DNA from: an uncultured Owenweeksia sp.
GTDB lineage: Bacteria > Bacteroidota > Bacteroidia > Flavobacteriales > Schleiferiaceae
Assembly: GCA_937146805.1 (NCBI GenBank)
Contig: CAKZRR010000053.1
Span: forward strand, 1-64,000
Reading direction: 5' to 3'
DNA length: 64,000 nucleotides
The translations under genes and the position numbers were made by a program. The notes beneath the pieces are model-generated. The model saw nothing but the letters and a program-made list of their open reading frames with translations. It was not told where the DNA came from and did not search any database. Positions 1-64,000 of the stretch are shown one piece after another; within the stretch, counting starts at the first letter, position 1; every line of letters begins with the position of its first letter.

Positions 1-177
1 ACCGTGTTAAAATATCAATGTTTTTAGGGATTACAAGCCAGTAAAATTGAATCTCAGATTTTTATCGGACACTATTGTTTTTGAATATAACTTCTACTGT
101 CTTGAATGGTAACTTCTTTAAACTCTCGTTTCTTTTAAATTACATAAAACAAGTAGTCATTTTTTACCCAAATACAG

Positions 178-750
178 CTATAATAAGTATTGAGCTACTT
201 TGTTTTGCAATTGAGGTACTACTTCCAATTCAAACCAAGGATTTCGTTTCAGCCAGATTCGATTACGTGGTGAAGGATGTGGGGTAACCAAGAACTGAGG
301 TAGGTATTCTTCGTAATTTTTAACGGTTTCGGTTAGGTTTTTTTTGGCGCTTTTACCCAAATAGTATTTTTGAGCATACAAGCCAATAAGTAACGTAAGT
401 TGTATTTCAGGCATTTTTTCAAGTAGAGCTTCGTGCCATTGTGGAGCACATTCTTTACGAGGTGGTAAATCACCAGTTTTACCCGTGCCGGGGTAGCAAA
501 AACCCATCGGCATTATAGCCATATTCTGCGTGTCGTAAAACTGTTCGTCCGTTACATTTAACCATTTACGCAACTGCATGCCGCTTGGGTCGTTCCATGG
601 TATACCACTGTTGTGCACCCTAATGCCAGGTGCTTGGCCAATAATCAAAATTTTAGATTGAGGACTTGCCGATACCACTGGCTTGGGGTCTAAAGGTAGA
701 TGCTCAGTACAAGTAGCACATTGTTTTATTTTTTGCAATAATGGGTTCAT
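178..750 (-). CDS. Uracil-DNA glycosylase family protein
   Basis: A 190-residue protein of the uracil-DNA glycosylase superfamily, which removes uracil from DNA by cleaving the N-glycosidic bond (family knowledge). The sequence shows an N-terminal CATC cysteine pair followed by EHLPLDPKPV, the active-site-like motif GQAPGIRVHNSG followed by IPWNDPSG, and a C-terminal HPSPRN motif, which is the DNA-intercalation loop in this superfamily. Only two N-terminal cysteines are obvious, so the four-cysteine iron-sulfur cluster of family 4 enzymes is not supported. I start at the ATG at 750; a longer reading would need a TTG at 774. It is transcribed away from mtaB. Superfamily confident, subfamily and substrate range less so. 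Confidence 0.85.
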   Translation of the reverse strand: MNPLLQKIKQCATCTEHLPLDPKPVVSASPQSKILIIGQAPGIRVHNSGIPWNDPSGMQLRKWLNVTDEQFYDTQNMAIMPMGFCYPGTGKTGDLPPRKECAPQWHEALLEKMPEIQLTLLIGLYAQKYYLGKSAKKNLTETVKNYEEYLPQFLVTPHPSPRNRIWLKRNPWFELEVVPQLQNKVAQYLL

Positions 751-860
751 AAAAAATGGAACTTTTAGACACAAAAGGTAAACATACTCAGATTAAATGG
801 AAAGAACACATACCCTATTAATAAACCTTTAGCAAGGTGTACTTAACTTTATTTGTTTGC

Positions 861-868
861 TAATTTTG
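861..868 (+). promoter_or_regulatory. Candidate -7 promoter element for mtaB
   Basis: TAATTTTG matches the Bacteroidota -7 consensus TAnnTTTG exactly. It ends four bases before the mtaB ATG, so transcription would begin at or next to the start codon, giving a leaderless or almost leaderless mRNA. I could not find a good TTTG -33 element at the expected distance. Confidence 0.5.
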
Positions 869-872
869 CCGC

Positions 873-2186
873 ATGAATTTGAATGGGAAGAAGGTGGCCT
901 TTCACACTTTGGGTTGTAAACTCAATTTTTCGGAAACGAGCACTATTGCAAGAGATTTTAAAGACAAAGGATTTGAGCAGGTGGCCTTTACAGAACCTGC
1001 TGATGTATACGTAATTAATACTTGCTCGGTAACCCATAATGCTGACAAGGAATGCAAGCAATGGGTGAAGCAAGCTTTACGCTTAAACCCAGATGCTTTT
1101 ACCGCAATTGTAGGCTGCTATGCCCAGTTAAAACCAAACGAAATTGCCCAAATTGATGGTGTGGATTTGGTGCTAGGAGCTACGGAGAAGTTTAAAATTA
1201 CAGATTACTTAAACGATCTCACTAAAAATGATTTGGGAGAGGTACACTCTTGCGAAATTGATGAAGCCGATTTTTATGTAAGCTCTTATTCGATAGGGGA
1301 TAGAACACGTGCCTTTTTAAAGGTACAAGATGGCTGTGATTACAAGTGTACCTATTGTACCATTCCTTTGGCAAGAGGAATTTCTAGAAGCGATACTCTG
1401 AATAATGTAATAAGTAATGCCCAAAAAATTGTAAACGAAGGCGCTAAAGAAATTGTGCTTACAGGTGTAAATATTGGCGATTACGGTAAAGGAGAGTTTG
1501 GCAATAAAAGGCACGAGCATACCTTTTTAGAGCTTATTCAGGCTCTTGACAAAGTAGAAGGGATTGACCGTTTTAGAATTTCATCTATTGAGCCAAACTT
1601 ACTTAAAAATGAGACCATTGAATTTGTAGCTCAAGCCAAACGCTTTGTACCTCATTTTCACATTCCATTACAAAGCGGATCGAATAAAATTTTGGGTCAG
1701 ATGAAAAGGCGTTACCGTAAGGAGTTATATACCGAGCGCATAACTAAAATTAAGGAGCTCATACCTGACTGTTGCATTGGGGTGGATGTTATTACCGGTT
1801 TTCCAGGAGAAACAGAAGAAGACTTTTTGGAAACATATAACTTCTTAAATGACTTACCTATCAGTTACTTACATGTATTTACCTACAGTGAGCGCGATAA
1901 TACAGAAGCTGCCGAAATGGGCGAGGTAGTGGATTATGGCTTGCGCAAAAAGCGCAGTAAAATGTTGCGTGTGCTTTCGGTTAAAAAGCGAAGAGCTTTT
2001 TACGAAAGTCAGTTAGGTAAAAATAAGGAAGTGCTTTTTGAAGGCAATTTTAAAGAAGGCTTTATCACCGGTTTTACCGAGAATTACGTAAAGGTAAAAG
2101 CCCCTTGGAACCCCGAGTTGGTAAACACCAAAAGCGCCATCAGTTTAAGCGAAATAGGAGAGGACGGTTTAGTACGATTTACCTAG
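873..2186 (+). CDS. mtaB: tRNA t6A37 methylthiotransferase MtaB
   Basis: A 437-residue radical-SAM methylthiotransferase that converts N6-threonylcarbamoyladenosine at tRNA position 37 to its 2-methylthio form. The N-terminal UPF0004 domain carries the cluster cysteines near residues 15 (TLGCKLNFSE), 51 (INTCSVT) and 82 (VGCYAQ). The radical-SAM cluster motif CDYKCTYC lies at 155-162, and the C-terminal 65 residues have the length and position of a TRAM RNA-binding domain. TLGCKLN and the overall length point to MtaB rather than MiaB or RimO. The start ATG lies just after a TAnnTTTG element. The 3' end overlaps the convergent histidine kinase gene by four bases. Confidence 0.95.
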   Translation: MNLNGKKVAFHTLGCKLNFSETSTIARDFKDKGFEQVAFTEPADVYVINTCSVTHNADKECKQWVKQALRLNPDAFTAIVGCYAQLKPNEIAQIDGVDLVLGATEKFKITDYLNDLTKNDLGEVHSCEIDEADFYVSSYSIGDRTRAFLKVQDGCDYKCTYCTIPLARGISRSDTLNNVISNAQKIVNEGAKEIVLTGVNIGDYGKGEFGNKRHEHTFLELIQALDKVEGIDRFRISSIEPNLLKNETIEFVAQAKRFVPHFHIPLQSGSNKILGQMKRRYRKELYTERITKIKELIPDCCIGVDVITGFPGETEEDFLETYNFLNDLPISYLHVFTYSERDNTEAAEMGEVVDYGLRKKRSKMLRVLSVKKRRAFYESQLGKNKEVLFEGNFKEGFITGFTENYVKVKAPWNPELVNTKSAISLSEIGEDGLVRFT

Positions 2187-4315
2187 TTAGCCGATGGTTT
2201 GGGTAACGAGACTGTAACAGTAGAACCAATTTGCTCGTTGTTTTTAAAGTAGAGGTTGCCTTTGTGTGCATTTACAAAATCGCTTACAATGCGCAAGCCA
2301 ATTCCTGAACCTTCTTCTCCATCCGTTCCTTCTACCGTTATAATCTGGTCTCTTGAATTTAGGTTTGCTAGAACAGTTTCGGATATACCTTTCCCTTCAT
2401 CTTTAATATGAAAACTAATATGGTTGTTTTCATTTTTAAGACTTATTAAAATGTTTCCATCCTTAGGGCTAAACTTAATGGCATTGGATAGTAGGTTGCC
2501 TACAATGCTCTTAACCTGATTTTTATCCGCTGTAAGCTTGAGGTTGGCGTCAATTTCTGTTTTTAAATCAATTCGCTTAGCTCTAAGATTTGGCTCGTAA
2601 ATATCCAATACTTCATCCAGCATTTCAGGTAGATTTAAATCCTCCATTTTTAATCCTTCCTCATTCATTTGTAGTCTAGACCAAGCCAAAACTTCCTGCA
2701 AGGTAACCAAGCTAGTATCTATACCTTTTTTAAGGTGTACTAATAGCTCGCTCAACTCTTCGCGGGTAACCTCTACAGCCGACATGGTATCTATTAATCC
2801 GGCAATAGCCACCATTGGGCTACGTAAGTCATGACCAATTACCGAAAGAATTTTATCCTTAAGAGAGTTGGATTGGGCTAATTGCTCTTCACTTTGCAGT
2901 AACTCTTCCAGTTTTTGGGCTAGTAATTCTTTAGAGGCTTTTTCATTTTTATGCGCTTGATTACGCTGTCTTAGTAGGCTGATAAGCCATACACCTCCAG
3001 CCAAAAGCAAAAGTATAAAGCCAATAGATAGGTATAACTTCTCTTCTTGATCCTTTAAAGCTTGGCTTTGCGATTGTTCCTTTTCTTTTAAGAGTTCATT
3101 TTCGGCCTCGGCCATATCCACTTCATAAGAAGCTCTTAGTTCATCTAAATGTTGATTGTTTAATGTTGAATGTATGCTATCGTCAATATTCTTGGTTTTT
3201 TCTAAATAGGTTAATGCGATGGCTACCTTGCCTTTCTTTTTGTTTAAACTATACAAACCAGAATAAACCCTAGATAGGGTGGTGAACTCACCACTTTTTA
3301 CTGCAATTTTTTCAGCAACCTTATAGTGATTTGTGGATTTTACTAACTCACCGCTATCGAAATAAAGTTGCCCTAAATCTAAATGGCAGTAAAAAACACC
3401 TTTCGCTATTCCTCTGTTTTCACAAATACCTAAAGCTTTAAGGTAATACTCTTCGGCCTTGGATGGATTACCTTCATCATTATAAATACCTGCTAATAAG
3501 TGGTACGAAGAGGCTAAACCGCCTTCATCTCCTATGCCTTCTTTCAATTGTTTAGATAGCACTGCATAATATCGGGCGCTGTCCATTTGATTATAATAGG
3601 AAAAAATAATAGCCAAATTGTGGTAGTTCATGGCTAGTCCAGCTTTGTCTGCTACTTGATTATTAGCTGCAATAGCTCTTAAGTAATGCGCTTTGGCCTT
3701 TTCGTAATTCTTGAAATTTTCACGATAGATCTCACCTATATTATTTTCGGTTACGGCTAAGCTTCGGTAATTTTTTGTTTTTAAAAAGTAATCTTTGGTT
3801 TTGGTTAGGTTTTCTATAGCCTTGTCATGCTGGTTAAGACCAATATACGCATGAGTCATATTCATTAAAGTGGCGTGATAATTACTTTCGGTATCGTAAG
3901 AACTGTAGCTAAGGGACTTTTGATACTGTTTAAGAGCCTCTCTAAAATTAGCTTCAACACTGTAAGTATTGGCAATAGATTGGTAGCATTTGGAAAGTTT
4001 AGTGCTATCATTCAAGTCAAAAGCTATCTGTAAGGCACTGTCTAGTTCTGCCCTTGCCTTTACTATTTCATGCTTGTTAAATAAATTGGTTGCCATTGTA
4101 TACCTATAGGTAAACCAATCGGCTTTAGAAGCATTGGTTTTAAGCATTGGTAAGGCCCTTTTTAACCAAACTTCGGCTTGAGCTATGTTTGATTGCTTAT
4201 TACATTTTTTAGCGCTATCTAAAACATTACATAGTTTAAGGTCTGAAATATCAAAATCCTGTGCAGGAAGACAACAGGTTGTAGCAAAGGCGAGTACGCA
4301 AAGTATTAATCTCAT
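2183..4315 (-). CDS. TPR-containing sensor histidine kinase
   Basis: A 710-residue membrane histidine kinase. It has a signal peptide (residues 1-18, ending LPAQ), a periplasmic array of tetratricopeptide repeats over about 40-390, a coiled coil rich in E, K and Q around 390-425, one membrane helix at 428-448, a second coiled coil, a HisKA domain with phospho-acceptor His495 in VIGHDLRSP, and an HATPase domain with N-box asparagines near 607 and 611, DEGKGIS, and a GSGIGL lid motif near 669-674. The architecture matches a large Bacteroidota family in which periplasmic TPRs replace a classical ligand-binding sensor. No response regulator is nearby and no receiver domain is fused, so the partner is elsewhere. 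Input signal unknown. Confidence 0.9.
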   Translation of the reverse strand: MRLILCVLAFATTCCLPAQDFDISDLKLCNVLDSAKKCNKQSNIAQAEVWLKRALPMLKTNASKADWFTYRYTMATNLFNKHEIVKARAELDSALQIAFDLNDSTKLSKCYQSIANTYSVEANFREALKQYQKSLSYSSYDTESNYHATLMNMTHAYIGLNQHDKAIENLTKTKDYFLKTKNYRSLAVTENNIGEIYRENFKNYEKAKAHYLRAIAANNQVADKAGLAMNYHNLAIIFSYYNQMDSARYYAVLSKQLKEGIGDEGGLASSYHLLAGIYNDEGNPSKAEEYYLKALGICENRGIAKGVFYCHLDLGQLYFDSGELVKSTNHYKVAEKIAVKSGEFTTLSRVYSGLYSLNKKKGKVAIALTYLEKTKNIDDSIHSTLNNQHLDELRASYEVDMAEAENELLKEKEQSQSQALKDQEEKLYLSIGFILLLLAGGVWLISLLRQRNQAHKNEKASKELLAQKLEELLQSEEQLAQSNSLKDKILSVIGHDLRSPMVAIAGLIDTMSAVEVTREELSELLVHLKKGIDTSLVTLQEVLAWSRLQMNEEGLKMEDLNLPEMLDEVLDIYEPNLRAKRIDLKTEIDANLKLTADKNQVKSIVGNLLSNAIKFSPKDGNILISLKNENNHISFHIKDEGKGISETVLANLNSRDQIITVEGTDGEEGSGIGLRIVSDFVNAHKGNLYFKNNEQIGSTVTVSLPKPSAN

Positions 4316-4479
4316 AAATTGGAGTGTAGCAAAGAAATCTAAATGTAACTAAACTTTACGTTTATCCTAGCGAGAACATAATATTTTTCTTATACGCTTT
4401 ATGTGCGTACTAAAGAGTTATTTTACTAAATAATAAGAGACGATTGCTTTAAAAGTGCTTAGCGGTTGTGTAAGCTAGT

Positions 4480-4821
4480 CTAGGCTTTTCTAACAAACTC
4501 CGATTTTAAGCCCATAGCACCAAAACCATCAATTTTACAGGCAATGTTGTGGTCGCCATCGCTTAGGCGGATGTTTTTAACCTTGGTACCTGCTTTAACG
4601 GGTTGAGGAGAACCTTTTACCGGCAAGTTTTTGAGTACCACCACCGTATCGCCATCTACAAGGGTGTTGTCATTGGCATCTTTAACAATTAAGGCGTTGG
4701 GGTCTTCTTCCACTTCCGTGGGATTCCACTCATGGCCACACTCGGGGCACATTAATAAATCGCCACCTGTTGAATAACCGTATTCAGATTTACATTGAGG
4801 GCATGGGGGAATTTCAGACAT
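4480..4821 (-). CDS. yjdM: YjdM/PhnA-family zinc ribbon protein
   Basis: A 113-residue protein with an N-terminal zinc ribbon made by C7-x2-C10 and C25-x2-C28 (CPQC and CPECGHEW) and the conserved PhnA C-terminal domain with [15 protein letters not shown], the VKNIRL segment and KSEFVRKA at the end. Length and motif order match the YjdM (formerly PhnA) family over its whole length. Despite the old name, family members are not established phosphonoacetate hydrolases, and the function is uncertain. It stands alone on the minus strand with a 164-bp gap before the histidine kinase gene; I saw no shared operon signal. Confidence 0.9.
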
Positions 4822-5049
4822 GATTGCTTTTTGCTTTGGGTTTGTAAAGAGCGCGAAGTTCGTGAAAATGCTAAGAGCATTAAACTAATGCCAGTAAATA
4901 TTATAGGAGCTTTCTCATTTTTTAAAGGACTTATTATCATGTTTCGTTGCTCTCACTAGATATTTATTCCTACGCAAGTCAACGTATTTGTTAGGCTTGT
5001 TTAGTTGATATGGGGCAAATGCCGTAGCCAGCTTGGGTATTACAGCTCT

Positions 5050-5057
5050 TAGTTTTG
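5050..5057 (+). promoter_or_regulatory. Candidate -7 promoter element for the 5081 gene
   Basis: TAGTTTTG fits TAnnTTTG and lies 23 bases before the ATG at 5081. This supports starting the gene at 5081 rather than at the upstream in-frame codon at 5033. A TTG at 5033-5035 is only 14 bases away, so the -33 element is weak. Confidence 0.35.
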
Positions 5058-5080
5058 AGCCAACAATAAAAACCCATGCT

Positions 5081-6715
5081 ATGAAATCTAAAAATGTAAT
5101 GCTAATGGCGCTTGCCTTGGCAACCAGTTTTTGCCTAAAGGCTCAAAAAGTAGAAACCTCGGTTTCTCAAGTTATTTCATCAAAAGCCGCTAAAGGCTCT
5201 CTTTATGATTATACCGATGAGAATGATAAAATTAAACTTACCTACCTTTTAAAGGAATCTAAAAAATCATTGGATTTAGAAACCTACACCTTTGATAAGG
5301 CTACCTTAAAATACGAAGGTAGTACTGAAAAAGAAGTTGATAAAACCAGCCTGCCTGTTGCAAAATCGGGAACGACTGAAGGCGAGCAGTTACTGCGTAT
5401 ATACCCACACATCGTTTCCGGCAAGCCTATGATTCAGCTGGGTTATATGGCCTATACAATATACCCGCGCTATACGCTGGGTAAATTTGTGGTTAGAGAA
5501 GAACTGGTACCCAAGGGTGATGCTGGCGAAAAAATATTTTATGTACATCATAGAACGGAAGAGGCAGACAACAATCAAGTGCGCATGGAGGGGAAAGATT
5601 ATAAAGTAAATGTGGGAGATGTACAGATGATAGGTAACTATAAAATGGAGCCATTTTACAGCAAATATACCAGTATGGTTATTCGCGCCAAGGATTTATC
5701 CTATGCCTACAAGAGCAATTTCGACTTAGAACATTCGATGGCCCCAATTTGCGCTACCAGCTTGCCTAATGGCGACTTGGGTGTGGTTTTTAGAACTTAT
5801 ACTATTAAAGATTTTCCAAAGCCTGATTACAGTAAAAAGGTAATGGCTAAGTTTAGCTTGGCAGACAAGTACTATTTAAAATATGTGCAAATAAGTGCAG
5901 ACGGCCGTTTAGTTAAAAATGTGAATATTGACATGGAGCAACCTGAATCAGGTTATACCATGGCGTTGGAAATTGTACAAAACAGCGAAGTGGATGATAT
6001 TTTAATCATGGGAACCACAAGGCCTTTAAAAATACTAGGTCCTCCGCTAGGTAGAATGGGCGCTCCTAGACCTGTGTACGGAACGGATAAACCGATATGT
6101 ACACATAAAGCAGATAGGTTTTTTGTAGCTAAAATTAGCGGTAACGAGTTGGCTTACTCTAAAAATGTAGAGGTAAATGCTTTGCTAAGTAACATTGTAG
6201 CAATGGAGGGTACCGAAGCACCAAAAGATTTGAAATCGTACATAGGTAAGTTTAGCCAGCACTCATTAAAGCCTGCTAATTTTGTGAGTAAGGATGGTAA
6301 AGACCTCGTGATATTTAGTAAAGCCAACGGTACGCATAATCAAGTAATGCAGCTATCTAGCGAAGGCGACATTGAAGCGAACTACCTATTGGGTTTCCCT
6401 AAAAAAAGGGTGATGAATAGAAATATGGAGGTGGTTAAAAATGGAGCGGGCGAACTGCGATTTATAGCCTACCATCAACCCGCTGTAAAAAGTGATGCTA
6501 CCTCTTTGCAAAAAGGCCAAGCAGCCGCTATGCGCATCGCAATTATGTACGGAATAGACCCGTCTGCAAAAACCGTAACAGCAAGTGCAAACTTAAGCCC
6601 CAACGGTAGTTTAGATTTATACAATCCGTATTATATTGAAAATGAAAATACTATAGTTACGTTGGGCAATGGGCGTAAAAAGGAAATTATTTTAAGCAGA
6701 ATAAGCCTTAAATAA
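5081..6715 (+). CDS. Secreted protein of unknown function
   Basis: A 544-residue protein I do not recognise. It begins with a clear signal peptide (MKSKNVMLMALALATSFCLKAQ) with cleavage probably after KAQ, so it is exported. The rest is hydrophilic and rich in short beta-strand-like stretches such as LPNGDLGVVFRTY, VDDILIMGTTRPL and KDLVIFSKANGTH, which suggests a beta-propeller or similar repeat fold, although I cannot define repeats with confidence. There is no T9SS C-terminal sorting domain and no lipobox. The start at 5081 is chosen because it opens the signal peptide. The stop codon TAA shares its last base with the ATG of the next gene, so the two are translationally coupled and probably act together. 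Confidence 0.75.
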   Translation: MKSKNVMLMALALATSFCLKAQKVETSVSQVISSKAAKGSLYDYTDENDKIKLTYLLKESKKSLDLETYTFDKATLKYEGSTEKEVDKTSLPVAKSGTTEGEQLLRIYPHIVSGKPMIQLGYMAYTIYPRYTLGKFVVREELVPKGDAGEKIFYVHHRTEEADNNQVRMEGKDYKVNVGDVQMIGNYKMEPFYSKYTSMVIRAKDLSYAYKSNFDLEHSMAPICATSLPNGDLGVVFRTYTIKDFPKPDYSKKVMAKFSLADKYYLKYVQISADGRLVKNVNIDMEQPESGYTMALEIVQNSEVDDILIMGTTRPLKILGPPLGRMGAPRPVYGTDKPICTHKADRFFVAKISGNELAYSKNVEVNALLSNIVAMEGTEAPKDLKSYIGKFSQHSLKPANFVSKDGKDLVIFSKANGTHNQVMQLSSEGDIEANYLLGFPKKRVMNRNMEVVKNGAGELRFIAYHQPAVKSDATSLQKGQAAAMRIAIMYGIDPSAKTVTASANLSPNGSLDLYNPYYIENENTIVTLGNGRKKEIILSRISLK

Positions 6716-8091
6716 TGAAAGTTAATTTTAGGATAGGAACCTTTTTGGTGTTGCTAAGCTTTTCGCTTAGCGCCCAAAAAGACTCTACCAACACCAATAA
6801 ATTTGACGATTATCAAACCCAACTCGAAAAGCAGTTTAAAAAAGAAAGCTGGTGGTATAGAACATGGAATAGGTATGAGGTAAACCCAGGCTTCTCTAAA
6901 TATGCTTTTGGCCCTTCGCTAATATATCCTACCCAACATTGGAATGATGTTAAAGATAATTTTGGCTTTAGATACCACATGACGCATTTGGAACTATCGG
7001 CTAACTTTTGGAGAGGCAAACAAGAAGGCGATGTAAAGTATAAAGACGCCCATAGGGTGGCAGTGGGTTATTATACGCCCATCACCAATTGGTCCGTAGG
7101 GAAAAGGTATATGGATGTAAAAGGTCTTTTGTTGCAAGTAAGCGGGGCAGGAGGTTATGCCAATACGCACTCCAATCATGCGGTTTATGTGGCACCAGCC
7201 TTAGAGCTTCAGCTACCCTTTGTAATTGTTTCGGCACGTGCTAATTTAGAGTATACCTTTGGTGAAGGTTTTAATGTTTTTCCTGAAATTGGCATTCAGT
7301 TAGATGCCTTGCACACCTTGCTTAATCCGCAATTGGTAAAAACAGGTACCCTTAATACCAGCCACACCAGTAGTACGCCAATAGGCGGAGGGTGGAGTTT
7401 GGTGCAAACGTCTTATAGCCGTCAAAATCAGTATTTTAATGATGTTGGCCCCTTTTGGGGAATTACCCCAAGAGTAGGTTGGGCGCATCCTGCTTGGACC
7501 AATAATCCTTTTAATACAGTAGGAGTGGGGGTAACCGGACGTATTAACTTTTTGGGAGCGGATATTCATTACGATAAAGGCAAGCTGGTAACGGGGGTGG
7601 TAGAAAACGCCAACGATTTGCACGCTACAGTAAAATCTAAATTTGATAACAGCAAAGTACGTGGTACGGTAAGTACTTCCGAGATAAGTTTTGAGGGAGT
7701 GGCAAATATTCCAGGTTTATTTTTGAATGTAGCCAAGCGCAATTCGGTAAGTAAAATGCCCTTCACCACTACGCCTCTAAATCGTGTAAACTTTCATATG
7801 GGTGTTACGCGTATAAAGGTTGGAGATGTACAGTTTGATAATAAGGACAGTGCGACAGCTTATACCAATCAGTTTTTTGCCAGCAACCCTAGCATTGAAA
7901 GAAATGCTATTAACGATCCTACTCAGTTTGAAGACGAATGGGGAGTAAATTATGGTATTAGTTACGAAATGGGGGCTATTGGCATAAAGGTGAACAATAA
8001 GTTGAGTAAATCTAATGGACGCAGTACTACCTTAGAATTTTATTATATAATTCCCATAACTAAGGTGGTAAAGGCTTATAAGAAGAGTTAG
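6715..8091 (+). CDS. Predicted outer-membrane or periplasmic protein, unknown function
   Basis: A 458-residue protein with a signal peptide (MKVNFRIGTFLVLLSFSLSAQ). After an acidic and basic linker, much of it consists of alternating aromatic and polar segments, for example FGFRYHMTHLELSANFW, RVAVGYYTP and YGISYEMGAIGIKVNNKL, ending in TTLEFYYIIPITKVVKAYKKS. This pattern suggests an outer-membrane beta barrel, but no family is recognised. It starts in the TAATG overlap with the upstream secreted-protein gene, so the two form a tight operon. No terminator is evident after it; the sulfotransferase gene converges on it 36 bases downstream. Confidence 0.75.
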   Translation: MKVNFRIGTFLVLLSFSLSAQKDSTNTNKFDDYQTQLEKQFKKESWWYRTWNRYEVNPGFSKYAFGPSLIYPTQHWNDVKDNFGFRYHMTHLELSANFWRGKQEGDVKYKDAHRVAVGYYTPITNWSVGKRYMDVKGLLLQVSGAGGYANTHSNHAVYVAPALELQLPFVIVSARANLEYTFGEGFNVFPEIGIQLDALHTLLNPQLVKTGTLNTSHTSSTPIGGGWSLVQTSYSRQNQYFNDVGPFWGITPRVGWAHPAWTNNPFNTVGVGVTGRINFLGADIHYDKGKLVTGVVENANDLHATVKSKFDNSKVRGTVSTSEISFEGVANIPGLFLNVAKRNSVSKMPFTTTPLNRVNFHMGVTRIKVGDVQFDNKDSATAYTNQFFASNPSIERNAINDPTQFEDEWGVNYGISYEMGAIGIKVNNKLSKSNGRSTTLEFYYIIPITKVVKAYKKS

Positions 8092-8127
8092 CCTATTGAA
8101 TCAAGCTGTTTTATGATTTTACCAGCG

Positions 8128-8958
8128 CTAAACCGAAAAACCCAATTGCTGCACTTTTTCTAATTGTTTCTTGCTAAACATTGAAAGATTTTCCGCTTGA
8201 TAGCGCCCCATACTTTTGGGTGCTTCAATAAGCCTAACACACTTATCAATAAGTTGAGTATCACCAGGAATTTCTAAAAAGGAGAGGAGAAATTCTAGCT
8301 CAGTTTCAGGCTCTTTACAAAGTCGATCAAAATTAAGCAGATAGAAGTCTGATCCTAAAAACTCTTTGCCTTGCACAGTTACTCGTTCATGTGTGTTAAT
8401 CCAATGGTCTAGTTGCTGTACGTTTAAGTTTTGGGTACTTGTTTTAGAATTACTCCAATTAGCAAGCTGCTGCTTGTTTTCCGAGAAAGCCATATCCAAA
8501 CCATGGCGCTCTACGTAGATATATTTTAGCTTATTAAAGTATTGACTTAATTCGGGTAAATAAAAATGAGAATTAGGTTCTTTAAAAGCCCATTTTGTAT
8601 TTTCATCAAGCTTGGGTTGTCTTTGAGGCCAATAATTTCCGTTAAAAGAGTGAGCCGAAACATCAGGGTGGTGTTTTGCGAGGCTTGATAAAAGCCACTT
8701 TCCACCTAAACCAAGCGATTTGCCCAACATGTATCTTTCAAACAAATGCAATCGCTTACCAATTTCATCAGCTGTAGCTTGATGTTTCCAGTTGGGCTGC
8801 TTTAATAAGGCCGTAAAAATCAGGTTATCGTAAGACTCATTTAGCGGTTTACCCAAGTTAAACTCCAAAACCCTTAGTATTTGGGCTATTACTCGGGTGC
8901 CACTGCCTCCCAGTGCACCAATGCCAACTACTTCATTTTTATAGGGAGAGCGAGTCAT
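8128..8958 (-). CDS. Sulfotransferase family protein
   Basis: A 276-residue protein resembling PAPS-dependent sulfotransferases. The N-terminal GALGGSGTRVIAQILR resembles the 5'-phosphosulfate-binding loop of the family, and KYIYVERHGLDMAFSENKQQL resembles the 3'-phosphate-binding segment. LNFDRLCKEPETELEFLLSFL, close to the end, is typical of the family's C-terminal helix. The acceptor (glycan, lipid or small molecule) cannot be deduced. The gene begins eight bases after the stop of the RhlE-type helicase gene, so the two are probably cotranscribed, although the functional link is unclear. Confidence 0.75.
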   Translation of the reverse strand: MTRSPYKNEVVGIGALGGSGTRVIAQILRVLEFNLGKPLNESYDNLIFTALLKQPNWKHQATADEIGKRLHLFERYMLGKSLGLGGKWLLSSLAKHHPDVSAHSFNGNYWPQRQPKLDENTKWAFKEPNSHFYLPELSQYFNKLKYIYVERHGLDMAFSENKQQLANWSNSKTSTQNLNVQQLDHWINTHERVTVQGKEFLGSDFYLLNFDRLCKEPETELEFLLSFLEIPGDTQLIDKCVRLIEAPKSMGRYQAENLSMFSKKQLEKVQQLGFSV

Positions 8959-8966
8959 ATCGCTAA

Positions 8967-10235
8967 CTAATTTTTGGTGTTGCTGCCTTGCGGTCTTGGT
9001 TTATTGTTTGATTTCTTTTTTCCGTAAAACTTTTTCCTTCCCGAGTTTTTCCCACTTGGTTTTCTGCGGTTGCCTTTGGTAGGCTCTTTCCATTCAGGTC
9101 CAGGGCCCAATTCAGCTGGGGGCGCTAGTTTTTCATTAATAATTTCAATGGTTTGCTCAATTCTATGATACTTGTACATATCATCCTCGTTTACCAAGGT
9201 AATGGCCATTCCTTTAGTTTCCGCTCTAGCGGTACGTCCAATTCTATGTACATAATCCTCTGGGTCGTTCGGTACATCGTAGTTAAGCACTAGGTTAATA
9301 TCTTTAATATCTATACCTCTACTTAACACATCGGTGGCCACTACAATTCGCGTTTTACGCGACTTAAAATTAAGTAAAACTTGCTCTCTATAGTTTTGTT
9401 CATAGTCAGAGGATACACCCTCTACACTGTAGTTTTTAGATTTTAAAATGCGAGCCAATTGCTCCACCTTTTTCTTGGTAGAACAAAAAATAATAATGCT
9501 TTTAAAGTTATCCTTGTCCGATAGGATTTTAGACACCAATGGATTCTTTTGTTTGTCGAAAACAAGATATACATTTTGCGTAACCCCGGCAGCTGGTTTT
9601 GATACTGAAAGGTTTACCTCAATGGGGTCTGTTAGAATCTCTCTAGCCAGTTTCCTGATTTTTGGAGCCATTGTAGCGCTAAATAACAGACTTTGACGCT
9701 TTGCCGGTAGTAATTTTATCACCTTTAAGATGTCATCATGAAAGCCAATATCCAACATTCTATCTGCTTCATCCAGTATTAAATGTTCTACTTGTTTAAA
9801 GTTAACATAGCCATTATTTATGTGAGAAATCAACCTTCCGGGCGTAGCAATTATAATATCCGATCCTTGTTCCAAAGCTTTCCTTTCGGCTTCCCAACTT
9901 ACACCATCACCACCACCATAAACGGTAGCACAAGTGGCACCTGTAAAATAAGCTAAGCCTTGTACTTGTTGATCAATTTGAAGAGCCAATTCTCGGGTAG
10001 GTACAATAATCAACGTATTGGTTCCTTTCCTTTTTGGAGATTGCTCAATTTTATGCAGAATAGGTAAAATAAAGGCAGCTGTTTTTCCGGTTCCTGTTTG
10101 GGCACAGCCAATTATATCTTTATTATTTAATATTTCGGGAATGGCTTTTTCTTGAATGGCGGTTGCCTTTTCAAAATTCATGTAGCCCAAAGCGTCTAGC
10201 AATTGCGGGCTTAATCCAAACGATTCAAATTTCAT
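8967..10235 (-). CDS. DEAD-box RNA helicase, RhlE type
   Basis: A 422-residue ATP-dependent RNA helicase. All core motifs are visible in order: Q motif (FESFGLSPQLLDALGY then ATAIQEKAIP), motif I AQTGTGKT, Ia PTRELALQ, Ib TPGRL, II DEAD, III SAT, IV IIFCST, V ATDVLSRGID, VI HRIGRTAR. The C-terminal tail of about 60 residues is very basic, rich in K, R, N and G (GNRRKPSGKN, GRKKFYGKKKSNNK), as in RhlE-type and cold-shock helicases where it adds RNA affinity. The start is the ATG at 10235; the frame stays open to a TTG at 10253. It is followed at once by the sulfotransferase gene. Confidence 0.93.
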   Translation of the reverse strand: MKFESFGLSPQLLDALGYMNFEKATAIQEKAIPEILNNKDIIGCAQTGTGKTAAFILPILHKIEQSPKRKGTNTLIIVPTRELALQIDQQVQGLAYFTGATCATVYGGGDGVSWEAERKALEQGSDIIIATPGRLISHINNGYVNFKQVEHLILDEADRMLDIGFHDDILKVIKLLPAKRQSLLFSATMAPKIRKLAREILTDPIEVNLSVSKPAAGVTQNVYLVFDKQKNPLVSKILSDKDNFKSIIIFCSTKKKVEQLARILKSKNYSVEGVSSDYEQNYREQVLLNFKSRKTRIVVATDVLSRGIDIKDINLVLNYDVPNDPEDYVHRIGRTARAETKGMAITLVNEDDMYKYHRIEQTIEIINEKLAPPAELGPGPEWKEPTKGNRRKPSGKNSGRKKFYGKKKSNNKPRPQGSNTKN

Positions 10236-10388
10236 AGTAGGGTATTTTGGCAACTCTTAAGTATTGTGATGGCTTGCCAATTTTTATAGAAGCCGTAAAT
10301 ATAGTGGATTAAGACGGATACGAAAGGTTTAGAAAGTTCATTAAATCAGAAAATTATATTTTGGCGGAGTCTAACAAAAATCAACTTT

Positions 10389-11186
10389 TTGGAAATAGCA
10401 ATTGTATTATTGGGCGCAGTGGCCTGGTGGTTTTTAGATAGCCAGCGAAGTCAAACAAGGGAGAGGAAGAATTTAAAAAACCTTGCGGTAAGCTTAAATG
10501 TAAAGCAGGAACTGGAGAAGCATTTTGAATATTACCAGCAATTAAGCCCAACAAACAAGCTTAAGTTTGAAAAAAGGGTGCAATCCTTTATTAATGAGAA
10601 GCAATTTATACCACGCGAATACTCGCATGTAAGTGATGAAATGAAAACCCTTATAGCGGCATCGGCCATTCAGCTTACCTTTGGATTTAGACATTTAAAT
10701 TTCGTTCATTTTGATAAAATTTTGGTGTACCAAGATGCCTATCTCTCTAGAGTTACAAATAAACACCATGAAGGAGAAGTGCATCCTGGGGGTGTAATTG
10801 TTTTTTCGTGGCGCAATTTTGCTAAAGGCTACCAAGATCCTGATGATGGAAAAAATTTGGGCTTACACGAGATGGCACATGCCCTGCAATTGGAAAATGC
10901 CATAGAGAACGAAGAAGTAGGCTTTATTGATAGAAAAGCTTGGCGCGATTTTAAAAGTTTGGCTCTTACCGAGATGGAAAAAATGAAGAGAAGTAATTCC
11001 AATTTTTTTAGAGAATATGGGGCTAGCAATTTGCATGAGTTTTTTGCGGTAGCTGTAGAAAATTTCTTTGAGCGGCCGTTGCTTTTTAAATCGTACAGTC
11101 CGTATCTGTTTTTGAGTTTATCGCGTGTGTTAAAACAAGATATTATTAGATTATTACAATTAGAAAATGAATCTACCAAGGCTTAA
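10389..11186 (+). CDS. MtfA-like zinc-dependent peptidase (M90)
   Basis: A 265-residue protein with one N-terminal membrane helix (EIAIVLLGAVAWWFL) and a cytoplasmic or peripheral zinc-peptidase domain. The HExxH motif is HEMAH at residues 160-164, preceded by GGVIVFSWRNFAKGY and followed by ALQLENA, and the C-terminal YGASNLHEFFAVAVENFFERP is the second conserved MtfA-family block. E. coli MtfA binds the Mlc repressor; whether that applies here is unknown. The start is a TTG codon at 10389, the only candidate that includes the membrane helix. The 3' end overlaps the next gene by 20 bases, so the pair is translationally linked. Confidence 0.85.
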   Translation: MEIAIVLLGAVAWWFLDSQRSQTRERKNLKNLAVSLNVKQELEKHFEYYQQLSPTNKLKFEKRVQSFINEKQFIPREYSHVSDEMKTLIAASAIQLTFGFRHLNFVHFDKILVYQDAYLSRVTNKHHEGEVHPGGVIVFSWRNFAKGYQDPDDGKNLGLHEMAHALQLENAIENEEVGFIDRKAWRDFKSLALTEMEKMKRSNSNFFREYGASNLHEFFAVAVENFFERPLLFKSYSPYLFLSLSRVLKQDIIRLLQLENESTKA

Positions 11187-11673
11187 GGCAAAGGCCGAGC
11201 ACTCTAGGTTTTATAGATGGCTATTGAGTTATTTTCTCAACAAAATGGTACCTTTCAATGGTCCGCACCGTTTTGTTATTCAGTCTATTGGTATTAATTA
11301 TCTAAAGGTAAGGTTACCATTTGTTAAACGAAACAAAAATCATTTAAATGGTTTGCATGCTTGTGCCTTAGCTACCTTGTGTGAGATAAGTTCGGGGTTT
11401 TTACTCATCTCTAAAATAGATCCTAAGCGCTGCCGTATTATTTTAAAGAAACTGGAAATGGAATATCATTATCAAGCTAAAAAAGCAGCTTGCGGCTACT
11501 TTGAAATTAGCGATGAATGGATGGAAAAATATATAAACAAACCGTTACAAGAAGAAGGAGTTTGTTTGGTAAATGCCGTGGTTGAAATTAAGGATGAAGA
11601 CGGCCAATTGATAGCAACAGGAATGGCGCAATGGCAATTAAAAAATTGGGATTCTGTAAAAACAAAAACCTAA
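11167..11673 (+). CDS. DUF4442 hotdog-fold protein
   Basis: A 168-residue protein matching the DUF4442 family, a hotdog-fold group related to acyl-CoA thioesterases. The family-typical segments are visible: PFNGPHRFVIQSIGINYLKVRLPF, the helix NHLNGLHACALATLCEISSGF, then EMEYHYQAKKAACGYFEI and the terminal strand LIATGMAQWQLKNW. The substrate is unknown. It overlaps the MtfA-like gene by 20 bases in another frame, with ATG at 11167, and converges on a T9SS protein gene with no spacing, since its stop ends at 11673 and the neighbour's stop begins at 11674. Confidence 0.8.
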   Translation: MNLPRLKAKAEHSRFYRWLLSYFLNKMVPFNGPHRFVIQSIGINYLKVRLPFVKRNKNHLNGLHACALATLCEISSGFLLISKIDPKRCRIILKKLEMEYHYQAKKAACGYFEISDEWMEKYINKPLQEEGVCLVNAVVEIKDEDGQLIATGMAQWQLKNWDSVKTKT

Positions 11674-12252
11674 TTATTGAAGTAGTACTTTAAAAATATC
11701 CGTTTTACTACCAGTAGTACTGTAAAAAAAATAAACACCCCTTGGCCAATCATTTACATTTAATGGCTGCTGCTTTACATCAATGCCAAATTGGATTATT
11801 TGCTTTCCAAAACTATTATAAACAGAAACCGAGCTATTTACCTCGTTAGGGTTTTTATAAATATTTAGCACATCGGTGGTCGGATTGGGGTGAATTTGAA
11901 TACCGCTATTGGGGCTGGGTTGTATTTTACGTACAGCCGTTTTGTCCAAATCTACTTTTATTTGATAGAAATACGTTGTGGCTATTGATGGTAAAAAATC
12001 ATGGTAGCGGTAAGTTCTATTGGAGTCGGCATCACCGCAAATACCCACATAAGTATAAATATTAGTGAGTTGGGTAGAGTCCGTTCCACGCCAAACCTCT
12101 ACATCACGGCAAGTATTACCTTGTTTTACTACCCATTTTATTTCCACCTGATTGCCACTAGCTTTAGCTGTAAAGTCCAAATAGGGGATACCCTCTTGAG
12201 CTAAGCCAAGCCCCGTGAAAAGACTACATAAAAGGAAGAAAACGGTTTTCAT
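11674..12252 (-). CDS. Small T9SS type A sorting-domain protein
   Basis: A 192-residue secreted protein. It has a signal peptide (MKTVFFLLCSLFTGLGLAQ), a fibronectin-III-like or similar beta domain (FTAKASGNQVEIKWVVKQGN, then TTYFYQIKVDL) and a C-terminal type IX secretion signal: IQIHPNPTTDVLNIY, SVYNSFGKQIIQF and WPRGVYFFYSTTGSKTDIFKVLLQ. The sorting domain would direct transport across the outer membrane by T9SS and attachment at the surface or release. With so little sequence outside the sorting domain, it could be a small surface or structural protein. Function otherwise unknown. Confidence 0.85.
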   Translation of the reverse strand: MKTVFFLLCSLFTGLGLAQEGIPYLDFTAKASGNQVEIKWVVKQGNTCRDVEVWRGTDSTQLTNIYTYVGICGDADSNRTYRYHDFLPSIATTYFYQIKVDLDKTAVRKIQPSPNSGIQIHPNPTTDVLNIYKNPNEVNSSVSVYNSFGKQIIQFGIDVKQQPLNVNDWPRGVYFFYSTTGSKTDIFKVLLQ

Positions 12253-12432
12253 GAATTTTTTGCTGGGGTAAAAGTAGCGGTATTATTCAAGTCCAATTGT
12301 CGTCAGCCATACGATTGATAGCTGTAAATTAAAACAATGGTGAATACTTATTTTAAAAATTGGTGTGATAAAAAATCGAAAGGTTTATTTTCGCAACCTA
12401 AATTAAAAAATCGAACAAATTTTTACCGCACT

Positions 12433-13305
12433 ATGAGCGTATTAGTTAATAAAGATTCAAAAGTAATAGTACAAGGTTTTACCGGCAGCGAAGGCTCTTT
12501 TCACGCTGGTCAAATGATGGAATACGGAACCCAAGTAGTGGGTGGTGTAACTCCTGGTAAAGGAGGTCAAACGCATTTAGGGAAGCCCGTTTTTAATACA
12601 GTAGCTAACGCTGTAAAGGAAGTAGGAGCAGACGTTTCCATCATTTTTGTACCACCAGCATTTGCTGCAGATGCTATTATGGAAGCTGCGGAAGCAGGTA
12701 TCAAGGTTATAATAACCATTACGGAAGGTATCCCTGTAAAAGATATGATTATGGTAAAAGAATATTTAGCGGATAAGGATTGCACCATGGTAGGGCCTAA
12801 TTGCCCAGGGGTAATGACAGCAGGCGAAGCCAAAGTAGGTATTATGCCCGGTTTTATCTTTAGTAAAGGACGTATTGGTGTGGTGTCAAAATCAGGAACT
12901 TTAACCTACGAAGCGGTAGATCAGCTTACTAAAGCAGGCTTAGGTCAATCAACCGCTATTGGTATTGGTGGTGACCCCATTATTGGAACCTCAATGCAAG
13001 ATGCCGTTGAGTTATTATTAAATGACCCAGAAACGGATGGTGTGGTAATGATTGGTGAGATTGGTGGTTCTATGGAGCCTGATGCGGCTAAATGGATTAA
13101 GGCTAGTGGAAGCAAGAAACCTGTAGTAGGTTTTATAGCTGGTGAAACGGCTCCTGCCGGAAGAACTATGGGACACGCTGGTGCAATTGTAGGCGGTAGT
13201 GATGATACGGCTCAAGCCAAAAAGAAAATAATGAGCGAATGTGGTATTCACGTAGTAGATTCTCCAGCTCAAATTGGTGCTAAAATGGCTGAATTATTAG
13301 GCTAA
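12433..13305 (+). CDS. sucD: Succinyl-CoA ligase (ADP/GDP-forming) subunit alpha
   Basis: A 290-residue alpha subunit of succinyl-CoA synthetase, which converts succinyl-CoA to succinate with substrate-level phosphorylation in the TCA cycle. The N-terminal Rossmann CoA-binding domain contains [14 protein letters not shown] and [14 protein letters not shown]; the ligase domain contains the phospho-histidine loop [13 protein letters not shown] (His near 248) and PNCPGVM. The frame stays open from 12337, but the family start is the ATG at 12433 ([10 protein letters not shown]). The beta subunit gene sucC is not adjacent, as in many Bacteroidota. A strong terminator follows 25 bases downstream, so the transcript ends here. 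Confidence 0.97.
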
Positions 13306-13330
13306 TTTTTAGCCAATAAAGTTTATAAAA

Positions 13331-13357
13331 GGGCTGCATTTGCAGCCCTTTTTTTTT
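13331..13357 (+). terminator. Rho-independent terminator of sucD
   Basis: A perfect 8-bp stem, GGGCTGCA and TGCAGCCC, with a two-base loop as written (four in practice), followed by nine T residues. It lies 25 bases after the sucD stop codon. Confidence 0.93.
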
Positions 13358-13419
13358 GGTCTATACTTAGCTTGGTAGTTTATCTATACTATTTTTTTAA
13401 TGTTACTTAAAGTGAGTTG

Positions 13420-13448
13420 TTTGGAGTATTAAAAAAATATTATATTTG
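13420..13448 (+). promoter_or_regulatory. Consensus Bacteroidota promoter (-33 and -7) before a structured transcript
   Basis: TTTG at 13420-13423 and TATATTTG at 13441-13448 are separated by 17 bases, matching the Bacteroidota sigma-ABfr type TTTG / TAnnTTTG promoter at both elements. It is the best two-part promoter I found in the window. It lies 175 bases before queE and directly before three tandem hairpins. Confidence 0.65.
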
Positions 13449-13452
13449 CGTC

Positions 13453-13518
13453 AGAGTAGAGAAGTGCTTTTAGCACAGCTTTTGAAGCGAACCCCCGGAT
13501 TTATTCGGGGGTTCGTTG
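13453..13518 (+). ncRNA. Candidate structured small RNA or queE leader
   Basis: Just downstream of the consensus promoter the sequence can form three consecutive hairpins: GTGC/GCAC (13464-13476), GCTT/AAGC (13478-13488), and a strong 10-bp stem CGAACCCCCG/CGGGGGTTCG (13488-13515) with an 8-base loop. The last is followed only by TTGTTT, a weak T tract. queE seems to have its own -7 element at 13606, so this may be an independent small RNA of about 65-75 nt; otherwise it is a structured 5' leader. I do not recognise a named family with certainty. The Rfam Flavo-1 motif is worth comparing. Confidence 0.4.
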
Positions 13519-13605
13519 TTTATAGACGTTTCAGAAGCTACGTATTCGTGTTGTTATTCAAGTATAATTTTGATTCGTATCTAGCTTCTAATTTCTTTCA
13601 TATCC

Positions 13606-13613
13606 TACCTTTG
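13606..13613 (+). promoter_or_regulatory. Candidate -7 promoter element for queE
   Basis: TACCTTTG matches TAnnTTTG and ends nine bases before the ATG at 13623. It supports the downstream queE start. A suitable -33 element was not found. Confidence 0.4.
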
Positions 13614-13622
13614 CCGGCAGTT

Positions 13623-14246
13623 ATGCAAAATCAAGATCAAGTAAATAAGGGCTTATTCTTGCCTTTAATGGAGGAGTTTTACACCATTCAAGGAGAAGGT
13701 TACCACAGCGGTAAAGCCGCGTACTTTGTGCGTATTGGCGGTTGCGATGTAGGTTGCCATTGGTGTGATGTAAAGGAAAGTTGGAACCCAGCCGCACACC
13801 CCGCTACTCCTATTGAACCCATTGTTGCCAATGCCGCCCAACATGCTCAAACTATTGTGGTTACAGGTGGCGAGCCTTTAACTTGGAATATGGAACCACT
13901 TACCACGGCTTTGCATAAAAGTGGATTGCAAGTACATATTGAAACCTCAGGTGCTTACCCGGTAAGTGGAAAGTGGGACTGGTTTTGTTTATCTCCTAAA
14001 AAGAATAAACCGCCCGTAGAAGCGGCTTACCAGTATGCTCATGAGCTTAAGGTGATTATTTACAATCAACATGATTTTAAATGGGCCGAGGAACACGCTG
14101 CGAAAGTAGGAGCCCAGTGCAAGCTGTATTTACAACCCGAGTGGAGCCGAAAAGAAAAGATGATGGGGGCTATTTCGGAGTATGTAATGCAAAACCCTAA
14201 ATGGCAAATTAGCATTCAAACGCATAAGTATATAGGTATACCATAG
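13623..14246 (+). CDS. queE: 7-carboxy-7-deazaguanine synthase QueE
   Basis: A 207-residue radical-SAM enzyme that converts 6-carboxy-tetrahydropterin to 7-carboxy-7-deazaguanine in the queuosine pathway. The substrate loop EEFYTIQGEGYHSGKAAYFV is followed by the cluster motif GGCDVGCHWCDVKESW (C-x3-C-x2-C, the usual radical-SAM spacing), then VVTGGEPL and the C-terminal LYLQPEW and ISIQTHKYIGIP. An upstream in-frame codon at 13446 would add 59 residues, but those run through the hairpin region and look non-coding; family length and the promoter element favour the ATG at 13623. Other queuosine genes are not nearby. Confidence 0.93.
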   Translation: MQNQDQVNKGLFLPLMEEFYTIQGEGYHSGKAAYFVRIGGCDVGCHWCDVKESWNPAAHPATPIEPIVANAAQHAQTIVVTGGEPLTWNMEPLTTALHKSGLQVHIETSGAYPVSGKWDWFCLSPKKNKPPVEAAYQYAHELKVIIYNQHDFKWAEEHAAKVGAQCKLYLQPEWSRKEKMMGAISEYVMQNPKWQISIQTHKYIGIP

Positions 14247-14256
14247 CGCTTGGTAT

Positions 14257-14763
14257 TTACGAAACCTCTACAGCAAAGGGCTTTTTGTTTAATTGAACCT
14301 CTACATGCTCTTTTAAATTGGTAGAGAGAGAAAGGCCTTTAAAGTCTGCTTTTATGGGAAAATCTTTGTGGTTACGATCTACCAATACCACCGTTTTGAT
14401 ACTTTTTACCTTAAAATCTAAAAAGTATTTTACACCAAAAAGTAGGGTAGAACCTGTATTTAAAACATCATCTATCACCACTATATTCTTTGCTTTAAAA
14501 TTAGTAGCTCCTGGTATCAATTCAATTTGTGAATTAATAAGGTCTTTTTTATTCAGAACAATTTGATGAAGAGAGACTTCCAAACTGGAAATTTCAGTTA
14601 CTTTTTTAGCTATTAGTTGAGCTAAATCAAAACCGCCACTTTTAATACCCGCAATTACAATTTCCTTTTCGCTTATATAGTTTTCATAAATCTGCCAAGC
14701 AATACGCTGTACACGGTTTACAATTTGGTCGTGATCTAATACTTGGGTTTCGCTGGGGGTCAT
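14257..14763 (-). CDS. Phosphoribosyltransferase family protein (PyrR-like)
   Basis: A 168-residue type I phosphoribosyltransferase fold. The PRPP-binding signature is NIVVIDDVLNTGST, preceded by the strand IVIAGIKSGGFDLAQLIA containing the PPi loop, and followed by TVVLVDRNHKDFPIKADFKG. The DRNHKDFPI stretch and the sequence order resemble PyrR and hypoxanthine-type enzymes, but the RNA-binding role of PyrR is not established for Bacteroidota homologues and I do not assign a base specificity. It converges with queE 10 bases away. Family call firm, substrate uncertain. Confidence 0.85.
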   Translation of the reverse strand: MTPSETQVLDHDQIVNRVQRIAWQIYENYISEKEIVIAGIKSGGFDLAQLIAKKVTEISSLEVSLHQIVLNKKDLINSQIELIPGATNFKAKNIVVIDDVLNTGSTLLFGVKYFLDFKVKSIKTVVLVDRNHKDFPIKADFKGLSLSTNLKEHVEVQLNKKPFAVEVS

Positions 14764-14932
14764 TGTTACTCAATATTAAAGGAGTAACAAATATAGCAGT
14801 TGCGGGTTAACTCGCCTTTTAAATTTTGTATTTATATAAAAGGATACGGAAGATGCAAAATAAAACCTTGCAATGGCTGATAAGTATTATTTATGGTAGG
14901 CCAAACGACCTTTTAAAAGCCATTCAATTAAG

Positions 14933-14940
14933 TAATTTTG
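14933..14940 (+). promoter_or_regulatory. Candidate -7 promoter element for bshC
   Basis: TAATTTTG matches TAnnTTTG and ends six bases before the ATG at 14947, implying an almost leaderless mRNA. A TTTT at 14911-14914 lies 18 bases upstream as an imperfect -33 element. Confidence 0.5.
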
Positions 14941-14946
14941 GCGTCT

Positions 14947-16557
14947 ATGAGCAACTCAACGCGTATCGACTACCGCCATACTGGTTTTTTCTCCAAACTT
15001 ATTTGTGATTATTTAGCGCAAGACAATGGCATTCAGGCATTTTACCATCGTTTTCCTATGGTTGAAAATTTTGAAGAACAGATAGCGGAAAAGCAAAGTT
15101 TCTCCGCTGAAAAGCGAAAAGTATTGGTGAAAGCCTTGCAAAGACAGTATGAAAAAGGAGGGATAGCATTAACGGAGAAAGATGCCAGCTTGCGAAAACT
15201 AAACAGTTTAGCAGCAGGCAATACTTATACTGTAACCACCGGACATCAGCTTAATGTTTTTACCGGACCGCTTTACTTTTTGTATAAAATTGTATCGGTT
15301 ATTAATAGCTGTAAGCAGTTAAAGAAACGGTACCCAGCTTCCAATTTTGTGCCTGTATATTGGATGGCTACTGAAGATCATGATTTTGAGGAAATAAATC
15401 ACATTCATATTGCCGGTGGTAAGTTACAATGGGATAGGCCGAGCGGTGGAGCCGTAGGTAAATTAAGTACGGAGGGTTTTGAGGAACTAATAAATGAGTT
15501 GGCCGAACACCTAGGAGCGAGTAGTAATGCCCAAAGTTTGATTGCTGTTTTACGAGAGAGTTATCAGAAGCATACTAACCTGGCAGATGCCACGCGCTAT
15601 TTAGTACACCAGTTGTTTGCTGAGCAAGGTTTGGTAATTATTGATGGAGATGATAAGTACCTAAAGCAGCTGTGGCAGCCTTTTGTAGAGCGAGATGTTT
15701 TTGAAAATGCTGCCTTTACGGCAGTGCGTAAAACTTCGGATGAGCTGAAGCAAACTTATTTTGAGCAGGTTTTTCCTAGAGAGATTAATCATTTTTATTT
15801 GAGCGAGGACGCCCGAAACCGCATTGAAAAGGATGGAGATCAATTTGTTGTGTTAAACACGGATATTGTTTTTACTGAAGAAGCCCTTCGACAGGAAATA
15901 GAATCAAACCCTCAAAATTTTAGCCCTAATGCCATATTAAGACCACTTTACCAAGAAGTAGTATTGCCAAACCTAGCCTATGTAGGCGGGGGTGGAGAGT
16001 TGGCTTATTGGTTGCAACTTAAAGATATGTTCGCCGAAATGGACGTGCCTTTTCCAATGTTGATGCTACGTAACTCGGCTTTGTGGGTAAACAAAAAAGC
16101 ACAAAACAAGCTGAATCACATGGGAATGAAAGCTCAAGATTTGTTTGAAATGCTGGAGGAACTTAAAAATAAATACGTTGAAAAACATACTGCCTTTGAT
16201 TTAAACTTGGAGGAATTTGACAATCAATTGGTTGCGATGTTTAAAGAGCTGGAAGAAATTGCCGAGCAAACAGACAAGAGCATGTTGGGAGCGGTAAATG
16301 CCCAGCATAAAAAACAACAAAACGGGCTGGCCAATTTGAGAAAGAAGCTATTGCGCGCAGAGAAACGAAGATTACACGAAGGCTTACAGCGCATTGAAAA
16401 TCTTTATTTGAGTTTGTTTCCCAACCAATTGTTGCAAGAGCGTTACGATAACTTTAGTGTTTACTATGCCGAATACGGCCCTGCTTTTATAGAGCAGCTT
16501 TTAAATGATTTAGATCCTTTTGATTTTAGGTTTAGTTTGGTGCATGAGAAAGTTTAA
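14947..16557 (+). CDS. bshC: Bacillithiol biosynthesis cysteine-adding enzyme BshC
   Basis: A 536-residue protein matching BshC, which adds cysteine to glucosamine-malate in the last step of bacillithiol synthesis. Family landmarks are IDYRHTGFFSKLICDYL at the start, TVTTGHQLNVFTGPLYFLYK around residue 95, WMATEDHDFEEINHIHIAGG, and LPNLAYVGGGGELAYWLQLK in the middle, followed by a long charged coiled coil (about residues 420-500). The start is the ATG at 14947, just after a TAnnTTTG element. bshA and bshB are not in the window, which is usual. Its stop overlaps the stop of the convergent T9SS gene by four bases. Confidence 0.95.
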   Translation: MSNSTRIDYRHTGFFSKLICDYLAQDNGIQAFYHRFPMVENFEEQIAEKQSFSAEKRKVLVKALQRQYEKGGIALTEKDASLRKLNSLAAGNTYTVTTGHQLNVFTGPLYFLYKIVSVINSCKQLKKRYPASNFVPVYWMATEDHDFEEINHIHIAGGKLQWDRPSGGAVGKLSTEGFEELINELAEHLGASSNAQSLIAVLRESYQKHTNLADATRYLVHQLFAEQGLVIIDGDDKYLKQLWQPFVERDVFENAAFTAVRKTSDELKQTYFEQVFPREINHFYLSEDARNRIEKDGDQFVVLNTDIVFTEEALRQEIESNPQNFSPNAILRPLYQEVVLPNLAYVGGGGELAYWLQLKDMFAEMDVPFPMLMLRNSALWVNKKAQNKLNHMGMKAQDLFEMLEELKNKYVEKHTAFDLNLEEFDNQLVAMFKELEEIAEQTDKSMLGAVNAQHKKQQNGLANLRKKLLRAEKRRLHEGLQRIENLYLSLFPNQLLQERYDNFSVYYAEYGPAFIEQLLNDLDPFDFRFSLVHEKV

Positions 16558-18011
16558 AGTTTGATAAACGGGAGGCGGGTGTTATTTTGACTAGTAATGA
16601 AATAAGCACCCGGCTCTAAGTGTTCAATGTTTACAGCAGTTTCACCTTCCTGTAAAACACTTTGCATTACAGTCCTTCCTAAGGCATCGGTAATAGTTAT
16701 TTCTAATTGCTGAAAAGGCTCCAAAAATTCTAAGTTCACAATATCATTAGCAGGATTAGGGTATAGCTTAAAGGAGGCTGCTTTGTTCCATTCTATAGTA
16801 CTCACATAATAGGGGTTGCCCCATGTGCCGCCACTGGCTTTTTTGAAATAAATGAGTCGCTCCTCATATATGTTTGGGAAGCTATATGAGCTGTAATTAA
16901 AAAGCCCAATACCCTTAATAACGGTTCTATGGTAGGTAACCGCCTCAAAAGGGATTTCAAAGCAGTTGCCTTTTCTGGGGCCGATACCGTTTACATAATA
17001 AATAGCCTTTCTACCCAATGTGTCATTCAACCAAAAAATAGTCTCTGTTGGATCCATTTTATAAGTTCTGCCTGTATCCGTTTGTAACGTTAATTTATCA
17101 CTGATTAATTTATTAATTGAGCCAAAGCCAGTTTTTATCGTGTCCCTAGTTATTACATACTTCATGGTAAAGGTTTGGGCATCCAATTTTTCTTTTCCTG
17201 TTTTTTTATCAATCGTATAAAAAATACTATCAGCATTAACTTGGGTTTTGCCGATAACGGTAATGTTATGATCTCTTCTGTTTTTGAAAATACGATTGTG
17301 AGTATCGTTCGTTCCTTGGATGTAGTGAAAAACATCGCCAACTTCAAAATCATATACCTCACCAATAGTCATTAGCTTGTAATTAGCAATTCGTTGTTGA
17401 GTGACAAGTGGTTGCAGGGGAAAGTCGTAATGCATTTTAGTAATAAAAGGCATACTAACCAGCCCATGGTTTTTAGAAACTTCAAACTCTAATGGGAGAT
17501 TGGTAAGGTGTTGATATGGATTGCCGTTGGTATCAATGGCCGAAAGCTCAAAGCCAATCACGGAGTCTAGTTGATTGTTAAACAGAGTTTTTTGTGACTT
17601 TCCTTTAAATTTTGCGGTAAGGGTGTAGCGCTGTGAGTCAAAAAATACCCAGCCTATTGAATCTGGCTGAAGATTGGTGCTTTGAAGGTTAACTTCAAAT
17701 TCATAGTCTCTATGTTGAAAGCGGCATAAACCGGATGATGCTTGAATAATTTTATAACCAAACCAAGCTGTGTCTACTACACGGGCAATGCAAAAATAAT
17801 TAGATCCATCGTTAAAGGCGGTTTCTTTATGCGGCCAATACACTTTTTGAGTGCTATTTACTTGTGCCGAGTCAAAAGACATAAACAAAATGGGTTGATT
17901 ACCTTGTTTAAAGGATAATGTATCGGTAGGGTTGGGAAACAACTCATACGATTGTGCAAAGGTGGAGGTGGCAATGGTTAGCAGAAGTGAAAGGAGGCGA
18001 AGGTGTTTCAT
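16554..18011 (-). CDS. T9SS type A sorting-domain protein, unknown function
   Basis: A 485-residue secreted protein. It has a signal peptide (MKHLRLLSLLLTIATSTFAQ), a long middle region with no family I recognise but many short beta-strand motifs (VGDVFHYIQGTND, KTGFGSINKLISDKL, ETIFWLNDTLGRKAIYYV), and a standard C-terminal T9SS sorting domain (FKLYPNPANDIVNLEF, ITDALGRTVMQ, EHLEPGAYFITSQNN). It is probably exported across the outer membrane and anchored. It is transcribed divergently from the DPP III gene and ends in a four-base overlap with bshC. Confidence 0.85.
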   Translation of the reverse strand: MKHLRLLSLLLTIATSTFAQSYELFPNPTDTLSFKQGNQPILFMSFDSAQVNSTQKVYWPHKETAFNDGSNYFCIARVVDTAWFGYKIIQASSGLCRFQHRDYEFEVNLQSTNLQPDSIGWVFFDSQRYTLTAKFKGKSQKTLFNNQLDSVIGFELSAIDTNGNPYQHLTNLPLEFEVSKNHGLVSMPFITKMHYDFPLQPLVTQQRIANYKLMTIGEVYDFEVGDVFHYIQGTNDTHNRIFKNRRDHNITVIGKTQVNADSIFYTIDKKTGKEKLDAQTFTMKYVITRDTIKTGFGSINKLISDKLTLQTDTGRTYKMDPTETIFWLNDTLGRKAIYYVNGIGPRKGNCFEIPFEAVTYHRTVIKGIGLFNYSSYSFPNIYEERLIYFKKASGGTWGNPYYVSTIEWNKAASFKLYPNPANDIVNLEFLEPFQQLEITITDALGRTVMQSVLQEGETAVNIEHLEPGAYFITSQNNTRLPFIKL

Positions 18012-18215
18012 TTTAACAGAAGTGCATGGTTAAAATACTGACGTCTAAGTTATACAAAAGGTTGGTTAGTTTACGATGGATGGTTAAGTTCTTTAACAAA
18101 AAGGTTTTAAGTCTTTTAATGTATATCCGCGAAAGCGAAACCCACCACACAATTTAACATAAATGGTATGCTGCTTCTTACTATATTAGGAGCCAATTTT
18201 TATAAATATTAAACC

Positions 18216-20255
18216 ATGAAACGAATTGGCTTTTTAGCATTCGCAAGCATCTTTTTTATGAGCTGTAATCAACAAACAACTGAAGTTACCGAAGGCACCG
18301 AGCAGGATTCGGTAGTAACCGAAGAAACTATTCCTGCCGATTGGGAGTGGGAAACCGAGCAATTTGCCGACATCCGTATGTTACGGTTTAGAATTGAAGG
18401 TTGGAACAAGCTAAGCTTAGATCAAAAAAAACTGGCTTATTACCTTACACAGGCAGGCCTTTCGGGAAGAGATATTGTTTGGGATCAATACTATCGTCAC
18501 AATTTAGAAATTAGAAAGGCATTAGAGAATGTTTTGAAAAATTACGATGGCGATACCGAAACACCGGACTGGGAAAAATATGTGTTGTACGTAAAGCAAA
18601 TTTGGGTGCACAATGGTATTCATCATAACTACGGCAACTTTAAGGTTATGCCCGAGTTTAGTAAAGATTATTTTCAAAGTTTGTTAAACGCTACCGAAAC
18701 TAGCTTGAGCGAAGAGGCTTTGGATGCTATGTTTAACGATAAGGATTTAAAAAAGGTGAGCAAAGATCCTAAGCAGGATTTGGTGTTAGCATCTGCAGTA
18801 AATTTTTACGATGCCGATATTACGGAGCAAGAGGCTATTGATTTTTACAAAAAGAAAATGGTGGATGGCGATAAGCGCCCTATAAGTTATGGCTTAAATT
18901 CAAAATTGGTACGCAACGAAGCGGGCGGCATTGAAGAAAGAGTATGGAGCGCTAAGGGAATGTACGGAGAGGCCATTACCGAAATTGTTAAGTGGTTGGA
19001 ATTAGCCAAAGGAGTAGCCGAAAATCAGGCGCAGGCCGATGCCTTGGCTTTGCTAATTGAATATTACAATAGTGGAGATTTAAAGAAGTGGGACGAATAC
19101 AATGTTGCTTGGGTAAAAGCTACTGAGGGCGATATTGATTATATCAACTCATTTATTGAAGTGTATGATGACCCTTTAGGTTACAAGGCGACCTACGAAA
19201 CGGTGGTGCAGTTTAAGGATTTTGACGCCAGCGAAAAAATGAAGGTGATTAGTGATAATATTCAATTTTTTGAAGATAATTCACCTATAATGGACGAGCA
19301 CAAAAAGCCCAACGTAACGGGGGTAACGTATAAAATGGTAAACGTAATTGGCGAAGCAGGTGCTACAACACCAATGACACCGATTGGAGTTAACTTGCCT
19401 AATGCCAATTGGATACGTACAGAGCATGGCTCAAAATCGGTGAGCCTTATGAATATTGAAGTAGCCTATGAGCACGCCAAAGGTGCTGGCTTTTTAGAGG
19501 AATTTACTTTTACCAAAGAAGAATTGGAACGCTCTAAAGCCTACAGCAGTATTTCGAGCAAAATGCACACTGCTTTACACGAAGTAGTGGGGCATGCATC
19601 TGGCCGTATTAATGATGGAATAGGCACCCCAAAAGAAACGCTTAAAAATTACTCTTCTACACTTGAAGAAGGTAGAGCCGATTTGGTGGCCCTGTATTAT
19701 ATTATGGATGAAAAATTAATGGAACTAGGTTTAGTAGATACGCTGGATGTAGGCAAGGCTGAGTACGATAGTTATATTAGAAACGGTATGATGCTGCAAC
19801 TACGTAGATTAAAAGTAGGGGAGCAAATTGAAGAAGACCATATGCGCAACCGCCAATTGGTAGCTGCTTGGGCTTTTGAAATGGGCAAAGAAGATAATGT
19901 AATAGAACGTAAAACGCTGGACGGTAAAACCTATTTTGTGGTGAATGATTACACTAAGCTGCGTGCTATTTTTGGCGAGCAATTACGCGAAATTCAACGC
20001 ATAAAAAGTGAAGGCGATTACGAAGCGGGTAAAAACTTAGTAGAGACTTACGGTGTACAAGTAGATGCTCAATTACACCAAGAGGTGTTGGACAGAACAG
20101 CCAGCCTCAACATTCCTCCTTACTCAGGCTTTGTACAGCCAGTACTTAAGCAGGTAATGGAAGGCGATAGCTTAATAGATATTGAAGTAACCTACCCTAA
20201 GGATTTTACCAAGCAAATGTTAATGTTTGGCGAGAAGTATTCCTTTTTAAAGTAA
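18216..20255 (+). CDS. Dipeptidyl-peptidase III family (M49) lipoprotein
   Basis: A 679-residue M49 metallopeptidase that releases dipeptides from peptide N-termini. The zinc motif is the six-residue HEVVGH at 455-460 (M49 uses HExxGH instead of HExxH), with the third-ligand motif EEGRAD at 484-489. The N-terminus MKRIGFLAFASIFFMSC is a lipoprotein signal with Cys17 as the lipidated residue, followed by an acidic linker, so the enzyme is tethered to a membrane and faces the periplasm or surface. Most characterised DPP III enzymes are cytoplasmic, although a Bacteroides homologue is known. An inverted-repeat terminator follows 18 bases after the stop. Confidence 0.93.
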   Translation: MKRIGFLAFASIFFMSCNQQTTEVTEGTEQDSVVTEETIPADWEWETEQFADIRMLRFRIEGWNKLSLDQKKLAYYLTQAGLSGRDIVWDQYYRHNLEIRKALENVLKNYDGDTETPDWEKYVLYVKQIWVHNGIHHNYGNFKVMPEFSKDYFQSLLNATETSLSEEALDAMFNDKDLKKVSKDPKQDLVLASAVNFYDADITEQEAIDFYKKKMVDGDKRPISYGLNSKLVRNEAGGIEERVWSAKGMYGEAITEIVKWLELAKGVAENQAQADALALLIEYYNSGDLKKWDEYNVAWVKATEGDIDYINSFIEVYDDPLGYKATYETVVQFKDFDASEKMKVISDNIQFFEDNSPIMDEHKKPNVTGVTYKMVNVIGEAGATTPMTPIGVNLPNANWIRTEHGSKSVSLMNIEVAYEHAKGAGFLEEFTFTKEELERSKAYSSISSKMHTALHEVVGHASGRINDGIGTPKETLKNYSSTLEEGRADLVALYYIMDEKLMELGLVDTLDVGKAEYDSYIRNGMMLQLRRLKVGEQIEEDHMRNRQLVAAWAFEMGKEDNVIERKTLDGKTYFVVNDYTKLRAIFGEQLREIQRIKSEGDYEAGKNLVETYGVQVDAQLHQEVLDRTASLNIPPYSGFVQPVLKQVMEGDSLIDIEVTYPKDFTKQMLMFGEKYSFLK

Positions 20256-20272
20256 ACAAGCTTCTTTAAATA

Positions 20273-20314
20273 AACCAAAAGCCCCGTAGCGAAAGTTACG
20301 GGGCTTTTGGTTTT
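20273..20314 (+). terminator. Hairpin terminator of the DPP III gene, left boundary of the islet
   Basis: Stem AACCAAAAGCCCCGTA (20273-20288) pairs with TACGGGGCTTTTGGTT (20297-20312) around an 8-base loop, followed by TT. Its central 28 bases match the hairpin at 23616-23649 in opposite orientation with one difference (GCGAAAG against GCGAAAA in the loop). Confidence 0.85.
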
Positions 20315-20427
20315 ATGAGGTAATGGCTTTTTTATGAATGCCATTGATAGGTATATAATAAGACGGTTTTTGACCCAGCTTTGACTTTTCGTAAACCACC
20401 AAATGTCCAAAGTTTTAACAAATTGCT

Positions 20428-20835
20428 TTAGTAGTATACTATTTCCCATTTAGCATCTTGGAGAAGATATCTATGACTGGCTTCTTTTAAATCAGTTCCT
20501 TTTGGGACAGGTATTTCTGATTTCCGTAAGTCACCATTGTTTTGTATGAAAACAGGAAGATCATATTTTTCAATAACAATTCCAGTTACTCTAAGGTTCT
20601 TCCCGCTATCTCCACCTAAATAATAACCGTTTGGCCATTCTTTCATTGCATCTATCCATATATGGCCATCCTTGGTAATTAACAAAGCACCTAATTTTGA
20701 GTTGACAGCTGTTCCGTATATCGCTATTTTTTGCCCAAGAAATTTATTTAGTTTACTATCGGCAATAGAATTTACTTCAGTTATAGAGGCACAACAGGTT
20801 AAAATCGGAAATAGTAAAATTGCTAATCTATTCAT
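20428..20835 (-). CDS. Small lipoprotein, unknown function
   Basis: A 135-residue protein that I do not recognise. It begins MNRLAILLFPILTCCAS, a lipoprotein signal with the lipidation cysteine at residue 14 or 15. The mature part contains GQKIAIYGTAVNSKLGALLIT, KDGHIWID, KNLRVTGIVIEKYDLPVF, a strand pattern that suggests an OB-fold-like small beta barrel; this is inference from pattern only. It is the last of four minus-strand genes in the 20.3-23.6 kb islet. No clear promoter or terminator of its own was seen; the nearest hairpin downstream is the bidirectional-looking one at 20273-20314. Confidence 0.65.
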   Translation of the reverse strand: MNRLAILLFPILTCCASITEVNSIADSKLNKFLGQKIAIYGTAVNSKLGALLITKDGHIWIDAMKEWPNGYYLGGDSGKNLRVTGIVIEKYDLPVFIQNNGDLRKSEIPVPKGTDLKEASHRYLLQDAKWEIVYY

Positions 20836-21031
20836 TCTCTAATTTAATGTTCGCTAAGGTTAAGCCTTTGTCTAGTACGGTGCTTCAAGATATTTAACTA
20901 TCTAAGTGCTAGCAATAGTTATTAAATACTTGTAACTACTGTTGTTTTCCTTGCGTCAAATTCCTACTTGGATTCGTTTTCTTCAGGAGGAAGATAGTAA
21001 GAAAAGAGAACTTAAAAGCTATAACCCGATT

Positions 21032-21080
21032 AAGCCCCTAACAAGTTTCTCTGTGTGCGGTGAAAAACCTGTAGGGGCTC
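21032..21080 (-). terminator. Possible long-loop hairpin after the 138-residue lipoprotein gene
   Basis: AGCCCCTA (21033-21040) pairs with TAGGGGCT (21072-21079), with about 31 bases between and no T tract on either strand. It may be a weak terminator for the 21095-21511 gene or simply an inverted repeat of the islet. Confidence 0.3.
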
Positions 21081-21094
21081 TTAATTTCTTTGTT

Positions 21095-21511
21095 TTAATC
21101 TACAATACGTTCTACGTTTTTATAGATAAAATCAACGGACTCTTCGGTAGTAATAATATCGAATGTCAAGCCTTTTAGTTGGGCACCGATATAGGAAACT
21201 CCTTTATTTCTTTTAATCCCTTCAATATTTTTCCAATCAGTAACTTGGAGCAATCCTTTAGCACATAAGTCACCACCTTGAATATTTACAGTAATAAACT
21301 CTTTTCCATTTTGTTCAGAATAACTTGATAGCCAATAGGTAAGATTAGATTTCCCAATACGGTCCATTTCTTTTATTAATTCTTGCTTATACGTATTAGA
21401 CTCCAGTCCATTTGAGTCAAAAACGGGATTGGTGTTTTTACAATCGGGTCTATCGCATGAAGCTAGGAAAATTAGTGCCGTTGCTAGAAATAGTATTGAT
21501 TTCAGTTTCAT
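21095..21511 (-). CDS. Small lipoprotein, unknown function
   Basis: A 138-residue protein with a typical lipoprotein signal: MKLKSILFLATALIFLASC, with lipidation at Cys19, followed by DRPDCKNTNPVF. The mature part has an amphipathic helix (YKQELIKEMDRIGKSN) and strands YWLSSYSEQNGKEFITVNIQG and GVSYIGAQLKGLTFDI. No family recognised. The start is ATG at 21511 with an AT-rich 220-bp region upstream. A long-loop inverted repeat just past its 3' end (21032-21080) may terminate it. Confidence 0.65.
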   Translation of the reverse strand: MKLKSILFLATALIFLASCDRPDCKNTNPVFDSNGLESNTYKQELIKEMDRIGKSNLTYWLSSYSEQNGKEFITVNIQGGDLCAKGLLQVTDWKNIEGIKRNKGVSYIGAQLKGLTFDIITTEESVDFIYKNVERIVD

Positions 21512-21681
21512 AATTATTAGGTATTTGATTTTGGTGGCTTATGCTACACTTTAAATTGATTTAGTCAAGTTTAAAAATCACCTATACTATCCGATCAGGG
21601 GTATGTACAAGTGTCTGGTTTTTTTTCTAAAAAACTCACTCAGAAAATCGCTTTCCCCATAGCAAACCCATTCGTCAACAC

Positions 21682-21743
21682 AGCATTCATCTTGGCCTAT
21701 CCGCAAAACAAATGCTTAGTTATTGGTGTGTCGTTTTTTTATT
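21682..21743. repeat. 62-bp direct repeat, copy 1
   Basis: This segment begins AGCATTCATCTTGGCC and ends TCGTTTTTTTATT. It recurs at 22490-22552 with two substitutions and one single-base indel, in the same orientation, 808 bp away. Copy 1 covers the stop codon of the 166-residue membrane protein gene. It contains an imperfect hairpin, GCATT...TTGGCC / GCAAAACAAATGC. It has no T tract in the direction of the gene, so it is not a simple terminator. Confidence 0.9.
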
Positions 21744-22239
21744 CTTTCTTGGTATTCAGCTTTTTCGCTACAAAGTCATAGTTGGTTAAAAGCAAAAATC
21801 CAATTATTAGATTCAGTCCGCTCACTGCCCAATTAAATTTGTCTTGTGAGTTGTATTCAAGTCCGATAACGTCTCCCTTAAATGCAAAAAGTGAATGACT
21901 TAAAAAAGCTGGGGTTTTGTTTAAAATCATAAGTCCACCGATTATAAAAGTTCCGATTTTGATAATGTCAGTCGGTTTTAAGTTACCGATTTCTATTTTT
22001 TCATCATCAAATCCTTTGTCGAGCTTTAATAGTCGAACAACCTTGTCCGCTTTAAATATCAAGACTACAAAAAGTCCAACTACAACAAATATTGCCACGA
22101 CAATCCATAAAATTAAGAGTGCGTCAATGTCCATCATTGCCAATGAAATGTTGCTCGGTAAAGCCGAAAAAAGTGTCGTCACGACTGAGAAAAGTCCGAA
22201 CACTTTTAGTATTAGAATGAAAAAGTCTCTTTTTGTCAT
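21739..22239 (-). CDS. Small integral membrane protein, unknown function
   Basis: A 166-residue protein with four predicted membrane helices: about residues 6-27 (ILILKVFGLFSVVTTLFSAL), 40-63 (LLILWIVVAIFVVVGLFVVL), 92-110 (IIKIGTFIIGGLMILN) and 138-153 (VSGLNLIIGFLLLTNY). The loop between helices 2 and 3 is charged (KADKVVRLLKLDKGFDDEKIEIGNL). No family is recognised. Its stop codon lies inside direct-repeat copy 1, and a 71-bp palindrome begins 22 bases upstream of its ATG, so the gene sits inside an 808-bp repeat-bounded unit. Confidence 0.65.
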   Translation of the reverse strand: MTKRDFFILILKVFGLFSVVTTLFSALPSNISLAMMDIDALLILWIVVAIFVVVGLFVVLIFKADKVVRLLKLDKGFDDEKIEIGNLKPTDIIKIGTFIIGGLMILNKTPAFLSHSLFAFKGDVIGLEYNSQDKFNWAVSGLNLIIGFLLLTNYDFVAKKLNTKKE

Positions 22240-22261
22240 TTAGTTTATGGTTTGTTTAAAT

Positions 22262-22332
22262 GCACGCCAACGCTACGCTAAGAAACGTGTCTCGTAGGGC
22301 ATGTTTTTATAGCGATTGTTGGCATGTCGTGC
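22262..22332. repeat. 71-bp imperfect palindrome
   Basis: Outer arms GCACG and CGTGC (22262-22266, 22328-22332), then GCCAAC and GTTGGC separated from CGCTA and TAGCG by short unequal spacers, with an imperfect inner stem AAACGTG / CATGTTT. It lies between the start of the membrane-protein gene and the 3' end of the TPR gene. Paired boxes with unequal spacers resemble the layout of an integron attC site, but the box sequences do not match the attC consensus. Confidence 0.7.
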
Positions 22333-22489
22333 TTTTTAATTTTTCTTTTATTTTCTCAATTATTTTGGTCGCGTCCGCAACTTTCAAAGTTTAGCTTCAG
22401 TGGATTTATTTTCTTTAAAATAAACAATCATTGTTCAATCACCATCCACCAAATAAATTATCGTCCCTCTATATGAACGATCATCTCTA

Positions 22490-22552
22490 AGCATTCATTT
22501 TTGGCCTATCGGCAAAACAAATGCTTAGTTATTGGTGTGTCGTTTTTTTATT
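22490..22552. repeat. 62-bp direct repeat, copy 2
   Basis: The second copy of the repeat at 21682-21743. Here its hairpin is longer: CTAAGCATT (22487-22495) pairs with AATGCTTAG (22520-22528). The repeat supplies the last codons and the stop of the TPR protein gene (residues KKRHTNN), whereas copy 1 lies mostly past the stop of its gene. Confidence 0.9.
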
Positions 22553-23448
22553 TTTCTTCTTATCAGCCATATAATCAAAGTTATGAAACCAATAAATGTG
22601 GTAAGTCCTGACCAAAACAGAACTTTAAAATTGTCTCGTATAAAATATTGAGCGTCCTCTATCAATTGGTTTGGTTTTGCGTTAAGAGCTAATTTTTCGA
22701 ACTCTTTGATTCGCTTGTTCATCAATTCGGACTCAAATCCATACTCTGTAGCTGCTTCATAACTTTCCAAAGCAGCTTGAACATCTCTAGTTTGAGCTAA
22801 AACATTTCCAAGGTCGAAATAGATATTTCCAACAACGGTGTTTTTAGGTTTAACAAATGTTGTTCGTTCCCTCAATTGATGCCAAATGTGTTCTCTTAAT
22901 TCCTTTAAGTCATATTTTTTTGGATTTGAAGGCTTATCATTAATTCCAAAATCCAATCCAAGGATTGATGATTTTTTATCTGTAGATTCAGAAATTTTGT
23001 ATTCCAAAATTTTAATATGAATCCATTCCGACCCTTTATGTGACTTTGGATTTAATTCGATTGATTTTTTAATCCAAATAAGAGCCGAATCTGGCTGTCC
23101 TATTAATTCAAAAATAGTCCCAAGGTTAGATGCTGTAGTGTACAAGTTTGGTGAACGCAGTTCAATTTCTTCGTAAATGTTTTTAGCCTTTTGGTATTCA
23201 CCTAGGTATGTTAATGCAGCAGCATAGTCGGAATAGTATTCCAGAGAATCAGACCTTTTATAAGCAGTCAATAATTCATCTGATTTACTTCTAAGTTCTA
23301 GGGTGTCTATTTCTCTATTCCAGACTTTACCATTTGATGGGTCAGTGTAAACAACTTCTCCTGTTAATAGAGTTCTGTATTCATTAATACAAGCAAATGA
23401 GCTTTCAATAGAAGCTAAACAAATTAGTATTAGGATTATTTTTTTCAT
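22525..23448 (-). CDS. Tetratricopeptide-repeat protein with C-terminal membrane anchor
   Basis: A 307-residue protein with a signal peptide (MKKIILILICLASIESSFA), a TPR region over about 60-135 (YYSDYAAALTYLGEYQKAKNIYEEIE, NLYTTASNLGTIFELIGQPDSALIWIKKSIEL) and another TPR-like unit near 205-235 (GNIYFDLGNVLAQTRDVQAALESYEAA). A single membrane helix lies near the end (VLFWSGLTTFIGFITLIIWLI), followed by a basic tail (RRKIKKRHTNN). The domain between signal and anchor is therefore periplasmic. The final seven codons come from direct-repeat copy 2, suggesting its original C-terminus was replaced. A 30-bp palindrome lies 18 bases upstream of the ATG. Confidence 0.7.
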   Translation of the reverse strand: MKKIILILICLASIESSFACINEYRTLLTGEVVYTDPSNGKVWNREIDTLELRSKSDELLTAYKRSDSLEYYSDYAAALTYLGEYQKAKNIYEEIELRSPNLYTTASNLGTIFELIGQPDSALIWIKKSIELNPKSHKGSEWIHIKILEYKISESTDKKSSILGLDFGINDKPSNPKKYDLKELREHIWHQLRERTTFVKPKNTVVGNIYFDLGNVLAQTRDVQAALESYEAATEYGFESELMNKRIKEFEKLALNAKPNQLIEDAQYFIRDNFKVLFWSGLTTFIGFITLIIWLIRRKIKKRHTNN

Positions 23449-23465
23449 TTCATGAAGGGTAACTA

Positions 23466-23495
23466 GGGGATAAACAACATGTTGTTTATATCCCC
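23466..23495. repeat. 30-bp palindrome upstream of the TPR gene
   Basis: GGGGATAAACAACA and TGTTGTTTATATCCCC are inverted copies with a two-base bulge and almost no loop. It lies in the 5' region of the TPR gene at 22525-23448 and could be an operator, a leader hairpin or a recombination remnant. Confidence 0.6.
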
Positions 23496-23606
23496 TTTAT
23501 ATTAATTTCAAAAACCCTGTTGCAATACCTGTTTACAACGGTTTTGGCTCTTTGGGTAAATGTAGGAATAAAGCAGTAAAATGCCTTGGTGTTTTTTAAC
23601 CATAAG

Positions 23607-23649
23607 CTAAAAACCAACAAGCCCCGTAATTTTCGCTACGGGGCTTGTT
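23607..23649 (-). terminator. Hairpin terminator of the T9SS gene, right boundary of the islet
   Basis: Read on the minus strand, AACAAGCCCCGTA pairs with TACGGGGCTTGTT (23649-23616), followed by GGTTTTT. It lies 23 bases after the stop of the T9SS gene at 23672. The core is nearly identical to the hairpin at 20273-20314, including the GGTTTT tail, but points the other way, so both terminators point into the islet. Confidence 0.85.
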
Positions 23650-23671
23650 AACTTAAAATTATTTGGGTTTA

Positions 23672-24718
23672 TCAGAGTTTCTTAAACTTTAAACTCAAAG
23701 GTTTTTTCGCTCCTTTTAGGTTGAGGATATACACTCCCGCATTAAACTGAGAAACATCAATACGAGAAGTGAAGCTTCCTTGCGCTACGGGCTCACCAAT
23801 AATGTTTAGTATTTCGTAATGGCTAAATTCTTCCTCCTGGCTATTTACCACAATAAAATTGGTGGCGGGGTTCGGAAACACCGATAAAGTTTTTGAAACT
23901 TTTTCTTTAATGCCAATACTGCTGTTTTTGTGCACATCGTATCGTAACTCGCCTTCAAGGCTTAGTACCAGGGTATTTGGGTCAGCATTGAGCTGTACAA
24001 CAGCCGTAATTTGATTTTGTAGATTATGACGATAGTAAATTTCTTGTGCTAAATCTTTCTCTCCGTCATTATCTAAATCTTCGTACATCTGAGATTTAAT
24101 CAGCTTCCCCGCTACGGTAGGGCTGTAATGGTGTAATAAGTAGCCGTCTCCATTTTGACTTTGAGAAATGGTGTAAAAAATACTGTCTAAAAGGTTGTTA
24201 GCGTAATAAAACTCTTGAAAGCCAACGGGTATATATTGCGTTCCAATTTTGGCCGAAATAGTAATTAAATCTACCTCATTAGCACTATTGTAAGTAAAGG
24301 ATAGTCTAAAAACTAAGTCAAAGCTAGAACCTGATGAGTTCTCGTAATAATCTACAACACTGTCTTTTCCACTTTGGTCGGTCATAAAAACAAGGCGTTC
24401 CTTAATACCCAAACCTCCGTTTGATTGATCGATACCTTCTAATTGTGTTTCACTTCCGTTAAGGCTTCCTTTATAGGCTCCCACAACCGAACCAAACTCA
24501 GAAATGATGCAAGTATCAATTTTGCCATTGGCCAAGTAGTTTTGAACAGCCGTAGCCGTTGCCACAAAGGCAGCACCACTATCGGCCGAAAAAGAAAGCG
24601 AATCGTGCGGCACAATGCTCGGAATTTGCGCTCCGCTTAAAAATTGTTGGATGGGGCCTACTTGGGCGCTTCCTAATACACTTAAAGTGCTGATTGCTAG
24701 TACAAGTAATGATTTCAT
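23672..24718 (-). CDS. T9SS type A sorting-domain protein, unknown function
   Basis: A 348-residue secreted protein with a signal peptide (MKSLLVLAISTLSVLGSAQ) and a C-terminal T9SS sorting domain (LSVFPNPATNFIVVNSQ, YEILNIIGEPVAQGSF, FNAGVYILNLKGAKKP). The middle has repeated beta-strand segments such as DLVFRLSFTYNSANEVDLITI, QEFYYANNLLDSIFYTI, and RHNLQNQITAVVQL, with an acidic DLDNDGEKD that may bind calcium. The repeating pattern resembles YD-type or related beta repeats, but I do not assign a family. A well-formed terminator follows. Confidence 0.85.
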   Translation of the reverse strand: MKSLLVLAISTLSVLGSAQVGPIQQFLSGAQIPSIVPHDSLSFSADSGAAFVATATAVQNYLANGKIDTCIISEFGSVVGAYKGSLNGSETQLEGIDQSNGGLGIKERLVFMTDQSGKDSVVDYYENSSGSSFDLVFRLSFTYNSANEVDLITISAKIGTQYIPVGFQEFYYANNLLDSIFYTISQSQNGDGYLLHHYSPTVAGKLIKSQMYEDLDNDGEKDLAQEIYYRHNLQNQITAVVQLNADPNTLVLSLEGELRYDVHKNSSIGIKEKVSKTLSVFPNPATNFIVVNSQEEEFSHYEILNIIGEPVAQGSFTSRIDVSQFNAGVYILNLKGAKKPLSLKFKKL

Positions 24719-24934
24719 ATTTATGGGTTGTTTGTTTAATGTTGGTAGTTTTATCGTTTCCTAAAGTTAGGACACTAACTGTGCTTGTATGGTTGCTTCA
24801 AGGTAGCATTTTTTAGGCCGTATTTAACAATTTGGTGAGTAGGCTTAAATAATTAGATATTTTTTTAAGATTTTGATAGATGGAACAGTGGGTGAGGGTA
24901 AGAGTTTTATATTTGAAAAAATTTAAAAAACAGC

Positions 24935-25681
24935 ATGAAATTACTGGAAGGAAAAACCGCCCTAATTACAGGAGCTTCTAAAGGAATAGGTGAGGGCATA
25001 GCCCGTGTTTTTGCAGCGCATGGCGCACAAATAGCTTTTACCTATTTATCCTCCGAAGAATCAGCTAAAAAGTTAGAGAATGAGCTGAGCACCTTAGGGA
25101 TAAAAGTAAAAGGATATAAAAGTGATGCCTCTGTATTTGAAGCAGCCGAAGAGTTGGCCAGTCAAGTACAGAAAGACTTTGGCAGTATAGACGTAGTAAT
25201 AAACAATGCCGGTGTAACCCGCGATAACCTCTTAATGCGTATGAAGGAAGAGGATTTTGACCGTGTTATTCAGGTAAACCTAAAATCGGTTTTTAACCTT
25301 ACTAAAGCGGTACAGCGTACCATGCTTAAGCAGCGCTCGGGTTCTATCATTAATATGAGCTCCGTAGTGGGTGTTAAAGGAAATGCCGGTCAATCAAACT
25401 ATGCCGCCTCTAAAGCAGGTATTATTGGTTTCTCTAAGTCTATAGCGTTGGAGCTGGGTTCTAGAAACATTAGATGCAATGTGATTGCACCGGGCTTTAT
25501 TGAAACCGAAATGACGGGCAAGCTAGACCCCGAAACCGTGCAAGGCTGGCGCAATGCTATTCCGTTAAAACGTGGTGGCACCCCGCAAGATATTGCCAAT
25601 GCTTGTCTATTTTTAGCTTCCGATCTAAGTACTTATGTAACAGGTCAAACGTTACAGGTAGATGGTGGAATGCTTACCTAA
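24935..25681 (+). CDS. fabG: 3-oxoacyl-[acyl-carrier-protein] reductase, SDR family
   Basis: A 248-residue short-chain dehydrogenase that fits FabG, which reduces 3-oxoacyl-ACP with NADPH in fatty-acid elongation. Visible motifs: the cofactor loop TGASKGIGEG near residues 13-22, NNAGV, the catalytic Ser in INMSSVVGVKGNAGQ, YAASK as the YxxxK catalytic pair, and the C-terminal FLASDLSTYVTGQTLQVDGGM. The NADPH-preferring layout and family length agree. It stands alone between a divergent T9SS gene and its own terminator. Other fab genes are not adjacent, so a role in another pathway cannot be ruled out. Confidence 0.9.
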   Translation: MKLLEGKTALITGASKGIGEGIARVFAAHGAQIAFTYLSSEESAKKLENELSTLGIKVKGYKSDASVFEAAEELASQVQKDFGSIDVVINNAGVTRDNLLMRMKEEDFDRVIQVNLKSVFNLTKAVQRTMLKQRSGSIINMSSVVGVKGNAGQSNYAASKAGIIGFSKSIALELGSRNIRCNVIAPGFIETEMTGKLDPETVQGWRNAIPLKRGGTPQDIANACLFLASDLSTYVTGQTLQVDGGMLT

Positions 25682-25700
25682 ATTGTAAATAATTTGATTA

Positions 25701-25730
25701 AAAACCCGAAGTAAAGCTTCGGGTTTTTTT
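25701..25730 (+). terminator. Rho-independent terminator of fabG
   Basis: Stem AACCCGAAG / CTTCGGGTT with a five-base loop and seven T residues, 20 bases after the fabG stop. Confidence 0.93.
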
Positions 25731-25742
25731 ACCCCTAGTTTC

Positions 25743-27785
25743 ATGTTTCAAGTAGTTTTCGAATATTCGCTTTGGTGGCTGTTGCCTATTAGTTTGGTGG
25801 CCTTGCTTTTGAGTGCGCTGCTGTACTATAAATCCAAACAATGGACCAAAGCACAAAAATTGGGTTTAGGGGCCTTTCGTTTTGTGAGCTTAGTATTGTT
25901 GGGTGTGTTACTTCTTTCACCGCTTTTGCAAACCACCGAATTTTTAGAAGAGAAGCCATTACTAGTTTGGCTTGAGGATCATTCGCAGTCGGTTAGCCTT
26001 TCGGCAGATAGCAATTTGGTAAACGAGTTTTATGTAGAAGCGAAAGAGACTTGGCAAAAACAGCTTTCTGAAAAGTACCGAGTAGAATACTTGAAGTTTG
26101 GAGCAACACTTGATAAAGATAGTGTTAATTCACTGGAAACCAATATATACAAATCGATAAAAACATCTACCGAAAGGTACTATAACCAAAACGTAGGCGG
26201 CCTAGTTTTAATAAGCGATGGTATTTACAATAGAGGCAGTCATCCTAGTTACGCGGCCAAAGAAATTAACTTTCCCATTTTTACCGTTGGTACGGGAGAC
26301 ACCAGCCAGCACAGCGATTTATGGGTAGATGCTGTACAAACGAATAAAGTTAGTTATCTAAATAATCAGTTCCCGGTTGAAATATCCATTAAAGCTAGCG
26401 AGCTTAGAGGTAAGCAGTTTGAGTGGCGCTTAGAAGATGAAAAAGGGAAACGCCTTTTTGGAGAGGAGTTGGCTATAAATAACCGCGCTTTTTTTTACAA
26501 AACAACCGTGTACATTAATGCTGATAGTGTGGGTTTACACGGCTATAAGCTGCAATTAAGCGAACTTAAAGAGGAAGTGCAACATGGCAATAACAGTAAA
26601 GAGTTTAGTGTAGAGGTTCGCAACAATCGTAAAAAGGTGGTGCTGGCGGCTAGTAGGGTGCACCCTGATATTGGGGCTTTAAAAAGAGCGCTGTCTAAGT
26701 TTGATGAATTTGAAGTAGCCGTGTTAAACCCCAGCGAATTCAATAATGCGGGCGAGGTGTTTCTATACATCCTGCACAACCCAACTACTGAAATGTTTAG
26801 CCAGTTGCAAAATTCTAAAGCGGCCATTTGGACATTGGTAGGGGAAAATACTTCACAGACTGGTTTAGGTCAAAGTATGGAGGTGGATTTAAAAATTGGT
26901 GTTTTTGAAGAGATGGAAACCTACCTCAAAAATGACTTCAGCTTGTTTACGCTTTCGCCTGATACGGATGATTGGTTGGCCGAAATGCCGCCATTATTAG
27001 GAAGCTTTAATGATGCCAATAGCGCTGGTAAAACCTATGCTTTGCTAAATAAAAAAATTGGAAAGCTGCGTACTCAAAAGCCCATGTGGCTTTTTAAAGA
27101 AAAGGAAGGCCGTAAAATGGCGCTTACTTTAGGTACCGGTTTATGGACATGGCGCATGGAGGATTACCGTATCAATAAAAACTTTAATCAGTTTGATGAG
27201 CTCATTTTTAAAACGGTACAATACCTTAGTAATACGGTAAATGAGCAGCGTTTTATTGTAAATTTTGAAAGTGAATACGAGCAATCGCAGCGGGTAAGCG
27301 GCCGTTGCGAATTGCGCAATGCCAGTGGCGAACTTATTAACGAGCCAGAGGTATTGGTGAGCTTTTATGATGAGGAGGGTAAAGTATATGATTTCAGTTT
27401 TTCAAAAACAGAAGAAGCCTATTTTTTAAATGCGGGCAGGTTAGCCAAAGGTAGATACCGATACTTAGCCAAAACCACCTTGGGAGATGAAAATTTAAGT
27501 TTGCAAGGTTATTTTGAGGTAAATGAAAACACTTTGGAGCAGCAAAATTTAGTGGCGCAGCACGGGGTATTACAATCTTTAAGCGATCAAAGTAGTGGCG
27601 CGTTTTTTAGCTTGGCACAAAGCCAAAATATGCTAGAGGTGCTCATGCAAAACACTACGGCCAAGAGCTTACAGGTTTCCGAAACAAAAACAAGAGACTT
27701 GGTAGATAAGCGCTGGTTTTTTGTGCTAGTTTTGGTGTTGCTAAGCGTAGAGTGGGCAGCCCGAAAGTACTGGGGAAATTATTAA
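25743..27785 (+). CDS. VWA-like membrane protein, unknown function
   Basis: A 680-residue protein with two N-terminal membrane helices (about residues 9-29 and 41-62), a large domain, and one C-terminal helix (RWFFVLVLVLLSVEWAA, about 654-670). Right after the second helix is LVWLEDHSQSVSL, a D-x-S-x-S MIDAS-like motif, and later VLISDGIYNRGSHP, as in von Willebrand A domains. The C-terminal half contains beta-rich segments that may be a carbohydrate- or immunoglobulin-like domain. The architecture matches a conserved Bacteroidota membrane protein family of unknown role. It begins just after the fabG terminator and is followed 48 bases later by the prohibitin gene, so the two may share a transcript. 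Confidence 0.75.
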   Translation: MFQVVFEYSLWWLLPISLVALLLSALLYYKSKQWTKAQKLGLGAFRFVSLVLLGVLLLSPLLQTTEFLEEKPLLVWLEDHSQSVSLSADSNLVNEFYVEAKETWQKQLSEKYRVEYLKFGATLDKDSVNSLETNIYKSIKTSTERYYNQNVGGLVLISDGIYNRGSHPSYAAKEINFPIFTVGTGDTSQHSDLWVDAVQTNKVSYLNNQFPVEISIKASELRGKQFEWRLEDEKGKRLFGEELAINNRAFFYKTTVYINADSVGLHGYKLQLSELKEEVQHGNNSKEFSVEVRNNRKKVVLAASRVHPDIGALKRALSKFDEFEVAVLNPSEFNNAGEVFLYILHNPTTEMFSQLQNSKAAIWTLVGENTSQTGLGQSMEVDLKIGVFEEMETYLKNDFSLFTLSPDTDDWLAEMPPLLGSFNDANSAGKTYALLNKKIGKLRTQKPMWLFKEKEGRKMALTLGTGLWTWRMEDYRINKNFNQFDELIFKTVQYLSNTVNEQRFIVNFESEYEQSQRVSGRCELRNASGELINEPEVLVSFYDEEGKVYDFSFSKTEEAYFLNAGRLAKGRYRYLAKTTLGDENLSLQGYFEVNENTLEQQNLVAQHGVLQSLSDQSSGAFFSLAQSQNMLEVLMQNTTAKSLQVSETKTRDLVDKRWFFVLVLVLLSVEWAARKYWGNY

Positions 27786-27833
27786 TATCAAGAAGTCTAT
27801 TTAAGATCTTCAATCACTAATAAATCAATCATT

Positions 27834-28649
27834 ATGAATCAGAAAAGAACAGCATTAATTGTAGTTGTATTTGGTGTTTTCTTGGGCGTATTGTTAGCCT
27901 GGAAATCATTTACCTATACCGTAGACCCAGGAGAGAAAGCCGTTATATTTAGAAAGTTTCAGAACGGTTTGGATAAGGAAAATGTGTACGGCCAAGGTTT
28001 TCATGTAAAATGGCCGTGGGATGGCGTGTACACTTACGATGTACGTATTAAAGAAGCGGTGAGTACTATGGAAGTTTTGAGTAAAAATGGATTAACCATT
28101 AAGGCTGAACTATCGTATCGTTATAAGCCAGTAGATAATAGAATTGGTTATTTGCATGATAATATTGGTGAATCATACCACGAGCAAATTATTGTGCCGG
28201 AAATACGTTCGGCTACACGTGAAGTAATTGGTAAGTATTTACCGGAGGAACTGTATTCTTCTAAAAGAGAATCTATTCAAGATGAAATTTTTCAGCGTAC
28301 TGCGGTTTCATTAGAAGAGAAAGATTTGATTTTGGATGTAGTGCTTATTCGCGAAGTAGAACTACCCGAAAAATTGAAAGCAGCTATCGAGCGTAAGCTA
28401 GAACAAGAGCAGGCTAGTTTGGAATATGAATTCAAGCTAACAAGAGCTCGTAAAGAAGCGGATCGTCAACGTATTGAAGCAGAAGGGAAAGCGACAGCCA
28501 ATAAAATCATCAATTCGTCTTTAACGGATAAAATTCTGAAGGAGAAGGGAATTGAAGCAACCTTGGAATTGGCCAAGTCAAACGGAAGTAAAACCGTAAT
28601 TATTGGCAGTGGAAAAGATGGCTTGCCTATAATTTTAGGAGACAAATAA
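27834..28649 (+). CDS. Prohibitin family protein (SPFH/Band 7)
   Basis: A 271-residue SPFH-domain protein. It has one N-terminal membrane helix (ALIVVVFGVFLGVLLAW), then the SPFH domain with VDPGEKAVIFRKFQNGL, GFHVKWPWDGVYTYDVRIKE, YRYKPVDNRIGYLHDNIG and IVPEIRSATREVIGKY, and a C-terminal coiled coil rich in charged residues (about 175-240, LEQEQASLEYEFKLTRARKEADRQ). Prohibitin-type proteins form ring oligomers on membranes, often as chaperones for membrane proteases; here the partner is not visible. The dipeptidase gene starts 20 bases downstream. Confidence 0.9.
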   Translation: MNQKRTALIVVVFGVFLGVLLAWKSFTYTVDPGEKAVIFRKFQNGLDKENVYGQGFHVKWPWDGVYTYDVRIKEAVSTMEVLSKNGLTIKAELSYRYKPVDNRIGYLHDNIGESYHEQIIVPEIRSATREVIGKYLPEELYSSKRESIQDEIFQRTAVSLEEKDLILDVVLIREVELPEKLKAAIERKLEQEQASLEYEFKLTRARKEADRQRIEAEGKATANKIINSSLTDKILKEKGIEATLELAKSNGSKTVIIGSGKDGLPIILGDK

Positions 28650-28669
28650 TACAGGAATATTTAGGAAGA

Positions 28670-30130
28670 ATGCAGGAAACAAGAAACTTAGAGCCGGTAT
28701 CGGTTTGGAATCATTTTGAAGACCTAAATGCGGTACCTAGAGCCTCAAAAAAAGAGGAGCAGGTAATTGCCTTTATGGAAAACTTTGGCCGTAGCCTTAA
28801 CTTAATAGTTGAAAAGGATGAGATAGGCAATGTGCTGATTAAGAAGCCCGCTACACCGGGCATGGAAGATAGAAAGATGGTGGTAATGCAATCGCACCTG
28901 GATATGGTGCATCAAAAAAATGCTGATACCAACTTCGATTTTGCCACACAAGGAATTCAAACGTACATAGATGGTGATTGGGTAAAAGCCAAGGGAACCA
29001 CTTTGGGCGCTGATAACGGAATGGGTGTTGCCGCTATTATGGCGGTGCTTTCATCTACCGATATGGTGCATCCTGCCATTGAAGCTTTATTTACGGTAGA
29101 TGAAGAAGCGGGGATGACAGGCGCGCAGAAATTGCGTAAAAACTGGTTAAAAGGCGACATCCTTCTTAATTTGGATACAGAAGAAGACGATGAACTAAGC
29201 ATTGGTTGTGCGGGTGGTATTGATACCAATATTACTTGGGAGTACTCACAAGAAACTTTATCTGGAGACTATACCGCTTTAAATATTGCCGTAAAAGGAT
29301 TAAAAGGTGGCCACTCTGGGATGGACATTATTTTAGGTTTGGGTAATGCCAATAAAATAATGAACCGTGTACTTTGGGATACCCGAGCTCAGTTTGGTGT
29401 ACGTATTAATAGTATTGATGGCGGTGGTTTGCGTAATGCTATTCCGCGCGAGTCTAAAGCTATAGTAGCTGTGCCCAGCGATAAAGTGGCACAGGTAAAG
29501 GCACATTGGAAAACTTTAGGGGCAGCTTTAAAGCAAGAGTTTGAAACTACCGATCCTAATTTTGAGCTAAGTATTGAGGAAACAGTGGCCGTTACAAACG
29601 TGATGGCATCAGCCCAGCATGATGGTCTTTTGTGGGCTATACAAGCTTGCCACGATGGTATTAAGCGCATGAGTCCGGATGTAGCCGATTTGGTAGAAAC
29701 CTCGAATAACTTGGCACGTGTATCTGTAAAGGATGGGAATGCAGAAATGTATTGCTTAACGCGAAGTGATCGTGAATCAGCTAAATACGATATGGCGCAT
29801 AGTATTGCTTCTTGCTTTAACTTGATTGGTGCTACGGTTGAGCACAAAGGCTCATACCCAGGTTGGAAACTAGATCCTAATGCCAAAATGCTAAACACGA
29901 TGAAGGCTTTGTACAAAGAGCTTTTTAAAGAGGAAGTACGTGTACTGGCTTGCCATGCTGGTTTAGAATGTGGTTTGTTAGGAGAGCATTACCCTAATTT
30001 AGAGATGATTTCTTTTGGACCCACTATTAGAGGTGCACACTCGCCAGATGAGCGAGTACATATAGCATCGGTAGGTAAGTTTTGGTATTGGCTTAGCGAA
30101 ACCTTAAAACGCATACCCACTAAAGATTAA
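28670..30130 (+). CDS. pepD: Aminoacyl-histidine dipeptidase (M20C)
   Basis: A 486-residue beta-Ala-His/aminoacyl-histidine dipeptidase of family M20C, hydrolysing carnosine-like and other dipeptides. Metal-binding landmarks are present in order: QSHLDMVHQKN, TTLGADNGMGVA, TVDEEAGMTGA, LNLDTEEDDELSIGCAGG, and ACHAGLECG; KGGHSGMDI marks the lid/dimerisation region and ISFGPTIRGAHSPDERV the C-terminal ligand. Length matches PepD over the whole family. It lies 20 bases after the prohibitin gene, and a terminator follows 11 bases after the stop. Confidence 0.95.
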   Translation: MQETRNLEPVSVWNHFEDLNAVPRASKKEEQVIAFMENFGRSLNLIVEKDEIGNVLIKKPATPGMEDRKMVVMQSHLDMVHQKNADTNFDFATQGIQTYIDGDWVKAKGTTLGADNGMGVAAIMAVLSSTDMVHPAIEALFTVDEEAGMTGAQKLRKNWLKGDILLNLDTEEDDELSIGCAGGIDTNITWEYSQETLSGDYTALNIAVKGLKGGHSGMDIILGLGNANKIMNRVLWDTRAQFGVRINSIDGGGLRNAIPRESKAIVAVPSDKVAQVKAHWKTLGAALKQEFETTDPNFELSIEETVAVTNVMASAQHDGLLWAIQACHDGIKRMSPDVADLVETSNNLARVSVKDGNAEMYCLTRSDRESAKYDMAHSIASCFNLIGATVEHKGSYPGWKLDPNAKMLNTMKALYKELFKEEVRVLACHAGLECGLLGEHYPNLEMISFGPTIRGAHSPDERVHIASVGKFWYWLSETLKRIPTKD

Positions 30131-30140
30131 AAAATCACCA

Positions 30141-30172
30141 AGAGGCTGTCTGAAAAGGCAGCCTTTTTCTTT
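30141..30172 (+). terminator. Rho-independent terminator of pepD
   Basis: Stem GGCTGTC / GGCAGCC (with one G-U pair) around a five-base loop, followed by TTTTTCTTTTC, 11 bases after the pepD stop. Confidence 0.85.
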
Positions 30173-30209
30173 TCAAACAACTGAATTACCTTGCGCCAAA
30201 ATCTACCGT

Positions 30210-31076
30210 TTGAAAACACCTACCACTCTTAAGCTTATTGAATGCCCTAGAGATGCCATGCAGGGCATTCACGATTTTATTCCCACCGCGCAAAAAACAG
30301 CTTATATAAACAGTTTGCTTTCTGTTGGTTTTGATACGATAGACTTTGGCAGTTTTGTGTCTCCCAAGGCCATTCCGCAATTGCGGGATACCGAAAAAGT
30401 ACTGAGTGGTTTAGAGTTAGATAAAACAACCTCTAAGCTTTTGGCTATTGTGGCCAACAGGCGAGGGGCGGAGCAGGCGGTTCAGTTTGATGAAATTAGT
30501 TATTTAGGTTACCCTTTTTCGGTTTCGGAAATATTTCAGCAACGCAATACCAATCAAAGCATTGCGGAGTCGGTACAACTGGTAGACGAACTAGTGCAGT
30601 TGTGTGCCCAGCATAACAAAAAACTGGTAGTATACGTTTCTATGGGTTTTGGTAACCCTTACGGGGAAGACTGGAATGTAGAGATAGTAGAAAAGTGGTG
30701 CCGACAGCTTAGCGAGATGGGTGTGGAGATACTTTCACTTTCTGATACTATAGGTACATCCAATCCGGAAACGATTAGCTATTTGTTTAAAAACCTTATT
30801 CCGGCCCTTAGCAAAGTAGAGTTTGGAGCCCACCTACACACCACGCCTACCACATGGCACGAAAAAGTAGAGGCGGCTTTTTTAAACGGTTGCTTACGAT
30901 TTGATGGTGCCATTAAGGGATATGGTGGCTGCCCAATGGCTAAAGATGATTTGGTTGGAAATATGCCCACCGAGAAATTATTGAGCTTTGTACAGGAAAA
31001 ACAGCTTGCTCAAAACCTAAATTTATTGGCTTTTGAGTCCTCTTATAATTTAGCGCTCCAAACTTTTCCAGTTTAA
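30210..31076 (+). CDS. Hydroxymethylglutaryl-CoA lyase family enzyme
   Basis: A 288-residue TIM-barrel enzyme of the HMG-CoA lyase family, which splits HMG-CoA to acetyl-CoA and acetoacetate in leucine catabolism. Catalytic positions known from the human enzyme are conserved: R and D of CPRDAMQ (with the Gln), the metal-binding HLH in GAHLHTTPTTW, and the signature cysteine loop GYGGCPMAKDDLVGN. The motif is RDAMQG where most members have RDGLQN, so a related acyl-CoA substrate is possible. The start is a TTG codon at 30210; the next Met lies inside the active-site motif, so a downstream start is unlikely. Confidence 0.87.
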   Translation: MKTPTTLKLIECPRDAMQGIHDFIPTAQKTAYINSLLSVGFDTIDFGSFVSPKAIPQLRDTEKVLSGLELDKTTSKLLAIVANRRGAEQAVQFDEISYLGYPFSVSEIFQQRNTNQSIAESVQLVDELVQLCAQHNKKLVVYVSMGFGNPYGEDWNVEIVEKWCRQLSEMGVEILSLSDTIGTSNPETISYLFKNLIPALSKVEFGAHLHTTPTTWHEKVEAAFLNGCLRFDGAIKGYGGCPMAKDDLVGNMPTEKLLSFVQEKQLAQNLNLLAFESSYNLALQTFPV

Positions 31077-31177
31077 ACGATAAAAAGATCATTTTTTTTG
31101 TTGAAAAAGTGCCATATCTCTATTTCAACAAGCCAAAATGTAAGGGTGTGATTTTCAGGGAAAGGCATTCATTCTAA

Positions 31178-31264
31178 TTTTCAACACTTTTTAGTTTTTA
31201 AGGCTTTTATTGCTGATATAAATCTAATTGTCAACGAGTTAGGTGTTAAGAAAATTGTTGAAAA
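31178..31264. promoter_or_regulatory. AT-rich leader with repeated GTTGAAAA motifs
   Basis: The 244-bp gap before the small-ORF pair contains GTTGAAAA at 31100-31107 and 31257-31264 and its inverse TTTTCAAC at 31178-31185, with TTTCAACA at 31123-31130. The first and second copies could pair as a hairpin. Repeats of one octamer in both orientations suggest binding sites for a regulator. No consensus promoter was found. Confidence 0.35.
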
Positions 31265-31320
31265 GATGCGTTTTCTACATTTTTTTTTACACATTTGGCA
31301 CTCTCTAACTCTCAAACATT

Positions 31321-31470
31321 ATGAACGACTTACATCAAGCCCTTAAAGTGGCATTGAGTGTCAAAACTTACTTAGTTAATAGTTCAGACGTATCGGTTAA
31401 TTCAAATGAATTAAAAGAACAGTATGAAAATATTAGCAAACAGATTAAAGGAATTATAGACATTAAATAA
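31321..31470 (+). CDS. Small hypothetical protein (49 aa), first of a pair
   Basis: An ORF of 49 codons plus TAA starting with ATG at 31321. The product (MNDLHQALKVALSVKTYLVN at the start, QIKGIIDIK at the end) is mostly helical and charged, with no signal peptide or membrane segment. I recognise no family. Support for it being real comes from context: it lies 29 bases before a second ORF of exactly the same length, and the pair ends in a strong terminator (31673-31705), so the stretch is a transcription unit. A similar short sequence rich in C and A precedes each ATG (CTCTCAAACATT and CTACTCCACC). Confidence 0.5.
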   Translation: MNDLHQALKVALSVKTYLVNSSDVSVNSNELKEQYENISKQIKGIIDIK

Positions 31471-31499
31471 CACAACTCAGCACTAAACTCTACTCCACC

Positions 31500-31649
31500 A
31501 TGACTAATTCAAGCACTATTTTTAACGTAGCCGAAATTGTTCGCGATTTTATTAATGACGAAGCCAAAACATTGGCCATTAGTCAAGGTAAAATGTTAAG
31601 TGACGAAGAATTTGACCAAATCGTTCCCAACTATCTACAAGTGGGCTAA
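31500..31649 (+). CDS. Small hypothetical protein (49 aa), second of a pair
   Basis: An ORF of 49 codons plus TAA starting with ATG at 31500. The product starts MTNSSTIFNVAEIVRDFIND and ends FDQIVPNYLQVG; it is acidic and probably helical, with two helices separated around QGKML. No family is recognised and no membrane segment is present. Its stop lies 23 bases before a 12-bp-stem terminator, which supports expression of the pair. The DCC-family gene begins right after that terminator. Confidence 0.5.
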   Translation: MTNSSTIFNVAEIVRDFINDEAKTLAISQGKMLSDEEFDQIVPNYLQVG

Positions 31650-31672
31650 AGTTCACAAAACGTAATAGGATT

Positions 31673-31705
31673 AAAGCTAGTTTCGGTTGGAAACTAGCTT
31701 TTTTT
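31673..31705 (+). terminator. Rho-independent terminator of the small-ORF pair
   Basis: A 12-bp stem, AAAGCTAGTTTC / GAAACTAGCTTT, with a five-base loop, continuing into seven T residues. It is one of the clearest terminators in the window and lies 23 bases after the second small ORF. Confidence 0.93.
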
Positions 31706-31738
31706 ATGCCTAATAGTTACCATTGCATTAAATTACCA

Positions 31739-32215
31739 ATGGTGTTTCAAAAGATAAAACATACCGCTTACCCTCCCACAAACAAGCCCCTAATGATATG
31801 GGATGGGAATTGTGGTTTTTGTGCTTATTGGATAACCAAATGGCAAAGTACTACAAAGGATAAAGTAAACTATAGTAGCTACTTAGAGGTAGCTGGTCAA
31901 TTTCCGGATATTGATCTACGCCATTTTAAACAAGCCAGCAGATTGATAGAACCTTCGGGAGCTATTTTTAGTGGACCTCGTTCGGCTTACCGCACTTTTG
32001 CCTATGGTAGTAGGTGGGCATTTTTGGATCACTGGTATGAAAACAAACGATGGTTTAGCTCTTTAAGCGATAACCTATATAATTGGGTAACACACAATCG
32101 TGGCCTGCTATTTACCATTAGTAAATATTGTTTCGGGTCAAACCCAAACGCCAGTAAACCCTTTTGGCTTTTGTATTTAATACTAATCGGTGCGCTATTA
32201 GCCTTATTTGTTTAA
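31739..32215 (+). CDS. DCC1-like thiol-disulfide oxidoreductase family protein
   Basis: A 158-residue protein of the DCC family (DUF393), with the diagnostic WDGNCGFCAYWITKW near the N-terminus, in which DGxCxxC gives the family its name. Later landmarks are EPSGAIFSGPRSAYRTFAYG and a C-terminal membrane helix (FWLLYLILIGALLALFV). Members are thioredoxin-fold-like but their substrates are unknown. I prefer the ATG at 31739; an ATG at 31706 lies inside the T tract of the upstream terminator and would add 11 residues. The 3' end overlaps convergent trmL by 12 bases. Confidence 0.87.
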   Translation: MVFQKIKHTAYPPTNKPLMIWDGNCGFCAYWITKWQSTTKDKVNYSSYLEVAGQFPDIDLRHFKQASRLIEPSGAIFSGPRSAYRTFAYGSRWAFLDHWYENKRWFSSLSDNLYNWVTHNRGLLFTISKYCFGSNPNASKPFWLLYLILIGALLALFV

Positions 32216-32659
32216 TTGCCTAAGGCCCTCATACACCACCACACTTACAGCATTCGCCAGGTTTAAGCTGCGTATATGAGGGCTCATAATAGGAATTTGG
32301 TATAGTTGCTCTTTATATCGGTCGGCAATGCTATTATCAAAACCAGTTGATTCTTTTCCAAAAATTAAGAATAGGTTTTTCTCAAAAGGTATGTTCCAAT
32401 GACTTTGGCTGCCATGGCTGGAGAAAAAAGCCATTGGTTTGTTTTGATGCTGCTCAAAAAAATCCTCCTTGCTGTCGTATTCAAATAAAGTAACATGTTG
32501 CCAATAGTCTAGCCCCGCACGCTTTAAATGTTTATCACTAAGCTCAAAACCATAGGGTTTTACTAAATGCAAATGGCAGCCGCTGGCTAGGCTCAGCCTT
32601 CCAATATTCCCTGTATTGTTGGGTATTTCGGGCTCTAGTAATACAATATTTAAAGGCAT
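32204..32659 (-). CDS. trmL: tRNA (cytidine(34)-2'-O)-methyltransferase TrmL
   Basis: A 151-residue SPOUT-class methyltransferase that 2'-O-methylates the wobble base of tRNA-Leu isoacceptors (established for E. coli TrmL). Visible motifs are LLEPEIPNNTGNIGRLSLAS at the N-terminus, LIFGKESTGFD, and SLNLANAVSVVVYEGLRQL at the knotted SAM site. The short length with no RNA-binding extension fits TrmL. It converges with the DCC-family gene, with a 12-bp overlap of coding ends. Confidence 0.93.
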   Translation of the reverse strand: MPLNIVLLEPEIPNNTGNIGRLSLASGCHLHLVKPYGFELSDKHLKRAGLDYWQHVTLFEYDSKEDFFEQHQNKPMAFFSSHGSQSHWNIPFEKNLFLIFGKESTGFDNSIADRYKEQLYQIPIMSPHIRSLNLANAVSVVVYEGLRQLNK

Positions 32660-32780
32660 GGTGCAGTTTGTTTTTTAGGTTATAATCCCAGCCGCAAGAT
32701 TAACCAATTTCTAAAAAAGGGCTGTATTGCTAGCTGTGTTTCTATGGTTCAGATATTTTAATTTTAGCCGTGCCAAATCA

Positions 32781-32811
32781 TTGTTAGGGGATAAAGCATT
32801 GCTTACATTCG
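32781..32811 (+). promoter_or_regulatory. Candidate promoter for the Rrf2 regulator gene
   Basis: TTG at 32781-32783 and TACATTCG at 32804-32811, 20 bases apart, resemble the TTTG / TAnnTTTG pair with one mismatch in the -7 element. The ATG follows eight bases later at 32820. Confidence 0.4.
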
Positions 32812-32819
32812 CAGCACTT

Positions 32820-33254
32820 ATGCTTTCAAAAAAATCGAAATATGCTATTAATGCACTCGTGTATTTGGCACGTAAATACGAGGAGAACCCCGAGCAAAAA
32901 GTGCAGGTTTCTGAAATTTCGGAAGCACAGAATATTCCTAAAAAGTTTTTAGAAACCATTTTGCTGAATCTTAAGAACAACGGTATTTTGGGAAGTAAAA
33001 TGGGCAGGGGCGGAGGCTACTATTTACGCAAAGCACCCTCTGAGGTTAACTTAGCGGATGTACACCGAATTTTTGATGGCGCCATTGGCTTACTACCTTG
33101 TGTAACTCACAATTATTACGAAAAGTGCGATGAGTGCCTAGACGAAGAAACCTGCGGCATTCGTTTTGCAATTTTAGAAGTACGCAACCAAACGGTAGAA
33201 ATTTTAAAGCGGAATACGCTTAAAGTAATACTGGATAGAGAGGCTGCTATTTAG
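32820..33254 (+). CDS. Rrf2 family transcriptional regulator
   Basis: A 144-residue winged-helix regulator of the Rrf2/IscR family. The start MLSKKSKYAINALVYLARKY is the usual Rrf2 N-terminus, followed by the recognition helix region (SEAQNIPKKFLETILLNLKNNG) and the wing (LGSKMGRGGGYYLRKAP). A cysteine cluster follows (LPCVTHNYYEKCDECLDEETCG, four Cys in 19 residues), which could bind an iron-sulfur cluster or other metal, as in IscR and NsrR; the exact ligand set is inferred. The frame is open upstream to 32727 but the ATG at 32820 fits the family. Targets unknown; sulfur or redox control is plausible. Confidence 0.9.
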   Translation: MLSKKSKYAINALVYLARKYEENPEQKVQVSEISEAQNIPKKFLETILLNLKNNGILGSKMGRGGGYYLRKAPSEVNLADVHRIFDGAIGLLPCVTHNYYEKCDECLDEETCGIRFAILEVRNQTVEILKRNTLKVILDREAAI

Positions 33255-33331
33255 GAGTAGAGGCGTTTTAATTACAGTGATTATTTGTTGTTTTGGGACG
33301 CTTATGATAAGTGAAATTAGATATTGGTCAA

Positions 33332-33577
33332 TTATTTAAACATATCGGCCATTGAATTTAGGCAGGGGCTTATGTCAAAATAAAAGCCACCAACATCCTC
33401 AGGATTTTCTTCGATTTTTAAATAGTCGTAATGGTCAATTAAACTTTGCTGGCCACCAAATTCAAAGCCCAAAATCTTTATCAAATCATATTCATGCGAA
33501 ATGTAAGTAACGTAAAATGCACTTTCCTTTTCAAGACCATCACCTGAGCTCAATAGAGCATCAATTATGACGTTCAT
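33332..33577 (-). CDS. DUF4919-like protein, C-terminal fragment (frameshifted)
   Basis: Codes for MNVIIDALLSSGDGLEKESAF and on to GGFYFDISPCLNSMADMF, which continues the N-terminal fragment at 33561-34025 but in another frame. Segments such as SSGDGLEKESAFYV, SHEYDLIKILGF and GGFYFDIS fit the C-terminal half of DUF4919 proteins as I recall them. The two parts would join if the A run on the minus strand (33584-33593) had nine A residues instead of ten, reading DKKKFQMNV. I list it from the first ATG (33577); the real coding begins upstream across the homopolymer. Function of DUF4919 unknown. Confidence 0.65.
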   Translation of the reverse strand: MNVIIDALLSSGDGLEKESAFYVTYISHEYDLIKILGFEFGGQQSLIDHYDYLKIEENPEDVGGFYFDISPCLNSMADMFK

Positions 33578-34025
33578 TTGAAATTTTTTTTTTGTCAAAA
33601 CCAGCTGTGTTATTTTGTTTTTGTAATGCGTAAAGTTGATAGTTTATTACCCTTAGATCAAAGGGGTTTTTAGCTAGTATTGAATCTGATAAACGCAATA
33701 TTTTGTTGAGTTCTTTCTCACTGTGTTTCTCTAACTGTAATACGGTTTTTAAGCTGTCACCAAAACCCGAATGACCGTAAGGTGAGTAATTTTCTTGAAA
33801 AGAATATCCATAATACAAGTATCTTTTTTCCTTTAGAGTCATCGTTGAATCGGAAATAGAAAACCTTTGCAGTAGTTTTGGGTAGAAAAGTTCCGATTTT
33901 TCTCTTGAGATTTCTTTTTCAATCTTTTTGTAATTCGGTTTTTTAGCCAAATCATTTTGAGAAAATACCATACCTGAAATTAACAAAAAGCCCAAAGTCC
34001 ATAACGGTTGCTTCTTCATAATCAT
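33561..34025 (-). CDS. DUF4919-like protein, N-terminal fragment (frameshifted)
   Basis: Codes for 154 residues with a signal peptide (MIMKKQPLWTLGFLLISGMVFSQ) and the family-like segment KIEKEISREKSELFYPKLLQ, LKEKRYLYYGYSFQENYSPYGHS, then LAKNPFDLRVINYQLYALQKQN. The last true family residues are about FDKKK; the next seven (ISNERHN) come from the wrong frame after a run of ten A on the coding strand. With the C-terminal fragment, an uninterrupted protein would be about 230 residues. The gene could be a recent pseudogene, a phase-variable gene, or a base-calling error in the homopolymer. Confidence 0.65.
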   Translation of the reverse strand: MIMKKQPLWTLGFLLISGMVFSQNDLAKKPNYKKIEKEISREKSELFYPKLLQRFSISDSTMTLKEKRYLYYGYSFQENYSPYGHSGFGDSLKTVLQLEKHSEKELNKILRLSDSILAKNPFDLRVINYQLYALQKQNNTAGFDKKKISNERHN

Positions 34026-34144
34026 TTGTCTTAACTTTTAATTTGAGACTAACTTTTAGCTGTTTAGTTTTCTACTCTTTCTTTAAGCGCAGAACGTAAA
34101 TGTACACAGTTTTTTATACAGGTTGTTTGGCATTATATGAACTA

Positions 34145-35926
34145 CTATTTCTTAACCACCCTTCTAGTTACGCCTTCACTGGTTTTTATAATGTAGTAAC
34201 CATTGGGTTGTTGGCTTAGATCAATTTTGTTTACATCGGTAACGTTCATTACTTTTTTGCCTTGCGCATCAAATATTTCAAAGGTATGGGTCTCATCCGA
34301 ATGAAAAACTCCGGTAGAAGGGTTTGGGTATAAATCAGCATTAGGAGCCGTATAACCCTCATCTAAACCTACACCAACTCCCATAGAATATACGGTAACA
34401 TTGCCGCTTACCTGGTTGGCAACAAATAGCAAAGCTAGGCCGCTGGGGTTTTTGGCGGCCGGCACAAACTCCAATCCATGGGTGCCTAAATCTCCGGCAG
34501 CAGGATCATTGGCCGCTACACTAAAATTACGGTTTAATAAATAGGTTTCAAATTGGGGTTGCATAGGGTTACTCATGTCATACACCATAATACCGCCCAT
34601 TTCTGATAATCCAATAAAAGCATATTTTACGCCATCTACTTCACCTATTGCAATGCCTTTTGGTTTACAGCCACTTACAATGCTACTGGCTTTGTATGAG
34701 TTATTATCGGCTGAAGCCGAATTAAAATTAGCAGCCTGTAAACTGGCTAATGTTTGTTCAAACTCATCGCCACTGTCCCAAATTAAGGTTCCGGTGGTAT
34801 CCCAAATACTAAACGAGCGGCCTCCAAAGCAAAAGAGTGAATCGTAAACCCCCGGAAATTTTTCACTCCCCAAAGTATTGGTAACTTGAAGCTGACCTAT
34901 TATCGAGTCTTGTTGCCAGTTGGCCCAGTTTGGAAAATTCACCGCATCCAGCACCAAGGAGCCTACTGTGGCTTTTTCGCTGTAACCGCTGTAGTCTCTT
35001 ATGGCTCCTTCGTTGGCGGTAGCCAAATAAGTGAGCCCGCCACTTTTAAAAGTGCTGATGCCTGTAGGTTGGTACATTCCATACAAACCGGCATAGGTAT
35101 TAATATTAATTTTTTGATTGACATCGGAAGCATCTAAACCCACCATTCCAAAATCCTTAAAACCAAGTGGTTTTGGATCTAGCATTGCATCAGATTGTAT
35201 ATCAATAGATCCGATGGCGTTATTCTCAGGAAGTGTAAAATAGGCTTGGGTAAAGCTTTTATTAAAAGCTAAAAATTCGGGTTCTAAATCTTGTGAAGGC
35301 CAAGCCGTGCCATTGTTTCCAAAAACACGGATCTGTGGGTCTAGAATACTGAGACTATCCCAATCGTAAAATGAAATATCAGCCATGGCACTTTGGGGCG
35401 TGCTATTAACTCCACTGCTTATATTCATTAAAGAAATAGTACCTAATGGGTCATTCAAATAATCATTGCTGGGGGCACCTTCATTAACAACGGTGATATA
35501 GGAGCCACCTGGTGAAAAGGCCACCATTTTTGGAGCCGCTCCAACCGAATATTGTTTTAGATAATTACCACTCGAGTTAAAAAACAATAATTTACCACTG
35601 CCATGGGCGGTACCGTTGTTTCCTATTACCGCTAGTAGGCCCAGGCTAGAGGCTACCCCAGTAACCTTTGCCACATACTGGCTAATATCAATGCTCTTTG
35701 TTTTTATGGGGTTGTTTATATCGCTGTAGTCAATTACATCTATTGTATTTAGCTTCGTATTGCAAGAAAACAGCTTATTGGTAAGGTTATCGTAAGCAAC
35801 GGTGTGTGTGCCTTGCTCGTTAAAAATTTTGGTGTTGTAAGTACCTCCCTGTAAAATGGGTAAGGTTTGTGCCTGAACAAAGGTGCTAATACAAACCAGC
35901 AAACAAAAACTAAATAGGATTTTCAT
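34145..35926 (-). CDS. Choice-of-anchor I family protein with T9SS sorting domain
   Basis: A 593-residue secreted beta-propeller-like protein. Signal peptide MKILFSFCLLVCISTFVQAQ; then repeated propeller segments (THTVAYDNLTNKLFSCN, NTIDVIDYSDINNPIKT, VSALVVNEG-type blade FSPGGSYITVVNEGAPSND, FVANQVSGNVTVYSMG). The EYLAFNK-type segment PEFLAFNKSFTQAYFTLPENN and LATANEGAIRDYSGY fit the choice-of-anchor I family, also seen in extracellular alkaline-phosphatase-like proteins. The C-terminus is a T9SS domain (ADLYPNPSTGVFHSDE, FEIFDAQGKKVMN, QPNGYYIIKTSEG). Exported to the surface; enzymatic activity not evident. Confidence 0.87.
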   Translation of the reverse strand: MKILFSFCLLVCISTFVQAQTLPILQGGTYNTKIFNEQGTHTVAYDNLTNKLFSCNTKLNTIDVIDYSDINNPIKTKSIDISQYVAKVTGVASSLGLLAVIGNNGTAHGSGKLLFFNSSGNYLKQYSVGAAPKMVAFSPGGSYITVVNEGAPSNDYLNDPLGTISLMNISSGVNSTPQSAMADISFYDWDSLSILDPQIRVFGNNGTAWPSQDLEPEFLAFNKSFTQAYFTLPENNAIGSIDIQSDAMLDPKPLGFKDFGMVGLDASDVNQKININTYAGLYGMYQPTGISTFKSGGLTYLATANEGAIRDYSGYSEKATVGSLVLDAVNFPNWANWQQDSIIGQLQVTNTLGSEKFPGVYDSLFCFGGRSFSIWDTTGTLIWDSGDEFEQTLASLQAANFNSASADNNSYKASSIVSGCKPKGIAIGEVDGVKYAFIGLSEMGGIMVYDMSNPMQPQFETYLLNRNFSVAANDPAAGDLGTHGLEFVPAAKNPSGLALLFVANQVSGNVTVYSMGVGVGLDEGYTAPNADLYPNPSTGVFHSDETHTFEIFDAQGKKVMNVTDVNKIDLSQQPNGYYIIKTSEGVTRRVVKK

Positions 35927-36175
35927 GTAGTAATATTTGTCGGTAAAATTAGCTTTTTTGATTTGATATTTTGAAGGTAAATGAGTCTGCGAATTTGGAT
36001 ATCGGTATTTTTTGATGTTTGAGAGAAGTTGTTACGAAATTATCGCAATGAACATTTTTTCGACAACACATAAAAATAGAAGAGACGAGTATTGAGAGAA
36101 GAATAAGTTTTAAATGATTTTATTTTGAACACTAAAGTTAAGACTATTGGGTTTTAGATAGGATTAGGATGTTTA

Positions 36176-36206
36176 TAAAAATCCCCCACCGTTGCTGATG
36201 AGGGAC
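36176..36206 (-). terminator. Probable terminator of the aconitase gene
   Basis: On the minus strand, TCCCTC pairs with GGGGGA (one G-U) around a 12-base loop and is followed by TTTTTATA. It lies about 75 bases past the aconitase stop. Confidence 0.6.
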
Positions 36207-36212
36207 TATTAC

Positions 36213-36278
36213 GAGATCTGAGAGTTTAGATTTGAGACATGAGATTAGACTATCATCTCATATCTACTATCTCACTTC
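36213..36278. repeat. Degenerate TGAGA/TCTCA repeat tract
   Basis: Repeated GAGAT, TGAGA and ATGAGAT units on the left (36213-36250) are followed by their inverse (ATCTCATATC, CTATCTCA) on the right, so the tract can fold back on itself. It fills the gap between the aconitase stop and its terminator. I see nothing else in the 352-base gap 35927-36278 apart from this and the terminator. Confidence 0.6.
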
Positions 36279-38549
36279 TTAAGAAGCATTATCCTCTTTA
36301 ATCTTATTCAATGCGCTACCCGCTACAAACCACTCAATTTGAGAGGCATTGTAGGTGTGGTTTAGCATAATGCTGTCTTTGCTTCCATCGGTATGCATTA
36401 CTTCAAGGGTTAATTGCTTGCCAGGTGCAAAAGCACTTAAGTCTGTAAAATTAAAGGTATCATCTTCCTTAATCTTATCGTAATCACTTTCGGTGGCAAA
36501 GGTTAAACCTAGCATACCTTGTTTTTTAAGGTTTGTTTCGTGAATACGTGCAAATGATTTTACAATAACCGCTTTTACACCTAAAAAGCGTGGCTCCATA
36601 GCGGCATGCTCTCTAGAAGAACCTTCGCCATAGTTATGATCTCCTACTACAATGGTAGGAACACCCGCTGCTTTGTAGGCTCTTGCAACAGCCGGAACTT
36701 CACCTTTAGAACCATCTAATTGGTTAACCACTTTATTTGTCAAACCACCAAAAGCATTTACAGCACCAATCAAACAGTTGTTTGAAATATTATCTAAGTG
36801 TCCGCGGTAACGTAACCATGGGCCAGCCATAGAAATATGATCCGTGGTACACTTTCCTGCCGCCTTAATAAGCAACTTGGCGCCATTAATATTTTCTCCA
36901 TCCCAAGGTGCAAATGGCGTAAGTAATTGTAGGCGTTCCGAGTCAGGGTTTACCTCAACATTAATTCCTTTACCATCTTCGGCAGGAGCTTGGTAACCGT
37001 TATCTTCTACGGCAAACCCGTTAGAAGGCAATTCCATTCCTGTAGGCTCACTTAATTTAACGGCCTCGCCAGTTTCACTAGTTAAGCTATCCGTCATTGG
37101 GTTAAAATCAAGCTTCCCAGAAATTGCAATGGCAGCCACCATTTCAGGTGATGTTACAAAAGCGTGAGTATTAGGGTTACCATCTGCTCTTTTTGCAAAG
37201 TTTCTGTTAAAAGAGTGAACGATAGAGTTTTTCTCTTGCTTCTCAGCTCCAGCTCTTGCCCACTGGCCGATACATGGTCCACATGCATTAGTGAATATAG
37301 TAGTAGAGTCAAACTTTCTGAAAGTATCCATAAATCCATCTCGCTCTGCAGTAAACCGCACCTGCTCAGAACCTGGGTTGATACCTAAATTTGACTTTGC
37401 TTTTACGCCCTTACTTACGGCATCTTCTACAATAGAAGCGGCTCTACTCAAATCTTCATAAGACGAGTTGGTACAGGAGCCAATTAATGCCCATTCAATT
37501 TCGGTTGGCCAATCATTGGCAGCAGCCTTCTCTTTCATTTCAGAAACTGGCGTGGCCAAGTCTGGAGTAAAAGGTCCGTTTAAGTGTGGGGTTAATTCGT
37601 CTAAGTTTATTTCAATTACTTGATCAAAATACTGCTCAGGATTTGCGTATACTTCATCATCACCTGTTAGGTGTTCAGCAACATTATCAGCTAGAGCTAC
37701 AACATCAGCACGTCCTGTAGAATTTAAATATCTACGCATAGAATCGTCATAACCGAATGTTGAGGTGGTAGCACCAATCTCAGCACCCATGTTACAAATG
37801 GTTCCTTTTCCGGTAGCCGATAGATTTTTAGCTCCTTCTCCAAAATATTCTACAATAGCACCAGTTCCTCCTTTTACAGTAAGGATGCCTGCTACTTTTA
37901 AAATTACATCTTTAGCTGAGGTCCAGCCGTTTAATTTTCCAGTCAACTTTACACCAATGAGTTTTGGGAATTTTAATTCCCAAGGCATGCCCGCCATTAC
38001 GTCAACGGCATCTGCACCACCAACTCCCACAGCTACCATTCCTAGTCCGCCAGCATTTACTGTGTGGCTATCGGTACCTATCATCATTCCACCAGGGAAA
38101 GCATAATTTTCTAATACTACTTGGTGAATAATACCAGCACCTGGTTTCCAGAAACCGATACCATATTTATTACAAACTGAAGACAAAAAGTTGAATACTT
38201 CGTTGTTCTTATTGATTCCGTCTTGAAGGTCTTTGTCAGCCCCTAGCTTAGCTTGAATCAAGTGATCAGCATGCGCTGTAGAAGGAACTGCTACTTTTTC
38301 TTTACCAGCCTGCATAAACTGCAAAAGCGCCATTTGAGCCGTAGCATCTTGCATAGCTACGCGGTCTGGAGCAAAGTCTACATAAGCATTGCCTCTTTCA
38401 TACGTTTGGGTGGCATTACCATCCCATAGGTGCGTGTAAAGAATTTTTTCTGTTAAAGTAAGGGGACGACCAGTCACTTTGCGAGCAGCTTCTACACGCT
38501 CCGGAAAACGAGCGTACACTTCCTTAATCATATCCAAGTCAAAAATCAT
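36279..38549 (-). CDS. acnA: Aconitate hydratase
   Basis: A 756-residue aconitase, which interconverts citrate and isocitrate through cis-aconitate in the TCA cycle. The [4Fe-4S] cysteines lie in [17 protein letters not shown] and [11 protein letters not shown]; the substrate-binding [23 protein letters not shown], and the C-terminal swivel domain [19 protein letters not shown] are all present. The sequence order ([19 protein letters not shown] start, about 750 residues) matches the mitochondrial-type branch rather than AcnB or IRP1-like AcnA; the symbol is used broadly. It faces ychF across a 259-bp divergent intergenic region. Confidence 0.95.
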
Positions 38550-38779
38550 AAATATCTTTTTTTAATAACGTTATTCGGAGGCGGTTAACCGCTGCGCGAA
38601 AGTAATAAATGACAAGGCATTTTGAAAGTGGTATAGAGAGGCACTTTCAATTGATAATGTTTCTAAATAGCAGGCTGTATCTCGGATAGTCTTTTAGGTG
38701 GTGTTTGAATTCTTTTTTGTTAAGAGAAATTGTCTTGTTAATTAAAGAGCCTAATCTTCATAAAATATATTAACTGATG

Positions 38780-38787
38780 TACCTTTG
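38780..38787 (+). promoter_or_regulatory. Candidate -7 promoter element for ychF
   Basis: TACCTTTG matches TAnnTTTG exactly and lies 21 bases before the ychF ATG at 38809. The -33 element is not obvious. Confidence 0.45.
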
Positions 38788-38808
38788 CCGCCTTAAAAAT
38801 TTGTAGCT

Positions 38809-39900
38809 ATGAAGTGCGGTATAGTAGGATTGCCAAATGTGGGTAAATCCACCCTTTTTAACTGTTTGAGCAATGCCAAGGCGCAAAGTGCCAATTTTCC
38901 TTTTTGTACCATCGAACCCAACGTAGGTATGGTTACGGTTCCTGATCCTAGGCTAACCAAGTTAGAAGAATTGGTGAGTCCTGAGCGCGTATTGCCGGCT
39001 ACCGTAGAGATAGTAGATATTGCTGGACTGGTAAAAGGTGCTAGTAAGGGAGAAGGTCTAGGGAATAAATTCTTGGGAAATATCCGCGAATGCAATGCCA
39101 TTATTCATGTGCTACGTTGTTTTGAAAACGAAAACATTGTACATGTTGACGGTTCAATAGATCCCATTAGAGATAAAGAAACAATAGATTTTGAGCTGCA
39201 GCTGAAGGATTTAGAAACTTTGGAGAAGCGATTGGATAAACATCGCAAAGCTGCCCGTACGGGTGATAAAGCAGAAGTGGCTAATGCGGCTATTCTAGAA
39301 AGCTTAAAGCAACATTTAGAAGAGGGAAAAAGTGTGCGCAGTTTTGATAGAGACGAAGATGCGCAGGCCTTAATTGATGATTGTCAGTTTTTAACAGATA
39401 AGCCCATTTTATATCTCTGCAATGTAGATGAAGCCGCTGCCAAATCGGGAAACGAAATGGTAGAGCGTGTGCAAAAAATGGCAAAAGAAGAAGGCGCTCA
39501 AGTGATCTTTTTAGCGGTTGCTACCGAAGCCGATATTACGGAGTTGGAGGATTATGAAGAACGCCAAATGTTTTTAGAAGACATTGGTTTAGAGGAGCCT
39601 GGGGTAAATAGGGTGGTACGCGCGGCTTATGATTTATTAAACCTGCAAACCTATTTTACCGCTGGTGTAAAGGAGGTACGTGCTTGGACGATTAACAAAG
39701 GTTTTACGGCACCACAAGCAGCCGGAGTAATCCATACCGATTTTGAGAAAGGCTTTATTAGAGCCGAGGTAATTGCTTACGCAGATTACGAAGAACATGG
39801 ATCTGAAAATGCCGTAAAAGATGCTGGTAAATTAGCAGTAGAGGGCAAGGAGTACGTGGTAAAAGATGGAGACGTAATGCACTTTAGATTTAACGTTTAA
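38809..39900 (+). CDS. ychF: Redox-regulated P-loop ATPase YchF/EngD
   Basis: A 363-residue Obg-family NTPase that prefers ATP and binds ribosomes. The P-loop is GLPNVGKST (residues 7-15), switch II VDIAGLVKGASKGEGLGN, and the usual NKxD specificity motif is replaced by LCNVDE, the hallmark of YchF. A helical/coiled-coil insertion lies in the middle (about residues 130-170) and a C-terminal TGS domain ends GKEYVVKDGDVMHFRFNV. The family start and length match. It stands alone in a small transcription unit, divergent from aconitase. Confidence 0.97.
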   Translation: MKCGIVGLPNVGKSTLFNCLSNAKAQSANFPFCTIEPNVGMVTVPDPRLTKLEELVSPERVLPATVEIVDIAGLVKGASKGEGLGNKFLGNIRECNAIIHVLRCFENENIVHVDGSIDPIRDKETIDFELQLKDLETLEKRLDKHRKAARTGDKAEVANAAILESLKQHLEEGKSVRSFDRDEDAQALIDDCQFLTDKPILYLCNVDEAAAKSGNEMVERVQKMAKEEGAQVIFLAVATEADITELEDYEERQMFLEDIGLEEPGVNRVVRAAYDLLNLQTYFTAGVKEVRAWTINKGFTAPQAAGVIHTDFEKGFIRAEVIAYADYEEHGSENAVKDAGKLAVEGKEYVVKDGDVMHFRFNV

Positions 39901-40060
39901 AAAAGGTTTAACCTTTTCTTTATTAGATTCTAAAGTTAATTCAATTGGCTGTTTATCTGCTAAATAGCGAGTTTTAATAAAGTGTTTATAAGTGCTAGGC
40001 CTTGATATAAGGGCGTTTTAGCATATTTTCTATTTTTAGCCATTCGCATAATTTTATAAA

Positions 40061-41920
40061 ATGGCCGAAACTAATTATACCGAAGATAATATTCGCTCCC
40101 TCGATTGGAAGGAGCACATACGCTTGCGACCGGGTATGTATATCGGTAAGCTCGGTGATGGTTCCTCTGCCGATGACGGTATCTACATTTTAATGAAGGA
40201 GGTGCTGGATAATTCGGTGGACGAATTTGTAATGGGCTCTGGTAAATCCATTGAGGTAATCGTCAAAGATGGTCAAGTAACCGTGCGCGATTACGGAAGA
40301 GGGATTCCTTTAGGTAAGGTGATTGATTGTGTTTCCAAAATTAATACAGGCGCCAAGTACGATTCCAAGGCATTTAAAAAATCGGTAGGTTTAAATGGTG
40401 TGGGAACCAAAGCCGTAAATGCACTTTCGGATAGTTTTATGGTGCAATCCATTAGGGATGGTAAAACCAAAATTGTAAGTTTTGAAAAAGGCGAGCTATT
40501 ACGCAATGATGAAATTGTAGATAGCAGTTTACGCAAGGGCTGTAAATTTGTGTTTAGGCCAGATGTCAGCATATTTAAAAATTACCGCTTTGTACATCAG
40601 TACATCGAAAAAATGATGTGGAATTACGCCTACCTTAATCCTGGGCTAACCATACATTTTAACGGACAAAAAATATTTTCAGAAAATGGCTTAAAAGACC
40701 TTTTACAGGATAACTTGGATGGCCCTATTTTACACGATATTATTCATCTAAAAGATGAAGATATTGAGATTGCATTAACCCATAGTGATAAAAGTCAAAG
40801 CGAGCAGTACTACAGCTTTGTAAATGGCCAGCATACAACTCAAGGAGGCTCACATCAGTCCGCTTTTAGAGAGGCATTGGTTAAAACCCTTCGTGAGTTT
40901 TACAACAAAAATTTCGATACTTCGGATGTCCGTCAATCGGTGGTGGCAGCAATTAGTTTAAAGGTGATTGAACCAATTTTTGAATCGCAAACTAAAACTA
41001 AGTTGGGCTCTACAGATATGGGGCCAGGTCTTACTACAGTAAGAACGTTTGTTACTGATTTTTTAAAGACCAAACTCGATAATTTTTTACATAGAAATGA
41101 GCCCATTGCTGAGGCCATCTATAAAAAAATACTGCGTGCCGAAAAGGAGCGAAAGGAGCTAAGTGGCATTAAAAAATTGGCTAGAGACCGTGCTAAAAAA
41201 GCCAGTTTACACAATAAAAAATTACGCGACTGCCGTGTGCATTACAGCGATTTAAAGAATGATAGGAGGTTAGATACCACGTTGTTTATTACGGAAGGAG
41301 ATTCGGCATCAGGGTCTATCACAAAGTCACGAGATGTAAACACTCAAGCGGTATTTAGTCTTAAAGGAAAGCCCTTAAATTGTTATAACCTCACTAAAAA
41401 GGTGGTGTATGAAAATGAGGAGTTTAACCTACTACAGGCAGCCTTAAACATTGAAGATGGGTTGGAGGATCTACGTTATAATAACGTGGTAATTGCAACC
41501 GATGCCGATGTAGATGGGATGCACATTAGGTTGCTATTGATAACCTTCTTTTTGCAGTTTTTTCCAGAGTTAGTAAAAGAAGGACATTTATATATTTTGC
41601 AAACACCTTTGTTTAGAGTTAGAAATAAAAAAGATACCCGCTATTGCTATAGCGAAGAAGAGCGCAGGGCCGCCTTAACAAAGCTCGGAGCCAAAGCGGA
41701 GATTACTCGATTTAAAGGGCTTGGAGAGATTTCGCCAGATGAGTTTAAATTTTTTATTGGGGAAGACATTCGCTTAGATCCAGTATTACTGGGAAAAGAA
41801 GCAACCATTGATGAGTTAATGGAGTTTTACATGGGTAAAAACACACCCGATCGTCAAAAGTTTATAATCAATAATTTGAGAATAGAAAAAGACCTTGTAG
41901 AAGAAGAGGCCGTATCATAA
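40061..41920 (+). CDS. parE: DNA topoisomerase IV subunit B
   Basis: A 619-residue type II topoisomerase ATPase subunit. The GHKL ATPase domain carries [13 protein letters not shown] and [11 protein letters not shown] and the [14 protein letters not shown] lid; the transducer domain follows, and the TOPRIM metal site is [13 protein letters not shown] with [12 protein letters not shown], with the C-terminal [17 protein letters not shown]. The length (shorter than gyrase B) and the linked ParC gene point to ParE rather than GyrB. It is the first gene of a three-gene unit: its TAA is directly followed by the ATG of a small membrane protein gene. Confidence 0.95.
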
Positions 41921-42388
41921 ATGAAGATTAAGTCAAACAAAATGTCCAAGCCTATTGGTTTGGTCTATATCCTCTTTGTTGTTGCCCTATTGGCAGATTT
42001 ATTACTGAGTAACGTAGAAGGATCTTTAAGTAAAGTGCCGCTTCTGTCTCCCTATTTGGGGGCAATAGTGGTGTTTTTATTATACAAGGGTAAATCTGAA
42101 TTTTTATATGATAGTGATGGAGAGGTGCTCAATTTTACGGCAAAAGACTCCAATTTAGCCTTTTTAGGAAGAAATTACCACATGGTACATACAGAGTTTC
42201 CAAAACGAAAATTGGCCAAGTACAAGATAGCTAGCTTGCCTTTAAAAAAGAGTTTGACATTGTATATTCAGAGTAAGGAGGGTTATTCCAAGCGTCAAAA
42301 TATTCCGGTTAGTTACCTCTCATCAAAGTATTTAAAACAAGTTACAGCCGAACTGGATGAGGTGTTAGCCAAAAACACAACAAAGTAA
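41921..42388 (+). CDS. Small membrane protein between parE and parC, unknown function
   Basis: A 155-residue protein with two N-terminal membrane helices (about residues 12-29, IGLVYILFVVALLADLLL, and 40-55, PYLGAIVVFLLYKG) and a soluble domain rich in lysine (GRNYHMVHTEFPKRKLAKYK, LPLKKSLTLYIQSKEGYSKRQN). The pattern resembles a PH-like (DUF) beta domain, which is inference. Its start codon follows the parE stop with no gap, and its stop directly precedes the parC ATG, so it is translationally linked to both topoisomerase subunits. No family recognised. Confidence 0.75.
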   Translation: MKIKSNKMSKPIGLVYILFVVALLADLLLSNVEGSLSKVPLLSPYLGAIVVFLLYKGKSEFLYDSDGEVLNFTAKDSNLAFLGRNYHMVHTEFPKRKLAKYKIASLPLKKSLTLYIQSKEGYSKRQNIPVSYLSSKYLKQVTAELDEVLAKNTTK

Positions 42389-45019
42389 ATGGACGATCAA
42401 AATTCATTAGAGCCTCAATTGCCCCAGGACGAAGGGGTTACCATAACCAAAGTATCCGGCATGTACCGCGATTACTTTTTGGATTATGCCTCTTATGTGA
42501 TTTTAGAGCGGGCTGTACCAGCACTTAACGATGGTTTAAAACCTGTGCAGCGTAGAATTATGCACGCCATGCGCGAGATGGAGGATGGCCGTTATCATAA
42601 GGTGGCCAATGTAATTGGGCAAACCATGCGCTTTCACCCTCATGGAGATGCTTCTATTGGTGATGCCTTGGTGCAAGTAGGTCAAAAAAATCTAATGATA
42701 GATTGCCAAGGAAACTGGGGTAATATATTAACCGGAGATCGATCGGCAGCACCTCGATACATTGAAGCGCGCCTAACCAAGTTTGCCTTGGAAGTAGCTT
42801 TTAGTCCTAAGGTTACTGAATGGCAATCCAGTTATGACGGACGAGCTAAGGAGCCTGTACACTTACCCATTAAATTTCCATTGTTGCTTAACCAAGGGGC
42901 CGAAGGAATTGCCGTGGGGCTTTCTACCAAAATAATGCCTCACAATTTTATAGAGCTTATAGATGCCTCTATAAAGATATTACGAGGACGCAGCTTTGAA
43001 ATTCAGCCGGACTTTCCAACAGGGGGTATAGCTGATTTTTCATTGTATAATGAAGGTATTAGAGGTTCTCGTATTAGGGTAAGGGCTCGGATTAATATTG
43101 AGGACAAAAAAACGCTGATTATTAATGAGGTACCCTTTGGAACTACAACAGGTAGTTTAATTGATTCGGTTTTAAAAGCCAATGATAAGGGTAAAATTAA
43201 AATCAAAAAAATTGAAGATAATACAGCCGATAAAGTAGAGATAGTGGTGCATTTGGTACCTGGTATTTCGCCCGATAAAATGGTGGATGCCTTGTATGCT
43301 TTTACCGATTGCGAAGTATCTATAGCACCATTGGCTTGTACCATTGAGGATGATAAGCCGATTTTTGAAGGAGTTAGAACCATGCTCAAAAGATCTACCG
43401 ATAGAACGGTAGAATTATTAAAAGCCGAGCTAGAAATTCAACTTAAAGAATTGCAGGAGCAATGGCATTTTGCGAGCTTGGAGCGAATCTTTATTGAAGA
43501 AAAAATTTACCGCGATATTGAAGAAGCTGAAACTTGGGAGGAGGTGATTTCCTTTATTCACAAAGGTTTAAAGCCACACATAAAGCATTTATTAAGAGCG
43601 GTTACCGATGATGATGTAGCACGGCTTACGGAGATTAGAATTAAGAGAATTTCAAAATTTGATAAAGATAAAGCTGACCAAAATATTTTGGATTTGGAAG
43701 GTAAGATCGAAGGCGTAAAACATCATTTAGCGCATTTAATTGATTTTGCGGTAGAGTACTTCAAAAACATTAAGAAGAAGTACGGAGAAGGTCGTGAGCG
43801 AAAAACAGAAATTCGCTTGTTTGAGGATATTGATGCCACTAAGGTGGCTATTGCTAATGCCAAGCTGTACGTTAATCGCGAGGAAGGTTTTATCGGCACC
43901 AGCCTAAAAAAGGATGAGTTTGTAACCGATTGCTCGGATATTGATGACATTATTGTTTTCCTGAAAAATGGAAAAATGATGGTGACCAAGGTGGGAGCTA
44001 AAACTTACATTGGGAAAAACATTTTGCATGTAGCCGTTTGGAAAAAAGGCGATAAGCGTACTATTTACAATCTTATTTACCGCGATGGCGCTAAGGGGAG
44101 TTCGTTTATGAAACGCTTTAATGTAACCAGTATTACTCGCGACAGGGAGTATGATTTGGGCCAGGATACGGTAGGCAGTGAAGTGTTGTATTTTAGTTAC
44201 AATCCCAATGGAGAAGCAGAACAAATTACGGTTACTTTGAGAGCGCTTCAAAAGTTACGTAAGCTAAAAGTAGAAGTTGATTTTGCAGAATTGGCCATAA
44301 AAGGCAGAGCCTCTAAAGGCAACTTGGTAACCAAATATCCCATTAAAAAAATTGAATTGCACCAAGAGGGTGTAAGCACCTTGGCGGCCAGACGTATTTG
44401 GTATGATGAAACCGTGCGTAGGCTAAATGCCGAAGGAAGGGGAGAGTTACTCGGTAACTTCAAAGGAGACGATCAGTTGCTCGAAATTTCGGCATCGGGA
44501 GTTTACCGCCTTTTGAGTTTTGATCTAAGCACTCATTTTGAGGAGGATATGCTTTTACTTGAAAAGTTTGAATCTTCTAAGCCCATAACTGCCTTGTATT
44601 TTGATGGCGAAAAGAAACGCTTTTATGTTAAACGCTTTTTGATTGAAGGTACCGGTAAAAAGGAAAAGTTTATTTCGGAAAGCGAAGGTTCTTACTTAGA
44701 GATGGTGAGTTTAGATGCCCAGCCGAGAGTGGACTTGGTGTTTAAAAAGATTAAGGGAAAGCAAAAGGAGAACGAAGAAATTTTACTGAGCGATTTTATT
44801 TCGGTAAAAGGAATTAAGGCTATGGGCAACCAATTGACGAGAGATGAAGTCAAAGAGATAAATATACTAGAATCTCTGCCTGAACCTGAAGTGGAAGAAG
44901 TTAGTCAAGCGGAAGTTATTTCTGACGAAAGTCAGAAGGAAGACGTGGCCGCTAACGAAGAAAGTGCTAATTTTGAAGACAATGATTTGGGAGAAGATTC
45001 CCAGATAACTCTATTTTAA
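42389..45019 (+). CDS. parC: DNA topoisomerase IV subunit A
   Basis: An 876-residue type IIA topoisomerase A subunit that, with ParE, decatenates daughter chromosomes. The active-site tyrosine is Tyr124 in APRYIEARLTK; the winged-helix region has LNDGLKPVQRRIMHAM and FHPHGDASIGDALV, and the tower and coiled coil follow. The C-terminal domain is a beta pinwheel region with degenerate blades (FVTDCSDIDDIIVFLKNGKMMV). The last 50 residues are acidic and ser/glu-rich and probably disordered, ending DSQITLF, which resembles the QLxLF sliding-clamp-binding pattern. The gene starts directly after the small membrane gene. Confidence 0.95.
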   Translation: MDDQNSLEPQLPQDEGVTITKVSGMYRDYFLDYASYVILERAVPALNDGLKPVQRRIMHAMREMEDGRYHKVANVIGQTMRFHPHGDASIGDALVQVGQKNLMIDCQGNWGNILTGDRSAAPRYIEARLTKFALEVAFSPKVTEWQSSYDGRAKEPVHLPIKFPLLLNQGAEGIAVGLSTKIMPHNFIELIDASIKILRGRSFEIQPDFPTGGIADFSLYNEGIRGSRIRVRARINIEDKKTLIINEVPFGTTTGSLIDSVLKANDKGKIKIKKIEDNTADKVEIVVHLVPGISPDKMVDALYAFTDCEVSIAPLACTIEDDKPIFEGVRTMLKRSTDRTVELLKAELEIQLKELQEQWHFASLERIFIEEKIYRDIEEAETWEEVISFIHKGLKPHIKHLLRAVTDDDVARLTEIRIKRISKFDKDKADQNILDLEGKIEGVKHHLAHLIDFAVEYFKNIKKKYGEGRERKTEIRLFEDIDATKVAIANAKLYVNREEGFIGTSLKKDEFVTDCSDIDDIIVFLKNGKMMVTKVGAKTYIGKNILHVAVWKKGDKRTIYNLIYRDGAKGSSFMKRFNVTSITRDREYDLGQDTVGSEVLYFSYNPNGEAEQITVTLRALQKLRKLKVEVDFAELAIKGRASKGNLVTKYPIKKIELHQEGVSTLAARRIWYDETVRRLNAEGRGELLGNFKGDDQLLEISASGVYRLLSFDLSTHFEEDMLLLEKFESSKPITALYFDGEKKRFYVKRFLIEGTGKKEKFISESEGSYLEMVSLDAQPRVDLVFKKIKGKQKENEEILLSDFISVKGIKAMGNQLTRDEVKEINILESLPEPEVEEVSQAEVISDESQKEDVAANEESANFEDNDLGEDSQITLF

Positions 45020-45027
45020 AAATATTT

Positions 45028-46641
45028 ATGAAGAATTTAATACAGTTTTTGACTCTGATTGTAAGCTTTTCCGCCTTTGGGCAAGCAAGCTTAGAAGTAA
45101 ATAAACTTGGGCAGCTTCCTTATATTGATGGCATTAATGAGATTTGGGGCTATGCCGATAGTGCCACTAATCGTGAGTTTGCTTTGGTGGGCGTTAATTC
45201 GGGTTTCTCAATTGTTGAGGTTACGGATCCTACATTACCAGTAGAAAAGCATTTTATACCAGGTACCGTTACTACTTGGAGGGATGTGAAAACTTTTAGA
45301 AACTATGCCTATGTGGTGCATGATGGAGTAGGCTCGGTAGCGAGTTCAGATGGTGTGTTAATTGTAGATTTAAGCACCGTAGATTCAACAAATATCAGCT
45401 ATACCCAGTTTTATCCATCGGTTACCATTGATACCATTACTTATAATTACCACGATGCGCACAATATTTATATTGATGAAAATGGGATTATGTACATGTT
45501 TGGTTCCAACTTAGGAAGTGGGTCGTGTACTATGTTTGATTTGAATGCAGATCCGAATCAACCGGTTCATGTGGGTAGTTACAATGGTAATTATTACCAC
45601 GATGGAGTAGCACGCGGTGATACCCTTTGGGGAGCGGCTATTTATGCAGGTCAATTTGAGGTGATTGATGTTAATAATAAGCAATCGCCTTCGTTTTTAG
45701 CAGCCAAAAGCACACCCAATAACTTTTGCCATAATATTTGGTTTAGCGATGACAATAAAACCGTTATTACTACCGATGAAAAGCAAGGAGCTTTTTTCAC
45801 ATCGTATGATGTAAGCGATTTAAATAACATCACCGAATTGGATAGAATTCAAACCAGTATTGATGACCCTACGGTAGTAATTCCGCATAACACGCATATC
45901 CTTAATAATTTTATGGTGAACTCGTATTATACATCGGGTTTACAAATTGTAGATATTAGTCACCCTAATATTTTAGTAGAAACGGCTCATTACGATACAT
46001 CCCCAATTTCGGGAGGTACTTTTGATGGAGCTTGGGGTGCTTATCCATTTTTACCAAGCGGTAATATATTGGTTTCAGATAGAGATGAAGGCCTGTTTGT
46101 TTTAGGTTCACGTTACCCCAAGGCCTGTTTCTTTTCCGCCTTTGTCAAGGATTCAGTTACGGGCACACCGATTATATCAGCTGATATTACCATGGTAGGA
46201 AGCAGTATTGTAGGCAAATCAGACTTGTACGGTAACTTTGAAGATGGTCAAAAAGATAGTGGTGTTTTTTTAGTAGTAGTGCAAAAACCAGGTTATCATA
46301 CTGATACATTACACGTAAATATGCGCGAGGGAGTAGATTTACACCGTACGGTAGCACTTATTCCAATAGGGTTTACCCTAAGCGAATGGGCAAATAGTGG
46401 TTTGGAAGTGTACCCTAATCCATTTAACGAGGAACTGCACATTAACCTACAAAGTCAAGTGTCGGCAGAAACAAATACAGAAATTTTTAGTTTATCAGGC
46501 GAAAGGTTGTTTAGTAAAACGATTACAGGAAATGATCCTAACATTACACTTAAACCCAATTTAAACCCAGGGGTGTATGTTTTAAAAATTAAAAGTGGAG
46601 ATGTAACCTTAGCGGCCAGAAGAATTATTGTAAAGCCCTAA
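45028..46641 (+). CDS. Choice-of-anchor B family protein with T9SS sorting domain
   Basis: A 537-residue secreted protein. Signal peptide MKNLIQFLTLIVSFSAFGQ; then a propeller-like choice-of-anchor B domain with GYADSATNREFALVGVNSGFSIVEV, KTFRNYAYVVHDGVGS, HDAHNIYIDENGIMYMFGSN, and NNFCHNIWFSDDNKTVITTDE. Residues about 375-440 form a carboxypeptidase-regulatory-like or immunoglobulin-like domain (ACFFSAFVKDSVTGTPIISADIT, LYGNFEDG). The C-terminus is a T9SS signal (LEVYPNPFNEELHINL, EIFSLSGERLF, NLNPGVYVLKIKSG). It starts nine bases after parC, but its function is unrelated. A bidirectional terminator follows. Confidence 0.87.
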   Translation: MKNLIQFLTLIVSFSAFGQASLEVNKLGQLPYIDGINEIWGYADSATNREFALVGVNSGFSIVEVTDPTLPVEKHFIPGTVTTWRDVKTFRNYAYVVHDGVGSVASSDGVLIVDLSTVDSTNISYTQFYPSVTIDTITYNYHDAHNIYIDENGIMYMFGSNLGSGSCTMFDLNADPNQPVHVGSYNGNYYHDGVARGDTLWGAAIYAGQFEVIDVNNKQSPSFLAAKSTPNNFCHNIWFSDDNKTVITTDEKQGAFFTSYDVSDLNNITELDRIQTSIDDPTVVIPHNTHILNNFMVNSYYTSGLQIVDISHPNILVETAHYDTSPISGGTFDGAWGAYPFLPSGNILVSDRDEGLFVLGSRYPKACFFSAFVKDSVTGTPIISADITMVGSSIVGKSDLYGNFEDGQKDSGVFLVVVQKPGYHTDTLHVNMREGVDLHRTVALIPIGFTLSEWANSGLEVYPNPFNEELHINLQSQVSAETNTEIFSLSGERLFSKTITGNDPNITLKPNLNPGVYVLKIKSGDVTLAARRIIVKP

Positions 46642-46666
46642 GAGTTTCTAAAGAGTTGTTAATCCG

Positions 46667-46707
46667 AAAAAAATGGGAAAGAGTGTTATACTCGTTCCCA
46701 TTTTTTT
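46667..46707. terminator. Bidirectional terminator overlapping a coding end
   Basis: AAAAAAATGGGAA pairs with TTCCCATTTTTTT, with an inner GAGT/ACTC stem, and has seven A and seven T residues flanking, so it can stop transcription from both sides. The right half overlaps the last codons of the acyltransferase gene (KKWERV), which therefore encodes part of its own terminator. Confidence 0.9.
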
Positions 46708-47300
46708 GTTTCAAAGCTATATTGTTTTAGCACCTTAGCAGGATTCCCGCCTACTATTGAATAATCAGGCACATCTTTGGTAACAACCGCACCAGCACCT
46801 ACCACACAGTGCTTCCCAATGGTAACACCTGCCGTAATAACAGAATTAGCGCAAATCATACAATCTTCACCTATCGTTATTTTATCACTAAAAATACCCT
46901 GTTCACTTATCGGTAAGTTCGGATCCTCATATTCATGGTTTAAACCAGATATTACAACATGTTGACCAATAATGGTATTTTTCTTTATTTCTAAAGGGCC
47001 TAATACCACAGTAAACAATCCAATAAAAACATCATCTTCTAAAATCAAATCCCCTATACCGTTATTAAGCGTTGCATAGTCTTCCACTCTCGACCTTTTT
47101 CCCATTTCAAAATTATTGAAGGGAAGTAAATCTAATCTTGCGGTAGCGCTAATTCGAGATTTTCGACCTCTTTTATGTAGGAACGGGTTTACGAAAAACG
47201 TAACCCAGCCACGTGGTTTTGATTGCCCTGGTTTCACAATAGTCCAGTGTATAAATTTCTTTAATGTGGGGTTCTCTTTAATGTAGTTTACAATGCCCAT
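46686..47300 (-). CDS. Hexapeptide-repeat acyltransferase (LbetaH), WcaF-like
   Basis: A 204-residue left-handed beta-helix acyltransferase, probably moving an acetyl group onto a sugar of a surface glycan. Hexapeptide repeats appear as ISATARLDLLPF, LEDDVFIGLFTVVLGPLEIKKNTIIGQHVVISG, ITIGEDCMICANSVITAGVTIGKHCVVGAGAVVTKDVPDYSIVGGNPAKVL. The loop GLNHEYEDPNLPI resembles the His-containing acceptor site of colanic-acid and maltose-type acetyltransferases. It is the first gene of the glycan cluster and is divergent from the glycosyltransferase at 47436. Confidence 0.9.
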   Translation of the reverse strand: MGIVNYIKENPTLKKFIHWTIVKPGQSKPRGWVTFFVNPFLHKRGRKSRISATARLDLLPFNNFEMGKRSRVEDYATLNNGIGDLILEDDVFIGLFTVVLGPLEIKKNTIIGQHVVISGLNHEYEDPNLPISEQGIFSDKITIGEDCMICANSVITAGVTIGKHCVVGAGAVVTKDVPDYSIVGGNPAKVLKQYSFETKKWERV

Positions 47301-47435
47301 TGGCTTAAATTTTTAGCAAATCAAATATAGCTGTAATTAAAGTTTATCTTGACCAAATATTATGAGTTTGGTCGATTTATTCGATGAGCGGTTCCTTCGC
47401 TTTTTTTAAGTTTACCAGCTCCTTATAATCATTTT

Positions 47436-48650
47436 ATGAAAGATATTAAAAGCTTACCTATTATAATTTGGTCCATGTCTAGGTGGGACAATTCTCTCTC
47501 ATCAGCGGCTTATTCCTTGGCAAAAGAGCTCTCAAAAAACAACGATGTATATTACATTGATTACCCCTTTACTATTAAGGAGTATTTAGATGCAAAGTCA
47601 GAGGATTATATTGTTAAGCGAAAGCGAGCCATTTTAAAGGGTGAAGATATTTACACCAAGGTTCCTGGTCTTCCGAAGCGTTTTACGGCTGTTACACCCA
47701 AGCTTTTGATGTCGGTGAGTTTTTTACCTCCCGGTAGGTTATATAATTTTTTGGCCCGCATTAATATGCGAAGGTTTAGTGGTGTGTTAGATAAAATAAT
47801 AAAGGATAATAAGATAAAGGACTATATCTTTTTTAATTCATTTAATCCGTACTACGGATATAACGTTCCAAAACGTTTTAAACCTCGGTTTTACATTTAT
47901 CAATCTAGAGATGATATTAGATCATACGGGCCTGTAGCAAAACACGGATTGCGAGGAGAAGTTAAAAGTATGGAAGAAGCCGATGTAATCATGGCGACTT
48001 CCACTAATTTAAAACGAGTGTTGGAAGGCGATACCACCAAATCAGTGAATTTGCTGCCAAATGGGGCAGAGGTAAGTTTATTTAAAACGGCTTTTTACGA
48101 AGACCTAGAAAAACCAAAAGAACTACAAAATAACACCAAGCCAGTGGTGGGCTATATTGGTCATATTGGCTTACGTCTTGATTTTGAAATATTAACAGCA
48201 CTAATAGCATCCAACCCTGATAAACTATTTCTATTTGTAGGACCTGGCACCTACGAGGAGTTTACAGAAGTGCCCCTAAAGGATTTGGACAACGTTTTGT
48301 TTGTTGGTCCCAAGCCTTTACAGGAGCTACCTAGGTACCTTAAATATATGGATTGCACTATTATTCCATTTTTAAAAAATGCGATTACCAAAAGTATTTA
48401 TCCTCTAAAATTAAATGAGCAATTGGCAGCTGGTAAGGGTATTATTACTACGTCCTTCTCCGAAGATTTAGATCATTTTGAGGATGTAATTTACCGAGCG
48501 GATACGGCTGAGGAGTTTAGCCATCAAATTGAAAAAGCGATAGCTGAGAATTCTCCTGAGCAAATGGAAAAACGTATAAAACATACGGATGGTAACTCGT
48601 GGAAAGACCGTATTAGACTGTTCTGGGAAATTTTGGACGCAAAAACGTAA
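47436..48650 (+). CDS. Glycosyltransferase, GT4-like
   Basis: A 404-residue GT-B fold transferase. The N-terminal domain holds PIIIWSMSRWDNSLSSAAYSLAKELS; the C-terminal domain has the sugar-nucleotide site with VGYIGHIGLRLDFEIL, FLFVGPGTYEEF, NVLFVGPKPLQELPRYLKYMDCTIIPFLKN and the E-x7-E-like region SIYPLKLNEQLAAGKGIIT. It lacks a signal or membrane segment, so it is cytoplasmic or peripheral. Donor and acceptor unknown. It is divergent from the acyltransferase and followed by a 238-bp gap. Confidence 0.88.
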   Translation: MKDIKSLPIIIWSMSRWDNSLSSAAYSLAKELSKNNDVYYIDYPFTIKEYLDAKSEDYIVKRKRAILKGEDIYTKVPGLPKRFTAVTPKLLMSVSFLPPGRLYNFLARINMRRFSGVLDKIIKDNKIKDYIFFNSFNPYYGYNVPKRFKPRFYIYQSRDDIRSYGPVAKHGLRGEVKSMEEADVIMATSTNLKRVLEGDTTKSVNLLPNGAEVSLFKTAFYEDLEKPKELQNNTKPVVGYIGHIGLRLDFEILTALIASNPDKLFLFVGPGTYEEFTEVPLKDLDNVLFVGPKPLQELPRYLKYMDCTIIPFLKNAITKSIYPLKLNEQLAAGKGIITTSFSEDLDHFEDVIYRADTAEEFSHQIEKAIAENSPEQMEKRIKHTDGNSWKDRIRLFWEILDAKT

Positions 48651-48888
48651 TTTTTTTTCTGGGCCAACTCTCTTACCGGCATTGCTTTGTTTTTAATGAG
48701 GTTAGTGCATCAATTTTCTGATACTCAGTAAGCTGATTTGTTATCTTTTAAACACCATTAAAAGCTATTGTATTCCCAAAACGTAATGCAAATCCCATTG
48801 AGGGAAAAAAGTGGGTTACTTAACGCAAGTTTTGTTGCAACTGTACTAAAAATTTAGATATTACGCACTGAAAACCAATACGTTTACA

Positions 48889-50067
48889 GTGTTCACTCCA
48901 ATTCTACACTACATTGAGCTTGGGTTTCTGATTATCATCGGAATACAGGTGCTCTATTTTTTTGTTTTTGGCTTTGCCAGTGTATTTAAATACACGCCAA
49001 AGTTCAAGAGCGATGCTGATTTTAAGAAAAATCAGATGCTCATATTCATTCCGGGTTATAAGGAAGACAATATAATTGTTGATACCGCCAAAAGAGCTTT
49101 ACAGCAAGAATATCCTAGTGATAAATACAAAGTAGTGGTATTGGCCGATAGTTTTTCGCCTGAAACATTAACGGCATTAAGCCAAGTAAATGTACACGTA
49201 TTAGAGGTTTCATTTGAAAATAGTACAAAAGCCAAAAGTATTAATAGAGGTTTAGAGTTTTATGCCGAATCAGATCAGGATATTGTGGTGATATTGGATT
49301 CGGACAATGTAATGTCTCCTAATTTTTTAAAGCAAGTTAATAAAGCCTACAATAGCGGTTTCAAGGCCATCCAAGGCCATCGTACTTCCAAAAATCAAGA
49401 TACCACCTTTGCTTTATTGGATTCCATTAATGAAGAAATTGGCAATAGCTTTTTTAGAAAGGGCCACCGCGTATTAGGTATGAGCTCGGGTTTAATTGGC
49501 AGTGCTATGGCTTTTGACTTTTCCTTTTTAAAGGAGATTATGAATGGTATTGGCGATGTAGCGGGTGAAGATAAATTAATGGAGCTTAAAATATTGGAGC
49601 AAAAAGCACCTATTGAATTCCTTCCAAATGCTTATGTATTAGATGAAAAGGTGAGTAATGCAAATACCTTTTCAAAGCAACGTACGCGCTGGGTAGGCGT
49701 GCAAATCTATTTTTTTAAGCATTACTTTTTAAAGGGTTTTGCTGCCTTATTTAAAAGCGGAAAAGTTGATTATTGCGATAAAGCCTTTCAAATGTCTTTA
49801 ATTCCCAAGGTGTTATTGGTAGGCTTGCTTAGTATGCTAAGTGCTTTAGCTTTATTGGGCTTACTAAGTGAAAGTTGGCTGGTGCTTACAGGCGTATATT
49901 TTACGGCTTTACTATTAGCAGTGCCAAAGCGCTTTTATAATTTAAGTATGATTAGGGCAATAGCCAACCTGCCAAAGGCCATATTTTATATGATTTTAAG
50001 CATTTTACGAATTAGAAAACACACGGCCAGTAAGTTTGAAGTAACTGAAAAAAATGTAAAAATATAA
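48889..50067 (+). CDS. Processive-type GT2 glycosyltransferase, membrane protein
   Basis: A 392-residue GT2 with one N-terminal membrane helix (ELGFLIIIGIQVLYFFVFGF), the DxD metal motif in VVILDSDNV, an acidic catalytic base in GEDKLMELKI, the QxxRW signature as QRTRW, and two to three C-terminal helices (LIPKVLLVGLLSMLSALALLGLL onwards). QxxRW is characteristic of processive synthases such as cellulose, chitin and hyaluronan synthases, so it may polymerise or extend a glycan. The start is a GTG codon at 48889; the next Met is after the first helix, so GTG is favoured. Confidence 0.88.
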   Translation: MFTPILHYIELGFLIIIGIQVLYFFVFGFASVFKYTPKFKSDADFKKNQMLIFIPGYKEDNIIVDTAKRALQQEYPSDKYKVVVLADSFSPETLTALSQVNVHVLEVSFENSTKAKSINRGLEFYAESDQDIVVILDSDNVMSPNFLKQVNKAYNSGFKAIQGHRTSKNQDTTFALLDSINEEIGNSFFRKGHRVLGMSSGLIGSAMAFDFSFLKEIMNGIGDVAGEDKLMELKILEQKAPIEFLPNAYVLDEKVSNANTFSKQRTRWVGVQIYFFKHYFLKGFAALFKSGKVDYCDKAFQMSLIPKVLLVGLLSMLSALALLGLLSESWLVLTGVYFTALLLAVPKRFYNLSMIRAIANLPKAIFYMILSILRIRKHTASKFEVTEKNVKI

Positions 50068-50110
50068 TCAAGGAAAAACCACCCCATTTAAACACTCTAA
50101 ACCAACCAAC

Positions 50111-51043
50111 ATGAACTCCACTCCCAAAGTAAGTGTAATAATACCCGTATATAATACGGAAGATTACATTGCTGAAACAATGCTTAGCATTATGAATCAA
50201 TCTTTAAAAGAGATTGAGATTATTGTTATTAATGATGGGTCTACGGACAACAGTTTAGAGGTGATTAAGAATACGGGACGAGGGGATACTCGGATTAAAA
50301 TAATATCAAGACCTAATAAAGGTTTATCGCTTACAAGGAATGAGGGTGTTGATGTTGCCACAGGTAAGTATGTATACTTTATGGATAGTGATGATATTTT
50401 AGAGGCTATTACTTTAGAGGAATGTTATCAAGCCTGTGAAACCGAAAACTTAGATTTTGTGTTTTTTGATGCTGTAGCCTTTAAAGGTAAGGAGGTTCAT
50501 GAAATAATGAACCACTACGATCGTACTCAAAAAATTAAGAAGGAATTTGTAAACGGTAAAGAATGGATGGATCACCTCATGGATGAACATGCTTTTCACA
50601 GTTCGGCTTGTTTGTTTGTGATTAACCGAGCCTTTTTAAAGAAACACAACATTGAGTTTTATCCTAAAATAATTCATGAGGATAATTTATTCACTCCTTT
50701 ATTGTACGTAAAAGCTGAAAAGGTCAAGTATTTACAAAAGCCATTTTTTAAAAGAAGAGTGCGTGAAGATAGTATAATGACTTCGGCATTTAAGCGAAAG
50801 AATATGGACGGTTATATAACAGTTGCTATAGAAGTTCTTAATGAAGCTGCAAAGGAAAACAAGGAAAATGGTGATTTGCTGAGAAAATATGTACAAACCT
50901 TTTACAACCCAGCACTTGACAAGGCTACTGCATTGCCTTTTGGCGAAAGATTATATGTTTTCAAAAAGAGTATAAAAGAGTTTAAGGCTTATGTGAAGCC
51001 CAAAATGATGGTGAAATTGCTTTTAGGAATAAATAACAACTAA
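50111..51043 (+). CDS. GT2 family glycosyltransferase
   Basis: A 310-residue GT-A glycosyltransferase. The nucleotide-sugar domain has VSVIIPVYNTEDYIAETMLS and IIVINDGSTDNSLEVI, with the metal-binding DSDD in YFMDSDDILE, and later HEDNLFTPLLYV. No membrane segment. Its stop is followed by the flippase gene's ATG without a gap. It probably adds one sugar during assembly of the surface glycan unit. Specificity unknown. Confidence 0.9.
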   Translation: MNSTPKVSVIIPVYNTEDYIAETMLSIMNQSLKEIEIIVINDGSTDNSLEVIKNTGRGDTRIKIISRPNKGLSLTRNEGVDVATGKYVYFMDSDDILEAITLEECYQACETENLDFVFFDAVAFKGKEVHEIMNHYDRTQKIKKEFVNGKEWMDHLMDEHAFHSSACLFVINRAFLKKHNIEFYPKIIHEDNLFTPLLYVKAEKVKYLQKPFFKRRVREDSIMTSAFKRKNMDGYITVAIEVLNEAAKENKENGDLLRKYVQTFYNPALDKATALPFGERLYVFKKSIKEFKAYVKPKMMVKLLLGINNN

Positions 51044-52495
51044 ATGTCAGTACGAAAAGAGGTTTTTTCTGGAATGGCCTATACTGCCGTAGCAAAGTAT
51101 TCGGGGGTATTTATTTCGTTGGCTATTACCGCTGTGCTGGCACGGTTAATTTTGCCAGAAGATTTTGGTGTTATCGCTTTGGCGTCAGTGGTAATAGGTT
51201 TTTTTGGTTTGTTAACTGATATCGGTATTGCTCCAGCAATTGTTCAATTTAAAGATTTGTCTAAAGATGATCTTTCTCGAATATTTTCTTTTACTTTTTG
51301 GATAGGAGTCCTATTGTCCTTGGTGTTTTTCTCTCTTTCTTGGGTTATTGCAGATTATTATCAATCCGAAGATTTAATAATTGTTTGCCAGTTACTTTCG
51401 GTAACCTTGTTTTTTTCGGCAATTACTATTGTACCTAACGGTTTATTGCTGCGAGATAAGCAGTTTAAATTTATAGCCATGCGCACTTTAATAGTGCAAA
51501 TACTAAGCGGAGGTATTGCGGTGGCTATGGCTTTTAAGGGGTATGGTATTTTCGCACTTATTGCAAGCCCTTTGTGCTCTCGAACCCTAATGTTTATCCT
51601 TTCATTTCGAAAGTTTCCTCAAAAGTTACAATTTACCTTAGGGCTGGTATCCATCAAAAAAATAATGGCCTATACGCTGTACCAGTTTATGTTTAATCTC
51701 ATTAACTTTTTTCTAAGAACTTTTGATACGCTGTTAATTGGTAAAGTGCTTGGCATGAATTCTTTAGGGTATTATGAGAAATCGTACCGATTAATGACCT
51801 TGCCTTTAGAGAATATTACTCACGTAATAGGTCCTGTATTACATCCTATATTTTCCGATTTTCAGGATGATAAAATGCGCATGGCACGAGCCTATGAAAA
51901 AGCTATTAAAGCCATCGCCTTTTTAAGTTTTCCATTGTCGGTTTTTTTGCATTTTTCGGCAGCCGAAATAGTTTTGTTGTTTTTTGGGGATCAGTGGGTT
52001 AAGTCTATTTCGGTGTTTGAGATTTTAGCTATTACGGTAGGCGCCCAGGTTATTTTATCCACATCTGGCCCCATATTTCAGGCTATAAATGCTACCCGAA
52101 TGATGTTTATTAGCGGTTTGATATCGGCCGCTACTACTATACCTGCCATTGCTATTGGTGTTTACTTTTACCAAAGTTTAGATGCAGTGGCCTACGGAAT
52201 TTTAATAGCCTTCAGCCTGAATTTTTTGATTAACTACTTTTTAATGTATCGATACATTTTTAAGTTGCCGCTAAGCGATTTTTACAAACAACTTTGGTCA
52301 CCGGCATTGCTTGCGGCAATTTTGGTGGGTACTTTTATGCTGTTGCCACAGGATATAGTAGAAGCACATAAAATGCTAAACCTGTGTTACAATGGGGTAA
52401 TCTTTGTTGGAATTACGGTGCTGTATATACACCTTACAGGAGCTTATAATATTAAGGAGATGCTAAAAGCGGTACGATCTAAAATAGGTCGCTAA
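51044..52495 (+). CDS. Wzx/RfbX-type polysaccharide flippase (MOP superfamily)
   Basis: A 483-residue polytopic membrane protein with about 12-14 hydrophobic helices across its length. The start MSVRKEVFSGMAYTAVAKYSGVF, ITAVLARLILPEDFGVIALASV, and the mid segment MNSLGYYEKSYRLMTLPLENITHVIGPVLHPIFSDFQ fit lipopolysaccharide and exopolysaccharide exporters (WzxC-like). It moves lipid-linked oligosaccharides across the inner membrane. Within this cluster it is the only export gene; no Wzy polymerase, chain-length regulator or ligase is present here. The ATG follows the upstream stop with no spacing. Confidence 0.92.
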   Translation: MSVRKEVFSGMAYTAVAKYSGVFISLAITAVLARLILPEDFGVIALASVVIGFFGLLTDIGIAPAIVQFKDLSKDDLSRIFSFTFWIGVLLSLVFFSLSWVIADYYQSEDLIIVCQLLSVTLFFSAITIVPNGLLLRDKQFKFIAMRTLIVQILSGGIAVAMAFKGYGIFALIASPLCSRTLMFILSFRKFPQKLQFTLGLVSIKKIMAYTLYQFMFNLINFFLRTFDTLLIGKVLGMNSLGYYEKSYRLMTLPLENITHVIGPVLHPIFSDFQDDKMRMARAYEKAIKAIAFLSFPLSVFLHFSAAEIVLLFFGDQWVKSISVFEILAITVGAQVILSTSGPIFQAINATRMMFISGLISAATTIPAIAIGVYFYQSLDAVAYGILIAFSLNFLINYFLMYRYIFKLPLSDFYKQLWSPALLAAILVGTFMLLPQDIVEAHKMLNLCYNGVIFVGITVLYIHLTGAYNIKEMLKAVRSKIGR

Positions 52496-52512
52496 AGGTT
52501 GATAAAATAAAA

Positions 52513-53382
52513 ATGGATAAAAGTACCATCTACATAGTAAGTGTTTGCGATAATAGATACGCCATCCTTTTAGGAGCGTTGCTAAAGTCAATTGCTCAAA
52601 ATCATACATCACCCGAAGTAATTAACTATTACATTGTGGATGATGGTATTTCGGCATCAAGCAAAGAAAGACTAGAAGACTGTGCCAAGGGATCTAATCT
52701 AAATTTACAATGGGTTCCTTTTACCGAAGCCATAGCTTCTAAAACGAATTTACCTAGCGACAAATCAAGTTTTCCAGTAAATGTTTACCTCCGCTTAATG
52801 ATTCCCAACTTTTTACCTAAAGAAGCAGAACGTGCGCTTTACTTGGATGTGGATATGATAGTAGAGAAGGATATTACCGAACTTTGGAGTAAAGACTTGG
52901 CAGGTAAGCCAATCGCAGCTGTGGTAGATCGTAGTGAGCTCGTTTCGAGCGAGTGGGGTGGAATTAAGAATTATAAAGAACTAGGCCTACGTAAGGAAGC
53001 CCGCTATTTTAATAGTGGCTTGCTAATTATGGATTTGGCCATGTGGCGAAACAATAATTACGGAGACCAAGTAATTGAAGTAGTAAATAAAAATAAAGAG
53101 TTTGCATTTTTCCCGGATCAATATGGCTTAAACGTGGTGTTTGCTGATAACTGGATGGAGCTTGACAAACGCTGGAATACCTTGGTAGTTACTGATGTGG
53201 AAGATCCATGCCTAATTCATTTTATTGGTATTAAACCAATTTTTGCCCATTACGATGGCCTTAGTAAATATAAGGAACGATTTTACTTTTATTTAAATGA
53301 CACTGCATGGAAGGGTTACAAGCCCCAGGCTAAATGGAAATGGATGTATAACAAATTGATAAACAAATACTTTAGTAAATAG
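52513..53382 (+). CDS. GT8 family glycosyltransferase
   Basis: A 289-residue GT8 family transferase, related to glycogenin and LPS galactosyl/glucosyltransferases. It has SVCDNRYAILLGALLKSIA at the start, the metal-binding DVDMIVEKDI motif in the middle, and YFNSGLLIMDLAMWRNNNYG plus FPDQYGLNVVF, typical of GT8. There is no membrane segment. It lies 17 bases after the flippase gene. Confidence 0.92.
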   Translation: MDKSTIYIVSVCDNRYAILLGALLKSIAQNHTSPEVINYYIVDDGISASSKERLEDCAKGSNLNLQWVPFTEAIASKTNLPSDKSSFPVNVYLRLMIPNFLPKEAERALYLDVDMIVEKDITELWSKDLAGKPIAAVVDRSELVSSEWGGIKNYKELGLRKEARYFNSGLLIMDLAMWRNNNYGDQVIEVVNKNKEFAFFPDQYGLNVVFADNWMELDKRWNTLVVTDVEDPCLIHFIGIKPIFAHYDGLSKYKERFYFYLNDTAWKGYKPQAKWKWMYNKLINKYFSK

Positions 53383-53449
53383 TCCTATTTAAATTCGGCT
53401 ATAGCCGAGAAAGGACAAAGATTAGCACAGAGATATAGATAGCTGAATT

Positions 53450-54247
53450 ATGACGGAACCAACACAATATAACGAAGTAGCCTTAATGGTAACGCACTAT
53501 AATCGTAGCCAGTCGTTAGAGCGTTTGTTGAAATCCTTTGAGGATTTGGATATGCTCTTTGGAGAAGTTGTGGTTTCGGATGATGGAAGCCAACCAGAAC
53601 ATATTTCCTATATGAGGGAGTTACAAAAAACTTACTCCTTTAATTTAGTTACTACTCCCAAAAATAAAGGTCTGGGTAATAATTTAAATAAAGGCCAAAA
53701 CGCGGTTACAAAGCCTTTAACACTTTATGTACAAGAGGACTTTGTGCCACAGCCCATCTTTAAAGAGAAATTTGAGTTTTCCCTTAAGAAAATGGAGCAG
53801 CAGCCTAGCTTGGACTTGGTTAGATACTACTCTTATTTTAAGTATCCCTACCTTGAGCCTGTTGGAAAGGGTTTTTCTAAAATGGATTTTGGCTTTTGGA
53901 AAAAGGGTTATAAAAAGTTTTACCTCTACAGCGATCACCCACATTTAAGGAGAAGCACTTTTTTTAATCGTTTTGGCGAGTACCCAGAAGGAATTATTGG
54001 AGACAAAACGGAATATCAAATGATGATGTCGCTGTTGGTTAATAAGGCTGAAGCGTTGTACTTTGATGAGCACAAATCGCTCTTTCATCAAGTAAATTCA
54101 GAGGATGAGCCCAGTACTATGGATAGAAGTTCTGTTCGTTTTAGTAAGAACCTAGGGATTACTTTGGTTCGTCATTTATACAGGCACATACGATTTAACT
54201 ACAATTATCTAATTGGTGCTCGTAAGTTGAAGAGGCCTAGGCCATAA
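53450..54247 (+). CDS. GT2 family glycosyltransferase
   Basis: A 265-residue glycosyltransferase with a GT-A-type N-terminus: VALMVTHYNRSQSLERLLKSF, VVVSDDGSQPEH, and NLVTTPKNKGLGNNLNKG. The usual DxD site appears as YVQEDFVP, so this is a divergent GT2, and catalytic competence is likely but not certain. It is the last gene of the glycan cluster. A minus-strand terminator for rny lies right past its stop, so transcripts from both sides meet here. Confidence 0.8.
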   Translation: MTEPTQYNEVALMVTHYNRSQSLERLLKSFEDLDMLFGEVVVSDDGSQPEHISYMRELQKTYSFNLVTTPKNKGLGNNLNKGQNAVTKPLTLYVQEDFVPQPIFKEKFEFSLKKMEQQPSLDLVRYYSYFKYPYLEPVGKGFSKMDFGFWKKGYKKFYLYSDHPHLRRSTFFNRFGEYPEGIIGDKTEYQMMMSLLVNKAEALYFDEHKSLFHQVNSEDEPSTMDRSSVRFSKNLGITLVRHLYRHIRFNYNYLIGARKLKRPRP

Positions 54248-54280
54248 AAAAAGCCCTTAGTTTTCACCAAAGGCTTTCAT
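54246..54280 (-). terminator. Terminator of rny
   Basis: On the minus strand, AAAGCCTT pairs imperfectly with AAGGGCTTT and is followed by seven T residues, 21 bases after the rny stop at 54301. It may also act on the converging glycan cluster. Confidence 0.75.
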
Positions 54281-54300
54281 GTAAATAGAAAATAAGGTGT

Positions 54301-55839
54301 CTATCGCGCTACATTAACAGCACGTGTTTCTCGTATTACGGTAATTTTAACTTGACCAGGATAAGTCATTTCATTTTGAATTTTTTGGCTAATGTCAAAA
54401 GAGATCTTAGCGGCATCCGCATCACTAACCTTATCGCAATCTACCATTACCCTAAGCTCTCTACCCGCCTGAATTGCATAAGCCTTGCTTACTCCATTTT
54501 GCCCAATGGCTAAGTTTTCTAAGTCTTTTAATCGCTGGATATACGATTCAGCAATTTGCCTACGTGCGCCTGGGCGTGCTCCCGAAATACCATCACAAAC
54601 TTGAACAATAGGGGAGATTAAGTTGTTCATTTCAATTTCATCGTGATGAGCACCAATGGCATTGCATACATCTGGCTTTTCACCATATTTCTCAGCCCAC
54701 TGCATTCCTAAAATGGCATGTGGCAACTCGCTCTCTTCGGATGGTACTTTGCCAATATCATGCAATAAACCGGCTCTTTTAGCCAGCTTAGCATTTAAGC
54801 CAAGCTCGGCAGCCATTATCCCACAAAGGTTAGCTACCTCACGGGAGTGCTGCAATAAATTTTGCCCATAGCTGCTGCGGTATTTCATTCGGCCAATGGT
54901 TTTAACTAGCTCGGGGTGTAAACCATGTATTCCTAGATCAATGGCGGTACGTTTACCTACTTCAAAAATTTCCTCCGAGATAGACTTTCGGGTTTTAGCT
55001 ACTACTTCCTCAATACGAGCCGGATGAATTCGTCCATCCGTTACTAAACGGTGTAAAGCCAAGCGAGCTATTTCTCTACGAACCGGATCAAAACAAGAAA
55101 GTATAATAGCTTCTGGTGTATCGTCTACAATAATCTCAACACCGGTAGCTGCTTCTAAGGCCCTAATGTTACGTCCTTCGCGGCCAATAATTCTACCTTT
55201 TACATCGTCATTTTCAATATTAAATACCGAAACACTGTTTTCTACAGCTTGCTCTGTAGCCACACGTTGTATAGTTTGGATAACCACTTTGCGCGCTTCA
55301 TTGCTGGCCGATAGTTTGGCCTCTTCCATGGTCTCTTGAATGTAGCTAGCCGCTTCTGTTTTGGCCTCATCTTTTAACGCTTCCAATAATTGACTCTTGG
55401 CATCTTCGGGTGTTAAACCCGAAATTACTTCTAGCTGTTCAACCTGTCTGCGGTGTACTTTTTCAAGTTCTTCCGTTTTACGATCATTCACATCAATTTT
55501 ACGCTCCAAGTCCTTTTTAAGGTTGTTTAAATCGCGATCTCTTCGTTTGTTCTCCTCGAAGCGCTGATTGTTTTTGGTCTCTCTTTCCTTGAGCCTATTG
55601 GCCGTTTCGTTAAATTTTTGCTCCTTTTTGTTGATGCTTTTTTCATGTTCGGCCTTGAGCTCTAAAAACTTTTCTTTAGCCTGTAAAATTTTATCTTTTT
55701 TGATGTTTTCGGCTTCCTTTTCGGCTTCGGCAATTACTGATGAGGCCTTTTTGCGCTGTAGGCTTTGTAATAAAGTAAAGCTGATACCAGCTCCTATAAA
55801 AAGGGCAGCTACTGCTACCACTATTGATGTAATATCCAT
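54301..55839 (-). CDS. rny: Ribonuclease Y
   Basis: A 512-residue endoribonuclease that starts mRNA decay. It has an N-terminal membrane helix ([20 protein letters not shown]), a long charged coiled coil over about 30-150, a KH domain with [20 protein letters not shown], and an HD domain with [14 protein letters not shown] and [17 protein letters not shown]. All four regions are in family order and length. The start is the ATG at 55839 (MDITS). A 6S RNA gene lies upstream in the same orientation, followed by zapA. Confidence 0.96.
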
Positions 55840-55863
55840 TGGTTGTTTAAGTTAGTATTAAAA

Positions 55864-56033
55864 TAAAAAAACCCGCACCTAAATTAAGTCATGTCTAAAC
55901 TCCGTTTAGACAGGATCGGAGTTTACCGAACAATTTCGGTCTTCCACTACGAGGCGGCCTGACCTAGAAAATTCGAGCCAAACTCCTTTATTATATTCGC
56001 GTTGAGTTTAGCAATCCTAAAAATAGATGCGGG
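55864..56033 (-). ncRNA. ssrS: 6S RNA (6S-Flavo type), candidate ssrS
   Basis: A 170-base RNA between zapA and rny. Its ends form a long closing stem: CCCGCATCTA at the 5' end (56033-56024) pairs with TAGGTGCGGG (55881-55872), and TTTTTTT follows as a terminator. Inside, a second stem and a large central bubble (GGAGTTT, TAAACTCC) are consistent with the 6S layout that mimics an open promoter and sequesters RNA polymerase. The position next to zapA repeats the well-known ssrS-zapA link in proteobacteria, and Rfam has a Bacteroidota 6S-Flavo class. Exact 5' end not defined. Confidence 0.75.
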
Positions 56034-56058
56034 AAAAAAAATTGTATTTAAAAGAACG

Positions 56059-56370
56059 CTACGGCTTTATTGCAGTTTCTAAAATTTGCTCTAGTTGACC
56101 TAATTGTTGGCTAATGCTACTCGCATCTACCATCTCTTTGTCTTTATTCTTTTCTAAACGCGATGCAAGCTGTAAAGCACACATAGCTAGCAAATCTTGT
56201 TTATCTCTAACGGCATATCCCTCTTCATATTTTTTAAGGGTACCCTCAATTGCTTTAGCGGCCGCCCGAATTTTCTCCTCTTCCTCTGGCTTAATAGTCA
56301 GTGGATAAACTCGATCGGCTATGGAAACTTTTATTTTTAAATAATCCTTCAAAACAATTGATTTACTCAT
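56059..56370 (-). CDS. zapA: Cell division protein ZapA
   Basis: A 103-residue ZapA, which binds FtsZ and promotes Z-ring bundling. The N-terminal globular domain (VLKDYLKIKVSIADRVYPLTI) is followed by EEEEKIRAAAKAIEGTLKKYEEGYAVRDKQDLLAMCALQLA, and the C-terminal coiled coil. The frame is open past the ATG at 56370, but MSKSIVLKDYLKIK is the family start. Its start overlaps the end of an upstream coiled-coil gene by eight bases. The 6S RNA follows 25 bases after its stop. Confidence 0.93.
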   Translation of the reverse strand: MSKSIVLKDYLKIKVSIADRVYPLTIKPEEEEKIRAAAKAIEGTLKKYEEGYAVRDKQDLLAMCALQLASRLEKNKDKEMVDASSISQQLGQLEQILETAIKP

Positions 56371-56653
56371 TGAGCAATGCAATACAGCGGTCAATTTCCC
56401 GCATTAGCGAACTAATTTTAGATTTTGCCAAATCCGAATCTTCGTTAGTGGCCGCAAAGCCTCGTGCAATTTTGGCGTCTTCCAGTTCACTTTTCAGTTG
56501 TTGTAACTCTGTGTTTTTGGCTTCTAATTGCTCACCAGCTTCACTAAGCTGGACTTCGAGCAATTCCTTTTGATGTTTTACTTCTTCAAATTGAACCACC
56601 AGCGAATGCGTTAGTTTTTCAACATGGCTAAGCTTTTGGTGAAGTTGGTTCAT
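56363..56653 (-). CDS. Small coiled-coil protein upstream of zapA (ZapB-like candidate)
   Basis: A 96-residue protein that is almost entirely heptad-like coiled coil: VEKLTHSLVVQFEEVKHQKELLEVQLSEAGEQLEAKNTELQQLKSE from about 11-58 with hydrophobic spacing and no break, ending with a short charged helix (KISSLMREIDRCIALLNE). No signal or membrane segment. Sequence alone does not give a family. In many proteobacteria a short coiled-coil protein (TIGR02449, ZapB-like) precedes zapA, so it may tune ZapA or Z-ring assembly. It overlaps the zapA start by eight bases, so they are cotranslated. Confidence 0.75.
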   Translation of the reverse strand: MNQLHQKLSHVEKLTHSLVVQFEEVKHQKELLEVQLSEAGEQLEAKNTELQQLKSELEDAKIARGFAATNEDSDLAKSKISSLMREIDRCIALLNE

Positions 56654-56810
56654 AAAATTACAATAACTGAGCTACAAAGGTAATAACCGATTTGAGTTAT
56701 TCAAGTATTACTTTAAGTAAGAGGCCTAATTTGTCAACATATAATTTTTAATGCCTTGCGGATAGTTGATAAAATAAGGACTTGCTTAAATAAAAAACTT
56801 ATGGGCATAG

Positions 56811-56818
56811 TATATTTG
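56811..56818 (+). promoter_or_regulatory. Candidate -7 promoter element for the M23 gene
   Basis: TATATTTG matches TAnnTTTG exactly and ends ten bases before the ATG at 56829. A TTG at 56782-56784 lies 26 bases upstream, slightly too far for the usual -33. Confidence 0.45.
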
Positions 56819-56828
56819 AGGCCAACAT

Positions 56829-58568
56829 ATGGGAGAAATGAATAGGGGGATAAATTTTAGCATTTTAAAGATATGGGCAATTACCGCATTTTGCCTTTTA
56901 ACATTTACGGGTTTTTCGCAAAATAAGTATCCGCAAAATTATTTTAGATCACCGCTAAATGTGCCCTTGGTGCTTTCTGGAACTTTTGGTGAGCTACGTA
57001 GCAATCATTTTCATTCGGGTATAGATATAAAAACGCAGCAAAAAACAGGGCTGCCGGTTTTGGCGGTTGCCGATGGATACGTGAGCAGAATTAAAGTTTC
57101 GCCCTATGGTTTTGGAAAAGCAATTTACGTTACACACCCAAATGGCTACACCTCAGTATATGCGCATTTGCAAAAATTCGCACCGCAAATTCAAGCCTTT
57201 GTGCGTAAAGCACAATATCAGCAGCAGTCGTTTGCAGTAGAGTTGTTTCCATCAAGCAGTCAGTTTAAACTATTACAAGGTGGGGTTTTGGCTTTTTCGG
57301 GAAATACAGGAGGTAGCGGTGGCCCACATTTACACTTTGAAATTAGAGATAGTAAAACAGAAAAGGTAATTAACCCTCTTCATTTTGGTTTTAAGGTTAA
57401 GGATACCAGGCGCCCCAACCTTTTTAATTTAATGGTGTACCAGTTTAATGGCGAGGAGCTGGTATCATCCGAGCCAAAAAAAATATTAACCAATAGTACC
57501 GGTAAAAGCTACTTAGCGGGGAATGAGGTATTGGATATAAATTACCAACCCGCTTTTGGAATTCAAACTACTGATAAGCAGGATGGCGCTTCTAATAATA
57601 ATGGAGTTTACAGCATTGATATGTGGATGGGAGAAGAAAAGGTATATCGATTTTGCACCGAAACTTTTGCCTTTGGCGAAACCCGCTATATTAATTCGCA
57701 CATTGATTTTGCTCAAAAAAACTGCTGTAGAAAAGTGTACAATAAAATGTTTTTAGAGCCGGGTAATCAATACTCAGGTTATGCACAAACACCTCAAATG
57801 AACTTACCAAAGTTAATAGCTGATAGTATTTACAATGTAAAAATTGAAGTGAAAGATTTTGCGGGTAACACCAATGTTTTAGGATTTAAAATAAAGTATC
57901 ATCCGCTTCAAAGCGAAGTAGATGAGAGCTATAGCACACCAAATTACTTTAGATATAGCCAAAGCAATTTTTTGAAAAATGAGAACTTATACCTGAATTT
58001 ACCTCAAGGAGCCTTGTACGCCAATGCTTATGTGGAGTATAATCACAGCGAGCCTTGCCAAAATTGCTTGTCTTTGATACATCATGTTGGTTCGTCCGAA
58101 ATTCCGGTACACCGCTACTATAATCTCAAAATAAAATTGAATGCCAATTATACCGGTGATAAAAGCAAACTAGCCATTGCCAGCTTAAAAAATGGTAGAA
58201 TAATAGATTACGAAGGTGGTGTTTGGAAAAATGGGTTTGTGGAGGCTCGTACGCGTCAGTTTGGAGATTTTGCCATAGCAGTTGATACCACAGCCCCCCG
58301 TATTAGGCCTATAAATTTTAAAGAAGGCAGTAGCATTGGAAGTTTGGGCAGGATAAAAATTAAGGTGACAGATGATTTCTCTGGAATTAAAAAAATAGAC
58401 ACTTATATCAATAATCAATGGGTGCTTTTTGAGTACGATGCTAAAAACAACCTTATTTTTGCATGGTTAAAAGATCTAGAATTAGAAGCAGGCGTACAAA
58501 ACTTAAAAGTGGTGGTGCAGGACGATAAGAAAAACGTACAAACAAAAACCTACCACTTAAAGTTGTAG
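56829..58568 (+). CDS. M23 family metallopeptidase (LytM-type), periplasmic
   Basis: A 579-residue protein with a signal peptide (residues about 10-30, ILKIWAITAFCLLTFTGFSQ), then a LytM/M23 domain: HFHSGIDIKTQQKTGLPV carrying the first zinc His and Asp, and HLHFEIRD carrying the HxH pair. The C-terminal part after about residue 200 is beta-rich with an immunoglobulin-like or carbohydrate-binding look and no known domain. M23 enzymes cut peptidoglycan cross-links, or act as inactive regulators; all expected zinc ligands are present here. An ATG at 56838 is an alternative start. Confidence 0.88.
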   Translation: MGEMNRGINFSILKIWAITAFCLLTFTGFSQNKYPQNYFRSPLNVPLVLSGTFGELRSNHFHSGIDIKTQQKTGLPVLAVADGYVSRIKVSPYGFGKAIYVTHPNGYTSVYAHLQKFAPQIQAFVRKAQYQQQSFAVELFPSSSQFKLLQGGVLAFSGNTGGSGGPHLHFEIRDSKTEKVINPLHFGFKVKDTRRPNLFNLMVYQFNGEELVSSEPKKILTNSTGKSYLAGNEVLDINYQPAFGIQTTDKQDGASNNNGVYSIDMWMGEEKVYRFCTETFAFGETRYINSHIDFAQKNCCRKVYNKMFLEPGNQYSGYAQTPQMNLPKLIADSIYNVKIEVKDFAGNTNVLGFKIKYHPLQSEVDESYSTPNYFRYSQSNFLKNENLYLNLPQGALYANAYVEYNHSEPCQNCLSLIHHVGSSEIPVHRYYNLKIKLNANYTGDKSKLAIASLKNGRIIDYEGGVWKNGFVEARTRQFGDFAIAVDTTAPRIRPINFKEGSSIGSLGRIKIKVTDDFSGIKKIDTYINNQWVLFEYDAKNNLIFAWLKDLELEAGVQNLKVVVQDDKKNVQTKTYHLKL

Positions 58569-58576
58569 GCGTATGC

Positions 58577-58584
58577 TAATTTTG
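58577..58584 (+). promoter_or_regulatory. Candidate -7 promoter element for the 58623 gene
   Basis: TAATTTTG matches TAnnTTTG and lies 38 bases before the ATG at 58623. No matching -33 element was found. Confidence 0.35.
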
Positions 58585-58622
58585 TTTCAATTACGTTTAG
58601 CTGCTGTTAACTAAGTTATTTC

Positions 58623-59276
58623 ATGGTCAAAAAGCTCCTTTTTATTTTAATACTCTTATCACCTGGTTACTTGCTTTTAACGGCTCAAAAAAATCCCGTG
58701 CAAATTTCGGGGGTGGTACTTAGTAATGATAGTGTGCCGCAAACCATGCCTTATGTACATGCCCAAATCAAAAAAAGGGGAGTGGTACTAAGCTCTAATG
58801 CGCAGGGCTTCTTTTCATTGGCTGCAGTGCCAGGAGATACTATATTGTTTACCAATGTAGGCTTTAAGCCAGAGATACTAGTGCTGGCCGATACACTCAG
58901 TCAAATGCAATACTTAGCCAAAGTGATTATGAAACGAGATACGACTGTGTTAAACGTGGTTACGCTATACCCTTGGCCTACGCCCGAAAGGTTTAAAGAC
59001 GCTTTTTTAAGTGCCCAAATAAACACTACCGAAAACGATATAGCCTTAAAAAACCTAGCTATTCAGGAGCTAAAGTATAGAGCTGCGTTAATGGGCTATG
59101 GAGCCGAAGAAATTCAGGATTTTGTGATTGCTGCCAATAGTGCTAGTATTGCTAATTACGGTTACTACCAAGGTTATGCCGATGGTGGATCTGCCATACT
59201 AGGATCTTTAACCAATCCATTTTCATGGATGCAGTTTTTTGATGCTCTTAAGCGGGGCGACTATCGAAAAAGATAA
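58623..59276 (+). CDS. Secreted protein with carboxypeptidase-like regulatory domain
   Basis: A 217-residue exported protein: signal peptide MVKKLLFILILLSPGYLLLTAQ, then a CarboxypepD_reg-like beta-sandwich (QISGVVLSNDSVPQTMPYVHAQIKKRGVVLSSNAQGFFSL, GDTILFTNVGFKPEILVL) and a C-terminal helical region (FKDAFLSAQINTTENDIALKNLAIQELKYRAAL). This domain is also found at the N-terminus of SusC-like receptors; here it is free-standing, and it lies 20 bases before a TonB-dependent receptor that has its own copy. Function unknown; an accessory to that receptor or its cargo is possible. Confidence 0.8.
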   Translation: MVKKLLFILILLSPGYLLLTAQKNPVQISGVVLSNDSVPQTMPYVHAQIKKRGVVLSSNAQGFFSLAAVPGDTILFTNVGFKPEILVLADTLSQMQYLAKVIMKRDTTVLNVVTLYPWPTPERFKDAFLSAQINTTENDIALKNLAIQELKYRAALMGYGAEEIQDFVIAANSASIANYGYYQGYADGGSAILGSLTNPFSWMQFFDALKRGDYRKR

Positions 59277-59296
59277 TTTTGAACATTAAGGTATTT

Positions 59297-61807
59297 ATGC
59301 CCCATTCTATTTTTAAATTTTTAGCGTTTGCAACGCTGTTTTCATTTAGCCATTTAAGTTTGGCGCAAGCCAAAAAAGCCACCCAAATAAAAGGTGTAGT
59401 TACCGGAGAAGATCAAAAACCCATTGCGGGGGTTAAGGTAATGATGGATCCGTATTTCACATTCACCAACAGTGAGGGCGAATACACTTTAGAGATTTTT
59501 AGCGGCAAGCAGCTCACGGTGTTTTTTATTGGATATCCGTATGTTTCAGACACCTCTTTAATAAATATTGATAAGGAGCAAACACTTGAGTTAAATAAGT
59601 CTCTAGTTCTGAATGTCAATGTTTTAAAAGAGACCGAGGTTGTAGATAAAAAAAGTAGATTTGAGCCACGAACTAAGTTAAAAGCTAAAACATTAGAAGG
59701 ATATACAGGCCCGGGATCAGTAGTGGAAGCGTTGATAAAATCGTTGCCTGGTGTAGCTAGTAATAATGAATTGAGCTCACAGTATTCAGTACGTGGAGGT
59801 AGCTTTGATGAGAACTTGGTGTACGTAAATGGCATTCAAGTATATCGTCCTTTTTTGGTGAGCAATGGGCAGCAAGAGGGTTTGAGTTTTGTGAACTCGG
59901 CTATGGTTCAAAATGTTGATTTTTCGGCAGGGGGTTATGAGGCGCGATATGGAGATAAAATGTCTTCGGTGTTGGATATAACTTACCGTCAGCCTAAGGA
60001 GTTTGGTTTGTCTTTGGAAGGATCCATGTTGGGCGGAGCCCTTACCTACGAAGATTTATTACTTAAGAAGCGTTTGTCGGTATTGGTTGGTGGTAGATAC
60101 CGTAGCAACCAACTTTTATTGGGATCTTTAGATACGGAGGCCGATTTCAGACCACGTTTTAGTGATATTCAAGCCTACTTAACCTATTATCTTACAGATG
60201 AATGGGAGGTGAGTTTTTTAGGTAACTATAGTCAAAATTTGTACGAAGTAGTGCCTACCACACGTACTACCGATTTTGGAACCTTTCAAGAAGCCTTGCG
60301 TTTAACAGTTTATTTTGATGGCAAGGAAGATTACGATTTTGCTACCAAATTTGGTGCTTTAAGTGCTGTTAATCGTCCTAACGAAAATTTGGAGTTACGT
60401 TATACAACCTCGGTTTTTCAAACTACGGAGCAGGAGTACTTTGACTTGATTGGCGCTTACAGCTTAGGCGAAATTAACAGCAATTTAGGTTCAGATGAGT
60501 TTGGAGAAATTTCCTTTGTTCGTGGAATTGGTGGTTTTCAAAATTACGCACGTAATAATTTAGATGCCATTGTAACCAACTTTGCCTTTGATGGTTTGTA
60601 CGATAAGAATAAAGTAACCTGGCGCTGGGGCTTAAAGTATCAATACGAAGATATTATTGACCAGTATAAGGAATGGGAGCTGATTGACTCTGCAGGTTAT
60701 AGTGTGCCGCATTCCAGTTCATATAGTTTAGATGGATATTTGCCAACTGACACTACCCCATCAGGTGTTATACTAGGAGGATTAGTTTTTGGTTCTTTAG
60801 ATACAAGCCAAACAGATTTTAACCTGTTTGAAAGCTATGATAGTCGCGCTTCCGTGGCATCTTCTCGCATTGAGGCTTATGCCGAACGATCTAAACTTTA
60901 TGAGTTTGGCGAACACGATTTGTATCTAAACCTGGGTTTACGCGGCCACTATTGGACATTTAATAAACAAACGGTGGTAAGCCCAAGGGCTAGTGTAAGT
61001 TGGAAACCAGACATTAAAAAAGACATGGTTTTTAGATTTGCTACTGGTTTGTATTATCAACCCCCTTTTTACCGCGAAATGCGAAAAATTGAAGGAGGTA
61101 TCAATAAGGATATTGAAGCGCAACGCTCAATACATTTTGTGTTGGCCAACGATTACCAATTGCGCTTATGGAGTAGGCAATTTAAAATGGTAACCGAGGT
61201 GTTTTACAAAAAGTACGATAATCTGATACCTTACGATATGGATAATGTTCGTTTGCGGTATTCGGCTGAGAACAACTCAAAAGGTTTTGCTACAGGTATT
61301 GATTATCGGATAAACGGAGAGTTTGTAAAGGGGGTAGATAGTTGGTTTAGCCTTTCGGTACTTACGGTGCAGGAAGATATTGCCGGAGATGGAGCGGGTT
61401 ACTTACCCCGGCCTACAGATCAGCGCTTTAGCGCCAAAGTATTTTTCCAAGATTACTTGCCGCGCGACCCTACCTTTAGGGTGAGCCTTACTGGAAGTTA
61501 CGCCACGGGTTTGCCTTTTGGTCCGCCACAAGCTAGCCCAGCCGAAAAGGACTTTAGAATTCCGGCTTACAGAAGAGTAGATATAGGCTTTTCTAAAATA
61601 TTGAAATTAGAAGGTAAAACCTATGATTCTAAGTTCTTAAATCAGTTTAGAACACTGTATATAAGCTTAGAAGTTTTTAACCTATTGGCGATTAATAATA
61701 CGGTGAGTTACCTATGGGTTCGCGATATTTCAACTTCTCGCCAATACGGTGTGCCCAACTTTTTAACGGGGCGTTTACTCAACATAAAAGTGGTGGCTAA
61801 GTTTTAA
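59297..61807 (+). CDS. TonB-dependent receptor with carboxypeptidase-like domain
   Basis: An 836-residue outer-membrane receptor. Signal peptide MPHSIFKFLAFATLFSFSHLSLAQ; CarboxypepD_reg-like domain about residues 30-110 (QIKGVVTGEDQKPIAGVKVMM); plug domain near 115-220 with LIKSLPGVASNNELSSQYSVRGGSFDENLVYVNGIQVYRPF; then a 22-strand-type barrel ending SRQYGVPNFLTGRLLNIKVVAKF, with the terminal phenylalanine of barrel proteins. It imports an unknown substrate using TonB energy. No SusD-like partner is adjacent. The ATG at 59297 is preferred; an upstream TTG at 59279 is in frame. Confidence 0.9.
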   Translation: MPHSIFKFLAFATLFSFSHLSLAQAKKATQIKGVVTGEDQKPIAGVKVMMDPYFTFTNSEGEYTLEIFSGKQLTVFFIGYPYVSDTSLINIDKEQTLELNKSLVLNVNVLKETEVVDKKSRFEPRTKLKAKTLEGYTGPGSVVEALIKSLPGVASNNELSSQYSVRGGSFDENLVYVNGIQVYRPFLVSNGQQEGLSFVNSAMVQNVDFSAGGYEARYGDKMSSVLDITYRQPKEFGLSLEGSMLGGALTYEDLLLKKRLSVLVGGRYRSNQLLLGSLDTEADFRPRFSDIQAYLTYYLTDEWEVSFLGNYSQNLYEVVPTTRTTDFGTFQEALRLTVYFDGKEDYDFATKFGALSAVNRPNENLELRYTTSVFQTTEQEYFDLIGAYSLGEINSNLGSDEFGEISFVRGIGGFQNYARNNLDAIVTNFAFDGLYDKNKVTWRWGLKYQYEDIIDQYKEWELIDSAGYSVPHSSSYSLDGYLPTDTTPSGVILGGLVFGSLDTSQTDFNLFESYDSRASVASSRIEAYAERSKLYEFGEHDLYLNLGLRGHYWTFNKQTVVSPRASVSWKPDIKKDMVFRFATGLYYQPPFYREMRKIEGGINKDIEAQRSIHFVLANDYQLRLWSRQFKMVTEVFYKKYDNLIPYDMDNVRLRYSAENNSKGFATGIDYRINGEFVKGVDSWFSLSVLTVQEDIAGDGAGYLPRPTDQRFSAKVFFQDYLPRDPTFRVSLTGSYATGLPFGPPQASPAEKDFRIPAYRRVDIGFSKILKLEGKTYDSKFLNQFRTLYISLEVFNLLAINNTVSYLWVRDISTSRQYGVPNFLTGRLLNIKVVAKF

Positions 61808-61831
61808 AGACTTAGAATTAATAATTCTAAG

Positions 61832-62458
61832 ATGAAAAGATTACTGACCTTAATATTTGTTTCTACCTTTTTAACCTCTTGCATAAGCCAGGATGAGGAA
61901 AGTGTGGCTACTCCAAATGAACAGCAGCGAAAGGCTAAAGGTTCGTTAGTAATTGAAGCCGTAAGTAACCTGAGTGAACCCTTTTTTATTTCTGAAATAG
62001 AACAGCTTCAATTTACTTCTGGTGGTGTACAATCGGTTAATAATAATGAGTACTGTGATACCGTAAGCAAAGGCTTTTTTGGGTCATATTACTTGATAAA
62101 CCGAGATTTCGAAGATAAAAACGGAATACCTGTTGGAGGAACAATTATAGTTCATGCTTTAGATAAAATGAAAGGTTGGAAAGCGAATGATACCACCCAA
62201 ACAATTTGGAAGATTAACCTAAAATCGGATGTTATATCAGTCTGGGATTCAATTCATGTCGGTTTGACCCGAAACGAAATTGAAAATTTCAATCATATTA
62301 ATAATGGCCTCTGCATTAAGAAAGGTGATGCTTGTTACTACTGTGACTTTAACAATTTCTCGGTAGTTTACATCTTTGAAAGTGATACACTAAAAGAAAT
62401 TACCATAACTCGTGAATGTGGAGAGAATAAAGTAGAAGCTCAAATTGGAAACCACTAA
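61832..62458 (+). CDS. Lipoprotein, unknown function
   Basis: A 208-residue protein with a lipoprotein signal (MKRLLTLIFVSTFLTSC, lipidation at Cys17). The mature part has SNLSEPFFISEIEQLQFTSGG, EYCDTVSKGFFGSYYLINRDFE, and a cysteine cluster CIKKGDACYYCDF that could hold a metal or disulfides. No family recognised. It lies 24 bases after the TonB receptor gene and may be transcribed with it. Confidence 0.7.
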   Translation: MKRLLTLIFVSTFLTSCISQDEESVATPNEQQRKAKGSLVIEAVSNLSEPFFISEIEQLQFTSGGVQSVNNNEYCDTVSKGFFGSYYLINRDFEDKNGIPVGGTIIVHALDKMKGWKANDTTQTIWKINLKSDVISVWDSIHVGLTRNEIENFNHINNGLCIKKGDACYYCDFNNFSVVYIFESDTLKEITITRECGENKVEAQIGNH

Positions 62459-62499
62459 AAAGACGCTTTTAAAAAGTCTCAAAAAATTACCTTAGCACC

Positions 62500-63027
62500 A
62501 TGAAAAAACGCCTATCCTTATTAGCAGTTGGTTTTTTAATGCTGCTAAATGCTTGCCAATCCAATACTAATACTTCCGGTTCCGATACTTCGCGTACTAC
62601 AGAACACGATTCTATTGCCGCTAAGTTTCACAATCACAATGGCTTAATAAATGATTTTGAGCAAGTTTTTAATGCAGCACAAACCGACTCGCTGCAAAGT
62701 GCCTTAGAAGGAATTAAAAACCAAGGAAAAATTGTTTTGGCCCTAGCCACAGTAGATAGTATTGCCCCCTATAGGGATATTGTGAAATTCGCTACCGATT
62801 TAGGCAACCGTTGGGGTTTAGGAGACAGCACCGAAAACAATGGTGTGCTAATTGTTTTTAGCGAAAGCTTGGCGCAGGTAGCCATTGTGAGTGGGGTAGG
62901 AGTTCAAATTGTGTATTCCGATACCTTCTGCGAAAGCGTGATACAAGGCAGCATGGTCCCCCAATTTGTGAATGGACATTATACTCAGGGAATATTAGAT
63001 GGTATTGCCGCTATAGGTACAAAGTAG
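62500..63027 (+). CDS. TPM domain-containing lipoprotein
   Basis: A 175-residue TPM-domain protein. The lipoprotein signal is MKKRLSLLAVGFLMLLNAC (Cys19), then a serine/threonine-rich linker (SNTNTSGSDTSRTTEHDS). The TPM (YgcG-like) domain has LINDFEQVFNAAQTDSLQSALEGI, ATVDSIAPYRDIVKFATDLGNRWGLG and NNGVLIVFSESLAQVAIVSGVGVQIVYS. TPM proteins may be phosphatases or chaperone-like factors of the envelope, but function is mostly unknown. The domain here is at the C-terminal end, with no membrane helix after it. Confidence 0.85.
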   Translation: MKKRLSLLAVGFLMLLNACQSNTNTSGSDTSRTTEHDSIAAKFHNHNGLINDFEQVFNAAQTDSLQSALEGIKNQGKIVLALATVDSIAPYRDIVKFATDLGNRWGLGDSTENNGVLIVFSESLAQVAIVSGVGVQIVYSDTFCESVIQGSMVPQFVNGHYTQGILDGIAAIGTK

Positions 63028-63059
63028 CCGGTTTTTAGCCCCACTTTCGTGGGATGTAT

Positions 63060-64000
63060 TTAGCCTTCCGTTACGGCATATTCCAAAATTTGAAGTTTAG
63101 GGTAAAAAGGCTTCACCGCATGTAATCCCAACTCCGTTTCTGCCACTTGTATGGCTTGCTCTTCGTTGGCCAAGTTATCAAAATGTGCGGCTGCCAACAG
63201 TAATTCACTTTTAGGAATTAGTCCAACTAACTCACTGCCGTTAAGTTCAATACCTAGTTTAAAGGCTTCAGTTTTAACAGCTAAATACACTTCAATTAAG
63301 TGCGTTTCGTTCAAATTACAAAGGTTAAAACTTACTTGGTAGCAATCAAAATCTTTAATATACCAGCCAATGGCTTTTACACTTTTTAGTTTTCCTGGTT
63401 GTCCATTTGCTCCTGACTCCCGCAGTATTCTTGCTATTTTTTGAGCTGCTTTTAAACTTCCAGCCTTTAAATTAACATTGTAGGCCACCAAAAGGTTACG
63501 CGCTCCCAAAGTGGTAATTCCACTGCGTTTCCAGTTTTCGGCTGGGCCAAAGTCGGGTGGTAGTTTCAATAACTTTTCCGGCAACGATTCGTATTCTCCT
63601 TTGCGCAAAAAAGCCAAGTTCTTTCGTTCAAAGTGTAAAGCATTGTATTCGTACAAATAGCCTGGTATATTAAGCTCAATAGCTAGGCGGTGACTCAAGC
63701 GCATTGCCAAATCTATACATCCATTCATACTTATTCCGCTAATGGGGATAATGGGACAAACATCTACCAAACCTTGGCGAGGATGGGCTCCGTTGTGTTG
63801 CGACATATCTAAAAGTTGCAGGCTCTTTTCATATAAATTAAAAAGAGCTTGTAGTACAGCTTCAGGCGGTCCCACAAGGGTAAACACTGTTCGGTTGGCA
63901 TCCATGCCCGTATCTATATGAAGTAGGGAAACATCTGCCACCGAGCGAATACTGCTGGCAAGTAGTGCAATGTGTTCGGTATTTCTACCTTCACTTACGT
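63060..64000 (-). CDS. ftcD: Glutamate formimidoyltransferase (partial, runs off the window)
   Basis: The C-terminal part of a formiminotransferase, which passes the formimino group from formiminoglutamate to tetrahydrofolate in histidine breakdown. The reading frame runs through the window edge: codons upstream of the internal GTG at 63941 read NVSEGRN, the family's N-terminal signature, so the gene start lies beyond 64000. Visible landmarks are DTGMDANRTVFTLVG, HNGAHPRQGLVDVCPIIPISG (the catalytic His region), LYEYNALHFERKNLAFLRKGEYE, PDFGP and LGARNLLVAYNVNL. No cyclodeaminase domain is fused at the C-terminus. The other hut genes may lie beyond the edge. Confidence 0.93.
   Translation of the reverse strand, partial: VSEGRNTEHIALLASSIRSVADVSLLHIDTGMDANRTVFTLVGPPEAVLQALFNLYEKSLQLLDMSQHNGAHPRQGLVDVCPIIPISGISMNGCIDLAMRLSHRLAIELNIPGYLYEYNALHFERKNLAFLRKGEYESLPEKLLKLPPDFGPAENWKRSGITTLGARNLLVAYNVNLKAGSLKAAQKIARILRESGANGQPGKLKSVKAIGWYIKDFDCYQVSFNLCNLNETHLIEVYLAVKTEAFKLGIELNGSELVGLIPKSELLLAAAHFDNLANEEQAIQVAETELGLHAVKPFYPKLQILEYAVTEG

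Follow-up and report, generated by a model that had tools for sequence, protein, structure and literature searches.

The 62-bp repeat that occurs twice in the window, by which we mean the whole stretch of 64,000 nucleotides analyzed, is very probably part of a small integron-type cassette array. At the level of sequence, this reading draws on the copies of the repeat, the complementarity of boxes at the two ends of the same gene, the anatomy of attI and attC sites, clean duplication units, and the clade and spread of an associated integrase. The initial annotation had seen mobile cassettes in the repeat and was right in kind, since the DNA appears to be cassette DNA, while its 808-bp unit did not hold up and a variant of the integron seems to stand behind the repeat. 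On the minus strand the order is attI-like hairpin, TPR gene, W2, decayed stretch, attC, membrane-protein cassette and Ya, where W1 and W2 denote the two repeat copies and Ya a conserved element that both overlap. The individual parts and one flanking gene are:

23554..23564, minus strand: possible promoter of the cassettes, with -7-like TACATTTA in a conserved region that precedes attI, suggested by the sequence together with general knowledge of the Bacteroidota promoter
23461..23495, minus strand: attI-like site, perfect hairpin GGGGATATAAACAACATGTTGTTTATCCCC (23495-23466), then CTAG^TT, with the cut between 23463 and 23462
22525..23448, minus strand: gene of the TPR protein (307 aa), which comes first behind the attI-like site, with 5' box TTACCCTTC from 23462
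22490..22552, minus strand: repeat copy W2 (Ya part 22533-22491), in which the membrane-protein cassette's 3' tail and R'' box CGACACACCAA are joined to the initial ~43 bp of Ya
22329..22489, minus strand: probably what is left of a decayed cassette gene, with the interrupted reading frame ..VADATKIIEKIKEKLKSTTCQQSL, a weak assignment read from the sequence
22271..22328, minus strand: attC of the decayed cassette, R'' GACATGCCAAC ... GCG^TTGGCGTG
21679..22270, minus strand: membrane-protein cassette of 592 bp, starting TTGGCGTGCATTT and ending ..CTGTG^ inside Ya, gene 21739-22239 (166 aa)
21682..21743, minus strand: repeat copy W1, spanning the stop codon, the tail of the cassette, its R'' box CGACACACCAA and the Ya hairpin
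21628..21724, minus strand: complete Ya (W1), AATAACTAAG-hairpin-GTGTTGACGAA..CTATGGGGAAAGCGATTTT..GAGTTTTTTA
18216..20255, plus strand: flanking core gene, presumably dipeptidyl-peptidase-3-like, followed directly in G003 of the same genus by a fabG-like gene (window 24935-25681)

The two copies lie at 21682-21743 and 22490-22552, exactly where they had been placed before, and differ over the 62 bp by two substitutions and one indel; the alignment consists of 55 nt at 96% identity and a 12-nt left part, with a start-to-start spacing of 808-809. As had also been described, they span the stop regions of the minus-strand genes 21739-22239 and 22525-23448, and the last codons of the TPR gene (..KKRHTNN*) come from the repeat. 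The reported hairpin was evident in the copy at 22490 (DNA fold -12.2 kcal/mol, z -5.5) and weaker in the copy at 21682 (z -0.6), and no T tract follows it immediately 3' on the gene strand, in agreement with the initial annotation. No tandem repeats were found within the window, and an Rfam search of the window gave no match to the repeat above the gathering score. An AT-rich stretch at 20166-20422 had weak Rfam matches on both strands, all below gathering scores and probably due to composition.

Closer comparison of the copies revealed that W2 lacks the right side of Ya, which was lost at ~22490, and that 26 bp upstream as well as the hairpin variant AAGCATTTG are common to W1 and W2 alone. 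The box of W2 pairs with the start of the membrane-protein gene at 7/9 positions, compared to 3/9 with the TPR gene's own start. We therefore regard W2 as a copy of the membrane-protein cassette end, with the same box, the same upstream 26 bp and a hairpin variant found only in W1; by this comparison W2 is a secondary duplicate, in which the 3' end of that cassette was apparently copied onto the 3' end of the TPR gene and overwrote it. It follows that the 808-bp unit does not constitute a cassette, and the G^TT rule instead gives the 592-bp membrane-protein cassette at 22270-21679. Excision of the membrane-protein gene between the copies, another element of the earlier proposal, is conceivable for the 808 bp by homologous recombination only and not as cassette recombination.

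The remaining parts of the block differ in how they are tied to the array. An orthologue of the membrane protein in a different genus (G053, 59% amino acid identity) is encoded on a cassette with identical TTGGCGTG/CACGCCAA boxes that ends in an ordinary attC and not in Ya, and for this reason the box of W1 is assigned to the membrane-protein cassette. Between the two repeat copies we found ~150 bp resembling a decayed cassette plus a further attC, whose fold was better on the bottom strand (-15.3, z -2.95) than on the top strand (-11.5). Orthologues of the TPR protein in other genera were 62% and 57% identical, and no cassette boxes were found at them, so that the TPR gene counts as a cassette only by its position behind attI; its start does not pair with its own 3' box. 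In G003 the genes flanking the block adjoin each other, and the whole block is accordingly absent there. A homologous locus keeping both genes without repeats, which the initial annotation had named as a finding that would speak against cassettes, was thus not encountered in this relative, which has none of the block between the flanking core genes.

The source genome, G000, is a 3.16-Mb draft in 58 contigs. With the 62-bp region as query, 12 strong copies were detected in it, or 13 when a diverged one on contig C1 that was found with the extended element is counted, and the case that no other copies exist anywhere, likewise raised beforehand as an objection, does not apply. The consensus of Ya on the gene strand is AATAACTAAGCATTCGTTTTGCCGATAGGCCAAAAATGAATGCCGTGTTGACGAATCCGGGTTTGCTATGGGGAAAGCGATTTTTTGAGTGAGTTTTTTAAAG. 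As had been anticipated, each copy lies 3' of a small gene on the same strand, a different one every time, and relative to the beginning of Ya the stop codon is at -21 to +9 bp in the 12 mapped copies. Ya was also present in JAGYIE01, JABFGJ01 (BCD18), JAUICR01 and G008, and the pattern was absent from viral contigs. Its sequence is constant in all copies and runs 60-100 bp past the supposed cut, which ordinary attCs do not do.

A variable box of 7-9 nt between the gene and Ya is usually the reverse complement of the nucleotides that immediately precede the start of this gene; examples are GTTAGCAGTA..gene..TACTGCTAA and GTTAGCCAAT..gene..ATTGGCTAA. When boxes were permuted among genes, taking the best match within a 100-base region, the observed total of this gene-specific complementarity was reached in 0/20,000 permutations. 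With R'' and R' joined as in a circular cassette, 7-9 of 9 positions paired in 10/11 cassettes, the exception being W2. In an alignment of nine joined sites, 12 pairs had changed on both sides (0/500 shuffles), and the covariation score was 0.402 compared to 0.138 for shuffles and 0.04-0.094 for slid versions; since this alignment was built from the box rule, its box helix is partly chosen, and the permutation test serves as the independent check. The bottom strand was favored in folding at 7/8 sites. The sites thus combine complementary R''/R' boxes, structure and a preference for the bottom strand, the features expected of attC. In a gene-bounded permutation test, which took the place of a crude k-mer pairing count that was noisy and gave similar counts on both strands, pairing of boxes within the same gene was significant in the arrays of G058, G017, G053, G016 and G021 (P 0.0002-0.011), while in G020 the stretch read held only three genes, all of them paired (P 0.17). 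None was found in two non-array regions or among the window's other genes.

The starts of the genes that carry Ya in G000 come after one of two conserved stretches, each ending in a palindrome and G^TT, and a search located ~30 scattered attI-like sites of this kind, many of them immediately before a small gene. The earlier suggestion to look for a linked tyrosine recombinase proved fruitful, as remnants of such enzymes adjoin the starts of arrays. On contigs C1 and C34, attI-like sites of one type, the type present in the window, lie directly 3' of the stop codon of a C-terminal tyrosine-recombinase fragment, and the same type adjoins intact integrases in relatives. Another locus on C1 has in a row a recombinase fragment, hairpin, cassette, attC, cassette and Ya, with both boxes paired. 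No intact IntI or integrase of the present kind was found in the 58-contig draft, which yielded only XerC/XerD-like proteins, an IS91-linked recombinase, a phage-like integrase and short fragments; for this reason the arrays of G000, that of the window included, are probably relics. Four beta-type attI-like sites were seen within 4.6 kb at C28:121250-125897, in a run of genes that each have their own promoter-like stretch and attI-like hairpin.

The closest relative of the G000 recombinase fragment was a 384-aa protein of G003, 82% identical, and many more were found across the family. Downstream of intact integrases a hairpin and G^TT are followed by arrays of small genes on the same strand with textbook attCs, and arrays of single-gene cassettes in one orientation were seen in G058, G017, G053, G016, G021 and G020. 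The attI beside the integrase consists of a hairpin and G^TT 34-120 bp past the integrase stop; in G000 it adjoins only integrase fragments. Across 27 integrase loci with a complete downstream gene, drawn from the class and the family, the box of the first gene was paired over at least 8 nt in 16, compared to 0.8 expected (P 5e-5), and the attI palindromes were clearly better than shuffles in 12/19 loci. Duplicated cassette units in G053, G058, G017 and G016 have G^TT as their limit on either side, both within and between arrays, and a unit of ~482 bp is repeated many times in G053. Since site-specific exchange is expected to leave duplicates bounded by G^TT, these units support exchange of cassettes as pieces cut at this point. 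G058 and G017 have toxin-antitoxin-like gene pairs in common (L139:15586-16843, L141:11786-14976), which are cassettes in both, with 86-89% DNA identity and in different surroundings. In G017 a transposase gene, which we take to resemble the IS110/IS1111 family, lies inside an array attC with a short direct repeat on both sides (L141:12379-13356, minus strand with the integrase oriented plus).

The integrase of these loci has ~380 aa in the relatives, lacks the ~40-aa domain specific to IntI and carries an extra N-terminal domain of ~95 aa. It scored 215 bits with the IntI model TIGR02249, compared to a cut-off of 265, the match being split in two stretches around a gap, and it also remained under the XerC and XerD cut-offs; a different member of the family passes the NCBI model 'site-specific tyrosine recombinase/integron integrase'. 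The absence of the IntI-specific domain is deduced from the spacing between the KDR and HxLRH motifs, which is 61 aa in the new integrase, 103 in IntI of the same phylum and 67 in XerC. In the tree, IntI (100/100) and the new group (96/86) formed separate clades, and the deeper branching order is uncertain because of long branches. The N-terminal domain showed a weak likeness to DUF5710 in 8/29 members, and the integrase's relatives in viruses were for the most part short, Xer-like and devoid of this domain. A profile search detected the family in 151/295 sampled Bacteroidia genomes and 93/156 genera, while proteins above the IntI cut-off occurred in 84/296 genomes of the phylum, with only one from the class Bacteroidia among the matches listed.

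In the mechanism that we propose, each cassette consists of one small gene whose start after G^TT and whose terminal R'' box are reverse complements, so that in an excised circle the start and end of the cassette would pair as the base of a folded attC. The tyrosine recombinase encoded just upstream of attI would cut at G^TT and put cassette circles into the attI hairpin, and the same enzyme would excise or duplicate cassettes. We infer catalysis, folding as single strands and any activity at the present day from the arrangement of the sites, and the same holds for the role of Ya, which may be either the attC that array-final cassettes have in common or a small insertion 3' of R''. The array in the window could be moved only by an integrase acting in trans. 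Three findings weigh against this reading, namely that the draft genome yielded no intact integrase, that the TPR gene is not paired with its 3' box, and that Ya is uniform and runs past the supposed cut.

Two accounts that dispense with cassettes were weighed against the integron-type reading. A local duplication by chance or replication slippage fits the closeness of W1 and W2 to each other relative to other copies and their common upstream 26 bp, and W2 does appear to be a local duplicate, yet 13 copies 3' of unrelated genes, their presence in other genomes and their gene-specific boxes make it very improbable as an explanation of the repeat; it was refuted as a full account and holds only for the origin of W2. 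Just as improbable is a REP-like or 3'-UTR hairpin, acting as a transcript stabilizer or terminator, that happens to follow genes. The hairpin, the place right after stop codons and the dispersed copies would suit such an element, but it leaves unexplained why each box should mirror the beginning of its own gene, which lies hundreds of bases further upstream, as well as the attI sites, the recombinase remnants and the absence of the block in a relative, and the repeat matched no Rfam family. Neither a terminator nor a REP element was retained as a full account.

A third alternative keeps the integron reading of the locus and differs in the nature of Ya alone, which would be a small non-autonomous mobile element inserting one-way right after the R'' box of attC. 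Insertion into attC sites with a fixed orientation is characteristic of IS1111-attC elements and group IIC-attC introns, and Ya might insert in the same manner, although unlike them it is only ~100-170 bp long and noncoding, and no related transposase or intron was identified. Five cassette ends read box-AACAAAGAACTG directly, 4-6 copies of Ya sit between box-AA and the recurrent downstream sequence of AACAAAGAACTG-type ends, the G053 membrane-protein cassette has its ordinary attC at the position of Ya in the window, and the constant sequence past the supposed cut points the same way. On the other hand, together with the start of its own cassette Ya folds as a good attC with an R''/R' helix, an unpaired spacer and an inner hairpin, and it showed no terminal inverted repeats, clear target duplication, identified transposase or occurrence outside a cassette end. 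We consider this a real possibility, if one we lean slightly against.

Returning to the integron-type array, its resemblance to the sedentary chromosomal integrons (IntI/attI/attC), such as those of Vibrio and Treponema, extends to one-gene cassettes in a single orientation with complementary boxes at both ends, a structured attC better folded on the bottom strand, the G^TT exchange point, an array directly at attI beside a tyrosine recombinase, duplicates as clean units and toxin-antitoxin-like cassettes. It differs from them in the Bacteroidia integrase, which lacks the IntI-specific domain, stays under the cut-off of the IntI model, groups in a clade of its own and bears the extra N-terminal domain, in an attI that lies 3' of the integrase stop in the same orientation and in most loci takes the form of a palindromic hairpin 1-7 nt ahead of the cut, and in the dozens of scattered attI-like sites of some genomes. 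The cassette arrays of G000, with no intact integrase nearby, resemble CALIN elements (clusters of attC sites lacking integrases; IntegronFinder, PMC9024848), but these short arrays of 1-3 cassettes retain an attI-like start and are dispersed in ~30 places.

Bacteroidota are counted among the integron phyla in reviews (PMC8618304), and for Bacteroidetes IntegronFinder 2 records nothing beyond integrase-only elements from an earlier survey and a single complete integron, that of Salinibacter (PMC9024848). Integron surveys recognize integrases by the IntI-specific additional domain (PMC2426708, PMC9668308), which has been regarded as a requirement for activity (Messier and Roy 2001, as cited in PMC2426708). 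In the relevant passage of a recombinase survey this insertion is not fully conserved within the integron-like subgroup of simple tyrosine recombinases (PMC8138268), where the present integrases would fit as insertion-less members; that passage does not link such members to cassette arrays, whereas here they adjoin attI and arrays. On balance we favor the view that the Bacteroidia harbor a second lineage of integrons that diverged or originated outside the IntI clade. The integrase of this lineage would recognize attC and a hairpin attI in the absence of an IntI-specific domain, perhaps via its N-terminal domain, and the lineage would occur in about half of the class's genomes and be missed by IntI-based surveys. 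Our search of openly accessible journal articles returned no description of the present system, which may nevertheless have been published elsewhere. If this view is right, insertion-less integrases with attI and arrays in half of the sampled Bacteroidia would add to the diversity of integrons known so far and give access to a large number of cassettes not yet studied, and it would become testable which part of the integrase reads the folded single-stranded attC and whether cassette capture evolved once.

Individual copies of Ya showed some further features. All three copies in BCD18 (L077, L078 and L079) carry the same short insert, CCTGACCGCCGGCAGGAGG, exactly at the expected G^TT cut. The copy at C42:1-120 of G000 (L038) is interrupted by a sequence that over 77 bp exactly matches the end of a presumably IS200-like element located upstream of the C29b cassette (C29 ~47 kb, L034). 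On C1 of the same genome (L069:326-2187), a tyrosine recombinase lies ~250 bp from an oppositely facing copy of Ya, next to a gene that we take to resemble an IS91-type transposase.
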